A stretch of 47,359 bases of DNA from a virus, in the IMG/VR virus record IMGVR_UViG_3300031823_000012, positions 1 through 47,359 of that record; one strand, 5' to 3'. Both the position numbers and the translations under genes were made by a program. How positions within the stretch are numbered: the stretch's first letter is position 1; the number at the start of each line of letters is the position of its first letter. The notes under the pieces were generated by a model that had not been told where the DNA came from, searched no databases, and saw only the letters and a list, made by a program, of their open reading frames with translations. Positions 1 through 47,359 of this stretch are shown in pieces.

Positions 1-127
1 GGGCGGGTTTGGGGTTGGAGCCGCATTGTCTTATCTTGTTCTTTCTTTTTGTCGTTTGAGTGTTTGATGCGTCGATCGATGTGTTTGCGTTACGTCCTGG
101 GACGTTGTAGGAACGTTTGTAGGACGA
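1..127. repeat. Terminal direct repeat closing the circle
   Basis: These 127 bases recur exactly at the right end of the window (47233-47359). An exact repeat of this length at contig ends is what an assembler using a k-mer of 127 leaves on a circular or circularly permuted molecule. Coordinates near either end should therefore be read across the junction. A genuine short terminal repeat of the virion DNA cannot be excluded from sequence alone. Confidence 0.95.
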
Positions 128-206
128 TGCGTGCATTGATTTGATCGAATGTACGTGTGAATGTCGTCTCGATGATTAGGGACGATTGAGGATGTTGTGA
201 TACCAA

Positions 207-414
207 GAAGCCCGGACGAGCACTTAATGAGCATAACCTTTCGGTATAGCCGTTCGGTGGAGGTCCGGGCTTCGAGGCATTCACGCGACGCACAGCCTAT
301 GAGTTATGAGCTGTGCGTAGGAACGTGGGCGCCGTTCCGGTCTTTTATAGATGATGTTTGTTGCTAAACCGAAGGTTCCTTCCCAACGGCCCAACACAAC
401 ATATCGCCCACGTT
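207..414. other. Non-coding stretch with three strong stem-loops
   Basis: Three perfect inverted repeats follow one another. They are an 11-bp stem (207-217 with 263-273), a 9-bp stem with a 13-nt loop (288-296 with 310-318), and a 10-bp stem (322-331 with 405-414) that encloses a further 5-bp stem (332-336 with 385-389) and a 4-bp stem (338-341 with 368-371). No convincing gene covers the region. It lies just downstream of the leftward acidic-protein gene, so a leftward transcript would contain it. It could be a structured RNA, an RNA-processing or termination region, or a DNA-level site. No U-tract follows the stems, and no tRNA fold was recognised. Confidence 0.55.
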
Positions 415-470
415 GCGGGCCGGTCCGTGCCCGATTTGAAGATTAGACGAACAGAGTGACTTGATTGAGT

Positions 471-1130
471 CTACTCGTCGTCCTCATCCTCGAACTCGTC
501 GTCCTCATCGTCTTCGACGGGCTCAGGCTCTTTCTTCTTGCCTTTTTTCTTAGACTTCTTTGAAGAGCCCTTCTCTTTGAGCTTATCGAACGACTCTTTC
601 TTTGCTTCGTCTGCTGCACCTTCTTTGAGAAGGGCGAGAATCTTCTTGACTGTCTTGTCTTCGAAAGAGTCCCACTCGTATCGGTTGGTTTCGTCGTCCT
701 TCTTGATTTTGTGCTTGCGCAGGACGATACGTAGGGTACGTGCGTCTACGCCTGCCTTGGCAGCGATCTCAGAGGTACCAATACGTCCCTCTTTAGCTGC
801 ACGGGACTTTGTGGTGTTTGATGACGCTGCTGTTTTGACTTTGGATGACTTCTTTGACCCCTTCGACCCCTTCGACCCCTTCGACTTCGGAGTCTCTACC
901 TCCTCCTCGTCGTCTGTATCATCCTCCTCGTCCTCATCTAGGTCTTCATCCTCGTTGTCATCATCGAGGTCATCCTCAGTCTCGTCAGTGTCCCCCTCGG
1001 TGTCCTCGTCAGTCTCCTCCTCAATAGCCTCGTCGAGGTCCTCAAGCCCCTCGATGTCGTCGAGATCCTCGTCTATTGCCTTTTTGCGGGACTTAGTTGA
1101 GGTGGGTTTCTTTGTTTTTGTTGATGCCAT
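471..1130 (-). CDS. Acidic/basic low-complexity protein with helix-turn-helix domain
   Basis: This 219-residue protein starts at MASTKTKK, with AGGAG about 13 nt upstream. It has a Lys-rich head, a very acidic Asp/Glu tract, a Lys/Ser hinge, and then a compact helix-turn-helix segment (IGTSEIAAKAGVDARTLR) followed by a conserved-looking tail, a Lys-rich run and an acidic C-terminus. The HTH resembles the C-terminal DNA-binding domains of actinophage Lsr2-like or MerR-type small proteins, so a chromatin-like or regulatory role is inferred. The same frame stays open upstream to about 1367, where an ATT preceded by GAGGAGG could begin a longer form. The longer N-terminus is unlike anything recognised, so the ATG at 1130 is preferred. 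Confidence 0.7.
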   Translation of the reverse strand: MASTKTKKPTSTKSRKKAIDEDLDDIEGLEDLDEAIEEETDEDTEGDTDETEDDLDDDNEDEDLDEDEEDDTDDEEEVETPKSKGSKGSKGSKKSSKVKTAASSNTTKSRAAKEGRIGTSEIAAKAGVDARTLRIVLRKHKIKKDDETNRYEWDSFEDKTVKKILALLKEGAADEAKKESFDKLKEKGSSKKSKKKGKKKEPEPVEDDEDDEFEDEDDE

Positions 1131-1513
1131 GATGAGTATTTTTCTCCTTACTCGTTTGCATGATGTCCGCTTGTAGAGGCGGGTTGTTGTGTTGGATGAG
1201 TCGAACTCACGGAAGAGGGGCGGGGGGACGATTGACTGGGTTTTGATGCTTTTTCGTCCTGTGCCTTTTCTTCCGACTTTGTACACTGCGTCGTATGTGA
1301 CTATGGTACGCCACGTTATGTGGTGTGCTGCAGTTTTTGCTACGTTTGGGAAGTTGTGTGTAGCAATGGTTCCTCCTCAAGGTTGTTCGCGTGAACTTTG
1401 AGTTTAGTTTGTGGGGTGAGACTTCGCCGCCATATCCCGCGTACCGATCGTATAGGACGGTAGTTAGTTTACCGAACACTCGTGCGGGTCAGCGTGTCCA
1501 CCCCACGTAGGAT

Positions 1514-1552
1514 GTAAAGAGGTAAAGGGGGTAAAGATGTAAAGATGTAAAG
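1514..1552. repeat. Five short direct repeats GTAAAG with 8-9 bp period
   Basis: GTAAAG starts at 1514, 1522, 1531, 1539 and 1547. The last three copies are linked as GTAAAGAT units. The array lies in the roughly 500-bp gap between the acidic-protein gene and the tiny membrane gene. It could be a binding array for a regulator or a slippage product. Confidence 0.6.
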
Positions 1553-1573
1553 GGATAAAATTTACGGAACTTC

Positions 1574-1633
1574 CTTCATCGTGATACGTGAAATGCAGAC
1601 GATGCATGAGAAACTGTATCACGTGGTATGAAG
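1574..1633. other. Long imperfect hairpin
   Basis: CTTCAT-CGTGATA (1574-1586) can pair with TATCACG (1617-1623) and ATGAAG (1628-1633) around a 4-nt bulge. The loop also holds short self-complementary pieces. The hairpin lies just downstream of the leftward membrane-peptide gene (stop at 1657), so it may stabilise or end that transcript, but no U-run follows. The rest of 1131-1656 holds the GTAAAG array and no gene that I can defend. Confidence 0.4.
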
Positions 1634-1656
1634 GGTGTCAAGGGGGAGGGTAAGTA

Positions 1657-1749
1657 TTACATTTTGGATGAGATTATGAGGTATAGCATGAGAATTACGC
1701 CGAAGAGTAGACCAACGATGAAGGGGATAATGATGAAGGGGGGGATCAT
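1657..1749 (-). CDS. Tiny single-span membrane peptide
   Basis: This is a 30-residue ORF whose ATG overlaps the stop codon of the phosphatase-like gene in an ATGA junction, the classic sign of translational coupling. The product is almost entirely hydrophobic (PFIIIPFIVGLLFGVI and on), with one predicted membrane helix and a short Ser/Lys tail. The function is unknown. Candidates are a membrane anchor or partner of the upstream phosphatase, or a small toxin or holin-like peptide. It is below usual gene-finder limits. The overlap and composition are the evidence. Confidence 0.6.
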   Translation of the reverse strand: MIPPFIIIPFIVGLLFGVILMLYLIISSKM

Positions 1750-2093
1750 TTTTTGTGTACCTCTGGGTGTTCTTCTATGAGCTGTCGGCAGATTTTGAGT
1801 AAGTGGGGGTTGAAGGGACGAGGGTAAACGTCAGGACCAATGTCCCAAACTTCGACTGTTCGCCCGAAACCGGTAGAACCCAACTCCGTTGTCGTAGCAA
1901 TGAGCTGGAGTCGTCTCACCTGGGGGGCGTCAGTCAGAATTATCTTGTCCGACCAGTCTGCAAGTAGCCGGATGGTGTGGCTATCGTTGCGCTTGAGCCC
2001 TGCAGTCAGGACATCGTGTCCGAGGTACTTGAGTTGGTGAGCGAGGGTAACTGAACGATTGTTTCCCTCGTCACATAGAACTAGGATCTTCAT
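1746..2093 (-). CDS. CX5R phosphatase-like (LMW-PTP fold) protein
   Basis: The protein has 115 residues. It opens with a beta strand leading into CDEGNNRS (Cys7, Arg13), a CX5R phosphate-binding loop at the same N-terminal position as in low-molecular-weight protein tyrosine phosphatases. A later WDIGPD segment (about residues 83-88) could supply the general acid. The family is normally 140-160 residues, so this is a reduced version. It sits in a leftward early operon between a small basic protein gene (23-bp overlap) and a coupled membrane peptide. Dephosphorylation of a host or phage protein is inferred. An arsenate-reductase-like role is an alternative, because that family shares the loop. 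Confidence 0.6.
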   Translation of the reverse strand: MKILVLCDEGNNRSVTLAHQLKYLGHDVLTAGLKRNDSHTIRLLADWSDKIILTDAPQVRRLQLIATTTELGSTGFGRTVEVWDIGPDVYPRPFNPHLLKICRQLIEEHPEVHKK

Positions 2094-2280
2094 TATACCT
2101 CAGCCTCGTTTGTGTTTGTGTTGTGTACGCGAACAACGCAGCGTGAATGCGGCGCTCTGAGACGCGAAAACGGTGTGCTGCTTGGTTGATGCGATTACGG
2201 AACTGTGTGGGATTTCTTGGTGTTGGTTTGCGGTGTACGTTGCGTGTGACGCGGTAGGGTGAGAGTTTGGTGCGTTTCAT
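2071..2280 (-). CDS. Small basic protein, unknown
   Basis: This 69-residue ORF is rich in Arg and Thr. It is preceded by GAGG seven bases before the ATG, and its ATG overlaps the stop of the upstream 55-residue gene (ATGA). Its 3' end overlaps the phosphatase-like gene. No family is recognised. The high positive charge suggests nucleic-acid binding, which is only an inference. Confidence 0.5.
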   Translation of the reverse strand: MKRTKLSPYRVTRNVHRKPTPRNPTQFRNRINQAAHRFRVSERRIHAALFAYTTQTQTRLRYNEDPSSM

Positions 2281-2444
2281 TCGCGGTCCTCAATTTCTCT
2301 GATTTGTTTTTCGAGTCCATTGATCTCCTCGAGAAACGACTTTGCTCCCTCGCAAATCAAACGTACAGAGGGTTTGTCATTACCGTTCCTAATGAGTTGC
2401 CCAGCATCATTGTAGATGCGTTCGGCGATTTCTCGATTTGTCAT
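2277..2444 (-). CDS. Small helical protein, unknown
   Basis: This 55-residue ORF (MTNREIAERIYNDAGQLI and on) has amphipathic, mostly helical character and a charged Glu/Lys-rich C-terminal helix. It lacks a Shine-Dalgarno sequence, but its ATG lies exactly 6 nt after a -10-like box, so the message is probably leaderless. Its stop overlaps the next start (ATGA). It is the first gene of the leftward early operon that ends in the phosphatase-like gene and the membrane peptide. Confidence 0.65.
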   Translation of the reverse strand: MTNREIAERIYNDAGQLIRNGNDKPSVRLICEGAKSFLEEINGLEKQIREIEDRE

Positions 2445-2450
2445 GTGCGT

Positions 2451-2479
2451 ATTTTGTTTGACGGGTACGATTTTGTCAA
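2451..2479 (-). promoter_or_regulatory. Leftward promoter, leaderless
   Basis: A perfect TTGACA -35 box (2479-2474 on the minus strand) is followed after 17 nt by CAAAAT (2456-2451). Six bases then lead to the ATG at 2444, so transcription should begin at or next to the start codon. Confidence 0.6.
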
Positions 2480-2537
2480 TGCTGATGGGTATTTTGTTTG
2501 TCTGGTGATTTGCCGGTTATTTTATTACTCTGGAATG

Positions 2538-2565
2538 TTGATTTTGATTGATGGGTTGATATTGT
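2538..2565 (+). promoter_or_regulatory. Rightward promoter, probably leaderless
   Basis: TTGATT (2538-2543), 16 nt, TATTGT (2560-2565), then exactly 6 nt to the ATG at 2572. The geometry matches the other leaderless starts in this genome. It is divergent from the leftward promoter at 2451-2479. Confidence 0.45.
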
Positions 2566-2571
2566 ATGTGT

Positions 2572-2865
2572 ATGAAAATGAACGCGACAAATACGAAGCT
2601 TTTTGATGTTGACTCGATCTCGAAAGCGATCCTTAGGTCTTTGCCCGAAGAGGCTACTTACTTGCATTCTGAGGGCTGCGAGGTGATTGATGCACGATAT
2701 GTCCCACAACTTGCTGATGACCTCACGATGATTGTGGCTAATGTGGTTGCTGGGCTTTGTAATCTCGGTGACCTTAGGGATGAGGTTATTGAGGAGCTTG
2801 CCCCCGTGATTGAGGGCATTCTTGAGGGTTACTCGGATGACGCACATCATGGGAAAGTTGGGTAA
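2572..2865 (+). CDS. Hypothetical protein
   Basis: This 97-residue protein begins MKMNATNTK. The ATG at 2572 was chosen over the in-frame ATG at 2566 because of the -10 box spacing. The sequence is mildly acidic and helical, with a hydrophobic middle (ADDLTMIVANVVAGLCNL) and no membrane segment or recognised motif. It is the first rightward gene before the small terminase gene. The function is unknown. Confidence 0.6.
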   Translation: MKMNATNTKLFDVDSISKAILRSLPEEATYLHSEGCEVIDARYVPQLADDLTMIVANVVAGLCNLGDLRDEVIEELAPVIEGILEGYSDDAHHGKVG

Positions 2866-2927
2866 TCTGTTCTCGTCGGAAAAGCCGCTGCAAGGGGAAA
2901 ACAGGTAGTTAGAAACAAATTACATGG

Positions 2928-2933
2928 TATATT
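2928..2933 (+). promoter_or_regulatory. -10 box of a leaderless terminase message
   Basis: TATATT ends exactly 6 nt before the ATG at 2940, and no Shine-Dalgarno sequence lies near. No good -35 hexamer is seen at the expected distance, so confidence is moderate. Confidence 0.45.
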
Positions 2934-2939
2934 TTGGTG

Positions 2940-3380
2940 ATGGCCAACCTACCCACTATAGCATCCACGAGTTCCCATCCTGACCGAACTAAGCTTCACG
3001 ATAGCCTAATTGAGGCTTTGAGCCGCGGTGAACAGCCCGCAGCTATAGCTAAAAGGCTGGCCCCCACGGACTTAAAGAAGCGGAAACGGGTCCGGGCTAA
3101 AATCTGGAAGATCATTCGATCTGATCCCCTCTTCCACGCCCGTGTGGCCGAAAGGGCCCGAGGTCAGGTTATTGTGGATCTATTACCTGCAGTCGGCGCG
3201 GCTGGCCGAAGGGCTTCTCGTGGGCGTATGGACGCCGTGAAGTTTGTGAGTGAGGCTACAGGTTTTCACAACCCGCGTGTGCGTCACGAGCATAGCGGCG
3301 AGGTGAGTATTAAACTTGAGATGCCTAGGCCTAAGTTCAATCAGGATATAGTTGCGGACGCTGAGGTCGTGGAGGACTAG
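2940..3380 (+). CDS. terS: Small terminase subunit-like protein
   Basis: The protein has 146 residues. The N-terminal half is basic and helical (LSRGEQPAAIAKRLAPTD), consistent with a helix-turn-helix DNA-binding domain. The C-terminal end (HEHSGEVSIKLEMPRP) is the beta-strand tail seen in many phage small terminase subunits. Such proteins form rings that recognise phage DNA and hand it to the large subunit. It stands about 4 kb upstream of the large subunit gene, with a leftward cassette between, an unusual separation. In-frame GTG and TTG codons lie just upstream. The ATG at 2940 is preferred because of its -10 box. Confidence 0.65.
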   Translation: MANLPTIASTSSHPDRTKLHDSLIEALSRGEQPAAIAKRLAPTDLKKRKRVRAKIWKIIRSDPLFHARVAERARGQVIVDLLPAVGAAGRRASRGRMDAVKFVSEATGFHNPRVRHEHSGEVSIKLEMPRPKFNQDIVADAEVVED

Positions 3381-3535
3381 GGCAAGGCTAGGATGGCCTA
3401 CCTGACGAGGCTTTGGCCTGATGGGTCGATAAAAAGACGCGCCGACGTATCGACGCGCCCCCGTGACATCGCGTGAATGTGTAACTGATGTCATGTAAGA
3501 GTGTTCATATGACGTGACACGCGTTTTGATTTGTG
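3381..3535. other. Intergenic region with inverted repeats
   Basis: The tail-to-tail gap between the small terminase gene and the leftward cassette holds two 7-bp inverted repeats: GTCGATA/TATCGAC (3425-3431 with 3448-3454) and TGACATC/GATGTCA (3464-3470 with 3487-3493). The second contains the GATGTCA core of the array at 4124-4183, so it may bind the same protein. No gene was found here. Confidence 0.45.
3510..3522 (+). repeat. 13-bp inverted repeat, left copy
   Basis: TGACGTGACACGC here is the exact reverse complement of 4001-4013. The pair brackets the two leftward genes at 3536-3969, one copy just past the 3' end and one just upstream of the promoter side. It could mark a regulatory loop or the borders of a transferred cassette. 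Confidence 0.7.
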
Positions 3536-3703
3536 TTACTTCTCTACAGTGCTAGATCGAATCGATACGTCATCATTCGTTACATCATTGGAATACTGGA
3601 CGTAGCATGCAGCAATATCCTCTGCGATTGATTGGGCGCAAAGGTCAGGTGCATCTTCGTCATCGGGGCGCAGCTTCACTGCTATTGTGACGAGTGCATA
3701 CAT
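3536..3703 (-). CDS. Small acidic protein, unknown
   Basis: This 55-residue ORF (MYALVTIAVKLRPDDEDAPD and on) is coupled to the upstream DNA-binding gene by a TGATG junction. A hydrophobic strand is followed by an acidic, helix-prone stretch, a pattern shared by small actinophage proteins with a strand-helix layout. There is no catalytic motif. It may act with, or modulate, the DNA-binding protein encoded just before it. Confidence 0.6.
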   Translation of the reverse strand: MYALVTIAVKLRPDDEDAPDLCAQSIAEDIAACYVQYSNDVTNDDVSIRSSTVEK

Positions 3704-3969
3704 CACGCAGTGAGAAAGTCGTGCAGCTCTCGTGTGACATGCGTTGGCCAGCGATTACCGTCGTTCGCAGACTGCTTTGCCTTTGCAACGTTCGGTGACA
3801 GTTCGACTACTTTGTCGAAATTCGAACGCATACGCGAACGCACGAGCTTTGCAGCGCGTGTCGTGTCGATACTCTTCTTGCTTGCCACCTTTGCGTAAAC
3901 GCTCGACAGTGTGACGTCGTTCGTCTTCGAGTCGGCGGCGGCTTTGCTGCTTTTCGTTGCAGTTGCCAT
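3703..3969 (-). CDS. Small DNA-binding protein, probable regulator
   Basis: This 88-residue protein starts at MATATKSSKAAADSK, with AAAGGA 11 nt upstream. It has a low-complexity Lys/Ala/Ser head, then a helical segment (LSSVYAKVASKKSIDTTRAA) and a C-terminus with Trp (DGNRWPTHVTRELHDFL). This matches the layout of small actinophage HTH proteins whose last strand carries a Trp. It is flanked by the 13-bp inverted repeat and faces the GATGTCAC array, so it may bind those sites and repress its own operon. That role is an inference from position. Confidence 0.55.
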   Translation of the reverse strand: MATATKSSKAAADSKTNDVTLSSVYAKVASKKSIDTTRAAKLVRSRMRSNFDKVVELSPNVAKAKQSANDGNRWPTHVTRELHDFLTA

Positions 3970-4000
3970 GTGACTCACATTCCTTTCGCGTGAATGAATT

Positions 4001-4013
4001 GCGTGTCACGTCA
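4001..4013 (-). repeat. 13-bp inverted repeat, right copy
   Basis: GCGTGTCACGTCA is the exact reverse complement of 3510-3522. It lies about 32 bp upstream of the leftward regulator start, in the expected promoter/operator zone, and contains the core TGTCAC also seen in the array further right. Confidence 0.7.
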
Positions 4014-4057
4014 CATCAACATTCTTATCGCGCTTGGACTGACCGCTTGTCGTGCAG

Positions 4058-4071
4058 GTGACGTTAGTCAC
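4058..4071. promoter_or_regulatory. Palindromic operator-like site
   Basis: GTGAC-GTTA-GTCAC is a perfect 5-bp dyad with a 4-bp spacer. Its half-site matches the TGTCAC/GTGACA words around it, suggesting one more binding site of the same protein. Confidence 0.45.
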
Positions 4072-4123
4072 GATCGACAGCAAATCCCTTGGTCGCGTAC
4101 TGCTATGTAATCATTACTATAGC

Positions 4124-4183
4124 GATGTCACGTTTGATTGTCAAGTGATGATGTCACAATTTATGTGATCTTTATGATGTCAC
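4124..4183. promoter_or_regulatory. Operator-like array, three GATGTCAC with exact 26-bp period
   Basis: GATGTCAC starts at 4124, 4150 and 4176. The second and third copies lie in a longer identical word, ATGATGTCACAAT. The region contains no gene. The even spacing (about two and a half helical turns) and the shared core with the flanking inverted repeats suggest cooperative binding of a regulator, most simply the product of the adjacent leftward gene. Confidence 0.6.
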
Positions 4184-4239
4184 AATGGTGTCGATGGTAT
4201 GCGTAGTTCGTGTTGTTTGATCATTCAAATGGGTCGAAT

Positions 4240-4282
4240 CGTTGTTATTTTCATGTTTGCCCGAACAACGAAAAAATCGTTG
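4240..4282. other. Inverted repeats in intergenic region
   Basis: CGTTGTT (4240-4246) pairs with AACAACG (4264-4270). An overlapping small hairpin, CAACGA-AAAAA-TCGTTG, lies at 4266-4282. The two are mutually exclusive folds. They precede the 87-residue gene and could be operator or leader elements. Nothing else is seen between 3970 and 4418 beyond the sites listed separately. Confidence 0.4.
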
Positions 4283-4340
4283 ACGGGGATACGCGGTCAT
4301 TCGTATCGCGAAAAGGTCCTTCTGATTCTCTCCCGGAGTT

Positions 4341-4368
4341 TTGAGCAATTTTCAGAGTTCCATACGAT
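4341..4368 (+). promoter_or_regulatory. Possible rightward promoter
   Basis: TTGAGC (4341-4346), 16 nt, TACGAT (4363-4368). This would place transcription start near 4375, upstream of the AAAGGAG ribosome-binding site at 4406. Match quality is moderate. Confidence 0.3.
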
Positions 4369-4418
4369 ATGATCCCCGTGTGAGATGGCCATTCCACAAA
4401 CATCCAAAGGAGAACAAA

Positions 4419-4682
4419 GTGCCACTAATAGAGGCGATTGCAGGCCGTGTGCTCGCAGTCGAGGAAAGACTTGCTGCGCACAAGGACTCGTTAATAGCTC
4501 AGGGTAAGGTTGACCTTACAGCTGTAGAGGAAGCAGTCAGGAAACTCGAGGCTACAGCTAAGGATGTTGTGGCTATTGCTTCGGGAAATGCTCCCGCACA
4601 GACCCCCCCAACCGCTACTGTTCCCGTAACTGGGGAACCTGAGATTGTAGACCCCGCAGCCGAGATTCGCAAGAACGTATAA
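4419..4682 (+). CDS. Small acidic protein, unknown
   Basis: This 87-residue protein starts at a GTG (MPLIEAIAGRVLAVEERL) chosen because AAAGGAG lies six bases upstream. Longer in-frame starts lack a ribosome-binding site and run through a promoter-like region. The first 60 residues form a charged helix or coiled coil, followed by a Pro/Thr-rich linker and an acidic tail. No family is recognised. It lies alone between the regulatory region and the late-operon terminator/promoter. Confidence 0.65.
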   Translation: MPLIEAIAGRVLAVEERLAAHKDSLIAQGKVDLTAVEEAVRKLEATAKDVVAIASGNAPAQTPPTATVPVTGEPEIVDPAAEIRKNV

Positions 4683-4691
4683 AAAAGCGTA

Positions 4692-4697
4692 TATAAT
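4692..4697 (+). promoter_or_regulatory. Consensus -10 box TATAAT
   Basis: A perfect TATAAT lies just after the 87-residue gene. No good -35 is seen at 16-18 nt. Transcription from about 4704 would run into the terminator at 4785-4827 without any ORF of note. Confidence 0.35.
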
Positions 4698-4703
4698 GTG
4701 TGG

Positions 4704-4827
4704 GGGATCTAGCCTAGCGCTCCGTTCGGGCACAAAGTTAGTTCTACGCAGGCGCACACAGTCCCATCCATACTCCCTCCTCAGGAGGCGTCGCCTCGGC
4801 TAACAAAAGGCGACGCCTCTTTTTTTT
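4704..4827 (+). ncRNA. Possible short untranslated RNA
   Basis: The segment lies between a consensus -10 box and a strong intrinsic terminator, contains no credible ORF, and is about 124 nt long. It carries a GC-rich small hairpin (CCGTTCGGG region near 4722) and a CCTCCTCAGGAGG self-complementary element next to the terminator. The CCTCC run is complementary to Shine-Dalgarno sequences. It may simply be the 3' UTR of the upstream gene. An independent RNA is an inference. Confidence 0.3.
4785..4827 (+). terminator. Strong intrinsic terminator
   Basis: A perfect 12-bp stem GAGGCGTCGCCT/AGGCGACGCCTC (4785-4796 with 4808-4819) with an 11-nt loop is followed by an eight-T run. It separates the early/regulatory segment from the late operon, whose promoter lies immediately downstream. 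Confidence 0.92.
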
Positions 4828-4831
4828 AGTA

Positions 4832-4837
4832 TAGAAT
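4832..4837 (+). promoter_or_regulatory. Late-operon -10 box, leaderless start
   Basis: TAGAAT ends exactly 6 nt before the ATG at 4844, and no Shine-Dalgarno sequence is present. Because the terminator ends just upstream, the late operon needs its own promoter here. No -35 is recognisable (it would fall inside the terminator), so an activator or phage-specific factor may be needed. Confidence 0.5.
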
Positions 4838-4843
4838 AGTCCC

Positions 4844-6433
4844 ATGACTCTTACTAAGATGCCCTTGAATAATTTCCGCGGGGGCCTTAACGTCAGGGAC
4901 TCCCCGTTCGAGTTACAACCCAACGAGTCCCCAGATCTGATGAATGTGACTATCTCAGCTCTAGTGGGTCAACTCGAACAGCGTAAGGGCAAGACTCGCT
5001 ACGACATCTTAGGGATGCCTGAAGGACACTCGCCCGATTTCATGAAGCAATGTGTGATCGGTAATGGTAAACGCTTCCTAATGCTCTCGATCAACGGGGG
5101 CATATACGCCTGCTCTCCTACCGGGGAAGTTAAAAAATTATTTGCTGGAACCGCTGGGACGGTGTGGGACTTCGAGGTGTTTGCTGACGCTGCTTTTAAA
5201 GACTGGGTATACTGCGGGAATGGAGTAGATACCCCTCAAAAGTGGGGCGGGGAAGTAGCTGAAGCTGCAACTACAAACTGGCCCGTAAAAGAAGGTAGTC
5301 TCCCAAACGGGGGAGTCTTATGCGTTTGGGAAAATCGCATGTTCATCAGTTATGTATCAGCTAATGTGCAACGGGTGTATTTCTCGGAATTCGGCGACCC
5401 TGAGGCCACCATAAAGGAATACGGCTTTGTGGATGTCAGGTCAAGCCAAGATGACCTAGATGCTATACAAGACATTGCAGTACTAGGTGCCCGTCTTATT
5501 ATCCTAAAGCGTCGCGATGTCTTTTACATCTCTAATTCAGCAACAATGCTCAACCGCCATATTGGCAGTCCTGGAGTATGGTCTAGATTCCAGGTAGTCG
5601 AGCTCGAAGAGAAATTGTGGTTCTGGAACCCGCAAGGCATTTTCATGACCGCAGGTGTGGCTATAGCGATGGAATCTGGGTCTATAAACAACTACTTCCC
5701 GGAAAAGCTTAATGCTGCTAAAGCTGAAAAGGTAAGAATGATTGTGACAAAGGATACTTACCCCCGTATCCTATTAGCTATGCCGATCGAAAAATCGGAA
5801 AGCAATAACATTCTTATCGAGATGGTTCCTCACATTAACTTCAGGCGTATCGGAGGTCGTAGGTATCTGTTGTTGCCTGCATTCATGTTGCATACAATTC
5901 CCGCAAGCTCTCTAGCAGCATGGAACCCCACAGGTACTGAAGAGATACTTATCGCCGGGTGGCTGATGCCCGAAGAAGCGGGTAAAAAATTGTCTAGACT
6001 TAGTAGAATCTTTCACAGCGAAACCGACGAAGGAACCCAGATAGAAGCTCACTGGCAGTCGGCATGGCTTCCCTTCCAGGTTGGGGACATCGAGGAGTTG
6101 TGGCGTCTACGCAGACTTAACGTGAACATGCAAGGCGACGCACGCGTGGACGTGTATACCGGCTTTCAACCTACTAGCTCGTTCTCCCAGGTATTACCCG
6201 AGGGAGGTAAACTCGGCCAGTTTGGCGAACCCGAAGAAGAAGCAGACATTTACTGGGAAGGAGGTACTTGGGAAGGCGGCATATGGGGGGGATCCTCTGA
6301 GTACCGCTTCACTCGCGTGAGGCCCGAGACTTTTGGTAGATTTCAAAGTATTAAGTTCAGTACGCTACCTATGGGGCGACCATTTTTAATCAATGCTGCA
6401 GAGCTTCTACTACGTGGGGGCAAGGAGGAGTAA
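4844..6433 (+). CDS. Virion/tail protein, predicted beta-propeller
   Basis: This 529-residue protein has a characteristic N-terminal phrase (NNFRGGLNVRDSPFELQPNE) found in a phage structural family that opens short-tail or hub modules. The rest is rich in repeated beta strands and aromatic residues (for example WDFEVFADAAFKDWVYCGNG), consistent with a propeller-like fold such as that of P22 gp10-type tail factors. No enzyme motif is seen. It is the first gene of the late operon, read from a leaderless start, and its stop lies within the Shine-Dalgarno of the next gene. A tail-hub or head-closure role is inferred. Confidence 0.6.
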   Translation: MTLTKMPLNNFRGGLNVRDSPFELQPNESPDLMNVTISALVGQLEQRKGKTRYDILGMPEGHSPDFMKQCVIGNGKRFLMLSINGGIYACSPTGEVKKLFAGTAGTVWDFEVFADAAFKDWVYCGNGVDTPQKWGGEVAEAATTNWPVKEGSLPNGGVLCVWENRMFISYVSANVQRVYFSEFGDPEATIKEYGFVDVRSSQDDLDAIQDIAVLGARLIILKRRDVFYISNSATMLNRHIGSPGVWSRFQVVELEEKLWFWNPQGIFMTAGVAIAMESGSINNYFPEKLNAAKAEKVRMIVTKDTYPRILLAMPIEKSESNNILIEMVPHINFRRIGGRRYLLLPAFMLHTIPASSLAAWNPTGTEEILIAGWLMPEEAGKKLSRLSRIFHSETDEGTQIEAHWQSAWLPFQVGDIEELWRLRRLNVNMQGDARVDVYTGFQPTSSFSQVLPEGGKLGQFGEPEEEADIYWEGGTWEGGIWGGSSEYRFTRVRPETFGRFQSIKFSTLPMGRPFLINAAELLLRGGKEE

Positions 6434-6437
6434 AACT

Positions 6438-7229
6438 ATGACTCTAGTAACTATACCCTATAAACCCCTGCCTGGAGAAGTGCGCAACATTACCCAGATT
6501 ACTGCAAACTTTGAAGAGTTTCTCAAAGTAATCAATGGGGAACTCGACGGGGAACATAATATTGCAGCTAACGCTATAAAAACAACTAATATAGAAAACT
6601 TAGCGGTAACTGAAGGTAAGCTTTCTGTTGCGGTACAGGCTAGCCTTAATACTAAAGCTTCCGGCTTAGAAGTGCAGCAGCATGCCTCTAACGCAGAAGC
6701 AAAATACGGAGAATTCTTCGTAGCCCTAGGAGCTCTGACTGTAACCCTTCCAACAAAACCCGGGAATAGCAGTCAAATCGGCGTCTATAACATTTCTAAA
6801 GCTAGCTTAGTAAAAGTAAAGGTTGAAGGAAGTACGGGTATAATTGGGGACTTCATAAGTACTGGTAAAGAAGTTGTTTTGGGGCCAGGTCAGCATGTAG
6901 TCTTTATGGGCCTCGGGGAAGAAACTGACTGGCTCATAACTTCGGGAGAACCTAAGCGAAAAGAAGAATGGGGCACTCATGCGTATACTAAAGGGGAAAC
7001 CATAGTACTGAATGAATTTAGAGATACCCAAGTGAATGCTAAGATCTTAGGCGAATTGAATGAAAAAATAATTGCCCAGGTGTCAGTGAATGGCCACTTA
7101 GCGGGAGAAGCTGAGATCCCAGCTGAAACTGGACTACATAGTACTGCAACTATTTCAGTTTTAGTTCCAGCTGGACAGACTATTAAAGTCACTGGCGGAA
7201 CTGTGACTCTATATACTCTGACTCGATGA
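6438..7229 (+). CDS. Tail fibre / receptor-binding-type protein
   Basis: This 263-residue protein starts at MTLVTIPYKPLPGEV, with AAGGAGGAG upstream; an earlier in-frame start lies inside the previous gene and was rejected. An N-terminal segment ending in a helix (ITANFEEFLKVIN) resembles fibre attachment domains, and the next small protein repeats this theme. The remainder is beta-rich with Thr/Gly/Val (TLPTKPGNSSQIGVYNISK) and a C-terminal jelly-roll-like part (ISVLVPAGQTIKVTGGTVTL). A fibre or tip role is inferred from composition and from its place among structural genes. Confidence 0.55.
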   Translation: MTLVTIPYKPLPGEVRNITQITANFEEFLKVINGELDGEHNIAANAIKTTNIENLAVTEGKLSVAVQASLNTKASGLEVQQHASNAEAKYGEFFVALGALTVTLPTKPGNSSQIGVYNISKASLVKVKVEGSTGIIGDFISTGKEVVLGPGQHVVFMGLGEETDWLITSGEPKRKEEWGTHAYTKGETIVLNEFRDTQVNAKILGELNEKIIAQVSVNGHLAGEAEIPAETGLHSTATISVLVPAGQTIKVTGGTVTLYTLTR

Positions 7230-7426
7230 CTTACCGTCTCCCCTTCTCTGATATACCCGAGGACGAGACCCGAGAAAATTTCGAAGCAGTAGAAGCACAG
7301 CTTAGTCTTTTTGCTTTTGAAGATCAAATTATCTCTGCTGAAGTTAAAGGTACTAAAGCTAAGAAGATTGCAGTGCGGGACTCTCACGGTAAAATACTAG
7401 GCTATGTACCTCTTTATGCTGAATAG
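7226..7426 (+). CDS. Small fibre-associated protein
   Basis: This 66-residue protein starts in an ATGA overlap with the preceding fibre gene. Its N-terminus (PFSDIPEDETRENFEAVEAQ) echoes the attachment segment of that fibre (helix containing NFEE). A short strand follows (GKILGYVPLYAE). It could be a connector or a truncated fibre paralogue. No known family is named. Confidence 0.5.
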   Translation: MTYRLPFSDIPEDETRENFEAVEAQLSLFAFEDQIISAEVKGTKAKKIAVRDSHGKILGYVPLYAE

Positions 7427-7435
7427 AAAAATAGC

Positions 7436-8884
7436 ATGAGTGTCTTAGCTGCCCAGGGTGCACCTGTAGAGGTAACCCTTAAATATAAACCCATGCCTAA
7501 GCAGGCTGAGTTTCATGCGTTGAGCAAGAAGTACCGCTTCTTTGAGGGGGGTTGGGGTAACGGTAAGACATCGTGCGGGTGTGCTGAGGCACTTATGCTT
7601 GCGTTGGAATACCCGGGGTCGATGGGACTAATTGCTCGTCGTACACGTCCTGAGCTCCGTGCATCGACACAGAAAGTATTCTTCAAAGGCGGAGGCGGTG
7701 ACCCCGAGCTAGGGGACTTTACAGGATGTCCTGAAGAGCTGATACGCAAATTCAACAAGACAGAAGGTAAGCTTACTCTTATCAACGGGTCTGAAATACA
7801 TTTCTGGTCCCTTGATGACCCAGACAAGCTTAGCAATCTCAATCTCGGGTGGTTCTTAATCGACCAGGCCGAGGAGGTTCCTGAGGAAATGTTCCAGATG
7901 CTACAGGGACGCCTCAGGCAAGCAAACGCCCCTAGGTGTGGCCTTGTACTCGCTAATCCCAACGGCCACGACTGGATATGGTATCGCTGTGTAGCCCATC
8001 CCGAGAACTTCAAAGATCACGGTATGGTTCACGCGACCACTAGAGATAATCCTAATCTTCCAAAAGACTATGTTGAATCCCTAGAACGTATGCCGGCTAA
8101 GTGGGTCGAGCGATTTATGGAAGGATCGTTCGATGTGTTCAGCGGGCAGATTTGGCCAGAGTTCGACCCAGATATCCATGTGATAAGACCGTTCCTTGTA
8201 GATCTCAACTGGGAAATAATTGAGGGTATCGACCACGGTCGTAGGAATCCTACTGCGGTGTTATGGGCTGCGTTAGATGATAAGGGTAACTGTTTCATTG
8301 TGGATGAGCACTATGAGGCTGGGAGACTTGTTGGATATCACGCTAAGCAGATATTACAGACTAGGCTCCACTACAAACTACCTACATATACAGTTATTGA
8401 TGCCTCGGCTGCACAAAAAGATCCAAACACAGGAAGGAGTGTTATAGATGAGTACTGGGATAACGGAATATCTACTATCCCATCCGATCGTCACGTCCCT
8501 GCACGTATTAACCGTATCGCCGAATGGCTTATGCTTGACCCTAATCATCCCCACCCAATTACGGGTGAACTCAGAGACGAGGGTTGGCCGAAGCTTTACA
8601 TCTTCGCAAACTGCGTAGAGCTTGTAGAGCACATACAGCAATATCAGTGGAAGAAAAAGCCCCCGCAACAAGAGGAGGACGCAAAGGAGAGGCCTCTTGA
8701 GAAGGATGACCACGACGTCGATGCGTTAGGGTATATACTTATGACGAGGCCAATGCCCGCTACGCTTCCGGGAAAAGATGCCGTAATGACTCCAGCTGAG
8801 GCATACTGGATGAAAGTGAGAGAGCGTATGGACGGAGCAAGTTCAAGAGGAAGGGTACATTCTATGTTAGGAAGTGAGGCATGA
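7436..8884 (+). CDS. terL: Terminase large subunit
   Basis: This 482-residue DNA-packaging motor drives phage DNA into the prohead by ATP hydrolysis and cuts it. The ATPase domain shows Walker A GGWGNGKT (residues 38-45) and Walker B LGWFLIDQAEE (137-147). The nuclease domain shows acidic residues in EGIDHG (Asp266), VIDASA, and DHDVDALGY near the C-terminus, the RNase-H-like metal site. The length fits the family. It lies after the fibre genes and well upstream of the portal, an unusual order that leaves the small subunit about 4 kb away. It ends in an ATGA overlap with the next gene. Confidence 0.93.
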   Translation: MSVLAAQGAPVEVTLKYKPMPKQAEFHALSKKYRFFEGGWGNGKTSCGCAEALMLALEYPGSMGLIARRTRPELRASTQKVFFKGGGGDPELGDFTGCPEELIRKFNKTEGKLTLINGSEIHFWSLDDPDKLSNLNLGWFLIDQAEEVPEEMFQMLQGRLRQANAPRCGLVLANPNGHDWIWYRCVAHPENFKDHGMVHATTRDNPNLPKDYVESLERMPAKWVERFMEGSFDVFSGQIWPEFDPDIHVIRPFLVDLNWEIIEGIDHGRRNPTAVLWAALDDKGNCFIVDEHYEAGRLVGYHAKQILQTRLHYKLPTYTVIDASAAQKDPNTGRSVIDEYWDNGISTIPSDRHVPARINRIAEWLMLDPNHPHPITGELRDEGWPKLYIFANCVELVEHIQQYQWKKKPPQQEEDAKERPLEKDDHDVDALGYILMTRPMPATLPGKDAVMTPAEAYWMKVRERMDGASSRGRVHSMLGSEA

Positions 8885-9240
8885 TAGCACCGCTCGAAAT
8901 CGTGAAGGGGATGGAGTTAACTCCTCAGGCGTGTGTAATTTGCGCAAATAATCCCGCTGACGAACTCACAGGGGAGCAACAGCAAGCTATATTTGCTCCT
9001 GGAGTAGACTATGACTGGGGTAATTCCCTCTATATCTGCAAAAGTTGCGGAGAAAAAATCGCGGACTTACTTGGAAGAGTACCTATAGAGGAGCATGAGG
9101 AACTAAAAGAGGAATTTGAAGACCTTAAGGAGGAACACGATGACCTTGAGGTTCGATATGAAAGTAATTCGGAGCTTCTAGCACGCATTCGCGATGGTAA
9201 AGCAGCAATAAAAGAGGTAAAAAGTCGAAAGGCGGCGTGA
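8881..9240 (+). CDS. Zinc-finger and coiled-coil protein
   Basis: This 119-residue protein is coupled to the terminase gene by ATGA. Two CxxC pairs (Cys18/Cys21 and Cys53/Cys56) flank an acidic loop and should bind one zinc ion. Residues about 70-115 are a Glu/Lys-rich coiled coil (EEHEELKEEFEDLKEEHDDL). Late position and coupling suggest a packaging or assembly accessory. The exact function is unknown. Confidence 0.6.
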   Translation: MIAPLEIVKGMELTPQACVICANNPADELTGEQQQAIFAPGVDYDWGNSLYICKSCGEKIADLLGRVPIEEHEELKEEFEDLKEEHDDLEVRYESNSELLARIRDGKAAIKEVKSRKAA

Positions 9241-9276
9241 TGGGCCCACAACCTAGCGAAAAAGTGAGAATGTAAT

Positions 9277-9594
9277 ATGGGAACTGGCGCAGGTGATCTA
9301 AGTTTAGGGTCTTTCCAGGTTACTTTGACCAAAGAAAAAATTGCCCAGGCAGTTGAGCCTCCAGGTAATATACCGGGTAAAGAGAATCCCCAGATTTCCT
9401 CGTGCGTGGTTAAGGCAATGAAGGAAAACAAAGGCATAGTCTACCTAGGGAACGAAGAAACCGCTACCGAAGCCAAAGGCTTTGAACTCGCAGCTGGTGA
9501 AGGTTTGTCTATAGATGTGCTCGGGCTAGGCAAGTTGTGGTTTAACGGTACTAAAACCGGCGATAAGCTCTGCGTCATGTGGGTGGGTCCATGA
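9277..9594 (+). CDS. Small structural protein, possible decoration or fibre tip
   Basis: This 105-residue protein has a C-terminal pattern of strands (GFELAAGEGLSIDVLGLGKL, then VMWVG) typical of small phage proteins that carry a bounded beta-sandwich. It overlaps the collagen-like fibre gene by ATGA, so it is probably made together with the fibre. Its role is inferred from context. Confidence 0.5.
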   Translation: MGTGAGDLSLGSFQVTLTKEKIAQAVEPPGNIPGKENPQISSCVVKAMKENKGIVYLGNEETATEAKGFELAAGEGLSIDVLGLGKLWFNGTKTGDKLCVMWVGP

Positions 9595-10385
9595 GCGAGA
9601 TGGGTATGATAGGTGTAGGAGTAGGGGGGTCTACAGGCCCTGAAGGAGCTTGCGGAGCTGAAGGACCGCAGGGGAAAGAAGGTAAAACGGGAAAAGAAGG
9701 CCCTGCAGGCCCAACTGGTCCAACTGGAGCTGAAGGGAAAACTGGGCCACAGGGTCCTGTGGGCCCAGAAGGCCCAAAAGGAACCACAGGCGCCCAGGGA
9801 GCAACTGGCCCTACGGGCGCTGAAGGTCCTCGGGGGTTTACCGGTCCAGAAGGACCCAAAGGGGCCACTGGGGCTGAAGGGGCTAAAGGTGAAAAAGGGG
9901 TTGAAGGGACTAAAGGCGAAAAAGGTGCAACAGGTTTAACTGGGCCTGAAGGTAAAGAAGGCCCGAAAGGCAGTACAGGTAGTACGGGCAGTACAGGTAG
10001 TATTGGGCCCGAAGGGGCTACAGGCAAAGAAGGAGCTACAGGGCCTAAAGGAAGTACTGGGTTAGAAGGTCCTACTGGTAAAGAAGGTAAAGAAGGTAAA
10101 ACTGGCGCGACAGGGCCAGAAGGACCGGAAGGTGCAACCAGCGCTACAGTGAAAAAACATATTCCCCTCGAAACCGGGCAAAGTGTGGCCATGATTCTAG
10201 GGAAAGTCACCATAACTGCACCTGGGGTCACAGCAAAAGGCCCAATTATGCTTACACCTGAGGGGGGCATTGCGCTGGTAGGTACTATGACGGTAGCCGA
10301 ACGCAAAGTTGGGGAAGGATTTGTTGTGCTTTCAACCCTAACTACTGCTACGGCTAAGGTAAACTGGGCGGTGTATCCAGAATGA
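9591..10385 (+). CDS. Collagen-like fibre protein
   Basis: This 264-residue protein starts in the ATGA junction at 9591. Residues about 12-185 are nearly continuous Gly-X-Y triplets (for example GPTGPTGAEGKTGPQGPVGP), a collagen-like triple helix. A compact beta domain of about 75 residues follows (VKKHIPLETGQSVAMILG), probably the trimerisation or binding head. Such proteins form thin trimeric virion fibres that contact the host surface. The triplets favour Glu/Lys/Thr, unlike animal collagen. A companion collagen-type gene follows by ATGA overlap. Confidence 0.85.
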   Translation: MSEMGMIGVGVGGSTGPEGACGAEGPQGKEGKTGKEGPAGPTGPTGAEGKTGPQGPVGPEGPKGTTGAQGATGPTGAEGPRGFTGPEGPKGATGAEGAKGEKGVEGTKGEKGATGLTGPEGKEGPKGSTGSTGSTGSIGPEGATGKEGATGPKGSTGLEGPTGKEGKEGKTGATGPEGPEGATSATVKKHIPLETGQSVAMILGKVTITAPGVTAKGPIMLTPEGGIALVGTMTVAERKVGEGFVVLSTLTTATAKVNWAVYPE

Positions 10386-11173
10386 GCGATATCGAGTTTT
10401 ACTCGGGGGGGAGCGGGGGCGGAGGGTCCCCCAACGTTGAACCCACAGAAGAAGCAATCACGATCGCAGCTGCTGAAACTAAGAAAGTAAGCTTAGCTGA
10501 ACCTAAGTATTACAGAGTCACCCTCACGGGTAACGGAACCCTAGAATTTACTAACCCCTCGACAACTGTGGCTACGGGAATAGAGGTATTCTTAAAGCCA
10601 GAAGGCCACAAATTAACTGTGACCCTCGAAGGTAAAGCAATTAAATGGGTAGGAGAAGAAGAAAAACTTGAAGGGACAGAAAAACTTGTCACCCTACTCG
10701 TTCAAAACAAAGGGACTGAAATCTTAGGGATCGGACCTAAGGAAGGTAAAGAAGGTAAAGAAGGTAAAGAAGGTAAAGAAGGTAAAGAAGGGGCTAAAGG
10801 GGAAAAAGGGGTTGCTGGGGAAGCAGAACCTACATGGAAAGCAGTCGAAGAACTCAACGTTAACTTAAAAGAACAGAATGCAGTATCCGGTGAACCTAGG
10901 CCTATTTACAAATGCGCCATAAATGGTCAGAATGAAGTAAGAATTTTTGGGGTAGGACATGCGACTGCAGAAATAAAAGGGGGAGAAAAACTTTTCAAGC
11001 TACCTGTAGGAATGAGACCTAAAGGGAGACTGTATTTCCCCTTATATAACATAGAATCCGGAAACTACTTGGGTTTAGGGTATGTTAATGAAGCCGGCGA
11101 AGTCATAACTAACGAAAAAGTACCCAATACGGGTAGCCCTTTTATCAATTTAACCTTCCCTAAGGAATATTAG
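10382..11173 (+). CDS. Fibre protein with short collagen-like stretch
   Basis: This 263-residue protein has a Gly/Ser-rich start and a beta-rich N-terminal domain (about 25-115) resembling phage tail-fibre caps. A short collagen-like run (EGKEGKEGKEG, ending AKGEKGVAGE) follows at about 120-150, then a C-terminal beta domain (about 155-263) that may be the receptor-binding head. The short run is built on a perfect 9-bp tandem repeat, so length changes by slippage would remain in frame. It is coupled to the longer collagen-like fibre. Confidence 0.7.
   Translation: MSDIEFYSGGSGGGGSPNVEPTEEAITIAAAETKKVSLAEPKYYRVTLTGNGTLEFTNPSTTVATGIEVFLKPEGHKLTVTLEGKAIKWVGEEEKLEGTEKLVTLLVQNKGTEILGIGPKEGKEGKEGKEGKEGKEGAKGEKGVAGEAEPTWKAVEELNVNLKEQNAVSGEPRPIYKCAINGQNEVRIFGVGHATAEIKGGEKLFKLPVGMRPKGRLYFPLYNIESGNYLGLGYVNEAGEVITNEKVPNTGSPFINLTFPKEY
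10745..10789 (+). repeat. Five tandem 9-bp repeats in a fibre gene
   Basis: GGTAAAGAA is repeated five times without change and encodes Gly-Lys-Glu triplets. Identical codons across all copies indicate recent expansion or slippage rather than selection on protein alone. Confidence 0.9.
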
Positions 11174-11175
11174 AC

Positions 11176-12384
11176 ATGAAATGGCGTAGATGGGGAGTAA
11201 TTATAGTTTCAATCGCCGGAATTGGGGCTGGACTCTATACTTCAGGAGCTCTTGTCAAAGGTAAGACTCTAAATTGCTTCGAGAATCCCGAAACTGAAGG
11301 GACCGCCCGCATCGCAGCATGCGGCTACCCTACTCCTTCTACTGTGGGCGCGGAAGCTGCCACTGGGAAAACATGTGCCGAACTTCCTACTATAACGGGA
11401 GCAGAATTACGGTCGGAAGAAAAGCCGAAAGCTAATGAAACTATAGAAGGAAAAGATATTCTTTTGGGCGAAATCACGCTGGGTATAGAGTCTAACAATA
11501 TAACCTTCAATAAGGACTGTGTTGTTGCAAATACTCAGACTGGAACTAACGAAGGCCAACCCGCGATAAAGCTACTAGAAGGGGAGAAAGGTTTTACTAT
11601 AGAAAATTCCACGATTCACGGGGAAAATCAGCAAACTCATTCCTTAGCTGCATCTGGAATTTGGACCGAGGAAGAATCTGCGTCCGGGACGACTATCAAG
11701 AAAGATGTCTTTTACTGGTGTGTCGAGTGTTTGCAAGGGCCCGCTGAAGCTACCGAAGACTATGTAATAGCTAACGGTATCCAGGGGAAGGGGGAAGAAA
11801 GTGAAGTTTTACACAGGGAGGACTGGTATGTAAATGAAAGTTTCGTTATAGCTAAGAAAGACACTCTCATAAATCCCGAACCGAATGTCGCTGTGATCTT
11901 TGAGGACCAGTTTAAACACGAAAATACGCCCTGTGTAGATCACATGACTGTAGAAAATAGCTTCTTAGCTGGGGGTAATCAGGGGTTAGAGATGTGTGGG
12001 GAGAAGGTGAGTGAAACTGGAACGGCTACTCAGGTTATAAAGGGAAATCGATTTGCACGGTGTTTAGGTACACCGGAAGTATCCGTATATGGGTATAATA
12101 GAGGCGCTAAAGAAGCCTATATCCTAGGAAAAGGGTGTACGACTGCGCACTCAAAAGAACGATGTGCTAACACGACGTGTACTGTGACTAACGAAACTGG
12201 GCCCTATGGCAGTGTTTATAATTCAAGTTGGGATAGTCATGGATATTTTCCCCGGGGCGGAGTTAATGGTATAAATGGCTGCCCCATAAAAACTGAAAAA
12301 ACTAAATGCCCATCGGGATCTAAACTTGAATGGGAAGAAAATTACTGGGATGATAACGCTAACGTCGTAGGAGCTGAATCGTGA
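11176..12384 (+). CDS. Cys-rich predicted beta-helix protein with N-terminal hydrophobic segment
   Basis: This 402-residue protein has a positively charged N-terminus, then a hydrophobic segment (WGVIIVSIAGIGAGLYTSGA) that looks like a signal anchor. The body has repeating short strands and Asn turns (GFTIENSTIHGENQ, VIKGNRFARC), the layout of right-handed parallel beta-helix tailspikes and polysaccharide-acting enzymes. There are about eighteen Cys residues, unusual for an intracellular virion protein. Together with the hydrophobic leader this suggests export and disulfides. It could be a surface-acting depolymerase. It follows the fibre genes and is coupled to a membrane protein by GTGA. 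Confidence 0.55.
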   Translation: MKWRRWGVIIVSIAGIGAGLYTSGALVKGKTLNCFENPETEGTARIAACGYPTPSTVGAEAATGKTCAELPTITGAELRSEEKPKANETIEGKDILLGEITLGIESNNITFNKDCVVANTQTGTNEGQPAIKLLEGEKGFTIENSTIHGENQQTHSLAASGIWTEEESASGTTIKKDVFYWCVECLQGPAEATEDYVIANGIQGKGEESEVLHREDWYVNESFVIAKKDTLINPEPNVAVIFEDQFKHENTPCVDHMTVENSFLAGGNQGLEMCGEKVSETGTATQVIKGNRFARCLGTPEVSVYGYNRGAKEAYILGKGCTTAHSKERCANTTCTVTNETGPYGSVYNSSWDSHGYFPRGGVNGINGCPIKTEKTKCPSGSKLEWEENYWDDNANVVGAES

Positions 12385-12656
12385 TCGAGGTTTATGTTTT
12401 TTTTGGGCTCTGTACTTTTGTGTCCGGATTCACTACTTTCATTGCTTTCTCTATGAGTCGATTAGCTAGAGACGAGCGTAAGGAACTTGAGGACCGGTTG
12501 ATGGCGCTAAGTAAGCCTAACGCTATGCTAACCCATGCTGGGCTACGAGATACTGAACCTGCTAAAGTTGATTATGTAGATGAAGAGCGTGAGTATGCGA
12601 TAACCCATAGTAACAGTAGGGAAATACATGAGTTTGATCGTTTGGGAGATGACTGA
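12381..12656 (+). CDS. Small membrane protein
   Basis: This 91-residue protein starts at GTG inside a GTGA overlap. An N-terminal membrane helix (VYVFFGLCTFVSGFTTFIAF) is followed by a charged, helical cytoplasmic tail ending in an acidic stretch. It lies directly after the exported-looking beta-helix protein and directly before capsid-region genes. The function is unknown. Confidence 0.6.
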   Translation: MIEVYVFFGLCTFVSGFTTFIAFSMSRLARDERKELEDRLMALSKPNAMLTHAGLRDTEPAKVDYVDEEREYAITHSNSREIHEFDRLGDD

Positions 12657-12883
12657 TGGCACCTAATCCAAAACTTCGCGAGGCTGCAATATCCCAAAAG
12701 ACGAGGGAACGCACAGCAACTTTCAAGCAGCCAGGACGTCAGCAAGGGCAGAAGAATAGGTTTCCTATGCCCGATGCTAAGCATGCGCGCTTAGCACTTC
12801 AAATGCTCCCCAAGGCTAAGAATATGCCTCCAGGTGCAGCTCAGAAGGTAAGAAATAGGGCCGATAGAATGTTAGGGAAATGA
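12656..12883 (+). CDS. Small basic protein with phage-typical helical motif
   Basis: This 75-residue protein starts in a TGATG junction. The C-terminal half (FPMPDAKHARLALQMLPKAK, then a Pro-rich turn and a basic helix) matches a short module common in phage head-region proteins, in which a Pro-Asp-His-Ala-Arg phrase precedes two helices. The basic N-terminus could bind DNA. It is likely a minor head protein, but the function is not established. Confidence 0.55.
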   Translation: MAPNPKLREAAISQKTRERTATFKQPGRQQGQKNRFPMPDAKHARLALQMLPKAKNMPPGAAQKVRNRADRMLGK

Positions 12884-12884
12884 A

Positions 12885-13295
12885 ATGCCGGGAATAAATC
12901 CCAAGCAGCTCCTTCAAGCAGCAATGGCATCAGGCGGAAGTGGTGGAGCACCTCAAGATTCCATGCCGATCCCCGGAGCAGCCTCTCCTGCAGGAGGCAC
13001 TGCGAGCGGCCCACAAGGAGGGATGCAGGACGCACTTCCCCAGGAATTTGCGGGGGCGCAACCAGTAGGAGCTGAAAATAGCGGGGTAATGAGCACCTCA
13101 GATCTTCAGAATCAAATGGGGGTAGGATCTCAAGCTACAGATGCTACGGGCCAGGCAGTCAATCAGATGCTCTCAGTCATCCAGAACCCCTCAACTCCGC
13201 CGAATCAAAAGGCTGCAATGCAACAGCAACTTCAGCTTGCTGCCTTGAGGGCACTCACGGCTGGATCATCTGGAGCTACAGGATCCCCCGGATAG
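12885..13295 (+). CDS. Gly/Gln/Ala-rich protein before the portal
   Basis: This 136-residue protein is low in complexity, with Gly/Ser/Pro/Gln in the first 80 residues and a Gln-rich helix at 95-125 (AAMQQQLQLAALRALTAG). No domain is recognised. Its position just upstream of the portal and its composition are similar to those of the other Gln-rich protein at 16014. It may be an assembly-related disordered protein. Confidence 0.5.
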   Translation: MPGINPKQLLQAAMASGGSGGAPQDSMPIPGAASPAGGTASGPQGGMQDALPQEFAGAQPVGAENSGVMSTSDLQNQMGVGSQATDATGQAVNQMLSVIQNPSTPPNQKAAMQQQLQLAALRALTAGSSGATGSPG

Positions 13296-13301
13296 GTAAT
13301 T

Positions 13302-15431
13302 GTGGCTACCGATCTTCTTACCGAGCAAGTTGAGAAATGTAAGGAGCCCCCTACAGAAGGTACTCAAGCGTATAAGCTTTGGGAATGGGGTCGTTCGCTT
13401 CTTAAAGAGGGCCGCATGCGCCGGAGGCACTGGGAGGGTATATGGTGGGAGAATATCGCCTTTTATATGGGTGATTTTTGGGTAGAGTGGGATATCCATA
13501 AGCGGCGCCTTGTGGAGCCTGTACGCAAGCCAGATCACAAGGTGCGCATGTCGGTCAATCTCGTACAACCAGCGGTACGCACAGAGCTTGCTAAGCTAGT
13601 CAAGAACCGTCCAATCATGGATGTGCTGGCACGATCTGCCGATCAAGAGGACCTCAATGCAGCGAAGGTCGGGGATAAGATGCTTAATAATTATGCTGAG
13701 CGCAAGTTCGCTATGGATCGCGTGCGTAAGCGTATGCTTGAGTGGGTGCTTATGTGTGGGATGGGGGGTATTCTTGTTGATTGGGATGAGACTGCGATGG
13801 GAGAAATAGATGTCTTCCATAATCAAGAAGGTAATCCCATCTTTGACCCAAAGCTCATTGAACAGTACAAGATCCAGTACGAGAAGGAAGATATAAAGCC
13901 CACCTATAAGAAAATACCTATGGGTGAGATGGCGATTAAGGCAGTGAGCCCATTTCAGGTTCTATGGGACTTTAGTACGAACTTCTTCGATGAGGCAGCA
14001 TGGTGCATTTACTCTGAAGTATATGATGTAGATGAGGTGTACCGGCGGTGGCATTGCCGCGTTCTATCAGAACCCAACGTATTACCGGGTATCATTGAGA
14101 ATCGCATGATGGGACGTATGGATCTTACAGGGCAGTTGAAAGAGCGCCCAATACACTCACAGAAAATCTGTGAGGTCCACCAGATGTGGATTAAGCCGGG
14201 GCACCCGAAATTCCCGGACGGGCTTTGCCTTATTTTTACTAAAGACTGCATTATCAGGGAAGATAAGTACGACTACGGGCACGGTGAATTACCGATTCAC
14301 ATGATGTCTCATATACCCCTTCCTACGTCTCAACAGTCGATGAGCACAGTACAGCAGCTACGAGGCCCTGTGCTCGAGTTGTCTAAGACGAAGTCGCAGC
14401 TCATAGAGAATCGTAATCTTATGGCGAACCCTCCTTGGCTGATTGCTAAGCAGCTTCAAGTAACCAAGGAGATTCAAAATAAGCCCGGATTACGTATAGA
14501 GTTTAACTTTATGCCGAACGTGCCGCCTCCGAAGCCAGTTGAGATGCCGGAGATGCCTAAGTACGTCACAGAACTCGTTGAGAGTTTGAAGGAGGATATC
14601 CGTGAAATTGCTGGGCAAGGAGAAACGTCCCAAGGGAAAGTACCTCCAGGTGCACGCAGCGGAGTAGCAATCGCCTACCTGCAAGAAGAGGACGATACAC
14701 GTCTCGGTACAACCGTACAAGAACTCGAGAAAACCATGGAAGGTGTGGCTTTCCAAATGCTTCGCATCATGGCGGAGAAGTATGATACGCCACGTACGGT
14801 GAATATCTATAGGGTCAATGGGGAGCCAGAAGTATTTGATTTCGTGGGTACTATGCTTTCTGGGGCTGGAGGCGTCAACTGTCAGGCAGGCTCTGCACTT
14901 CCCCGGTCGAAGGCGGCAAAGCAGCAGTACATCTTAGACTTATGGGATCGCAAGATTGAGCAAGATCCTCGTAAGGTACGAGAGATGCTTGAACTTTCCG
15001 AAGGTGAGCCTGACGAGTGGGAAGTTGACCTTGATCAGGCCGAACGCGAGAATCATGAACTCAAGGAAGGTGAGGATCCAGGCGTTCTTGAGTGGTATAA
15101 CCACCCAGCCCACCACTACATGCACCGTAACTACATGAAGACTGCAGAGTTCCGCAAGCAGTCAGAACAGACACAGCGGCTCTTTATGAAGCATGATCAG
15201 GAACACACAGAAATGGAGCAGCATCAAGCTGCAGAACTTGCTGCGAATCAAGCAGCACAGCAGCCACAGGGAGGTAGTCCCGGGGGCGGTGGATCTGGAG
15301 GAGGGGGAGCTCCACCACCTGGATCATCTGCACCCGCGGGGGCGAACGGTCAGACCCAAGTGCAGGGTCCCCCCTCCCAATTTACAGCAGCCTCCTCCCC
15401 TCGTAGTTTGATGGAAGGATCCCCACAGTAA
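13302..15431 (+). CDS. Portal protein
   Basis: This 709-residue protein starts at GTG (MATDLLTEQVEKC). The N-terminal region (RHWEGIWWENIAFYMGDFWV, then a strand with VNLVQPAVRTELAKLVKNRP) is typical of large P22-type podovirus portals, which form the dodecameric ring for DNA entry and exit. A long central helix (about residues 350-420) and a Gln/Gly/Pro-rich C-terminal tail complete the layout. The length fits P22-type portals (about 725) better than siphovirus portals (about 450-500). It is followed by scaffold and capsid genes. Confidence 0.85.
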   Translation: MATDLLTEQVEKCKEPPTEGTQAYKLWEWGRSLLKEGRMRRRHWEGIWWENIAFYMGDFWVEWDIHKRRLVEPVRKPDHKVRMSVNLVQPAVRTELAKLVKNRPIMDVLARSADQEDLNAAKVGDKMLNNYAERKFAMDRVRKRMLEWVLMCGMGGILVDWDETAMGEIDVFHNQEGNPIFDPKLIEQYKIQYEKEDIKPTYKKIPMGEMAIKAVSPFQVLWDFSTNFFDEAAWCIYSEVYDVDEVYRRWHCRVLSEPNVLPGIIENRMMGRMDLTGQLKERPIHSQKICEVHQMWIKPGHPKFPDGLCLIFTKDCIIREDKYDYGHGELPIHMMSHIPLPTSQQSMSTVQQLRGPVLELSKTKSQLIENRNLMANPPWLIAKQLQVTKEIQNKPGLRIEFNFMPNVPPPKPVEMPEMPKYVTELVESLKEDIREIAGQGETSQGKVPPGARSGVAIAYLQEEDDTRLGTTVQELEKTMEGVAFQMLRIMAEKYDTPRTVNIYRVNGEPEVFDFVGTMLSGAGGVNCQAGSALPRSKAAKQQYILDLWDRKIEQDPRKVREMLELSEGEPDEWEVDLDQAERENHELKEGEDPGVLEWYNHPAHHYMHRNYMKTAEFRKQSEQTQRLFMKHDQEHTEMEQHQAAELAANQAAQQPQGGSPGGGGSGGGGAPPPGSSAPAGANGQTQVQGPPSQFTAASSPRSLMEGSPQ

Positions 15432-15445
15432 TGAGTGTTATGTTG

Positions 15446-15451
15446 TATAAT
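15446..15451 (+). promoter_or_regulatory. Consensus -10 box after the portal gene
   Basis: TATAAT lies 20 nt upstream of the ribosome-bound start at 15471. No clear -35 is seen. It could boost expression of the scaffold/capsid segment. Confidence 0.35.
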
Positions 15452-15470
15452 CCCAAGAGAAAGGAAGCTT

Positions 15471-15635
15471 ATGGCTGATCCAGACGTATTTCAGGCGTAT
15501 GCCACAATCACCATTAAAAATACCCTCAAGACTCCTGCGGTAAATGAAAAACGGATTAAGGAAGCTCTTGAAGCGGTTTCAGTCGAAGGAACCGAAAAAG
15601 TTGAATTCCAGTTCAGCGACAAGGAAGCTGCGTGA
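15471..15635 (+). CDS. Small protein, unknown
   Basis: This 54-residue protein begins MADPDVFQAYATITIKNT, with AAAGGAAG upstream, which fixes the start. One strand, one helix and another strand are predicted (a ferredoxin-like half). It lies between the portal and the scaffold. The function is unknown. It may be made at high level if the -10 box at 15446 is real. Confidence 0.6.
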   Translation: MADPDVFQAYATITIKNTLKTPAVNEKRIKEALEAVSVEGTEKVEFQFSDKEAA

Positions 15636-15639
15636 CGAT

Positions 15640-16014
15640 ATGACCTCCACCACTCCTGTATTAGATGCCGATAGGGTACGGGGTGTAAAACCCGTTCTTC
15701 CGGAGGGCGAACGTGTGGTAGTTACGTCGGGCCCAAATGCCGGTCGATCTGCAGTGATTGTTGGACACGAGTTCGCTGATGATACTGCGTACCTTCAGTA
15801 CAATACTCCGAATCACCCTAAACGGCAGTTTGCAAAGGTTACAAGGTACCGCCTAAATACACGCGACTCGCGTGCGGAGCGTATTTCTGCCACCCCGGAT
15901 CAGATTGAGGCTCGTAGTACGATCGAGGGGTGGGGCCGGGGGTGGGCTCCAGAGGAAGCACCTACGGGTGAAGGCGTTGAGGCAAAAGAAGCTGGGAACG
16001 AGGTAGTAAGCTAA
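15640..16014 (+). CDS. Small protein with KOW/SH3-like segment
   Basis: This 124-residue protein starts at the ATG at 15640 (MTSTTPVLDADRVRGVKP). A longer frame overlapping the previous gene was rejected. The segment ERVVVTSGPNAGRSAVIVGH has the Gly/Asn turn and following strands of a KOW or SH3-like barrel, which often binds nucleic acid or protein. The C-terminus is acidic and Gly-rich. It is linked to the next gene by TAATG. Confidence 0.55.
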   Translation: MTSTTPVLDADRVRGVKPVLPEGERVVVTSGPNAGRSAVIVGHEFADDTAYLQYNTPNHPKRQFAKVTRYRLNTRDSRAERISATPDQIEARSTIEGWGRGWAPEEAPTGEGVEAKEAGNEVVS

Positions 16015-16532
16015 TGCCCGAAGGCGTGCAGGGGGGTGGGTCCGCCCAAGTAGTGCAACAAATTGAATCGCTACTTGCACAGCTTGCACAGGAACAGCCT
16101 GAGCCACAAGTACAACAGGCGATTAAGGGTATTCAGGCACAAGTTGAACCCCTTCAGCAGATTCTAGGGGCCCAACAGGCCCAGAATATGCAGGGGGGCC
16201 TTCAAAACCCTACAGGACCCCCTCCGGCGGGAGGCCCAGGGGGGGCTGGCGCGCCACCGCCTGGTGGGAGCCCTGGCGAAGGTTCAGAACTTCCCCCCGA
16301 ACCTGGGGGTGCAATGCCCCCTGAACATGGGGGCGAGCCGGGGGGAGGTGGCGAGCATGGTCACCATACCATCGAAATACAAATCAAGCCTGGTGGACCT
16401 AAGACGTTCGCCGGGGCAAAAAAGGCAGCGATGGCAACCCACAGGGAGCGGGGTCATTTTGATCCAAATACTCCCGCAGGTGAGACCCCATCGACGCCTC
16501 GGACCAAGAATAAAGCGAAGGCCAAGGCCTAG
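16014..16532 (+). CDS. Gln/Gly/Pro-rich protein, possible assembly factor
   Basis: This 172-residue protein has an N-terminal helix rich in Gln (VVQQIESLLAQLAQEQPEPQ), then a Gly/Pro-rich disordered central part, a His/Glu patch, and a basic C-terminus (KKAAMATHRERGHFD, then Lys/Ala-rich). It may act with the scaffold, whose gene follows after 49 bp. No family is recognised. Confidence 0.5.
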   Translation: MPEGVQGGGSAQVVQQIESLLAQLAQEQPEPQVQQAIKGIQAQVEPLQQILGAQQAQNMQGGLQNPTGPPPAGGPGGAGAPPPGGSPGEGSELPPEPGGAMPPEHGGEPGGGGEHGHHTIEIQIKPGGPKTFAGAKKAAMATHRERGHFDPNTPAGETPSTPRTKNKAKAKA

Positions 16533-16581
16533 TACAGCTCTTTTGAGCCAAGGCAACGGTACAGCCTAAGGAAAGGAAGTA

Positions 16582-17463
16582 ATGGCAGACTCAGCAGCCC
16601 CAGCAGCAGGCCAAGGGACTCCAGCAGCAGGCGTACAACCCGCGGCAGCGGGTCAAGGCGGTGCTACGAGTCAGTCCACAGCCCCAAGCAACGGCGATGG
16701 GCAATTCAACTGGGGACTTTTCCCCGACGTACCTGAAGCTCAACGCGAGCTCCTACAGCCGCATCTGCGCAATATCCAAGGTCACATTACGAGGATGGAG
16801 CAGCAGAATGCACCGTATCAGCCCCTTACGCAAATGGTACAACCGGATCAGGTTGAGAATCTTGTAGGTTTCCTGAACGGTTACAACGCTGACCCCGTGG
16901 CTACAGTCATTGGGTTGGTACAGCAGTTACAGCAAGAGGGTAATATTACGGCCGAGCAACTACAGCAGCTTACGGGACAGCAACAGGTACCGGCAGCGCA
17001 GAATGGTCTGGCACAGCCTGGACAAGAAGAGCAAGTTCCGCAATGGGCACAGGAGCTTCAGCAGCGTTTGGCACAACAGGACGCTGAGAGAGAAGCTCAG
17101 GCTGCTCAGCAGCAGGAGGCGGAAATGGCTCAAGTTATGGATCAGGCCAAGACTAACATTCGCGCACAGTTGACTCAAGGCGGCATTGATGAAAGTCTTG
17201 TAACCGACCCCATGATTGTGGCCGCTATTATTGCCAGCGATGGCGATGAACAGGCGGCCGCAAACATGTTCTCGTCTTTACGGGACGGTTTCCTCGGTGC
17301 ATTTACTAACGGCAAGACCACGCCCGGTACACCGCCCGCGGTGCAGGGGCAACTGCCAGTAACACCTAAACCGACAGGTCGTCGAGGCGATAGCTTTGGC
17401 GCAGCAAAACAAGGTGCAAAGCAGTTTCTCGCGCAGCAAAGGCAAATGGCTGAGGCTGGCTGA
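16582..17463 (+). CDS. Capsid scaffolding protein
   Basis: This 293-residue protein has an Ala/Gly/Gln-rich disordered start and long Gln-rich helices (about 60-210). It ends in a basic helix (GRRGDSFGAAKQGAKQFLAQ) of the type that contacts the coat protein. It lies 23 bp before the major capsid gene, the usual position for scaffold. No protease domain is visible. The start has AAGGAAAGGAAG upstream. Confidence 0.8.
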   Translation: MADSAAPAAGQGTPAAGVQPAAAGQGGATSQSTAPSNGDGQFNWGLFPDVPEAQRELLQPHLRNIQGHITRMEQQNAPYQPLTQMVQPDQVENLVGFLNGYNADPVATVIGLVQQLQQEGNITAEQLQQLTGQQQVPAAQNGLAQPGQEEQVPQWAQELQQRLAQQDAEREAQAAQQQEAEMAQVMDQAKTNIRAQLTQGGIDESLVTDPMIVAAIIASDGDEQAAANMFSSLRDGFLGAFTNGKTTPGTPPAVQGQLPVTPKPTGRRGDSFGAAKQGAKQFLAQQRQMAEAG

Positions 17464-17486
17464 GTGAGAAAGAAGGTGAATCAAGA

Positions 17487-18803
17487 GTGGCACAGACCAC
17501 CGCAAATGCTGACGCAATTCTAAAGGAGTACTATCTCACTCCTATTCGCGAGCAGCTTAATCAGCGCTGTATTCTTATGTTTGCAGCCGACGATGATGAG
17601 CCTGGCGAGGCGTCTTCGTCAGGTAATGAAGGGAAGGGTCAGGACTATACATGGAAAGGCTTCACTCGTGAGTCTGAAGGTATAGAGTTCGCTGGACGTG
17701 AGTGGGTACTCCCTGCACATATGGCTCGCAATGAGGGGCTAGGTGCACGTAAAGAGGGCGGTGCGCTCCCAACAGCATCGCAGCAAGGATGGACAGATCT
17801 CAAGGATAAGTTGCATCATAACCTTGGATCTATTCGTCTCTCTCGTTATGCAATCAAGTTGAGTGAACGTAAGGAGGGTGTTTTCCTGCGTCTACTCGAT
17901 GCTGAGACTAAGGGTATGGTGAAAGATCTACGTAAGGATCTAAACCGTCAAGGTTTCGGCCAGCAGACAGGACAGTTGTGCTCAGCGAAATCTACAGCGA
18001 AAGCACATGAATTGACTGTGAGTACTGTACAGTACTTACGTGTGAACATGGTAGTCGACCTTGTGAAACCAAACACGGGTGAAGTTATTGCATCTGAACG
18101 GACTATCGAAGCGATTAATGCTGTGACCAAGAAAGTCACTCTTTCGGGGGCGGAATTTACGCCTGCTGAAGAAGATATTTTGGTACGGCATGAATCGTTC
18201 GAAAACGAGATCAACGGGCTAAGTAATATCATCGCCAACACCGTCGAAGTGGGGGGCTATAAAGCTAAAACGCTTCACGGGGTGAATCCCGAAACTAATC
18301 CGTGGTGGAACTCGCCTGTTGTTTCGGCCGAAGGAAACCCGTTCTCCGAGGATCAGGGCCAACAGGTCGTCGATAAAGTTGGCGCTGGGGGCCAGGCCGA
18401 GGTTGAGCTCATCATCACTACCCGGGGTATTCGTCGTAGGTATGTCAATACGCTGAAGTCCCAGAAGAGGTTCAATGACTCTGACTCGGTTACGTTACGA
18501 GGGGGATTTAAGGCTATTCTCTTCAACGAGATGCCGATGGTATTCGATGATGACTGCCCGAAGGGCGAAATGTGGTTCCTCAACAGCGAGGCGATGATGT
18601 GGATCTACCTCGATGCTGGGGAAGATGGGAAGGGTGGCTGGAACTGGGTAGACGATGATGGAGCTATTCTGTGTAGGTCTGTGGACCGTACAGATAACTT
18701 CGATGCTTACCTAGCTGCTGACCATGACTTCGCCACAGTCGGTCGAAACCGCCTCGGTCGTATGATGGAACTACAGGACGATGCTGCGACGATTTGGTCG
18801 TGA
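17487..18803 (+). CDS. Major capsid protein
   Basis: This 438-residue protein starts at GTG (MAQTTANADAILKEYYLTPI), with an AAGGTGA site upstream. The position after scaffold, the length, and a fold pattern of an N-terminal arm, a mixed domain and a long helix with LRKDLNRQGFGQQTG are consistent with the HK97-fold coat of podovirus-like phages. The middle part (about 185-260) includes a likely insertion domain (ERTIEAINAVTKKVTLSGAE). It builds the icosahedral shell. No cleavage site is obvious. Confidence 0.85.
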   Translation: MAQTTANADAILKEYYLTPIREQLNQRCILMFAADDDEPGEASSSGNEGKGQDYTWKGFTRESEGIEFAGREWVLPAHMARNEGLGARKEGGALPTASQQGWTDLKDKLHHNLGSIRLSRYAIKLSERKEGVFLRLLDAETKGMVKDLRKDLNRQGFGQQTGQLCSAKSTAKAHELTVSTVQYLRVNMVVDLVKPNTGEVIASERTIEAINAVTKKVTLSGAEFTPAEEDILVRHESFENEINGLSNIIANTVEVGGYKAKTLHGVNPETNPWWNSPVVSAEGNPFSEDQGQQVVDKVGAGGQAEVELIITTRGIRRRYVNTLKSQKRFNDSDSVTLRGGFKAILFNEMPMVFDDDCPKGEMWFLNSEAMMWIYLDAGEDGKGGWNWVDDDGAILCRSVDRTDNFDAYLAADHDFATVGRNRLGRMMELQDDAATIWS

Positions 18804-18809
18804 TGCCGT

Positions 18810-19166
18810 ATGGCAATTGCCCTCGAACCCAATGTGAGTAACGGAGTAGTAGTCCCTGAGGTTATAGGGAATAGGCTATCTGTTATTTGTTTCCTCAAAT
18901 TCTCCGGGGAATATAAAACTGGAGGAGATAGTTCCTTAGCTAAAACCCTTGAAGCATATTTCAAGGAGATAGGTAAAGGGACTATTACATGGGTCCAGGT
19001 TACTGGGACACCGGGGTACATTTATATGTACAACTTTGAAACCAGTAAGTTGCAGGTTTTTGACTCTGGAAAAGAAAAAGAAGCACTTGCAGAGCTCAAA
19101 GAAGAAGAATACCCCAAAAAGATCCGCACTGAAAGTAAGCCTAAGCTATTTGCGGTGGGGAACTGA
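18810..19166 (+). CDS. Small virion-region protein
   Basis: This 118-residue protein begins MAIALEPNVSNGVVVPEVIG. It is mixed alpha/beta with a Lys/Glu-rich C-terminal half. It is encoded seven bases after the capsid gene, so it is probably a head-associated or decoration protein. No family is recognised. Confidence 0.5.
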   Translation: MAIALEPNVSNGVVVPEVIGNRLSVICFLKFSGEYKTGGDSSLAKTLEAYFKEIGKGTITWVQVTGTPGYIYMYNFETSKLQVFDSGKEKEALAELKEEEYPKKIRTESKPKLFAVGN

Positions 19167-19173
19167 TAACGAA

Positions 19174-19608
19174 ATGAAACGCCAACCATCTCGGCTTGGT
19201 CTAAGCTACCTTGACGCTAATCGGAATAGATTAGTTACAGAGGGCCCCGACGTATTAGAGGTTAAGCGTGAGATCGAGCTGAGATGGCCTGGCATTTTGT
19301 CTTGCTTTTTTGATGTAGATGCTGAGGAGTGGGTAATTGTCGAGAAGTGTCCTGACGGCTTAGAACGCATGGTTATGAAGACTAAAGCATTAGGCATGTG
19401 GGTTATCGATAAGCTCAATCGTATTGACCAGGCAAAACATACAGTAAGTGCTGACGCTTTAAACCATAAATTCGATATTGAGGATATGGAAACTGAGAAA
19501 GATAAGGAACATAAACTTTCTGAGGCTGTAGGAGAGGCAGCGGAAAGGCTATTTCTTGCTTTGCGCAAGGACGGGATTATCCACGCACCGAAAGTTTTTA
19601 TTAGGTAG
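19174..19608 (+). CDS. Unknown protein in head-tail region
   Basis: This 144-residue protein starts at the ATG at 19174 (MKRQPSRLGLSYLDANRNRL). An upstream in-frame start inside the previous gene was rejected. The charged helical sequence contains WPGILSCFFDVDAEEWVIVE, the beta-hairpin layout of small phage proteins that describe or bind DNA ends. The function is unknown. It is encoded just before the adaptor. Confidence 0.55.
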   Translation: MKRQPSRLGLSYLDANRNRLVTEGPDVLEVKREIELRWPGILSCFFDVDAEEWVIVEKCPDGLERMVMKTKALGMWVIDKLNRIDQAKHTVSADALNHKFDIEDMETEKDKEHKLSEAVGEAAERLFLALRKDGIIHAPKVFIR

Positions 19609-19622
19609 CAACAAGGAGAAAA

Positions 19623-20276
19623 ATGAATCTCGAAACCATGGAAACTGCGCTTCGACGCTTCGGTTTCGACCTCGCAGATCCTCTAGCTACGTGGATTAAT
19701 GCCGCGATGCACGACCTTGAGGAGTCCTTCGATTGGCCTTGGCTTGAGTCCAAAATCGATGACATCGAAATGCCGAAGGGGTCGGCAACTATTACTCTCC
19801 CGGAAAGTTGTCTTAAGATAATTTTCATAAGAGACGCTACAAACGAACGGAAGCTCGACTACTACGACCGACACCGTTTCGCTCGAGAGATTAATGAACC
19901 CAAAGAAGAAGGTCAGGCTGAGGTTTATACCCTCATCAACACGAACGAAGTACAGCTCTGGAGGGTAATACAGGAAAACATAACCTTCGAAGTTATGTAT
20001 CAAGGAAAGACTAACGACCTAATTGAAGCCCCCAATGAACCCACGACCGGAACAAGTATATGGCCCTCTACTACTCATTATCTGATTGTCCTCAGGGCAG
20101 CTGCATTTGCCTTACAAGCTGAGAACGAGGAGGAACGGGCAAAGGTTGCACTTGAACAGTATGAGAAGAGTCTCCTTAGACTTATGGGTAAGTACGGTGA
20201 GCGCAACCTTGACGAACCTGAAACTGTGCAAGACGTGCAGGGTTATGGGGCAAGTTTACGCAGGAGGTGGTGGTAA
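19623..20276 (+). CDS. Head-tail adaptor (tail tube-like connector)
   Basis: This 217-residue protein has a strong ribosome-binding site (AAGGAGAAAA). The N-terminal helices (AAMHDLEESFDWPWLESKID) followed by strands and a C-terminal helical bundle (LIVLRAAAFALQAENEEERA) match the podovirus adaptor family represented by P22 gp4 and T7 gp11. Those proteins sit under the portal and attach the tail. The order capsid, then adaptor, then ejection proteins supports this. Confidence 0.7.
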   Translation: MNLETMETALRRFGFDLADPLATWINAAMHDLEESFDWPWLESKIDDIEMPKGSATITLPESCLKIIFIRDATNERKLDYYDRHRFAREINEPKEEGQAEVYTLINTNEVQLWRVIQENITFEVMYQGKTNDLIEAPNEPTTGTSIWPSTTHYLIVLRAAAFALQAENEEERAKVALEQYEKSLLRLMGKYGERNLDEPETVQDVQGYGASLRRRWW

Positions 20277-21298
20277 TGGCCGTAGGACTTGAAAAGGTAA
20301 AAATACCCGGCGAATCCGCTTCTAGTCCGCCCCCCTCAGGAGTCGTGAATCAGAATCCAGTTGCAGGTAAACCGTCATTTGCATCCCCCCAGATTCAGAC
20401 TGCGGCAGATGTAAGCACTTCTAATGCGCTTGCCGGTAATAGTGCTACACCCAAACTTGCGGAAGTTCTCAAGCAACCTGAAAAAATACAGCAAAATGCT
20501 GCAAGAGCAGCTTCATCTTTACTAGGAGCGGGGGGGCAACCTGCACCTAGCAATCCTCAGGCAGTAGCAGCTAAGGCGCCGTCGGGTGCTACAACTCAAA
20601 AAGCATCTGGAGCATCATCAGCGACTACCCCAGCCGGTAATACAGGGGGAACACCGGCACCTTCATCACCTACTACGGCCACAGTACCTACTTCAACTGG
20701 AGCACCTCCCGGGGTACCTGCAACTGAAGCAGTCCTTCCGCCCCCGACGGGGGGACTCACTCCGACGATGAAATCTACCCAGGGGGCTAATGCTAGCGAA
20801 GCCGACTGGATAGAGGCGCAGAATGAAAATCAAGAGAGACTCTATGAAGCCGCGATGAAGTATAATGGGGGCCCAGATAGCGCGTTGGAAACTGCTAGAA
20901 GAGCAGCGGAAAAAGCTTTGCACGGTGAAACCCAGGCACGAGGGATTGCAGGGACAACTGAGTCTAGCCTCTACAATGAAGGTAAGGCTAAAATAGGAGA
21001 AACTGAGGCGGTAGCGGACGTTACTGCTTACCATACTTACATGAATGAAGTAAGGCAATATCAGGATGCTCTAAATAAAGCCCAAATTGCGTGGGAGAGG
21101 GCTAATGAACAGGAAAAACGGGAAATGGCAGAATCGGCTAAGAAAACTGAGCCTACAGAACCGATAAATCCTCCCCCTGGAAATACCCGGATTCCTGGGG
21201 TGGAAGTTAAGAATCCAGGAGGAACTGCTCAACCTAAGACAAGTAATAGACCCGTGAAAAATATCAGTGGAAAGTCGATCGGGAAGAAGAAAACCTAA
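20276..21298 (+). CDS. Ala/Pro/Thr-rich virion protein, possible ejection protein
   Basis: This 340-residue protein starts in a TAATG overlap with the adaptor. Residues about 1-170 are disordered and rich in Ala, Pro, Thr and Gln. Residues about 175-290 are a long charged helix or coiled coil (WIEAQNENQERLYEAAMKYN, then ANEQEKREMAESAKK). A Pro/Gly/Lys tail follows. It is the first of three consecutive large proteins that resemble the ejected internal proteins of podoviruses. Confidence 0.55.
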   Translation: MAVGLEKVKIPGESASSPPPSGVVNQNPVAGKPSFASPQIQTAADVSTSNALAGNSATPKLAEVLKQPEKIQQNAARAASSLLGAGGQPAPSNPQAVAAKAPSGATTQKASGASSATTPAGNTGGTPAPSSPTTATVPTSTGAPPGVPATEAVLPPPTGGLTPTMKSTQGANASEADWIEAQNENQERLYEAAMKYNGGPDSALETARRAAEKALHGETQARGIAGTTESSLYNEGKAKIGETEAVADVTAYHTYMNEVRQYQDALNKAQIAWERANEQEKREMAESAKKTEPTEPINPPPGNTRIPGVEVKNPGGTAQPKTSNRPVKNISGKSIGKKKT

Positions 21299-22693
21299 AT
21301 GGCTATCGTAACCCCCTCTCTCCCAAAGACCAAGGAAATAAACTCCTCTGGAGGAACAGCAGCTCCTAGTGGCGCAAGTGTGGCTGCTAAAATGGTTAAA
21401 AATAGCCGGAGTGCTGTAACAGCACCAAAAGTTTCGCGTGTACCTCGGCCTGCACAGCAACGTCAGCCTTCAGTCAAAGTCCCGAGAGGTAGAGGGGGTA
21501 ACCCTAACCCGTATAATGCTTTGAAGTCCCCTTACAGAACACAGGGAGAATTTAATAAGGCGGTTACAGAAACTACGAAGGCAGGATATCAGCCTAAGCT
21601 TAATGAACTTTCCACTGAGGAAGAAGGGGAGAAGGGACTATCGGCTCAGAGGGAATCGGATAACGTCAATATTTTCAAGCAGTACTCCCAGCAGGCTAAT
21701 GAAGCTTATGAAAAAGCAAAGAGTACTATGGCTGAAATTGCAGCTCGTCAAAATGCTGGATCCGCAGCCAGTCAACAAGTTCTCCAATCCGCATTATCTA
21801 ATACAGGAGTAGCTGGGCTAAGTGGAGTTACTAACCCCTCAGCGTATATGGAAGAGGCGTCTGGATTGGGACGTGCTACGAGCCAGTCTCTTGCTGCTGA
21901 GCAGTCAGGGATTGCTGGGGAGATGTCTAAAAATCTACTTACGCCAGGTATTGGCCTTGAGGAAGCTACGGGGGAAAATCAGGCTCGTAGTCAGGGGCTA
22001 CTCAATAAATACGCGTCTGAACGCGACAAGATTACTAGGGGTATCCCCGAAGACACAGAGAAAGTCCGTCAAGAACTTATGAAAGACGAAGAGACTCGTG
22101 AGGCTAATCGTCTTCAAGCAAATATCGCGGGGCAGAAACTAGGCATTGAAAAGGAAGCTAGAGTAGAAGTCGGCAAGGAAAAAAATCAGATAGCTCGGGA
22201 GGTGGGTAGAGAAAAAAATGAAGCTACAGAGAAAGTAAAGCGTGAAGAAGTAGGTATTAAAGAGGCTGAAGTCCAGAATAAGAAAAAAGCCTACGAAGAA
22301 AAAATCTTGGTAGCTCGTAATAAACAAGAAGTAACTACAGCGAAGATTGAAGCAGCTCGCTATAATAATGGGCTCAAGGTAATGACTGAGTATCTGAAAG
22401 AAAATCCGAAAACGGAATATCGACCCGGTTCAATTAATCCTAGTGAACAGCAAGCGGCATTACACGAAGGTAAGATTGAATATCGGCGCGATGCGGGACA
22501 TTTGTATAAGATGCTTACAGAACAGGCAAATCTAACTCCTGAGGAAGCATATAAGCTGATGAGATCTTCCGGAAATGGCTACATTGAACAGTTTGCTCAT
22601 ACAGAAGAACAGAAGCTAGCTCAGGAAGCATTACTACGCAATACAGCTCATACACCTACTCAAAAATTCAAAATACCCGCAGCTAGGAAGTAA
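21299..22693 (+). CDS. Coiled-coil virion protein, possible ejection protein
   Basis: This 464-residue protein starts one base after the previous stop. A Ser/Ala/Pro/Arg-rich leader is followed by a segment with hydrophobic Gly/Ala/Ser repeats (ALSNTGVAGLSGVTNPSAYM) and a long Lys/Glu-rich coiled coil at about 270-350. Such composition is typical of proteins stored in the head and released with DNA. There is no enzyme signature. Confidence 0.55.
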   Translation: MAIVTPSLPKTKEINSSGGTAAPSGASVAAKMVKNSRSAVTAPKVSRVPRPAQQRQPSVKVPRGRGGNPNPYNALKSPYRTQGEFNKAVTETTKAGYQPKLNELSTEEEGEKGLSAQRESDNVNIFKQYSQQANEAYEKAKSTMAEIAARQNAGSAASQQVLQSALSNTGVAGLSGVTNPSAYMEEASGLGRATSQSLAAEQSGIAGEMSKNLLTPGIGLEEATGENQARSQGLLNKYASERDKITRGIPEDTEKVRQELMKDEETREANRLQANIAGQKLGIEKEARVEVGKEKNQIAREVGREKNEATEKVKREEVGIKEAEVQNKKKAYEEKILVARNKQEVTTAKIEAARYNNGLKVMTEYLKENPKTEYRPGSINPSEQQAALHEGKIEYRRDAGHLYKMLTEQANLTPEEAYKLMRSSGNGYIEQFAHTEEQKLAQEALLRNTAHTPTQKFKIPAARK

Positions 22694-25600
22694 ATGAGTG
22701 TCCTCGATAATCCAGTCGATAAACTCTACGCTGGGGCGCTACTTGGAGCTGCTCTTTCCAAACAGGTAGGTGAAGTAGGAGCACAGGGGGCTGGACGTGA
22801 AGAGTCTGAGCGCAGGGCAACGCTAGAGGCCGGTGTAGCCTCAGGGAAGATTAACCCTAACAGTCTTTCTAAGGGGGATGCTGGGCTTCTGGGTGTTGCA
22901 CTTGAAGCGAGTAAGGTAAAGATCCCTTCAGTTGTAAGCGACCCACTTGGCTTTGTCGGGGGTTTCGCAAGTAACCTCGGGAAAGGTGCAGCGGAATTTG
23001 CTGAAAGTTATAAAGGGATTCCCCAAGCAGCCCTCTCTATAGGACAAGCTGGGGTTACTTCTGTAGAGAAAGCTGGGGGAGACCCCTACAGGATGCTCTT
23101 CGAAGCGGGGCAGGGAGCTAACCCCTTAGGTAAGGAGGTCGGGGGAATAGTGCAGAATACCCTACACGACTTCTCGTCTCCCCGACAGATTTACGAACAC
23201 CCGTTCGAACCCCTTATGGACGTAGCTGGGCTTGCATCTGGGGGAGCGGGGGCCGCAATTAAAGGCGCAGGAGCACTATCCCGCGCAGGACTTCTAGATC
23301 CTGGGGCTCTTGAGGCTCCAACACTTGCAGGTAAAGTAATAAAACTTGGCTCGACACTGGGGCGTCCGGATGCAATTGCATCTCCAGGTTTTACTGCTGA
23401 GAATGCTGATCGTCTTGCAGAGGCTGGGGTGCAAGGAGCGAAAATAGGGAGGCCCTATTCCCCCAACCTTGGAATGAAGTACTTAGGACAAAAGATACCT
23501 GACTGGATCATCAATCAAGCTCGCGACGTAAAAGTCCCGGGCAGTAGTGGGACACTTGGGGACTTACAGGGGCAGTACTACGGGAAAAAACTCATCAATG
23601 CTACACGGGCCCAAATATCTGCTGGTACTGCGGCTGAGTTTGCAAACAGTCCTGTACAGGACTTCATAGATTCTGCAGGACGTATGTACGCAGGGGGTCA
23701 AGCTGCAGGCCAGTACCAGTTTGAGGCCACAATGCTTCATTCGATGGGTATCGATAATCTCGATAAGTTAGATCAGTACGTGGAAAGTATACGTAACGGT
23801 GAGGACGTTGATGGACTTGCAATAAGTCCTGAGATGCAAAAAGCAGCACAGTATCGCTCCGAGAAGTTATACCAAGATCCCAGGTTCCGCCAATTGATCG
23901 AGGAACCTACAGATAAGATGAAGGATCTTGCGTATAACTTACGTCGGGTAAATGTAGATCAGGCATCGAAACTTGCGATTGATCCTACTACGTCTGAGGA
24001 TAGTGCGTTAGGTCGACTGAAGGTGATGCTCAATAAGACTAATGAGGAGACCCGTGCTGAGCTACCTGCTGAGTTACGGCCTACAAACGTCTTTGCTAAG
24101 GGGCTACAGTTAATTCAAGAGGATATGCTAGGTAAGCCTATTCCTGATAGGGTACCTTCATTGAATGAGCTCGCAATGGAGTTACCTTACGGAGGAGTAG
24201 GATTAGGGCAGAAAGCAAAACTTGCACTACGAGTACCTATTCTTCAGAGAGCAGTTGAGTCTTTGAGGAGAGATATTGCGGATACCGAACCCCTATTTGA
24301 TAGGTTGCAGGATCCAAATTACGTAGCTGGTAATAACCTTTTCGACAAGATCGCTACTGCTCTACACGACGAGCTGGGTGTTGATCCAGAGCAGGCACAG
24401 TCATTTGCGCGAGGGGTTGCGCTGGGGTCAGTTGATGGACCTATACTCCCTACATACGTCCCCAGCGTATCGGGGGAGAAGCTCAATTTCGGTATTAGGC
24501 CCGATCCCTTGAAAACTAAAGTTGGACGAGTGCTCGGGGTAAGTAAGTTCCGAAGCCTAGAGGATATTGAGAAGCAGCCTACGTACTATGACTTCAAGAG
24601 ACCCTTCAACCCTCGTACTGCGTCCGCGCAGACTATAGGACTAGGGCCCTCAATGAACTACATGAATGATGCTACATATGGACGCTTCATACAGGGAACT
24701 ATGCGTCTTGATCCTGAGGCTATTATCAAAAATGCCTATCAGATTCAACGAGATCTGGTGTCAAAGCGACTCAACGATGGAATGATCCAAAAGCTTGCAA
24801 TAAAAGGGCCTGATGGAGCTATTAGGATGTATAGAGGATCTGAGGAAATGGATGTAGACCTTGGGAACCAAGCTGCGTTTTATCAGTTTGTCCCCGTGGA
24901 TACATGGCGCAATTTCTTTAAGTCAGAGACTGAGTTACAGGCAGAAGTAGGGGGATTAATTAAAGACGTGGGGGATAAGGGTCATATTAGCGATGGGGTA
25001 GCTAACCAAGAGCTCATGCAGGAAATTGAGGGACTTGCTGACGAGTCAGCGCATCGCTTTGTACACGAAGAGCTTGCTAAGGCATCTGCAGGACATGTCG
25101 AAGGTGTGGCCCTACCTACAACTTACGTCAAAACTATAGTTGCTCATGCTAGATTATCTGAGGAAGGGACGGCGTTTGGTCGCACCTTATCATTTCTAAC
25201 AGGGCGATGGAAGTCTGCCGTATTAACTATTATGCCTACTTGGCTTGAGCGGACTACGATCGGTCACGGTATTATCGCCCTAATTGACGGCACAGTGAAT
25301 CCAAAGTTTTGGGCCATGGCGCACGATTACTTTAGTGATCGTCCAGTACTCCCGGAGCAAGTGAAGTCGATCGCATGGGGTAAAAAGTATGGAGACAGTA
25401 TCCTAAATCCTCAGCCTATCCCTTACGGGGTGAATCAGGGGGGAATGGCCACATCTGAGGCTACTGGGCGTATGTTGGGACAAGGTAGAGTGCTAGGTAA
25501 AACTGATATATCCCAGTCATTACCTGGGAGGCTTATCACTAAAGAGGTCCATACGAGTACGAACTATCAACGTCGTGCGATCTTCCTTAGAAATCTCGAT

Positions 25601-26587
25601 CGAGGAGCTAAACAACGACTAGCAGAACTTGGGAAAGATCTTGAGCATCCTGGAGGCTTCTGGAACGCTAAGAACATCGATGCAGTACTTGATCCTGCCT
25701 GGAGAGCTGAGGTACTTAAGTACCCGGACCTTGTGGAGCACGCTATGGATCAATTACACCACGCGAGTTATACATTCGGACAAATGTCCCCTTGGGAGCG
25801 TAAGGTTGTAAAGTTTGGGATGCCATTCTATGGTTGGAAGAAGTTCATCAATAAGTTTGTGTGGTCTATGCCATTAAACTACCCCGGTCGTGCCGCTGCG
25901 ATCGCAGCGCTAGGGAGAGTTGGAGTAGAGGAACATAGTGCGCTAGGTGCCATCCCTGACTACCTTATGGGAGCTGTGTTTTACGACACTAACGACTTAT
26001 CTCGTGCTAGGTATCTAAATCTGTACGGATTGAACCCTCTAGGAGATATAGCTGACCCCTTTGGGAAGGAAGGCCCCTTAGAGGGTACTATCAATCTCTC
26101 AGAACTATCCCCCGTCGTTCAGGCCGTAGCTGCAGGGCTGGGTATAAATCCTATAAGTGACAATGCAGAGGAGATTTCCCCGACCTCAGGTATCGAAACG
26201 AACCGATACGGAGAATATATCAATACTAAGACTGGCGAAAAGATTGAAAATGTAGGTACAGTGAATCCCTTACAGCGTATCGTAGGTACTTTTTTGAGGG
26301 CCTTCCCCGAGATGCGCTCAGCAGAGCTACTAAAGACCGGGGGTAATCCTGTCTATCCAGAATCAATCCCATTTATCGATGAGAAACCGATCGGGGTACA
26401 ACCTTATAGCCGTAAGACGTTTACCGTACCTCGACTACTAGAGCAAGAGGTCGGAGTACAGCCTGCTACCTATAACATAGCGAAGCATACAGCGGATCTA
26501 CTTAAAGAAGTTGCAGAAGCCCATAAAAAGAACGAGAAAACGATAAGAAAGATGGAAACTAAGTTGGCTGCTCCTCCTGAAGAATAG
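22694..26587 (+). CDS. Giant internal virion (ejection-like) protein
   Basis: At 1297 residues this is the longest gene. It begins with Gly/Ala-rich segments able to insert in membranes (VDKLYAGALLGAALSKQVGE; GLASGGAGAAIKGAGALSRA). Long helical regions follow, then another hydrophobic stretch (SAVLTIMPTWLERTTIGHGI). The length and amphipathic character are like the large ejected proteins of T7 (gp16) and P22 (gp16), which form a trans-envelope channel. No transglycosylase motif was found within it, whereas the hydrolase lies two genes downstream. A tape-measure protein is unlikely because no siphovirus tail genes are present. Confidence 0.6.
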   Translation: MSVLDNPVDKLYAGALLGAALSKQVGEVGAQGAGREESERRATLEAGVASGKINPNSLSKGDAGLLGVALEASKVKIPSVVSDPLGFVGGFASNLGKGAAEFAESYKGIPQAALSIGQAGVTSVEKAGGDPYRMLFEAGQGANPLGKEVGGIVQNTLHDFSSPRQIYEHPFEPLMDVAGLASGGAGAAIKGAGALSRAGLLDPGALEAPTLAGKVIKLGSTLGRPDAIASPGFTAENADRLAEAGVQGAKIGRPYSPNLGMKYLGQKIPDWIINQARDVKVPGSSGTLGDLQGQYYGKKLINATRAQISAGTAAEFANSPVQDFIDSAGRMYAGGQAAGQYQFEATMLHSMGIDNLDKLDQYVESIRNGEDVDGLAISPEMQKAAQYRSEKLYQDPRFRQLIEEPTDKMKDLAYNLRRVNVDQASKLAIDPTTSEDSALGRLKVMLNKTNEETRAELPAELRPTNVFAKGLQLIQEDMLGKPIPDRVPSLNELAMELPYGGVGLGQKAKLALRVPILQRAVESLRRDIADTEPLFDRLQDPNYVAGNNLFDKIATALHDELGVDPEQAQSFARGVALGSVDGPILPTYVPSVSGEKLNFGIRPDPLKTKVGRVLGVSKFRSLEDIEKQPTYYDFKRPFNPRTASAQTIGLGPSMNYMNDATYGRFIQGTMRLDPEAIIKNAYQIQRDLVSKRLNDGMIQKLAIKGPDGAIRMYRGSEEMDVDLGNQAAFYQFVPVDTWRNFFKSETELQAEVGGLIKDVGDKGHISDGVANQELMQEIEGLADESAHRFVHEELAKASAGHVEGVALPTTYVKTIVAHARLSEEGTAFGRTLSFLTGRWKSAVLTIMPTWLERTTIGHGIIALIDGTVNPKFWAMAHDYFSDRPVLPEQVKSIAWGKKYGDSILNPQPIPYGVNQGGMATSEATGRMLGQGRVLGKTDISQSLPGRLITKEVHTSTNYQRRAIFLRNLDRGAKQRLAELGKDLEHPGGFWNAKNIDAVLDPAWRAEVLKYPDLVEHAMDQLHHASYTFGQMSPWERKVVKFGMPFYGWKKFINKFVWSMPLNYPGRAAAIAALGRVGVEEHSALGAIPDYLMGAVFYDTNDLSRARYLNLYGLNPLGDIADPFGKEGPLEGTINLSELSPVVQAVAAGLGINPISDNAEEISPTSGIETNRYGEYINTKTGEKIENVGTVNPLQRIVGTFLRAFPEMRSAELLKTGGNPVYPESIPFIDEKPIGVQPYSRKTFTVPRLLEQEVGVQPATYNIAKHTADLLKEVAEAHKKNEKTIRKMETKLAAPPEE

Positions 26588-26696
26588 GGTGTAAGAAGGG
26601 TTGGCTTTTTGCGAGTTTAGTCAACTTGTACAGAATCCAAAATTCTATCCCTCCATAGAAGACGAGTGTTTGCCAGTGTACCGCAAGCCAGCTCAT
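26559..26696 (-). CDS. Antisense tiny membrane protein B
   Basis: This 45-residue ORF runs against the late operon and overlaps the 3' end of the giant virion gene. It starts in an ATGA junction with ORF A just upstream. One hydrophobic segment with Trp/Tyr (LVFYGGIEFWILYKL) is followed by a polar tail. The ATGA coupling and membrane character support a real gene. A lysis-timing or superinfection role is only speculation. Confidence 0.45.
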   Translation of the reverse strand: MSWLAVHWQTLVFYGGIEFWILYKLTKLAKSQPFLHPILQEEQPT

Positions 26697-26848
26697 CGTT
26701 CTGGGCCCTCAGTAATAAAGTCACGAATTATGGCTATACAATAGAGTACTACACATAGAAAACTGAAGACTATAATAGTGACTCCGCCGGCAATCATGGC
26801 AACCCTAAATATGTTTTCTGCCCAGTCAATGGTATGTAGTATCGTCAT
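26693..26848 (-). CDS. Antisense tiny membrane protein A
   Basis: This 51-residue ORF (MTILHTIDWAENIFRVAMIA and on) has a single long hydrophobic helix (GGVTIIVFSFLCVVLYCIAII) and a charged end. It is encoded on the opposite strand in the only sizeable gap of the late operon, just before the peptidoglycan hydrolase. ATGA coupling to ORF B suggests the pair is an operon. An AGGGAG lies 15 nt upstream of the ATG. Holin/antiholin or exclusion proteins are possible roles. Confidence 0.5.
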   Translation of the reverse strand: MTILHTIDWAENIFRVAMIAGGVTIIVFSFLCVVLYCIAIIRDFITEGPER

Positions 26849-26849
26849 G

Positions 26850-26880
26850 TTGACATCGTATACTCCCTAGAGAACAGAAT
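26850..26880 (+). promoter_or_regulatory. Possible promoter for the lysis genes
   Basis: A perfect TTGACA (26850-26855) is followed after 19 nt by CAGAAT (26875-26880). Transcription would start near 26887, nine bases before the hydrolase ATG, which has no Shine-Dalgarno sequence. The spacer is longer than ideal. Confidence 0.4.
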
Positions 26881-26895
26881 AAAAAATAAACGCTC

Positions 26896-28101
26896 ATGGC
26901 TGAATTACTGACCCCAGACCAAGAAAAGTTTGCTGGAACTTTTTCGAGAGAAACGGGACTCGATCCTCGAGTAGTAGGTGCATGGTTAAAAGCCGAGCAG
27001 AGCGGGTCAGCGGCAAAGTATTACGAAGATAAAGGGTATAATGATTGGTTAAATATAGCTAATACAGACGCGGGGCCCGCACAGGGGGCACGCAGCGAGG
27101 TATGGTCAAATCCTGAATCCGCTGCTAAGGCAAGTGCCGAATGGATGAAAGGAAGTGGACGAATTGCAAAGGAATATGGAGTACCGGCTGAAGGCATTCG
27201 CAATATTCTAAAAAGTAGGGGTCAAGAGGCCGAAGACCAAATTAAGGCTATTTCTAATTCAGGGTGGGCATCGTCGGGCTATAATAATGGTAATACGCTC
27301 CGCGAGTTATATGGAGAACTATCTGGACACCAGCTTGCCTTAATGAGTTCAGTGCAACGACAAGCAAATGCTAAGGCGGGAATTGCTCCTATTATCCCTG
27401 AAACGTCCCCCCAAGAAACTGAAGTAGAACGAGAAGCAAAGAACCCTATCAACGCGATTACTTCGGTAAATACTGGGGCTACCCCTACCGAAGGGAGTAT
27501 ACCCGGAGCTACCGAAAACATTTTAGAACCTGGATCAGCAGAAGCCACAACACAGAAAAATTGGGAGAGTTTAAAAGAACTATACGATCAGGAGTCGCCT
27601 ATTTCGTCTGTTGCCACCGGGAAAGCCCCTCAGCTTGCCTTGCCCGGGGAAGAAACTGGAGCCGATCGCGCCCTAAAGTGGGCCACACAACATCTCGGTA
27701 AGTTTAAGGAGAATCAAGGGCCTAATCTCGGTCCTGAACTCGATAAACTTGAGGGTGAATTTCGTATGACGGGTGAGCCGTGGTGTGCAATCTTTGCGAC
27801 GACTGTAGCAATGCAAGGAGGAATGAATAAAACCGGTCGAACTGCAAGTGTGGCTGAGATTAACCAGTGGGCTGAAGAAGGAACTCACGGTTATAGTAAA
27901 GGTCTAAAATCCAGTGATGAGGCAAGACCGGGGGACCTTCTAACGTTTGGGGACCAGCATGTAGCCGTTGTAAAGGAAGTAAAAGGTAATACAATTATAA
28001 CTATCGAGGGAAATGCAGACCCTCGCGGTGAAGGGGTGGTTCAGTTAACCCACCTAGTCGGTGAAGGTAAAATCGTTAGGCCCCACTATGGCGCAAAATG
28101 A
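26896..28101 (+). CDS. Two-domain peptidoglycan hydrolase (lysozyme-like + CHAP)
   Basis: This 401-residue protein has an N-terminal lysozyme/glucosaminidase-like module at about 1-150 (FSRETGLDPRVVGAWLKAEQ, with later W-L-N-I and S-N-P-E-S-A-A phrases) that is widespread in actinobacterial phage proteins. After a Pro/Thr/Glu linker, residues about 255-401 form a CHAP amidase/endopeptidase domain with catalytic Cys297 (EPWCAIF), His355 (DQHVAVV) and Asn373 (IEGN). It could be the endolysin or a virion-borne hydrolase. The following gene is holin-like, which favours lysis. There is no signal peptide. Confidence 0.8.
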   Translation: MAELLTPDQEKFAGTFSRETGLDPRVVGAWLKAEQSGSAAKYYEDKGYNDWLNIANTDAGPAQGARSEVWSNPESAAKASAEWMKGSGRIAKEYGVPAEGIRNILKSRGQEAEDQIKAISNSGWASSGYNNGNTLRELYGELSGHQLALMSSVQRQANAKAGIAPIIPETSPQETEVEREAKNPINAITSVNTGATPTEGSIPGATENILEPGSAEATTQKNWESLKELYDQESPISSVATGKAPQLALPGEETGADRALKWATQHLGKFKENQGPNLGPELDKLEGEFRMTGEPWCAIFATTVAMQGGMNKTGRTASVAEINQWAEEGTHGYSKGLKSSDEARPGDLLTFGDQHVAVVKEVKGNTIITIEGNADPRGEGVVQLTHLVGEGKIVRPHYGAK

Positions 28102-28549
28102 TGATAGTGATAGACTCCAACCTGAGTTTTCTCTAGGAGAACGCCTAGCTCGAGTTGAAGCAGAGCAGAAATGTAGGGAAACCCTAGAGGGGGATATGCA
28201 AAACCAACTTGATCGTCGCTTGAATGAAAGTGAGAAGCTGTACAGTGAGAGGTTGGCGGGATTGAGGGCTGAGCATCAAGCAGCACTTCAGGCTCAACGG
28301 GAGGCAGTAATAAAGGTTGAGACCGTTACGGATAGGCGGTTTGAATCTGCTAGTAGTCAAGCGGAGAAAAGGGAGGGCCTTCTAAGTGCCAATATATCAG
28401 CTTTGGACCAAAGAGTTCAAGTGATTGAGAGGGGCGATACTGGGAATGAACGAGAGAAACAGGCCATCGTGGCTCTTCAAAATAAACAGATCGCCCTTAT
28501 AGGGGCAGTTGCTGCAGTTATTACTATAATTCTTATCTATCATCCTTAA
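28088..28549 (+). CDS. Holin-like protein: coiled coil with C-terminal membrane helix
   Basis: This 153-residue protein starts at MAQNDDSDR, overlapping the hydrolase end by 14 bp. A long charged coiled coil (about 15-130) is followed by one C-terminal membrane helix (LIGAVAAVITIILIYHP). Proteins of this shape beside endolysins are usually called holins or spanin-like accessories in actinophages. Its stop codon shares a TTAA with the convergent leftward block, so no terminator separates the two transcripts. Confidence 0.6.
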   Translation: MAQNDDSDRLQPEFSLGERLARVEAEQKCRETLEGDMQNQLDRRLNESEKLYSERLAGLRAEHQAALQAQREAVIKVETVTDRRFESASSQAEKREGLLSANISALDQRVQVIERGDTGNEREKQAIVALQNKQIALIGAVAAVITIILIYHP

Positions 28550-28842
28550 AATTTTACCCTGGGGGGTAATGCAGCAAGGATACGCTCGCGCTCCTCAGGG
28601 TTTAAATTGCCCATGCGCGTAGTTGGCCATACTTTCGCCCGTTGAAATACTTTATCGGCACCGTCTCCCCCCATGTGGGGGAAACGACGAACGACATCGA
28701 ACGCGCGCATACGCTTTAGGCATTGTGGGATATTCCGTAGGATCTCGTCAGTTGTCGTACGATCGTTTGATAATGCATCGAAAAGTAAAGCGATCTGGCG
28801 ACGTGTACGTTGTGCCTGTTTTATTTGTCTTTGGTTAGTCAT
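28546..28842 (-). CDS. mIHF-like (H2TH) nucleoid protein
   Basis: This 98-residue protein carries the signature of actinobacterial integration host factor (mIHF) and its phage relatives. It has a helix region LRNIPQCLKRMRAFDVVRRF, a Gly-rich turn (MGGDGADKVFQRAKVWP) and a C-terminal LNPEERERILAALPPR. This H2TH fold binds and bends DNA without sequence specificity and supports replication, recombination or packaging. It is the last gene of the leftward block and overlaps the nuclease gene by ATGA. The family supports an actinobacterial host. Confidence 0.8.
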   Translation of the reverse strand: MTNQRQIKQAQRTRRQIALLFDALSNDRTTTDEILRNIPQCLKRMRAFDVVRRFPHMGGDGADKVFQRAKVWPTTRMGNLNPEERERILAALPPRVKF

Positions 28843-29135
28843 AACTTAGCTAATATATCTATGGCCTCATAAGTACTAGATATTACACGAGCTACTCCCC
28901 CAGCTTTTGAGATCTTTAGAAGCTTTAGATGTTGGAACTTTGAAACGTTCCTCTCCTTCCCAGGACGCTTCACCTCAAAAGCAACGAAGTTACCCCTATA
29001 GCATACCAAGATGTCAGGGATACCCCGTTCTTGATACATATCCCCGTGTATCTTCATAGCTTCACATTGGGGAATCATGCGAAGTGCTTTGATAATCTTC
29101 TTTACAAGTTCTGCCTCAGTTTCGGGCATCTCCAT
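28839..29135 (-). CDS. VRR-NUC nuclease
   Basis: This 98-residue protein is a stand-alone VRR-NUC domain of the PD-(D/E)XK superfamily. Glu7/Glu9 lie in the first helix, and GIPDILV (Asp41) and FEVKRP (Glu54, Lys56) form the metal-binding core. Stand-alone phage versions act as Holliday-junction or flap nucleases. It likely resolves branched replicative DNA before packaging. The 3' end is coupled to the mIHF-like gene. Confidence 0.85.
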   Translation of the reverse strand: MEMPETEAELVKKIIKALRMIPQCEAMKIHGDMYQERGIPDILVCYRGNFVAFEVKRPGKERNVSKFQHLKLLKISKAGGVARVISSTYEAIDILAKL

Positions 29136-29361
29136 CCCTCTTTTTACGTGTTATGTGGGTGCTCATCGCTTGCTCCCGGCGGCGGCGCTCAACCATGTGG
29201 ATTTCATGGAGGGCGCGGCGGGCTTCGTCGGCCGCATCGGTGAACTCGGATAGGCCAACCGAGTCAGCATCTCGTGCTTGCTCGATGAAGCTAGCGGCAC
29301 GCTCCAGCGCCTCTCGTAGCATCCGCTCGCGCTCCGCGGGACTCAACAGGGAGGAGCTCAC
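29116..29361 (-). CDS. Small helical protein in GC-rich island
   Basis: This 81-residue protein starts at GTG in a GTGA overlap, with AAGGAGGAG upstream. It is an almost purely helical Arg/Glu/Ala-rich protein (AERERMLREALERAASFIEQ). The sequence is about 62% GC, clearly above the flanking genes. The function is unknown. It belongs to a chain of five overlapping tiny genes. Confidence 0.6.
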   Translation of the reverse strand: MSSSLLSPAERERMLREALERAASFIEQARDADSVGLSEFTDAADEARRALHEIHMVERRRREQAMSTHITRKKRDGDARN

Positions 29362-29525
29362 GTCTCCTCCTTCGGGTACCCTAGGGCCTGCAACGTGGGC
29401 TCGACTTGCTCCTTCAAAAAGGCCAGCGCCAAAGGATGGTGTGAACCCCTAAAGAACTGGTCGAGGGCCTTGGCGAGAACCTCGCCGGGCCTGATCGGCT
29501 CGTGACAGAGGAGACAGTGCGCCAT
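29358..29525 (-). CDS. Small CxxC protein in GC-rich island
   Basis: This 55-residue protein starts MAHCLLCHEPIRPGEVLAKA, chosen over a longer Arg-rich frame that overlaps the next gene. Cys4/Cys7 form one half of a zinc site, and His24 and His25 may complete it. It overlaps neighbours by a few bases on both sides, so it is translated as part of a chain. Confidence 0.6.
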   Translation of the reverse strand: MAHCLLCHEPIRPGEVLAKALDQFFRGSHHPLALAFLKEQVEPTLQALGYPKEET

Positions 29526-29749
29526 CAGTCGCCGCCGAGGTACAGGTCTTGGATCGCTTCGGCTTCCTCGGCGACGAGCAGGAGCCGCGCGCCGAGCTGG
29601 CGGGCGTAGCTGATGCTGACTATCTGGTGATCGCTCGGCATATCGCCGCCCACGCATACGCCCTGGCCGCAGAGATGTGGCTCTTTGCGCTCGGGGCGTT
29701 CGGCTGCCTCAAGCAGATCGGAGCGGTCGTAAGAGCGCGCGGCGGCCAT
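29525..29749 (-). CDS. Small protein in GC-rich island
   Basis: This 74-residue protein starts in a TGATG junction (MAAARSYDRSDLLEAAERPE). A central CGQGVCVGG loop is followed by a helical region (YARQLGARLLLVAEEAEAIQ). No family is recognised. The GC-rich codon choice matches its neighbours. Confidence 0.55.
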   Translation of the reverse strand: MAAARSYDRSDLLEAAERPERKEPHLCGQGVCVGGDMPSDHQIVSISYARQLGARLLLVAEEAEAIQDLYLGGD

Positions 29750-29892
29750 CAGCGCTCGACCTCGAACCCGTCGTCTTCGGCGCAGTCGGCGTGAACCCAC
29801 TCGTCATCGACGCAGACGATCGGGTCCTCCTCCAAGATCGCACGCCCGCACAGATCACACGTGCTCTCGTAGGTCGCCGGGATCGGCTTCAC
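29749..29892 (-). CDS. Treble-clef zinc-finger peptide
   Basis: This 47-residue protein starts at GTG (MKPIPATYESTCDLCGRAIL), with AGGAGA four bases upstream, instead of a longer frame. CDLC and a later C-x7-H-x2-C (CVDDEWVHADC) form a complete small zinc finger of the kind actinophages carry in many copies. It might bind nucleic acid or protein. Confidence 0.7.
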   Translation of the reverse strand: MKPIPATYESTCDLCGRAILEEDPIVCVDDEWVHADCAEDDGFEVER

Positions 29893-30119
29893 GTCGTCTC
29901 CTGGAGTCGGCCAAGCTCCAGCTCGGTGTCCCGCACGACTGGTGCGACCTTCTCGCAGGGTTTCCCACAGGCAGAGCAGTGGTAGCCGTTCTTGACCTCG
30001 ATCCACGCTTGGCAACACGCCGACACGGCCCGCGTGAGAGGCTTGTCAGGCCATTGCCCGTCACCCGGTAGCTTCTCTAGCTCACGACCGCAGGCGGCTG
30101 TGTGTCCCCGTTTACACAT
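29889..30119 (-). CDS. Zinc-ribbon-like protein in GC-rich island
   Basis: This 76-residue protein has several Cys pairs (CCQAWIEV, CSACGKPC) and an N-terminal Cys/His stretch (CKRGHTAACG). It overlaps the downstream zinc-finger gene (GTGA) and the upstream lysis gene. It is the upstream edge of the GC-rich segment. Confidence 0.65.
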   Translation of the reverse strand: MCKRGHTAACGRELEKLPGDGQWPDKPLTRAVSACCQAWIEVKNGYHCSACGKPCEKVAPVVRDTELELGRLQETT

Positions 30120-30642
30120 GAAGTGCCTCTTCTAGCCGAGTATGCCACTCGTTGACTTGCTGCAAACTCTCTCTTCCGTAGGCTTCTGCAGCTGGGCCTG
30201 AACCGTTGTAATGCTGGAAACCTAACTGAACCCCAAACTCATCAATGAGGCCCTTTAAAAAACGAAAGCCGATGAGCATGTTTGGATAAGGCTTCCAGCA
30301 GCCTCCGGCTTTTTGGGCATCAATCTGGAGACCTACACTCGTAAGCTGGCAGGGACCTACCCCATTAGGCTGCATTCCTAATGCCCTACGCATCTTATAC
30401 ACAGTATACTTTGCTCGTGTAACCGGACTCTCCTTCCAAGAGTCGAAGAGAGCAGGCCCCCGAGGGTATACTGACTGATTCCAGGGATCTCCCCCGAAGA
30501 CGTTTCTCCCCGATGACTCTTTTTCTAATGAGGCGCAGGCCACACTCAGTTTTAACCCTGAGTTTCTGGCTGCGCTAATGATAGCGGCTGCATTAGCAAG
30601 CCTAGAGGAGATCGCTCTTTCTAACTTTTGATCTGTAGTCAT
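30112..30642 (-). CDS. Lytic transglycosylase-like (SLT/lysozyme-fold) protein
   Basis: This 176-residue protein has a helical lysozyme-like layout. The probable catalytic Glu42 sits in ASLEKESSGRN. A Gly-rich phrase (GVGPCQLTS) and HYNGSGPAAEAYG complete the pattern of goose-lysozyme/SLT transglycosylases, which cut the glycan chains of peptidoglycan. There is no signal peptide. It is coupled by ATGA to a membrane protein, so the pair may form a second lysis cassette besides the rightward hydrolase/holin-like pair. Confidence 0.7.
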   Translation of the reverse strand: MTTDQKLERAISSRLANAAAIISAARNSGLKLSVACASLEKESSGRNVFGGDPWNQSVYPRGPALFDSWKESPVTRAKYTVYKMRRALGMQPNGVGPCQLTSVGLQIDAQKAGGCWKPYPNMLIGFRFLKGLIDEFGVQLGFQHYNGSGPAAEAYGRESLQQVNEWHTRLEEALHV

Positions 30643-30926
30643 TTCCTGTTCCTTGCGTGACGAGGGTGGGTTTTATCCGATCGGAACCAGCTCTTGGCAG
30701 GGTGCTCTAAATGATGTACCTTACAGACGGGGTGACCTTTTGCATCGGGGTGCCAGGAGAGGCGTAGGCATCGGTGTTCGTGGCAATTGTGCTTAGTCCA
30801 GAAAACACCTAGGCCAGTGAAAATAGCAATCTCACTGACATCTGAAGCTACTCCACTCCACAACTGGTAGCCTTTACCGTAGAGTGGGTGAAGTACCCAG
30901 TTGTGGAGTAGAATAAAGCCGGTCAT
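30639..30926 (-). CDS. Membrane protein of lysis-associated type
   Basis: This 95-residue protein has an N-terminal phrase (WVLHPLYGKGYQLWSG) followed by a hydrophobic helix (VSEIAIFTGLGVFW) and a His/Cys-rich cytoplasmic part (HNCHEHRCLRLSWHPD). This family recurs beside endolysins in actinophages. A holin role is often suspected but not proven. It overlaps the transglycosylase gene by ATGA. Confidence 0.65.
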   Translation of the reverse strand: MTGFILLHNWVLHPLYGKGYQLWSGVASDVSEIAIFTGLGVFWTKHNCHEHRCLRLSWHPDAKGHPVCKVHHLEHPAKSWFRSDKTHPRHARNRK

Positions 30927-30935
30927 GTGACTATT

Positions 30936-31481
30936 TTATAACTCGTCCAGGTCGAGATCCTCAATCTCATCATCGTCGTCTTCTACCTTTTTCTTCTTTG
31001 CTTTTTTCTTCTTTGCTTTGGGCTGAGGCTCCTCGTCATCTATGTCCTCATCGTCCTCAGACTCGTCGTCATCCTCATCATCTGAATCTTCAAGGTCATC
31101 AAGTGTAAGGTAATCAGCGATCTTTGAACTCATCTTGTTTTCATACTCTTCATCCACAAGCGTAAGGCCTAGTTCCTTCCCAATTGCTCTTTTGAGCATA
31201 GGTGCTAGATCAATACGCTTTGAGGGTACGCTAAAACCAAGTGCCTCAAGGAGTCCCTTAAGCTTCCATAGCGACTCGGCAGTGAGAGTGGTGTAATCTT
31301 TAAGTTTCTTACCCTTCAACTTACCTGCTGTACCCACAAATTCCCAGGTAAGCATAGGATTACTTGAACTTTTCGATGTGCCTTGTTTAATACTCACGAC
31401 CTTAGCACGGTAGTCGCCCTCAGGAACACGTACACGACCGCCCCCTGACTCAACTCCTTTGAAATCAACTGGTATTGCCAT
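30936..31481 (-). CDS. Single-stranded DNA-binding-like protein (DUF669 type)
   Basis: This 181-residue protein starts at MAIPVDFKGVESGGG, with AGGAGG nine bases upstream. Residues 1-115 form a beta-rich domain (VRVPEGDYRAKVVSIKQG) like phage DUF669 proteins that serve as SSB-type factors. The C-terminal third is acidic, then Lys-rich, ending in an acidic tail (EDLDLDEL), as in SSBs whose tails recruit partners. It is encoded right after a Sak4-like ATPase, its usual partner. Confidence 0.7.
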   Translation of the reverse strand: MAIPVDFKGVESGGGRVRVPEGDYRAKVVSIKQGTSKSSSNPMLTWEFVGTAGKLKGKKLKDYTTLTAESLWKLKGLLEALGFSVPSKRIDLAPMLKRAIGKELGLTLVDEEYENKMSSKIADYLTLDDLEDSDDEDDDESEDDEDIDDEEPQPKAKKKKAKKKKVEDDDDEIEDLDLDEL

Positions 31482-31482
31482 A

Positions 31483-32259
31483 CTATTCGTCCTCCTGTAG
31501 TGACTTAGCCGCATCAATAATGAGCGGCATAGTTGGGTTTGCTAGCACGCGAGGTAAAGCTCCCGACTGGTCCTTGGTTAAGTATTGATCGTGGGGCCCA
31601 GTCATCATTAGGGTACGCCAGACTTTTTCTTCCTTTTTAGTCTTTTTATTTATGGTGACCTGTCGTTTATATATTCTCCCGATGAAATCAACGCAAGAAC
31701 AGGCCACAGAAAGTGGCTTTGCTGACATTAGGGGTACACGTTCAGTACTAGTCTCGTCCTCTTCATCATCCTTCTCAATTGTCTTTTCTTGCGCTGTAAA
31801 TACTACGTGCATAGGCAAGTTTCGATAGAAGAGAAGGAACTCCTCCATGAGTTGCCCGCGCTTCCGGTAGTCTTTCCAAATAGGAAGTTTTGGATCCTTG
31901 AGAGGATCACGATCGACGGCATCTTTAAGAACCTGGCGCAGACATACAGCCTGCATCATGGTGATGGTGTCTAAGACAACTGTTTCGTAGTCGTGTTCAC
32001 CCGAGCGCAGGAGCCAGTAAGCATAGACAATGTCGGACCATGATGTAGCTGGAAGTACCTCGACGCCGGGGTATGAGCGGATGGACTTTGTTCCTTGCTC
32101 TTCAATGTCGATCAATAGGCATTTCGGCCCTGTGGCTGCAGTACGTGTCTTACCTGACCCGTTACGTCCGTATAAGAGTACCTTTGCGTAGGGGGAAGCC
32201 TCGCTTACAGGGATGATGCGGTCGCGGATAGCGGCAATTTGGGATTGTTTATTAGCCAC
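31483..32259 (-). CDS. Sak4-like RecA-family ATPase
   Basis: This 258-residue protein has Walker A GRNGSGKT (31-38), a DIEEQG strand after it, and a Walker B-like VVLDTITMM at about 95-103, the layout of Sak4/phage AAA recombinases. Such proteins promote single-strand annealing together with an SSB. It forms a recombination/replication unit with the SSB-like and Cas4/RecB-like genes, each overlapping or one base apart. It lacks the C-terminal RecA DNA-binding domain. Confidence 0.8.
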   Translation of the reverse strand: MANKQSQIAAIRDRIIPVSEASPYAKVLLYGRNGSGKTRTAATGPKCLLIDIEEQGTKSIRSYPGVEVLPATSWSDIVYAYWLLRSGEHDYETVVLDTITMMQAVCLRQVLKDAVDRDPLKDPKLPIWKDYRKRGQLMEEFLLFYRNLPMHVVFTAQEKTIEKDDEEDETSTERVPLMSAKPLSVACSCVDFIGRIYKRQVTINKKTKKEEKVWRTLMMTGPHDQYLTKDQSGALPRVLANPTMPLIIDAAKSLQEDE

Positions 32260-33211
32260 GATGACTTACCTCAAAGTTTTGCTTGATCATAGATGATATG
32301 TCCGCTCCGTGTAACTCAGCAATACATAGGCCCTTGAACTCGCAGTCCCACTTGCATCCAGGCTCAAATGATCGTGGATAGCGTTCTTGCTTCTCAGCCC
32401 GTTGTATTTCAATCGCCGTATCTATTGCCTCTCTCAACGTGGTTCGTAGTACAGGTGGATCCTTGGGAATCGGTGTACGCCGAAAGAACCGTGTCTCCTC
32501 GTTTGTGGCTATGTGTTGAAGTATCTCGGTGTAATCGCGCGGGTCCAGTTCGTGTCTTCTGATCTCGCGTATGTAGGTATAGAGGTCCGTATCGATGTTT
32601 TTAGCTTGACTTAACCCCCCTCGTACAAGTAGTTTTGGAATTGTAGGCACCTTGGTACGTACCTCGTTGTACAGACCGTAGCGCATATCCCTATAGCCCA
32701 TCTTTTCAAGAGCCCAGAAGTATAAGGTAAGCTGGGGATCAAGCATCATGTCGTCGGGGTCCCCCAGCTTACTGCGAAACTTATGGTCCCAGAAACATAA
32801 ACCCCCTTCGAGGGTATCTTCAAGGATAAGGTCCACGATAACGTTGAGACGCAAACCGTTAGGAAGAGTTACTACCTCATCCATCTCAGCGTCGATTACC
32901 TTATAGCGATCATGATCGTCAGGATAATTACGAAGATAACCCCGCATGATACGCCCACAATCACTGGGTAGTGAATCGCCTAATTCTTCACGATGCTCCT
33001 CCCACAGATTAAGGAACTTTTGAGTTAGTTCCTTGTGAACCTTCATCCAGTCCTTACCCTCGTAATACGCTTGGAGTAAAGAGTGACACCATGAGCCCTT
33101 CTCAAGCGGAAGTGCCTTAGCCTTAGGACGAAGTTTCAGGGTATACTTATATTCGTACTTCTTAGGGCACCGACGGTACGTTTTAAGCTTTGAATTGCTA
33201 ATCTGCATCAT
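32252..33211 (-). CDS. Cas4/RecB-like exonuclease with Fe-S cluster
   Basis: This 319-residue PD-(D/E)XK nuclease has one N-terminal Cys (Cys15, YRRCPKKYE) and three C-terminal Cys (Cys286, Cys290, Cys296) that should hold a 4Fe-4S cluster, as in Cas4, AddB and phage RecB-like exonucleases. The core shows NVIVDLI and FWDHKF for metal binding. It would resect DNA ends for annealing by the neighbouring Sak4-like ATPase. No CRISPR array is present, so a CRISPR role is not implied. Confidence 0.8.
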   Translation of the reverse strand: MMQISNSKLKTYRRCPKKYEYKYTLKLRPKAKALPLEKGSWCHSLLQAYYEGKDWMKVHKELTQKFLNLWEEHREELGDSLPSDCGRIMRGYLRNYPDDHDRYKVIDAEMDEVVTLPNGLRLNVIVDLILEDTLEGGLCFWDHKFRSKLGDPDDMMLDPQLTLYFWALEKMGYRDMRYGLYNEVRTKVPTIPKLLVRGGLSQAKNIDTDLYTYIREIRRHELDPRDYTEILQHIATNEETRFFRRTPIPKDPPVLRTTLREAIDTAIEIQRAEKQERYPRSFEPGCKWDCEFKGLCIAELHGADISSMIKQNFEVSHRG

Positions 33212-33426
33212 GCACCTAAATGGTTCCCTAACTTGAAAAGGCGGTCAGCGTTTTTATTAAGTTCCTCTTGCGTCTTGATAAGATAGTCCCTCTCTTTTTC
33301 AGAGAGACACTCACTTGAAATGTTCAAGCCACCTCTTAGGCCGCTAGCTACTTGCTGGATTACCACAAAGGCTACCTTTAGGGTGTGACCATAAGCTTTC
33401 CGATATATCCTAAGTTCTTGAATCAT
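33208..33426 (-). CDS. Small helical protein, unknown
   Basis: This 72-residue protein is mostly helical (ECLSEKERDYLIKTQEELNK). Its stop overlaps the nuclease start by ATGA. No motif is found. It may assist the nuclease or ATPase. Confidence 0.55.
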   Translation of the reverse strand: MIQELRIYRKAYGHTLKVAFVVIQQVASGLRGGLNISSECLSEKERDYLIKTQEELNKNADRLFKLGNHLGA

Positions 33427-33457
33427 TATTTTCCTCGATCAACATTATACGTGCTTT

Positions 33458-33649
33458 TCACACGAGATTACTAAACCCCGTATGCTCTAACCTTATCATC
33501 CTAGCTTCAAGACAAATGCGACCTACCCATATCGGCTCTTGTCCTTCTAGTTGTTCTTGGATTACTCTCTCGAGCTCATGTGTCTCTATTAAACCTCGAA
33601 TGTAAGCATCCTTGATTTCTTGGATTCTAAGGTCACTACCAATCTTCAT
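33458..33649 (-). CDS. Small helical protein, unknown
   Basis: This 63-residue protein (MKIGSDLRIQEIKDAYIRGL and on) starts in an ATGA overlap with the end of the polymerase gene. A helical, charged N-terminus resembles short phage proteins annotated only as hypothetical. Its tight coupling to the polymerase suggests a replication accessory. Confidence 0.6.
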   Translation of the reverse strand: MKIGSDLRIQEIKDAYIRGLIETHELERVIQEQLEGQEPIWVGRICLEARMIRLEHTGFSNLV

Positions 33650-36015
33650 CGAGCGATACCCTCACTCCAATGTGTGCCTACCTCCACATCGACTACAAGA
33701 GGAACTGCGATGTCAGCGCCGAAAGCTTGCTTTATTTGTCTTGTCTCCTGCATGACTGATTTAATGTACGGTACTATATTGGATACATACTCGTCTTTAA
33801 TCTCAAAAAGAAGGGCATCGTGGACTGACCCGACAAGGCGTCCTTGCGCAGGTGGGAGCCATTTTCCCAGACGTACTGCTGCATTGAGACAAATATCGCT
33901 TGCGAGTCCCTGCACTACCGAATTAATAGCCTGGCGCTCAGCCTCAGTACGTGCAGAACGATTTGCGGAACTAATATCGGGTAAATGCCTTACCCGTCCT
34001 ATTGCGGTAACTACTTGCTTTTGAGACCTAGCTACACGAATCATGCGGTCGTGCCAAGATTTGAGTGCCGGGTAAGTTTCATGGAATCTCTTGTAAGTTA
34101 ATTCGGCTTCTTGGAGGGATATCGGGTGCCCGTTTTGGAAACAATACTCCTTATATTTCTCAGGTTTCATTGAAAAGAGAAGCCCGAAGTTTGGGTGCTT
34201 ACCCCAGATTACACGCTCGTCCTTACTGACAGATGTTCCTCCTGTTTTCAACAGAGAAAGCGCAGTCATGGTATGAAGATCTCGCCCTTCGCTGAGGATT
34301 TTGAGCATTATCTTCTCATTAGCAAGCATCGCAGCAAGGCGTAACTCTATCTGGGAGTAATCCGCCTCCACAAAAGTCCATCCCGGCCGGGATCCGACGA
34401 TACCTCGTATGAAACTGTCTCGTGGGACTTGCTGGAGGTTAGGTTCACTACTCGAGAGTCGCCCCGTAACGGTTCCGGTAAGTCGGTAACTAGGGTGTAT
34501 ACGGGAATGTGCATCAAGGCGCTGGGTCCAAGGAAGAAGGTAGGTGGAAAGGAACTTAGACCACTTTCGATACTTGAGCAAAGCTCGAACAGCTCGATGC
34601 TTCTCCGATAGCGAGAAGAGAACACTCTCCTTAGTAGATGGCGCACCTGTACTCGTCTCCTCAATGACTGGTAGTCCTAGTTCCTCAAATAGCCACACCC
34701 CGACTTGTTGGGGGGAATTAAAGTTGAGAGACTCTTTACCCGTGAACTCCGTCATGTATGCTTCAAGCCTAGAGATGATGAGTTCAGCCTTAACCGTCCG
34801 TGTTTTGAGACGAGTGCGATCGACGTATGTACCTCGCATCTCAAGCTCAGTAAATACTGCGGATGCCGGCATCATGAGCTTCTTAAATACACGCGCGAGG
34901 CGGGGTTGTTCCCTTAATTGCTCACGGAAAATGCGGTAAAGACGTAGGGTATAGTCACAGTCCTTACCGTTATAGATGGCAAGCGTCTTAAGGTCCTGAT
35001 TGTATGCGTCCTTGACGTCTATGTCGTAGTCGTCGGCTCCTAACAACATCTGTGCGAGCGGCTTAAGCCCCTTCGGGCGGTTCTCGTCAAGAAGATGAGC
35101 GGCAATCATGGTGTCGAACGTCACGGGTACGTAGATGCTGAACATCGCAAACCACTTAGCATCGAACTTGGCATTATGGGCGATGAAACGTTTAGTCTTA
35201 TCCTCGAATATAGGCCTGAGTGTCTTCTTTACTAGAGAAATCCACTTATGAGTACTTGAAAGTTCGGCGTGATTTACGGGGATGATCGCTGCCTCACCTA
35301 CTGCCCAAGCCACACCAATCGTGACGATGCGTGCCTCATCCTCCCACTCATGCAAGCCTGTGGTCTCGAGATCGAACGCTATTTCTGGGGCTCGTTGGAG
35401 TATCTTGATGAGGATTTGAAGCTGACGTCCTGTTCGGATAATGCGCGTGCGAGTGGTGAGGGCCGATTGAGTTGATCCGCTATAGAGTCGATGTACTCGG
35501 GCGAAATCGGCGCGTATTTGAGGGAGATAATGAGAGCTACGAAGGGCAGCCGCAGGATGAAACGTGCATATGGTTCGTGTGCCGCCCGACCCCCAAACTT
35601 TACCCCGGTACTTGGTAATTCCACTTCGGCCTGTGAGAGCCTGAAGCGCAGTGTTGCCGAGGCCGAGCACGATCTCAGACTGGGTCGAGTCAAGCTCTCG
35701 TTGAAGATATCCATTGCACTCCTTGACCTCTGCTTTTGTAGGGGTCCTGTTGTCGGGAGGTCTACATTTGACTGCGTTCGTGATGTAGCATTCCTCACGC
35801 GAGATCCCAATCTCCTTGAGAAGTTGCGTAAGAAGTTCACCAGCGGGTCCCACAAAGGCTGCATGTTCATCATCCTCTCTAGCGCCAGGTGCCTCACCTA
35901 CAATGACGAGCCTTACCTTACGTTTGCCAGAACCCATCAAGCACACATGTTGTGCTGTTTCATGTAGGGCACACTCAGTGCAGTTAGGGTTTCTTATTTT
36001 ATCCTGCCAGGTCAT
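33646..36015 (-). CDS. Family-4 uracil-DNA glycosylase fused to family-A DNA polymerase
   Basis: This 789-residue replicative enzyme carries two functions in one chain. Residues 1-175 form a complete family-4 UDG: Fe-S Cys12, Cys15, Cys84 and Cys100, GEAPG (Glu41), and FHPAA (His153). Residues about 205-370 form a 3'-5' exonuclease (Asp215/Glu217, Asp285, Asp354). Residues about 375-789 are the polymerase: motif A ADYSQIELR (Asp552), motif B with Lys606, Asn609, Phe610, and motif C VHD (His732, Asp733). The usual motif B Tyr is Phe614. No 5' nuclease domain is present. The fusion would remove uracil at the replication point. Confidence 0.93.
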   Translation of the reverse strand: MTWQDKIRNPNCTECALHETAQHVCLMGSGKRKVRLVIVGEAPGAREDDEHAAFVGPAGELLTQLLKEIGISREECYITNAVKCRPPDNRTPTKAEVKECNGYLQRELDSTQSEIVLGLGNTALQALTGRSGITKYRGKVWGSGGTRTICTFHPAAALRSSHYLPQIRADFARVHRLYSGSTQSALTTRTRIIRTGRQLQILIKILQRAPEIAFDLETTGLHEWEDEARIVTIGVAWAVGEAAIIPVNHAELSSTHKWISLVKKTLRPIFEDKTKRFIAHNAKFDAKWFAMFSIYVPVTFDTMIAAHLLDENRPKGLKPLAQMLLGADDYDIDVKDAYNQDLKTLAIYNGKDCDYTLRLYRIFREQLREQPRLARVFKKLMMPASAVFTELEMRGTYVDRTRLKTRTVKAELIISRLEAYMTEFTGKESLNFNSPQQVGVWLFEELGLPVIEETSTGAPSTKESVLFSLSEKHRAVRALLKYRKWSKFLSTYLLPWTQRLDAHSRIHPSYRLTGTVTGRLSSSEPNLQQVPRDSFIRGIVGSRPGWTFVEADYSQIELRLAAMLANEKIMLKILSEGRDLHTMTALSLLKTGGTSVSKDERVIWGKHPNFGLLFSMKPEKYKEYCFQNGHPISLQEAELTYKRFHETYPALKSWHDRMIRVARSQKQVVTAIGRVRHLPDISSANRSARTEAERQAINSVVQGLASDICLNAAVRLGKWLPPAQGRLVGSVHDALLFEIKDEYVSNIVPYIKSVMQETRQIKQAFGADIAVPLVVDVEVGTHWSEGIAR

Positions 36016-36233
36016 TGTTTGAAAGTTCCTACTACCTCTTTGCTATGCCATATCTCTCGCCAAAGCTCGAGAGTACAGCTATATAGTCGTGGGTATTTAG
36101 CTTTAGGGTGCGTTATAACTCCCCGTACTTCCCTCCCCGCTGGGTCCGTAGGACAGAAATACTCTACTTTCAAAGTACGACCGGTTGAGTCCTCGTATAT
36201 GGCATCTACAGTGGGAGTGGGTCCCTCCATCAT
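36012..36233 (-). CDS. Small protein, unknown
   Basis: This 73-residue protein starts at the first of two adjacent ATGs overlapping the upstream stop. Its end overlaps the polymerase start by ATGA. Strand-rich sequence (LKVEYFCPTDPAGREVRGVI) and a Trp-containing end suggest a small folded domain. The function is unknown. Confidence 0.6.
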   Translation of the reverse strand: MMEGPTPTVDAIYEDSTGRTLKVEYFCPTDPAGREVRGVITHPKAKYPRLYSCTLELWREIWHSKEVVGTFKQ

Positions 36234-36412
36234 TGCTCCTCGTTGTAAGGGATGGGAAGAGGGCGACGAAGAGAGTCAATTACAAGCTCCTTTTCAACTG
36301 TGGGGGTGTCGTCTTTACCGTCCTCATTCTCATCTACAAGAGCAATCACCCGAATTTCCTGTACTAAACTTTTAACTCGTATCTCCCTGAAGTGCTCTCC
36401 TACGGCTTCCAT
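36230..36412 (-). CDS. Small acidic protein, unknown
   Basis: This 60-residue protein (MEAVGEHFREIRVKSLVQEI) is coupled on both sides, overlapping the dCMP deaminase end and the next gene start. It is mixed alpha/beta with an acidic middle. The function is unknown. Confidence 0.55.
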   Translation of the reverse strand: MEAVGEHFREIRVKSLVQEIRVIALVDENEDGKDDTPTVEKELVIDSLRRPLPIPYNEEQ

Positions 36413-36879
36413 TTCACAACCTCCACACCTGCATCGTTGAGTAGATCAATACCGTCTTTGAGACGATAATCTTCGAAGTATACAAATCGCGATATTCCTG
36501 CAGCGACCAAGAGCGCCGCACAATTCGCGCACGTCGCGCACGTACAATACAATGCTGCATCGTGTGTAGGAACTCCTAGGCGCGCCGCAAACGCAACCGC
36601 GTTCATCTCAGCATGTAACGCGCGTGTGCAACCGTTGGGGTATATGTACTCAGTATGGCGAGTTAGCTCCCCGGGGATAAAACGAGGGTTCTCCTCCTTC
36701 CCCCCACACCCCACGTCCGTGCAGTGAGGTAGCCCGGGTGGGGCACCATTATACCCGATGCTGATAACTCTACTTTCTTTGACTATTACTGCCCCTACTG
36801 ATTTGCGTGGACATGTTCCTCGCTGTGCGACGATGTCAGCAATTTCCATAAACATATAGTCCCGATCAACTCTGGCCAT
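36400..36879 (-). CDS. dcd-like (dCMP deaminase): dCMP deaminase
   Basis: This 159-residue zinc enzyme converts dCMP to dUMP for thymidylate synthesis. It shows HAE (His89, Glu91) and TCANC (Cys117, Cys120) for catalytic zinc, plus a second Cys/His-rich stretch (PHCTDVGCGG and later His) of the type that binds a structural zinc in phage enzymes. The length fits the T4 family (about 190). It lies between the polymerase and ThyA-fold genes in a nucleotide-metabolism operon. It also shifts pools away from dCMP, relevant to the ThyA-like neighbours. Confidence 0.88.
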   Translation of the reverse strand: MARVDRDYMFMEIADIVAQRGTCPRKSVGAVIVKESRVISIGYNGAPPGLPHCTDVGCGGKEENPRFIPGELTRHTEYIYPNGCTRALHAEMNAVAFAARLGVPTHDAALYCTCATCANCAALLVAAGISRFVYFEDYRLKDGIDLLNDAGVEVVKWKP

Positions 36880-37696
36880 ATTCTCTCCTCAGCCTGGGAA
36901 GATCCCCCTCGAACACGTGTAGGGAACCTATATGCATGGTGAGAAGCCCCGGTGATACGAGATGCCAGGATTTCTCATGAACTCTTAATCGCTCAAGTAC
37001 CCACTGACATAGCCTACCCGTCATGTAGATATCATCACGAAAATGACGAAGGTAGTCGCAGGAACGAATATGGTAGGTTACGTTGAGTTTCGTCTGACGC
37101 ATGAGAAATAGGTACCCTAATGAACAAGGTATGCGCTCACCGTGTACTGCACCTGTATCCTCAGGGAAGAATACAGGAAGATATGCCTGCCGGGTTGTAG
37201 GCTCTCGCGCTAGGAGGTTGACTACATCGTTGAGATCACCGTACTTGAATCTGATACCCAAACGAACGTCGTCCCTCTCTCCTGCCCTCTTGGGCCAATA
37301 CCTCTCAGCATATGTGTGGCTAAATTGCCCTTGCTCCTTGTGTTGCTCAACGTTCCCTTTGTACCAAGGCCATTCCTTATACGTATCACCAGGATTAACT
37401 GGGCTACGGGACACACGCTCTCGGAACTGATTCTCAGCCCAAGGAAGATTAGGTTTGTACTCAGACTGCAACTCGTCAACCGTGGAAGGGATGCGGAGAT
37501 ATACAGTCAGATTACTTAACTCATAAGTGCGGCTTTGTGGCTTGTCACGAACGTCTAGCGCTTGCCAAGTTGGCACCTCAACCGACGTACCTCCGTTGAG
37601 GAGGGTTCCTCCGACATCGTAGATACTCTCGCCCCCTCCTATCCCGAAAGAGCTTATCGGCCTAGGGTCCCTCGTCTCTGGGTAGCGAGGAATCAC
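36866..37696 (-). CDS. ThyA-superfamily enzyme, dCMP-hydroxymethylase-like
   Basis: This 276-residue protein has a thymidylate-synthase fold. The catalytic Cys is Cys191 (RIPCSLGYLF). The phosphate/pyrimidine loop IRSCDYLRHF aligns without gaps to the ThyA loop. The position of the dUMP-selecting Asn177 of E. coli ThyA is Asp222 (FRDDIYM). An Asp there is the hallmark of dCMP hydroxymethylases, so dCMP is the likely substrate. GSLHVFEGD (His260) replaces the ThyA His-Leu-Tyr phrase. It could make 5-hydroxymethyl- or methyl-dCMP. The assignment is by motif only. Confidence 0.7.
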   Translation of the reverse strand: MIPRYPETRDPRPISSFGIGGGESIYDVGGTLLNGGTSVEVPTWQALDVRDKPQSRTYELSNLTVYLRIPSTVDELQSEYKPNLPWAENQFRERVSRSPVNPGDTYKEWPWYKGNVEQHKEQGQFSHTYAERYWPKRAGERDDVRLGIRFKYGDLNDVVNLLAREPTTRQAYLPVFFPEDTGAVHGERIPCSLGYLFLMRQTKLNVTYHIRSCDYLRHFRDDIYMTGRLCQWVLERLRVHEKSWHLVSPGLLTMHIGSLHVFEGDLPRLRREYGQS

Positions 37697-38115
37697 TCGT
37701 CATCCCCCTCTATGTCCTCTATGTCATCAGCTGTATCCATCCCGTTCTCGGGGTCACGTACCCAGTATCGTCCATCCTTATTGATGAAGCGATCCTTATT
37801 GCGATACAGGTGACTACTCACTGTAGTCTGGGCAACGCTGAAACGTTGTGCTAGGTGTGCTGGGGTTGACCCTGGGTTTTCATTCAGATACGAGAGAATA
37901 TCCTCAAGCTGTACCCTTGATGAGGCTCCCCCGGTGAGACGATTGCCCCCCAGGAGTGCTTTGCGTGCTGCGACGAGCTGCTGCTTCTTGAGGTTAAGCT
38001 CCTCATACGGGCGCATACGACGTTCGATTGTTTCGATTGCCTCGTCTATCTGACGTACCTGTTCGTCGATTACGGATTGGGGGTCAAACTTAGCTTTTTT
38101 GTTAGTCTCGGTCAT
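37693..38115 (-). CDS. Coiled-coil winged-helix protein
   Basis: This 140-residue protein has an N-terminal coiled coil (about 14-60, IDEAIETIERRMRPYEELNL). It is followed by a winged helix (about 68-122, PAHLAQRFSVAQTTVSSHLY, then RFINKDGRYWV) and an acidic tail. The pattern is typical of actinophage DNA-binding proteins that control transcription of nucleotide or replication genes. It overlaps the ThyA-fold gene by ATGA. Confidence 0.65.
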   Translation of the reverse strand: MTETNKKAKFDPQSVIDEQVRQIDEAIETIERRMRPYEELNLKKQQLVAARKALLGGNRLTGGASSRVQLEDILSYLNENPGSTPAHLAQRFSVAQTTVSSHLYRNKDRFINKDGRYWVRDPENGMDTADDIEDIEGDDE

Positions 38116-38272
38116 TTTTTCCTTCTATCCTTTCAACAGTAGTCTCAGCCACCTCATACAGAGGTTCCCCCTCAATTGCATCCTCAACTACTGTTCTCAA
38201 TAGATTCTCAACTTCGTGCAAGTCTTTCTCAGTATGAACAATACCTCGAATATGAAAACAGAGCTCCTTCAT
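38102..38272 (-). CDS. Small acidic protein, unknown
   Basis: This 56-residue ORF (MKELCFHIRGIVHTEKDLHE and on) has the strong site AAAGGGGGTG six bases or so before the ATG, and a good promoter just upstream. It overlaps the winged-helix gene by 14 bp. The layout of one strand then one acidic helix recalls the 55-residue protein at 3536. The function is unknown. Confidence 0.65.
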   Translation of the reverse strand: MKELCFHIRGIVHTEKDLHEVENLLRTVVEDAIEGEPLYEVAETTVERIEGKNDRD

Positions 38273-38304
38273 GTTCACCCCCTTTCGCGTTATATGTTGA
38301 TTTT

Positions 38305-38333
38305 ATTATAAATGCTGGGGTATAGGTAGTGAA
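38305..38333 (-). promoter_or_regulatory. Leftward internal promoter
   Basis: TTCACT (38333-38328), exactly 17 nt, then a consensus TATAAT (38310-38305). It would start transcription near 38298 for the small gene, the winged-helix gene and the nucleotide/polymerase genes below. Confidence 0.65.
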
Positions 38334-38336
38334 TAA

Positions 38337-38459
38337 TTATTGCCAAGGACTTGAATAAGGGTGCCAATAAGCAACTTTACCGCACTGGGAACACCTAGTT
38401 CTTCGATGACCGTCCCAATACCAACTATGTTTTCCCAATAGGCAGAGGAGCCGCCTCAT
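38337..38459 (-). CDS. Mini zinc-ribbon peptide
   Basis: This 40-residue ORF starts in an ATGA overlap with the ThyA-like gene. The phrase LLCLLGKHSWYWDG, then RRTRCSQCGKVAYW, matches a small phage protein with a Cys plus CxxC zinc knuckle that recurs in actinophages. It is too short for automatic callers, but the overlap and motif are convincing. Confidence 0.65.
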   Translation of the reverse strand: MRRLLCLLGKHSWYWDGHRRTRCSQCGKVAYWHPYSSPWQ

Positions 38460-39295
38460 CCACGTTCACGCAAAGGCTGTAGGGTCAACGTATCGACAGG
38501 GCACTTAGGTAACGGTTCGTTACGCATCCACTCCTCGTAGCGACGCCTTACTCGTCTGAGTGGTCCATACTTCTCAACATCTAGAGGTATACCCATCTCG
38601 TGCTTCTCAACTATTTGTGAGGCCCATTTGCGAATTAGCTTGAGTGCAGGATAGTCCTGATCAGGATACGCACGAGTCTCTTTCTTGTCCACAATGAGAG
38701 GCCATAGCCCGGCCCTAAAGAGGTAGGGTATTCCCTTGAAGGAGTGCGCCTGATGACTTGCACACGACCACCTAAACGCAAAATCCTCAATTGGTATTCC
38801 AATACGTTTTGAGATTTCGCATGCGATGACCACACATAACGCAAGATCTACCCCCCCCATGTAAGTGATGTAAGTTACCCTAGACTGCAGAATAAGGACG
38901 GGCTGCTTTTCGGCTGACATACGGAAGCACAAAGAGGACATACAGCCCCCCCAGCGGTGCTTCTTTGCTCGAAGCTGCGGCGATCGGAAAGGCATTGAAG
39001 TGACAACTCCATGCTTTACTCCCCCGAGTCCGATCTCCTTAGCTCGATCCAGAAAGCTTTCAAGATGAGATAGATCAAGATACTCACGCTGGAGTACAGT
39101 AAAACGAGAGCGATTAAGCCACAGGTCTCGACCCAGATCGAACTTGTAAGCCATAGAATCACAAGACACCAGATTGTCGTAACGAATAACATCGAGCCCA
39201 GAAACAAAGTCTATCTCCCCATGTGTGGCTGTAACAAGTGTTCGAGCCTCCTCATTCCACAGTTCAGTAAGGTCCTTATAGTGAGCTGTTCTCAT
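38456..39295 (-). CDS. Divergent ThyA-superfamily protein
   Basis: This 279-residue protein aligns with the ThyA core over about 95 residues (95-190). The region RWGGCMSSLCFRM puts Cys118 at the catalytic position. The pyrimidine loop (LQSRVTYITYMGGVDLALC) aligns with the ThyA loop so that Asp150 falls at the Asn177 position, as in the companion gene. The canonical Asp169 of ThyA is not obvious, so activity may differ. Being in the same operon as the hydroxymethylase-like gene and a MazG-like gene, it may take part in pyrimidine modification. Homology is inferred by motif reading. Confidence 0.5.
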   Translation of the reverse strand: MRTAHYKDLTELWNEEARTLVTATHGEIDFVSGLDVIRYDNLVSCDSMAYKFDLGRDLWLNRSRFTVLQREYLDLSHLESFLDRAKEIGLGGVKHGVVTSMPFRSPQLRAKKHRWGGCMSSLCFRMSAEKQPVLILQSRVTYITYMGGVDLALCVVIACEISKRIGIPIEDFAFRWSCASHQAHSFKGIPYLFRAGLWPLIVDKKETRAYPDQDYPALKLIRKWASQIVEKHEMGIPLDVEKYGPLRRVRRRYEEWMRNEPLPKCPVDTLTLQPLRERG

Positions 39296-39630
39296 TTATC
39301 GACCCCGTTGAAAGGAAACTTGATCCAGTCTCGAGAAGTCACCTCTTGTACTGTCTTGTTGACCAAGTACCCAATGTCCCATCCGCGATCTGAGCAATAC
39401 TCCATCAAGTAAATGATAGTATCGGCGACTGCATCTTGGGCCTTATATTCCCAATCTCTGGGCGTACCGCGAATTCCCTGTTCTTGCTTGATATGAGCTT
39501 TGGCCAGCTCACCAATCTCCTCAACTGCACCGAGGAGATGGACAGCGCCGGGAATCGTTGTAGGCCCCCCCGATGTAGGGAAGTTACGTTGACGCCATAA
39601 GTGAAGGTCACGTTGAAGAGTCATCATCAT
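39292..39630 (-). CDS. MazG-like nucleotide pyrophosphohydrolase
   Basis: This 112-residue all-alpha protein has the EEIGEL-type motif (AVEEIGELAKAHIKQE) and a downstream Asp-rich helix (AQDAVADTIIYLMEY), the metal site of MazG and related phage NTP pyrophosphohydrolases. It may clean the nucleotide pool (non-canonical or host dNTPs) or alter ppGpp levels. It overlaps neighbouring genes on both ends. Confidence 0.75.
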   Translation of the reverse strand: MMMTLQRDLHLWRQRNFPTSGGPTTIPGAVHLLGAVEEIGELAKAHIKQEQGIRGTPRDWEYKAQDAVADTIIYLMEYCSDRGWDIGYLVNKTVQEVTSRDWIKFPFNGVDK

Positions 39631-39862
39631 GTGCCCTCACCGCCTCGGCCATCCGTATCTTATCGGCAACCTCAACTTTAGGTTTCCCTAGACCTAACGT
39701 TCTCCCAATTGCCTCATATACTTCCTCAGCTGCCTCGCCGCTGAAAGTCACAAGAATAGGTAGCCCGGCAAGTGACCCCTCATTCTCTTTTACTCGAAGT
39801 CCGAAGCCGTTAGGTACCTTTACAACACTTACAGTTGTGTCGTCTAGAATTATTAGCCCCAT
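39608..39862 (-). CDS. Small protein, unknown
   Basis: This 84-residue protein has a strand-rich N-terminal half (VVKVPNGFGLRVKENEG), a helix and an acidic end (RAHDDDSST). It overlaps the MazG-like and kinase genes. The function is unknown. Confidence 0.55.
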   Translation of the reverse strand: MGLIILDDTTVSVVKVPNGFGLRVKENEGSLAGLPILVTFSGEAAEEVYEAIGRTLGLGKPKVEVADKIRMAEAVRAHDDDSST

Positions 39863-40407
39863 TCTCTATCTTTCCTCCTTCTAAGGTAGGGCCTAATTAC
39901 GTTCTCAAGTAGTTCATCGTAAGCTCCCTTAATACGATAGTTGTAGGCATGCGTGTTAGGCCAACTTCTCATTGCTAGGAATAGACCTCCGTATTTGCCG
40001 TGTATATGGGCGAAGTTCTCGTGAACCCCCTTCATTTGATGGGTAGTTTCTGCATTTCCCTGAGCAACCTCAAGTGGAACTATGCAGATAATGATGGGGC
40101 AACGTAAAGCTTTAAAGATTGCACTCGTAAATTGAATCTCCTCACTTTTAAATTGGGGGGGATGACCAAGCACACGTGAATATACCGGATCACTGAATGG
40201 GCCTAGTCGATCCCAGACGACAGGAGCTTCGTTCCCCTCTACAGCTTCCGCGAGAGCTTCATATGTATCTTGTTTAGATGTCTTCCAAATATTGTCCCGA
40301 TCAGCCGTATTTCTGGCCCCGACTCTTAGTCGGCAGTCTACACTAATTTGATTAACAAGTGTAGTCTTACCACACCCGTCTGGCCCCTCAACTACGATCA
40401 TTCTCAT
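39853..40407 (-). CDS. Deoxynucleoside monophosphate kinase-like
   Basis: This 184-residue P-loop kinase has Walker A EGPDGCGKTT (7-16) at the very N-terminus, a DR phrase (VVWDRLGPFSDPVYSRVLG) as in thymidylate kinases, and a short C-terminal helix rich in Arg. It would raise dTMP or modified dCMP to the diphosphate. It belongs to the same operon as dCMP deaminase and the ThyA-fold enzymes. Confidence 0.75.
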   Translation of the reverse strand: MRMIVVEGPDGCGKTTLVNQISVDCRLRVGARNTADRDNIWKTSKQDTYEALAEAVEGNEAPVVWDRLGPFSDPVYSRVLGHPPQFKSEEIQFTSAIFKALRCPIIICIVPLEVAQGNAETTHQMKGVHENFAHIHGKYGGLFLAMRSWPNTHAYNYRIKGAYDELLENVIRPYLRRRKDREWG

Positions 40408-40519
40408 CCTCCTCTAGATTGATACCTTTCTCAAGGTCCTTATGTGTGACCTCATCTTCATGTATTTCGTGCATCACACGATGCTCCTCATCATGCACAG
40501 GATTGTCGTCGTTGACCAT
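40388..40519 (-). CDS. Small acidic His-rich peptide
   Basis: This 43-residue ORF (MVNDDNPVHDEEHRVMHEIH) has a near-perfect ribosome-binding site (AAAGGAGG) six bases upstream and a TATAAT further upstream. It overlaps the kinase gene start by 20 bp. It is strongly acidic with several His. The role is unknown. Confidence 0.6.
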   Translation of the reverse strand: MVNDDNPVHDEEHRVMHEIHEDEVTHKDLEKGINLEEDENDRS

Positions 40520-40547
40520 ACAAACCTCCTTTTACGTTGTACGTTGC

Positions 40548-40553
40548 ATTATA
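40548..40553 (-). promoter_or_regulatory. Leftward -10 box TATAAT
   Basis: A consensus TATAAT lies 28 nt before the start of the His-rich peptide and downstream of the tRNA gene. The -35 region is poor. Confidence 0.4.
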
Positions 40554-40582
40554 TCGATAACGATGTGTAGTCGATACGGAAA

Positions 40583-40668
40583 TGCCCGAGGTGGGACTCG
40601 AACCCACACACTCTATAACGAGTGGTCGATTTTAAGTCGACCGCGTCTACCAATTCCGCCACTCGGGC
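40583..40668 (-). tRNA. tRNA-Leu (anticodon UAA)
   Basis: The 86-nt class II tRNA has acceptor stem GCCCGAG/CTCGGGC, D-arm GGCGGAATTGGTAGACGC, anticodon stem GTCGA/TCGAC with loop CTTAAAA (anticodon UAA), a long variable arm (CACTCGTTATAGAGTGTG), T-arm GTGGGTTCGAGTCCCAC and discriminator A. CCA is not encoded. It reads UUA, a codon rarer in GC-rich hosts, so it may suit the moderate GC content of the phage. Confidence 0.97.
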
Positions 40669-40716
40669 ATAGTTATAAGAAGTCTTTGTTGGAGGAGATT
40701 CTGGGGCGCAATGGCA

Positions 40717-41070
40717 TCACCTCCTCTCAATACGGTAATATAGAACTGGGTTAGTTAGTCCTGGCCACCCGGTGTAATTACAATTGGGTCGGTAGAGGTC
40801 AAATTCCCCTCCAGAATCTCTGACAATCCAGGTACGTTTACCGAAAACTTGTCGTGTAAAAACAACATGGGTATGAAGGGGTAAGAAAGACGAAGCTAGT
40901 ACGTGGTTATCTACTCGTCGTCCCCCATATCGTAAGGATCCATTCGACTGAATCTGCGTTCCATCTGCCATCGTGTTTGACTGTCCGTCACACGATCCAG
41001 AGTATACGGTAGCTCTGTGGGATTGTAGCGGAGCTACGAGTGCGAGAGACACGATAAAAGTGGTAAGAAT
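40717..41070 (-). CDS. Secreted RlpA-like (double-psi beta-barrel) protein
   Basis: This 117-residue protein is read from an ATT codon at 41070. AAGGAG lies eight bases before it and a stop lies just upstream. The product then begins with a clear signal peptide (LTTFIVSLALVAPLQSHRA). The mature part has a Tyr-Ser-Gly-Ser start, TMADGTQIQSNG, VLASSFLPLHT and TWIVRDSGGEFDLYR, the phrases of RlpA/3D-type barrels in glycan-cleaving or peptidoglycan-binding proteins. The GTG at 41052 has no ribosome-binding site and would cut the signal peptide. Two Cys could form a disulfide after export. Confidence 0.65.
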   Translation of the reverse strand: MLTTFIVSLALVAPLQSHRATVYSGSCDGQSNTMADGTQIQSNGSLRYGGRRVDNHVLASSFLPLHTHVVFTRQVFGKRTWIVRDSGGEFDLYRPNCNYTGWPGLTNPVLYYRIERR

Positions 41071-41106
41071 GACCTCGTCTCCTTATTAGTTTATAGGTCC
41101 CCTGGG

Positions 41107-42453
41107 TCATATCAATAACTCAGGTCTCGACATTACGACTTCTGCGACGTTGCGCTTGGTTTTCAATGAAAGCCACACAGCCTCGTCTATAGTGTCCTGT
41201 GCTACGAGGTGATAGTACGTGACAGGATGAGATTGCCCGATGCGGTGTAGACGATCACATGCTTGGGCAAACTCGGCATAGTCGTAGGTATGAGAGTAGA
41301 AGATTGCCGTTGATGCTGCGGTGAGAGATATTCCCAAACTTCCCGCTTGGATCTGAGCGACAAAGGCAGTCGGTGTATTTGCCTCATCAAACTCTGCGAT
41401 TCGTTGTTGTCGCACACTTGCCTTTACTCCTCCGTAGAATGGTAATACATGGTAACCGTGATGAGCACATACCTTAGCTACATCCTTGAGCTCATTAAGA
41501 AAGCGGACGAAGACGACTACCTTCTCGATGTCTTGTTCTACCATCTCCCCAACCAGTGCATTAAAGGCTTCTTTCTTCTCTTCGCCTACACGGACATATT
41601 TGCCGTCGTCCGCTCTAAGGTATCCTCCGCTGCATTGACTTAGTCGAAGTAGGCGCGTGAGAACGATAGGTGCTTCTGAGATATCCCCATTCTCGAATTC
41701 TACAATTGAGTCACGAGCCATTTGCTCGTATCGACGACGACTCTTAGAGAGGTGTACAGGAATGATCTCATGTGTGCGCTTCGGTAGGTCAAGGCAGTCC
41801 TCCTTCTTAGCTATAAATATGTATGGATCTACACGCGTGCGTAGGGCTTTAAGGTTCATATACTTTATGAGCTGATATCCTCCGTAACCCCCCCACATCG
41901 CGTAAGTTTTCTTGAAAATGCCCCACGACGAGCCTAAGATAGTATCGTCGACCACACGTAGCTCTCCAAACAAATCCAAAGGGTGCTTTGTGATTGGGGT
42001 GCCTGTCAGGGCAAGTGTGGCAACACATCTCTTACTCAGTGCATAAGCTGCCTTGCTTTGCTTCGACTGGGGATTCTTGAGCTTATGCGCCTCGTCACAA
42101 ACGAGCAAGGTGCGTCCACCGCGGCAGTATGTAAAGAGCTGATTAAGGTAATGCGGTATTCTTGCCTTATCGTAATTGATAACCTTCCACGTGAGTTGCG
42201 AGCTATCTGGAGCATGCTTACGTATCTCCGCGTCCCACACCCCCAGTGTCGATAGAGGACCCAAGACAAGTACCTGGTTGATCTCATGTTTCATCTCCCT
42301 TGCACATGCGTAGTCAATAGCTACCTTAGTCTTTCCCGTTCCCATCTCCATAAAAAGCCCCCCGCCTCGCTTTTTCTTGAGAAGCTTACGAAGAGCTAAA
42401 ACCTGATGGCCATAAGGTTTAGTCTTGAATAGATATTTAGTAGACATAGTCAT
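41107..42453 (-). CDS. SNF2-type DNA helicase
   Basis: This 448-residue superfamily-2 helicase has Walker A EMGTGKT (36-42), DEAH (LLVCDEAHKLKNP), LTGTPITKH (motif III), AGSLGISLTAA (motif V) and DRLHRIGQ (motif VI). It is a compact SNF2 version without extra domains. It may remodel protein-DNA complexes or help replication restart. It overlaps the preceding small gene by 17 bp. Confidence 0.88.
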   Translation of the reverse strand: MTMSTKYLFKTKPYGHQVLALRKLLKKKRGGGLFMEMGTGKTKVAIDYACAREMKHEINQVLVLGPLSTLGVWDAEIRKHAPDSSQLTWKVINYDKARIPHYLNQLFTYCRGGRTLLVCDEAHKLKNPQSKQSKAAYALSKRCVATLALTGTPITKHPLDLFGELRVVDDTILGSSWGIFKKTYAMWGGYGGYQLIKYMNLKALRTRVDPYIFIAKKEDCLDLPKRTHEIIPVHLSKSRRRYEQMARDSIVEFENGDISEAPIVLTRLLRLSQCSGGYLRADDGKYVRVGEEKKEAFNALVGEMVEQDIEKVVVFVRFLNELKDVAKVCAHHGYHVLPFYGGVKASVRQQRIAEFDEANTPTAFVAQIQAGSLGISLTAASTAIFYSHTYDYAEFAQACDRLHRIGQSHPVTYYHLVAQDTIDEAVWLSLKTKRNVAEVVMSRPELLI

Positions 42454-42757
42454 CTATGAGACGAATGTCAAGGTCGCAATCTATAAGTACCCTTTCGGCT
42501 ATATGTGCTTGTATAACTCGCTGGGGGTACCTTCTACAGGTCCTGATGATTTCTATATCCTTCCGGGGGATCCAGTGCATGTTTACAGTCGTACGGGTGT
42601 GCCCTATACTTCCCAATTTAAGTCCGTTAGAGGAAAGTACTCTCAAAAAGTCAGCTCCCCGTACCCACTCTTGCTTACCCTGGGATGATCGCCCATCTTT
42701 GCGAGGTTTCTCCGGTCTTGCCTTAGGTGTCGGCATCTTCTCGAGTTGCTGGGTCAT
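42437..42757 (-). CDS. Small basic DNA-binding-like protein
   Basis: This 106-residue protein has a Lys/Arg/Pro-rich leader, then a compact domain (FLRVLSSNGLKLGSIGHT, then TVNMHWIPRKDIEIIRTCRR) with the layout of an HTH or homeodomain-like fold. No exact family is named. It lies directly before the helicase gene and overlaps it. Confidence 0.5.
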   Translation of the reverse strand: MTQQLEKMPTPKARPEKPRKDGRSSQGKQEWVRGADFLRVLSSNGLKLGSIGHTRTTVNMHWIPRKDIEIIRTCRRYPQRVIQAHIAERVLIDCDLDIRLIDDYVY

Positions 42758-43127
42758 CTCCTAATGAGTCGGGTATGTCGACTGAGGGTGGTGCTGCGTC
42801 TGCTTGAGGATTACCCCGCATCTTGATTGCTGTGACTATTTCATCGTGCTCTTGCTGCAAGAACCCCATAACTGCCATATCTGAGTGACATATTCCACTA
42901 CAATATCCAGCCACAATCCCGTGGGTAGAGATTATGAAATTAGCTGTTTTACCTAGTCTTTGCCCACATGTCATACAAAATCCGCGCTGGAGTCGCTCGT
43001 AGATTTGTACCTCGTCATCCTCCAAACTCTGAAATGACGGGAAACCTACCGCCTTTACTAACCTTTTGAGATTATAAGGCAACTCGGAGAAATATCTATC
43101 CACGGCGTCGTCTGGATCTTTACTCAT
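42723..43127 (-). CDS. Zinc-binding protein
   Basis: This 134-residue protein has CMTCGQ and a later CSGIC at about 50-80, forming one zinc site inside a helical protein with an acidic, Pro-rich tail. Its end overlaps the start of the basic protein. This kind of protein is frequent in actinophage early regions. The function is unknown. Confidence 0.6.
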   Translation of the reverse strand: MSKDPDDAVDRYFSELPYNLKRLVKAVGFPSFQSLEDDEVQIYERLQRGFCMTCGQRLGKTANFIISTHGIVAGYCSGICHSDMAVMGFLQQEHDEIVTAIKMRGNPQADAAPPSVDIPDSLGDDPATREDADT

Positions 43128-43381
43128 GGATTACGCCTTTCCATTCTCTGGAGAGTCTTTACCATGAGGCGACGACATGTCATCCCCTTATAGGGGGGAC
43201 TCCGTTCCACCCAAACATAAGGAGGATATAATGGTACTACCTTGTATTCATACCTGTTTTTATCGCTAAACAATACTACTACCTTGTATTCATACCTGTT
43301 TTTATCGCTAAACAATACTACCTTGTATTCATACCTGTTTTTATCGCTAAACAATACTACCTTGTATTTTACTTCGTCCAT
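43124..43381 (-). CDS. Protein with tandem 13-residue repeats
   Basis: This 85-residue protein begins with three near-identical copies of YKVVLFSDKNRYE (the last with one extra Val), encoded by 39-bp DNA repeats. The C-terminal part (LYPPYVWVERSPPYKGM) is unrelated. The reading frame is preserved through the repeats (units of 39, 42 and 39 bp), which supports translation, although the repeat could also be a duplicated regulatory element. It overlaps both neighbours. Confidence 0.5.
   Translation of the reverse strand: MDEVKYKVVLFSDKNRYEYKVVLFSDKNRYEYKVVVLFSDKNRYEYKVVPLYPPYVWVERSPPYKGMTCRRLMVKTLQRMERRNP
43236..43368. repeat. Tandem direct repeats, 39-bp unit, 3.3 copies
   Basis: Copies lie at 43236-43274, 43278-43316 and 43317-43355, with a partial copy to 43368. 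One extra ACT separates the first two. The copies are identical, so the duplication is recent. On the plus strand a perfect AAGGAGG followed by ATATAATG begins at the edge of the array, but the ORF it would open is only 12 codons long. Confidence 0.92.
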
Positions 43382-43847
43382 TTGACGTCCTCCTTTGCTG
43401 TTTATGCATTTCTATGATTTGAGCTTGCGGATTGTATTGCTTATTAATCCTATGGCTCGCGGTGCAAATCGGACAATACATTTCTGGTCCTCGATCAGTT
43501 TGAACGAGAACAAAGCGACGCAGTTGTATGCAATAGCCACACCACCAGATACCTTTGCGATTGTACTCGTGCATTAGGTTAACTGTGGTGACTACTTTCT
43601 TCTTAAATCTTCTACCTTTGCGTACTACAACTTGCCAGGAAACCTTATCGTGATGGGTAATGCGCGACGGTGGGGGAAAAGAATGATTGTCTACGTGGAG
43701 GGTGATTGCCGGTCGATCCGTTCGTTCCTGGTAGAACTTTAGGGCCGCATTGAAGTCGTCCCCAAATCGTTTGCGTACTATCTTGCCGTTTTTCTTGCGC
43801 CAGTACACGGACCAGCGTAAGTTTGCTATCCAAAAGATGTTAGGCAT
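43347..43847 (-). CDS. Zinc-ribbon protein
   Basis: This 166-residue protein has a basic, aromatic N-terminal domain (IANLRWSVYWRKKNGKIVRK), then WWCGYCIQLRRFVLV and MYCPICTASH, two CxxC pairs forming one zinc ribbon. Actinophages encode several such proteins of unknown role, some likely in DNA or RNA binding. The 3' end enters the repeat array and overlaps the next gene. Confidence 0.65.
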   Translation of the reverse strand: MPNIFWIANLRWSVYWRKKNGKIVRKRFGDDFNAALKFYQERTDRPAITLHVDNHSFPPPSRITHHDKVSWQVVVRKGRRFKKKVVTTVNLMHEYNRKGIWWCGYCIQLRRFVLVQTDRGPEMYCPICTASHRINKQYNPQAQIIEMHKQQRRTSNGRSKIQGSIV

Positions 43848-44100
43848 ATTTATATTTTTTTCTGCTTTTTCTTTGTTTATTTAAGAAAGACTTAAATTCT
43901 TTGCACTCCTGACATCGACAGCCGTAAGCACAATAGCCAAAGGAAGTACCGTGTAGATGAGGGGGTATCTCTAGGAGTTTCTTCTGCAACATATACTCAG
44001 TATTAGCTTTTTTGCACAAATCACATCGGCATCCATCCACGTATGCATATCGAGTCCCGTGTTGTAGGGGTTTTCTCCTTTTCCTTTTAGCTAGAGGCAT
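43840..44100 (-). CDS. Double zinc-knuckle protein
   Basis: This 86-residue protein has two copies of an HGT...GCRC..C motif (HGTRYAYVDGCRCDLC and HGTSFGYCAYGCRCQEC), each with His and three Cys able to bind zinc. The arrangement is a known small phage family with one or two copies. Basic ends suggest nucleic-acid binding. Confidence 0.75.
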   Translation of the reverse strand: MPLAKRKRRKPLQHGTRYAYVDGCRCDLCKKANTEYMLQKKLLEIPPHLHGTSFGYCAYGCRCQECKEFKSFLNKQRKSRKKYKYA

Positions 44101-44269
44101 TGTCTACCTCAGACCTCCTGTACCCTTCCTTCCTATACCTTTCGTACATGTTGAGCTCAGCACGAGCTTTCTTGCGTACGTCCGCAGGGGATTGCTCTTG
44201 TTGAAGCAGTTCGAGGCATTTGCGTTCTCGCTGTGTAAGTAGCGGACTACCAGATTTAGGAAGTGACAT
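44087..44269 (-). CDS. Small basic protein, unknown
   Basis: This 60-residue protein starts at MSLPKSGSPLLTQRERKCLE, with AGGAGA before it; a longer frame was rejected. It is helical and rich in Arg/Lys/Glu (SPADVRKKARAELNMYERYR). It overlaps the double-knuckle gene. Confidence 0.55.
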   Translation of the reverse strand: MSLPKSGSPLLTQRERKCLELLQQEQSPADVRKKARAELNMYERYRKEGYRRSEVDNASS

Positions 44270-44570
44270 CAATTTCTCCTCGTCTTGCGGCCTGTGGGTA
44301 TTCCTGCTCCCTGAGCGCATCCCCGTGCTTCGTACGCATACCGTCAGTCCAATCGTCTCTCAGCTCATCAAGTGCAGCAAGCAGAGAGAAGTCACGAGCC
44401 GCGCCTTCACCTTTCGGGTACTCACGAGCAAACTCAGCAAGCGATTGGCCTTCACCCCCAATCACGCCCTCGGGCCCGAATGCGATCTCAAGACCTCGTT
44501 CGATCTCTCCAATTACAAGGTCAAGCGCCTGGAGAATACTTTCACTCCGTACATTCGCCTTATTTTCCAT
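44256..44570 (-). CDS. Helical acidic protein, unknown
   Basis: This 104-residue protein (MENKANVRSESILQALDLVI) is mostly helical with a Gly-rich turn (FGPEGVIGGEGQSLAEFARE). No motif was recognised. It overlaps the next gene by 14 bp and belongs to the early leftward chain. Confidence 0.6.
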   Translation of the reverse strand: MENKANVRSESILQALDLVIGEIERGLEIAFGPEGVIGGEGQSLAEFAREYPKGEGAARDFSLLAALDELRDDWTDGMRTKHGDALREQEYPQAARRGEIDVTS

Positions 44571-44573
44571 TAT

Positions 44574-44693
44574 CTATCCAACCCACCCTTCATTTTCGAT
44601 GGTGACTATTTCGCCTTTGTGAGTGTGCGGTGCATTAGTACTACAACCGCACACAGGGCATTTGAATCGCCAAATTGATACCCATGCAAACAC
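44574..44693 (-). CDS. Mini zinc-ribbon peptide, first gene of the leftward block
   Basis: This 39-residue ORF starts at GTG (MFAWVSIWRFKCPVCGCSTN), with AAAGGG five bases upstream. CPVCGC and PHTHKGEIV give a Cys3/His-type zinc site, and the ending ENEGWVG looks like a folded domain. It lies directly downstream of a strong promoter, so it is the first protein of the long leftward transcript. It was read in a frame different from the longer TTG-start ORF that covers the same bases. Confidence 0.6.
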   Translation of the reverse strand: MFAWVSIWRFKCPVCGCSTNAPHTHKGEIVTIENEGWVG

Positions 44694-44728
44694 AGTGTCC
44701 CTTTCGCGTGAATATGCGCGTTTCGTAC

Positions 44729-44757
44729 ATCATCACATCCATACGACCGATTGTCAA
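44729..44757 (-). promoter_or_regulatory. Leftward early promoter
   Basis: A perfect TTGACA (44757-44752), exactly 17 nt, then GATGAT (44734-44729). Transcription would start near 44722 with a 28-nt leader that contains the AAAGGG site of the first gene. The rest of 44694-44860 probably also holds the rightward promoter for the primase operon, but no clear -10/-35 pair was identified. Confidence 0.65.
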
Positions 44758-44863
44758 ATTGTCCCAGTACCTCCTTCGTCGTTCTACGTAAATTTATTAC
44801 CTTCCCATGTGCAAGTGCGTAATGTATGTCGTTCGTAGTTAAACTCAATCAAGGAGGCGAGTG

Positions 44864-45424
44864 GTGGATACCCTCGAGTTTTTGTTTAGGGTGTGGGGTC
44901 AACAGGCAGACGCGTTAGAGAAAGGCTCAGCATTTGTTTTCCTATCTTTGCGACGCGGGCCTAATGAATGGGAAGACCTTGCATATAAGTGGGCATGTGA
45001 CGAGATTGTAGTCCCGGATCCCCAGGAAGGCGACGTTTACTTTTGCCCTAACTTATTTATGCGGCCACGTAGGCGTAAGGAGTTAGTATTACCAAGCTGT
45101 TGGCTCTACGCCGACTTGGATAAGGTGAAACCCTATAAAGCTGAGCATATGGTACTAGGCCTATGCAGTCATGGTCATGGTCATCGTATGAACAGGGACC
45201 TTGAACCTTCAATTGCATGGGAATCCTCGCCGGGTAGGTACCAAGCTTTATGGCATCTCGATCGCCCTTTGCGTCCCCTTGAGCACAGTGCATTGAATCG
45301 CAAACTGTCCTGGGCACTGGGGGCAGATAAGGGTGGATGGGACATCACACAAGTACTACGTGTACCAGGAACGATCAATCACAAGTATGACGAGAAACCT
45401 GAGGTGAAGCTACTGTGGGCGTAA
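44864..45424 (+). CDS. RepB/AEP-type primase domain protein
   Basis: This 186-residue protein starts at the second of two GTGs (MDTLEFLFRVWGQQADALEK), six bases after AAGGAGG. WLYADLDKV gives the metal-binding Asp pair, and ESSPGRYQALWHLDRPL and DITQVLRVPGTINHK are the phrases of plasmid RepB-like and archaeo-eukaryotic-type primases that lay primers. It overlaps the helicase start by ten bases, so the two are translated as a pair. Primase and ATPase are often one chain in other phages. Confidence 0.78.
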   Translation: MDTLEFLFRVWGQQADALEKGSAFVFLSLRRGPNEWEDLAYKWACDEIVVPDPQEGDVYFCPNLFMRPRRRKELVLPSCWLYADLDKVKPYKAEHMVLGLCSHGHGHRMNRDLEPSIAWESSPGRYQALWHLDRPLRPLEHSALNRKLSWALGADKGGWDITQVLRVPGTINHKYDEKPEVKLLWA

Positions 45425-46803
45425 TCTCAGTAGTTGACCTCGAAAAAATACTAAGCAATGTACAAGTTCCCGTATTACATGCGCGAGGCGAGTCGAACGG
45501 GGAGGTCGCCAGCGCATCACCACGTGAGATCTATAGAAATTACAAAGATGTAATCCCCCGTGCAGTTGTAGCAAAGTTAAGTGCGAGTACTGCGGTTGGC
45601 GACCGTTCGAAGGTTCTCTGGAAGCTCACAAATGCTTTGCTGGAAGCAGGACTAACACCCGGCGAGGTCGTAGTGCTTGTTGAGAAGACTGTTTGGAATA
45701 AGTTTGGGGAGGATCGGTCTCGACTATGGGGTGATGTAAACAAGGCGGCGGCCAAAATACATCAAGCGACGTCCTCCGAGAACGGTCATAGAGACACCCG
45801 CACGGTGCCTTGGTCCATCCCTCTTGATCGTTATCTTGCGGTTGAGTCACGGGATCCTCAGTGGATGATAGAAGGTTTATGGTCGGATAAGTCGCACGGC
45901 ATTATTGCAGGTGAGCCAAAGACACGCAAGTCGTACATGGCTATCGACATAGCTCTATCAGTAGCCACAGGTACAAAGTGTCTCGGTTATTTTCCTGTAG
46001 TTAAGTCCGGTCCCGTTCTAATGATACAAGAGGAGATCTCAGATGCCGAGATGCGCAAGCGACTGCGATACATCGCTACATCTAAAGGCCTAGGGGGAAA
46101 GGTGGAGCAGGGAGATGATGGTATCTCAGTACACTTACCCCGACCCGTTCCGCTTTACTTAAGGAACAGGCAACAATTTAATTTGTCATCTGCCGATTGC
46201 CTGGAGGAAGTATGTAAGGAAATTGAAGCCAAAAAAATCTGTCTCGTTGTCTTTGACCCGCTCCAAATGATGCTCGGACAAATTGACGAGAATCGAGCAT
46301 CTGAGGTACGTTCAGTCTTGGTTGAACTTTTGAAACTGAAGGAGAAAACTGGGTGCGGGATCATGATCGTTCATCACTACTCAAAGGCATCTACAACAAA
46401 CCCCAAATTTGGGGGTCAACGTATGCTTGGCTCTCAAGCTTTTCATGGTTGGGTTGAGTCAGCTTTATACCTTAGTAAGCCCGATAAGTATACTACTTTA
46501 GTCGAGCGCGAGTTCCGTAATTTCGAGCTTGCTGAGGACTTTAGTATCGAGTATATAGGGGGGGAAGAAGCGTATGAGGTCGAAGTTAGTGAGAAGAAAC
46601 CCCAAACAACGCGAAAGCAACCCCCTAATGACTTTGAGTTACTTTGCTTGAAGCATGAGGGAGTCTCACTTAAAGTTTTGGCTAGACATTTGGGTAAGGC
46701 TGAGAAGACAATTGGGAAGCGGATCGAAGAATCCCGTCATGTGAGTTTAGGCAAAAAACAGGATACAACGGGGCGTCCAAAAGTTGTCGTGATAAGGCGA
46801 TGA
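45415..46803 (+). CDS. RepA-like hexameric helicase / AAA ATPase
   Basis: This 462-residue protein starts at GTG inside the primase gene. The N-terminal region (about 35-125) contains a helical PriCT-like domain. The RecA-like ATPase core shows Walker A GEPKTRKS (166-173) and Walker B LVVFDPLQMML (about 285-295), and IVHHYSK completes the RepA/DnaB-like pattern. The C-terminal 60 residues form a helix-turn-helix (VLARHLGKAEKTIGKRIEES), suited to DNA binding. Iterons begin ten bases past the stop codon, so it is the likely origin-recruited helicase. Confidence 0.82.
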   Translation: MGVISVVDLEKILSNVQVPVLHARGESNGEVASASPREIYRNYKDVIPRAVVAKLSASTAVGDRSKVLWKLTNALLEAGLTPGEVVVLVEKTVWNKFGEDRSRLWGDVNKAAAKIHQATSSENGHRDTRTVPWSIPLDRYLAVESRDPQWMIEGLWSDKSHGIIAGEPKTRKSYMAIDIALSVATGTKCLGYFPVVKSGPVLMIQEEISDAEMRKRLRYIATSKGLGGKVEQGDDGISVHLPRPVPLYLRNRQQFNLSSADCLEEVCKEIEAKKICLVVFDPLQMMLGQIDENRASEVRSVLVELLKLKEKTGCGIMIVHHYSKASTTNPKFGGQRMLGSQAFHGWVESALYLSKPDKYTTLVEREFRNFELAEDFSIEYIGGEEAYEVEVSEKKPQTTRKQPPNDFELLCLKHEGVSLKVLARHLGKAEKTIGKRIEESRHVSLGKKQDTTGRPKVVVIRR

Positions 46804-46812
46804 CTAGGAACG

Positions 46813-46941
46813 ATCCGCAAACCCTATGGTCCTAGTTGGACTTTTCCCTGCAATGGGCAAATCCGCAAACCCCCCGTAGCATTCAATCCGCAAACTATCC
46901 GTAAAAAATCCGCAAACCCCACTGGGTATATCCGCAAACCC
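46813..46941 (+). repeat. Iteron array, probable replication origin
   Basis: Five direct copies of ATCCGCAAACC(C) start at 46813, 46861, 46886, 46908 and 46930; the copy at 46886 ends in ACTA. A decayed copy (ATCCGTAAAA) lies at 46897. Spacings of 25, 22 and 22 bp place the last four on nearly one face of the helix. The array directly follows the primase/RepA-like operon, the usual place for a plasmid-type origin. The phage initiator has not been identified. The HTH tail of the RepA-like protein is one candidate. Confidence 0.8.
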
Positions 46942-46955
46942 CTCTCATCGCGTGC

Positions 46956-46982
46956 GCTGCTAGGGGTTTTCAACCCCGCAGC
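46956..46982. other. Hairpin beside the iterons
   Basis: GCTGC-TA-GGGGTT-TTC-AACCCC-GCAGC forms an 11-bp interrupted stem with a three-base loop and a two-base bulge. No U-run follows, so a terminator is less likely than a single-strand initiation or origin-structure role, though the latter is an inference. Confidence 0.6.
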
Positions 46983-47232
46983 AGGCGCCGCGTGGGGGTA
47001 CGCGCGAGGAACAAAATTAGTTTGGAGTGATGATTAGGTTGATGAGGGAGGGTTCTCCCATGAGTTTCCAAAGTTCGGAGGGGATGCGGATACGGTTGGT
47101 TACTTTTGCTATGGGTTGTGTGGATGTTTCGGTGAAGCAGATGTGGGACTTACTGTCTTTTGTATCGTCTCGAGCATAGGTGCAGAAATGCTGGAAATAG
47201 GAGGTTGGGGTTGAGGTTGGGATTGGGGGTGA
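46983..47232. other. Intergenic stretch past the origin
   Basis: A G-rich, moderately AT-rich segment (aattagtttggagtgatg near 47016) follows the hairpin. On the plus strand I see no gene. On the minus strand one open frame covers it (next entry). An AT-rich unwinding element could lie at 47011-47040, but it is not strongly marked. Confidence 0.35.
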
Positions 47233-47262
47233 GGGCGGGTTTGGGGTTGGAGCCGCATTGTC
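47017..47262 (-). CDS. Open frame without a start codon, spans the contig junction
   Basis: A frame of 82 codons ends at TAA 47017-47019. It runs from a TAA at 31-33 (equivalent to 47263-47265) and has no ATG, GTG or TTG near its beginning. Its second half reads like real protein (VTNRIRIPSELWKLMGEPSL, then INLIITPN). The frame continues past the TAA into a 67-codon ORF (start at 234). It could be a broken gene, a gene read by frameshift from the ATG at 20-22 (minus strand, numbered in the left copy), or chance. Confidence 0.3.
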   Translation of the reverse strand, partial: DNAAPTPNPPSPPIPTSTPTSYFQHFCTYARDDTKDSKSHICFTETSTQPIAKVTNRIRIPSELWKLMGEPSLINLIITPN

Positions 47263-47359
47263 TTATCTTGTTCTTTCTTTTTGTCGTTTGAGTGTTTGAT
47301 GCGTCGATCGATGTGTTTGCGTTACGTCCTGGGACGTTGTAGGAACGTTTGTAGGACGA
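47233..47359. repeat. Terminal direct repeat, right copy
   Basis: This is an exact copy of bases 1-127. The unique genome length is therefore 47,232 bp if the overlap is an assembly product. Confidence 0.95.

Follow-up and report, generated by a model that had tools for sequence, protein, structure and literature searches.

A candidate replication origin of iterons and a hairpin behind the split primase and RepA-like helicase genes of a short-tailed phage

Directly behind adjacent genes for an AEP primase and a RepA-like ring helicase, the virus record IMGVR_UViG_3300031823_000012 of IMG/VR (analysed over all of its 47,359 nucleotides, hereafter the window) carries five short direct repeats followed by a GC-rich hairpin. 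This arrangement is most readily explained as the replication origin of a phage, at which the helicase binds the repeats directly and priming begins at the hairpin or close to it; we assign this reading a probability of about 0.72. Directly established are the families to which the enzymes belong and their predicted folds, an intact set of primase motif residues, the presence of repeats and hairpin, and the order of these elements in four relatives. A P22-like portal is consistent with the short-tailed phage proposed in an initial annotation of this DNA. The origin would belong to a general type already known, with its parts newly combined and the arrangement conserved within the lineage; the interpretation given in the initial annotation is partly supported. 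No paper on this origin in this phage family was found in the open-access literature. The features concerned are the following.

44861..45424, + strand: AEP primase (RepB'-like), P0001; GTG start, 187 aa; Pfam RepB_primase, E 1.9e-8
45415..45424, + strand: overlap of the primase and ATPase genes, 10 bases, GTGGGCGTAA
45415..46803, + strand: RepA-like ring ATPase/helicase, P0002; GTG start, 462 aa; Pfam AAA_25, E 3.8e-31
46813..46823, + strand: iteron 1, ATCCGCAAACC
46861..46871, + strand: iteron 2, ATCCGCAAACC
46886..46895, + strand: iteron 3, ATCCGCAAAC, then T
46897..46906, + strand: degenerate copy, ATCCGTAAAA, 11 bp from each neighbour
46908..46918, + strand: iteron 4, ATCCGCAAACC
46930..46940, + strand: iteron 5, ATCCGCAAACC
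about 46942..47012, no strand: GC-rich branched hairpin, inner stem GCTGC-GGGGTT/AACCCC-GCAGC
7436-8884: large terminase
33646-36015: family-A DNA polymerase

The primase reading frame was taken from the GTG at 44861; the initial annotation begins at another GTG, at 44864. In profile searches P0001 matched residues 6-179 of the family phrog_3123 (E 8.1e-42), and its residues D85, D87, and S123 are invariant among 37 relatives. Its AF2 model (pLDDT 91.9) has as nearest solved structure RepB' of RSF1010 (3h20; Z 16.1, rmsd 2.5 over 153 residues), with a further profile match to 3h25 (E 6.8e-5). P0002 matched residues 211-546 of the same family (E 2.8e-72); the nearest solved structure to its predicted fold (AF2 pLDDT 86.9) is RSF1010 RepA (1g8y; Z 22.7, rmsd 2.6 over 223 residues), to which it also has a profile match (E 2.7e-11). 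The overlapping gene pair and the RSF1010-type enzymes that had been claimed for this region are thus both present. P0002 comprises an N-terminal helical domain (36-122), a RecA core (137-395), and a C-terminal winged helix (about 403-462), the first and last of which fall outside the segment that aligns with RSF1010 RepA. The C-terminal domain is predicted from the AF2 order of helices (406-413, 419-426, and 430-439) and strands (443-446 and 457-460), a helix-helix-helix-strand-strand unit read as a winged helix; the profile of the relatives at this end matches winged-helix regulators weakly (E 0.02-0.06), and the VIA-align list for P0002, dominated by the RecA domain, is uninformative on this point. 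That this C-terminal helix-turn-helix serves as the initiator, as had been suggested earlier, is a plausible guess.

For comparison, four genomes with capsids related to that of the window were used: G001, which is syntenic with the window genome-wide; G005 and G004, found by capsid searches; and G012 (also L025; capsid 55%). A further genome, G011, differs very little from G004 and is hence not independent. The rep proteins of G001, G005, and G012 are 58, 51, and 38% identical to that of the window, respectively; in G004 the helicase has been replaced.

P0001 and P0002 are the two halves of the phrog_3123 primase-helicase, encoded in two adjacent open reading frames. With few exceptions, the halves lie in one frame at 80 IMG/VR loci and in several named phages; the split is seen in the window, G001, and G005, and the G012 protein is fused. 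Because nearly all relatives are fused, the split is derived and not, as first assumed, the usual layout. Sequencing error was ruled out as its cause, the ATPase start codon overlapping the primase stop in both G001 (58% identity) and G005 (51%). Locus L031 also appears split, but its sequence contains N and the split may be an error. A search by tblastn (1e-5) placed phrog_3123 in 304 phage records vs one weak match among 72,556 plasmids, which makes the earlier label of a plasmid-style replicon misleading, and a profile of three siblings found no relative in bacterial genomes. Nor is the pairing with a phage DNA polymerase unusual, as had been thought: in the Pseudomonas phages PMBT14 and Almagne, the fused protein is encoded in one cluster with a DNA polymerase and genes of nucleotide metabolism, and the co-occurrence is therefore ordinary. 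The phrog_3123 proteins of phages such as Pseudomonas PMBT14 and those of Serratia, Gordonia, and Microbacterium are homologous to the window pair and have the same domain order; they are fused, whereas the window genes are split, and only a few of the genes are immediately followed by repeats. The literature searched held no description of an iteron origin for these phages.

The sequence ATCCGCAAAC occurs in five exact copies in the 47-kb window (46813, 46861, 46886, 46908, and 46930), all on the + strand and none elsewhere, and four of the five extend to the full 11-mer ATCCGCAAACC. The array begins 10 bases past the ATPase stop, exactly as initially annotated; its description as regularly spaced holds, nearly, for the last four copies only, the successive spacings being 48, 25, 22, and 22. 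When the window was dinucleotide-shuffled 50 times, no 10-mer reached a third copy within 140 bp. A four-copy cluster does exist at one other site of the real window, and repeats as such are therefore not unique. A scan of IMG/VR for the iteron pair returned 13 contigs, none with the system of the window. In an unrelated phage, an array of TCCGCAAACCTATC with 12/24/48-bp spacing lies between terminase- and portal-like genes (L018 3460-3570, minus strand); that its core is shared with the window iterons is probably coincidence.

The hairpin reported behind the repeats is real, and it extends to about 47012, past the end first given for it. As a 95-nt DNA fold it has an energy of -24.6 kcal/mol (z -3.2), and 0 of 200 shuffles were equally stable; its 3' strand, ACGCGCGAGG, is common to the siblings. 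The branched hairpin of G001 is more pronounced (z -6.3), and that of G005 is weak when taken alone (z -1.4). Pairing has been kept while the sequence changed: between the window and G001 the inner stem passes from GCTGC/GCAGC to GACGC/GCGTC, with two pairs altered on both strands, and the apical stem is fully replaced with its pairing retained in the window, G001, and G005. The minimum-energy fold of the window is not the three-way form of G001, which would be approximately 1-4 kcal/mol costlier. A gathering-threshold scan with Rfam found tRNA only, and no clear AT-rich unwinding stretch was seen in the region, which is about 50% GC. The record carries a 127-bp exact direct terminal repeat (1-127 and 47233-47359), probably the k-mer overlap of a circular assembly with a closed map; the hairpin is therefore probably internal to the genome and not at one of its true ends.

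The order of rep stop, short repeats, and GC-rich hairpin was found in all four siblings (G001, G005, G012, and G004). In G001, three [AG]TCTTGAAAAC repeats with a spacing of 31-32 directly follow rep and precede the branched hairpin; the hairpin of G005 is preceded by six TACCG-type sites, of which three read TACCGCAACC. In G004 (L129 4286-5323) the phrog_3123 helicase is exchanged for an AAA_25 ATPase of a different PHROG. Its primase retains the helical domain, and a replacement of the helicase with the downstream layout kept is therefore indicated. The window core GCAAACC, with one mismatch allowed, has nine matches in the four sibling regions (402 bp), a single one of them in G004, compared to a mean of 1.3 and a maximum of 5 in shuffles (n=300) and a mean of 0.8 and a maximum of 4 in random tiles (n=300); the test is slightly weakened in that the siblings were already part of the joint motif search that first yielded the core, and in that their regions were selected by eye beforehand. 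With the longer iteron cores CCGCAAAC and CGCAAACC the outcome was unchanged (5 matches vs 0.2-0.4 expected). Between siblings, the winged helix is 37-38% identical vs 60-65% for the RecA core, as expected if recognition tracks the changing repeats; plain relaxed constraint could also explain the faster divergence. This sibling set, with several iteron sequences and one helicase swap, provides natural material for the study of helicase-iteron specificity.

In the wider family, at least three repeats directly downstream of the gene were found at 6 of 84 loci vs 90 of 1718 other tiles. There is thus no enrichment, iterons behind the gene are unsupported as a general family rule, and the layout therefore belongs to the lineage of the window and a few others. 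Downstream hairpins with z below -3 are commoner behind family genes (14 of 85) than in control tiles (5 of 154), and some of them may be terminators. Outside the lineage, L043 and L057/L058 are clear cases of downstream repeats. At L043 (6193-6480), in another phage, the fused primase-helicase gene is immediately followed by nine to ten copies of TGCACAAGTGG around a long hairpin, which makes the locus a candidate second origin of such layout. At L057/L058, five copies of AACTAAGGTAA with 33-bp spacing lie behind the fused gene, and L057 6311-6900 holds AACTAAGGTAAGCAAA-type repeats (five, 33-bp-spaced), beyond which ATTTCGCGC sites are numerous in either orientation.

If the preferred reading of a helicase-bound origin is correct, the RepA-like ATPase would bind the GCAAACC-type iterons behind its own gene through its C-terminal winged helix. 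Several ATPase subunits would gather there, aided by iteron spacings close to whole numbers of helical turns, and, as the RepA fold suggests, would load as a hexameric ring onto locally melted DNA. Upon strand parting the hairpin would form and, by analogy to the ssi sites of RSF1010, mark the site of the first primer made by the RepB'-like primase; the helicase would keep this primase in place, as fusion does in the relatives. Given the presence of its gene in the genome, the family-A polymerase of the phage would then presumably extend the primer. A broader proposal, to which we give somewhat less than even odds, is that a RecA-fold (RepA/DnaB-like) helicase acts as its own sequence-specific initiator through a C-terminal winged helix, without a loader or separate initiator, and binds iterons behind its gene, with an AEP primase starting at a branched hairpin, and that such a module tolerates fission between primase and helicase and, as in G004, helicase replacement while the origin layout is kept.

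Each step of this scheme has a published precedent in a known system. The origin scheme of RSF1010 (IncQ; RepB', RepA, RepC, and ssiA/ssiB) involves iterons and a stem-loop, with priming at ssi hairpins (PMC4234260). As in the window, iterons and a stem-loop lie in the RSF1010 origin, and the primase and ring helicase are separate proteins, of the same folds as far as the models indicate. RSF1010 has RepC in addition (its profile, PF06504, was silent in the window and G001, and likewise in control genomes) and two ssi hairpins, one per strand; in the window one hairpin region was seen, where a second ssi of unrecognized sequence could escape. Unlike RSF1010, the window has a helicase with a predicted winged helix of its own, a candidate origin directly behind the helicase gene, and a phage polymerase. 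The layout, which had been called RSF1010-like, is in this position directly 3' of the presumed initiator-helicase gene closer to those of SaPI, SCCmec, and pRN1. In the Rep-ori of SaPI and the Cch2-ori of SCCmec, the C-terminal domain of the helicase recognizes iterons just downstream of its own gene and a partner primase is involved; the SCCmec region also contains inverted repeats, and Cch2 is a 3'-5' helicase that has been compared with MCM (PMC7581432). The window matches them in iteron position (10 bp behind the stop) and has a predicted winged helix at the corresponding end, but its helicase is a RecA-fold relative of RepA/DnaB and not of the SaPI Rep/Cch class. Orf904 of pRN1 and a protein of phage BIP-1 combine AEP primase, helicase, and winged helix, and the origin of pRN1 is a large stem-loop on the 3' side of the gene, diverging in stem sequence with its structure kept (PMC4234260). 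The same retention of structure in a 3' stem-loop is seen in the lineage of the window, and both have an AEP primase; pRN1, however, uses an SF3 helicase and an origin without iterons, in contrast to the RecA-fold helicase and iterons of the window. The alpha protein of satellite phage P4 likewise unites primase and helicase with a winged helix by which repeats at the origin are bound, though its primase is of the Toprim type (PMC4234260) and that of the window has the AEP fold. For AEP fusions with RepA helicases and winged helices, a role in origin recognition has been suggested (PMC5862659). By analogy, the window origin probably works as the replicons of SaPI, SCCmec, P4, and pRN1 do, but with enzymes of the RSF1010 type.

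Other functions of the repeats and hairpin were weighed against this interpretation. Repeats beside rep genes often act in copy control, as is established for iteron plasmids, and on this precedent the window repeats might be operators, serving either a phage repressor or the autoregulation of rep, with the hairpin a terminator or RNA element and the origin elsewhere, such as the divergent region near 44.8 kb. The GC skew, proposed earlier as a check for an origin near 46.9 kb, bears on both readings. In both full genomes its minimum falls at the 5' end of the rep gene, which favours an origin beside rep; in the window it lies at 44808, within the divergent upstream region and 2 kb from the iterons, and it coincides with the switch in gene direction. 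The repeats, however, sit behind the gene, where they are unable to block the rep promoter; no iterons were found upstream of the rep genes in the window, nor any exact or one-mismatch copy near the rep promoter region; the hairpin is without a following T run and drew no call from the terminator scan; and the siblings keep the order though the repeat sequence differs. An operator function is for these reasons considered unlikely.

Slightly less likely again is a scheme closer to that of RSF1010, in which the iterons are bound by a separate, unrecognized phage protein of the RepC type, leaving the RepA-like protein with the helicase function only. The kinship of both enzymes to RepB' and RepA would accommodate such a protein, as would the many small open reading frames of the window with no assigned function. 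Neither RepC nor Rep_3 was matched in the window or G001 (the RepC control was silent too), and the ATPase has helical and winged-helix domains beyond its RepA-aligned part, of which the winged helix diverges together with the repeats. Phage packaging sites may also contain short repeats, as does lambda cosB, and the element could be conceived of as a pac/cos-like site for the small terminase; with the large terminase about 8 kb off on the circular map, and the element trailing the rep gene in every sibling examined, this is the least probable explanation.

Should the winged helix read the iterons, origin recognition, unwinding, and priming would be united in one small module, and a minireplicon of roughly 2.2 kb would allow a direct bench test. 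The primase-helicase concerned is carried by hundreds of sequenced phages, where it is commonly labelled 'DNA recombinase' or 'RecA-like'; none of the records seen assigns these phages an origin or initiator.

Other features of the window were observed in passing. The protein encoded at 33646-36015 joins an N-terminal uracil-DNA-glycosylase-like domain to 3'-5' exonuclease and family-A polymerase domains. Between two genes at 43235-43368 lies a 39-bp tandem repeat of 3.4 copies; the flanking genes are nearly adjacent in G001, and the array is therefore an insertion or expansion in the window phage. At 9579-11173, two adjacent proteins are encoded with 9-bp DNA repeats, the first matching collagen-like tail fibre families strongly and the second weakly.
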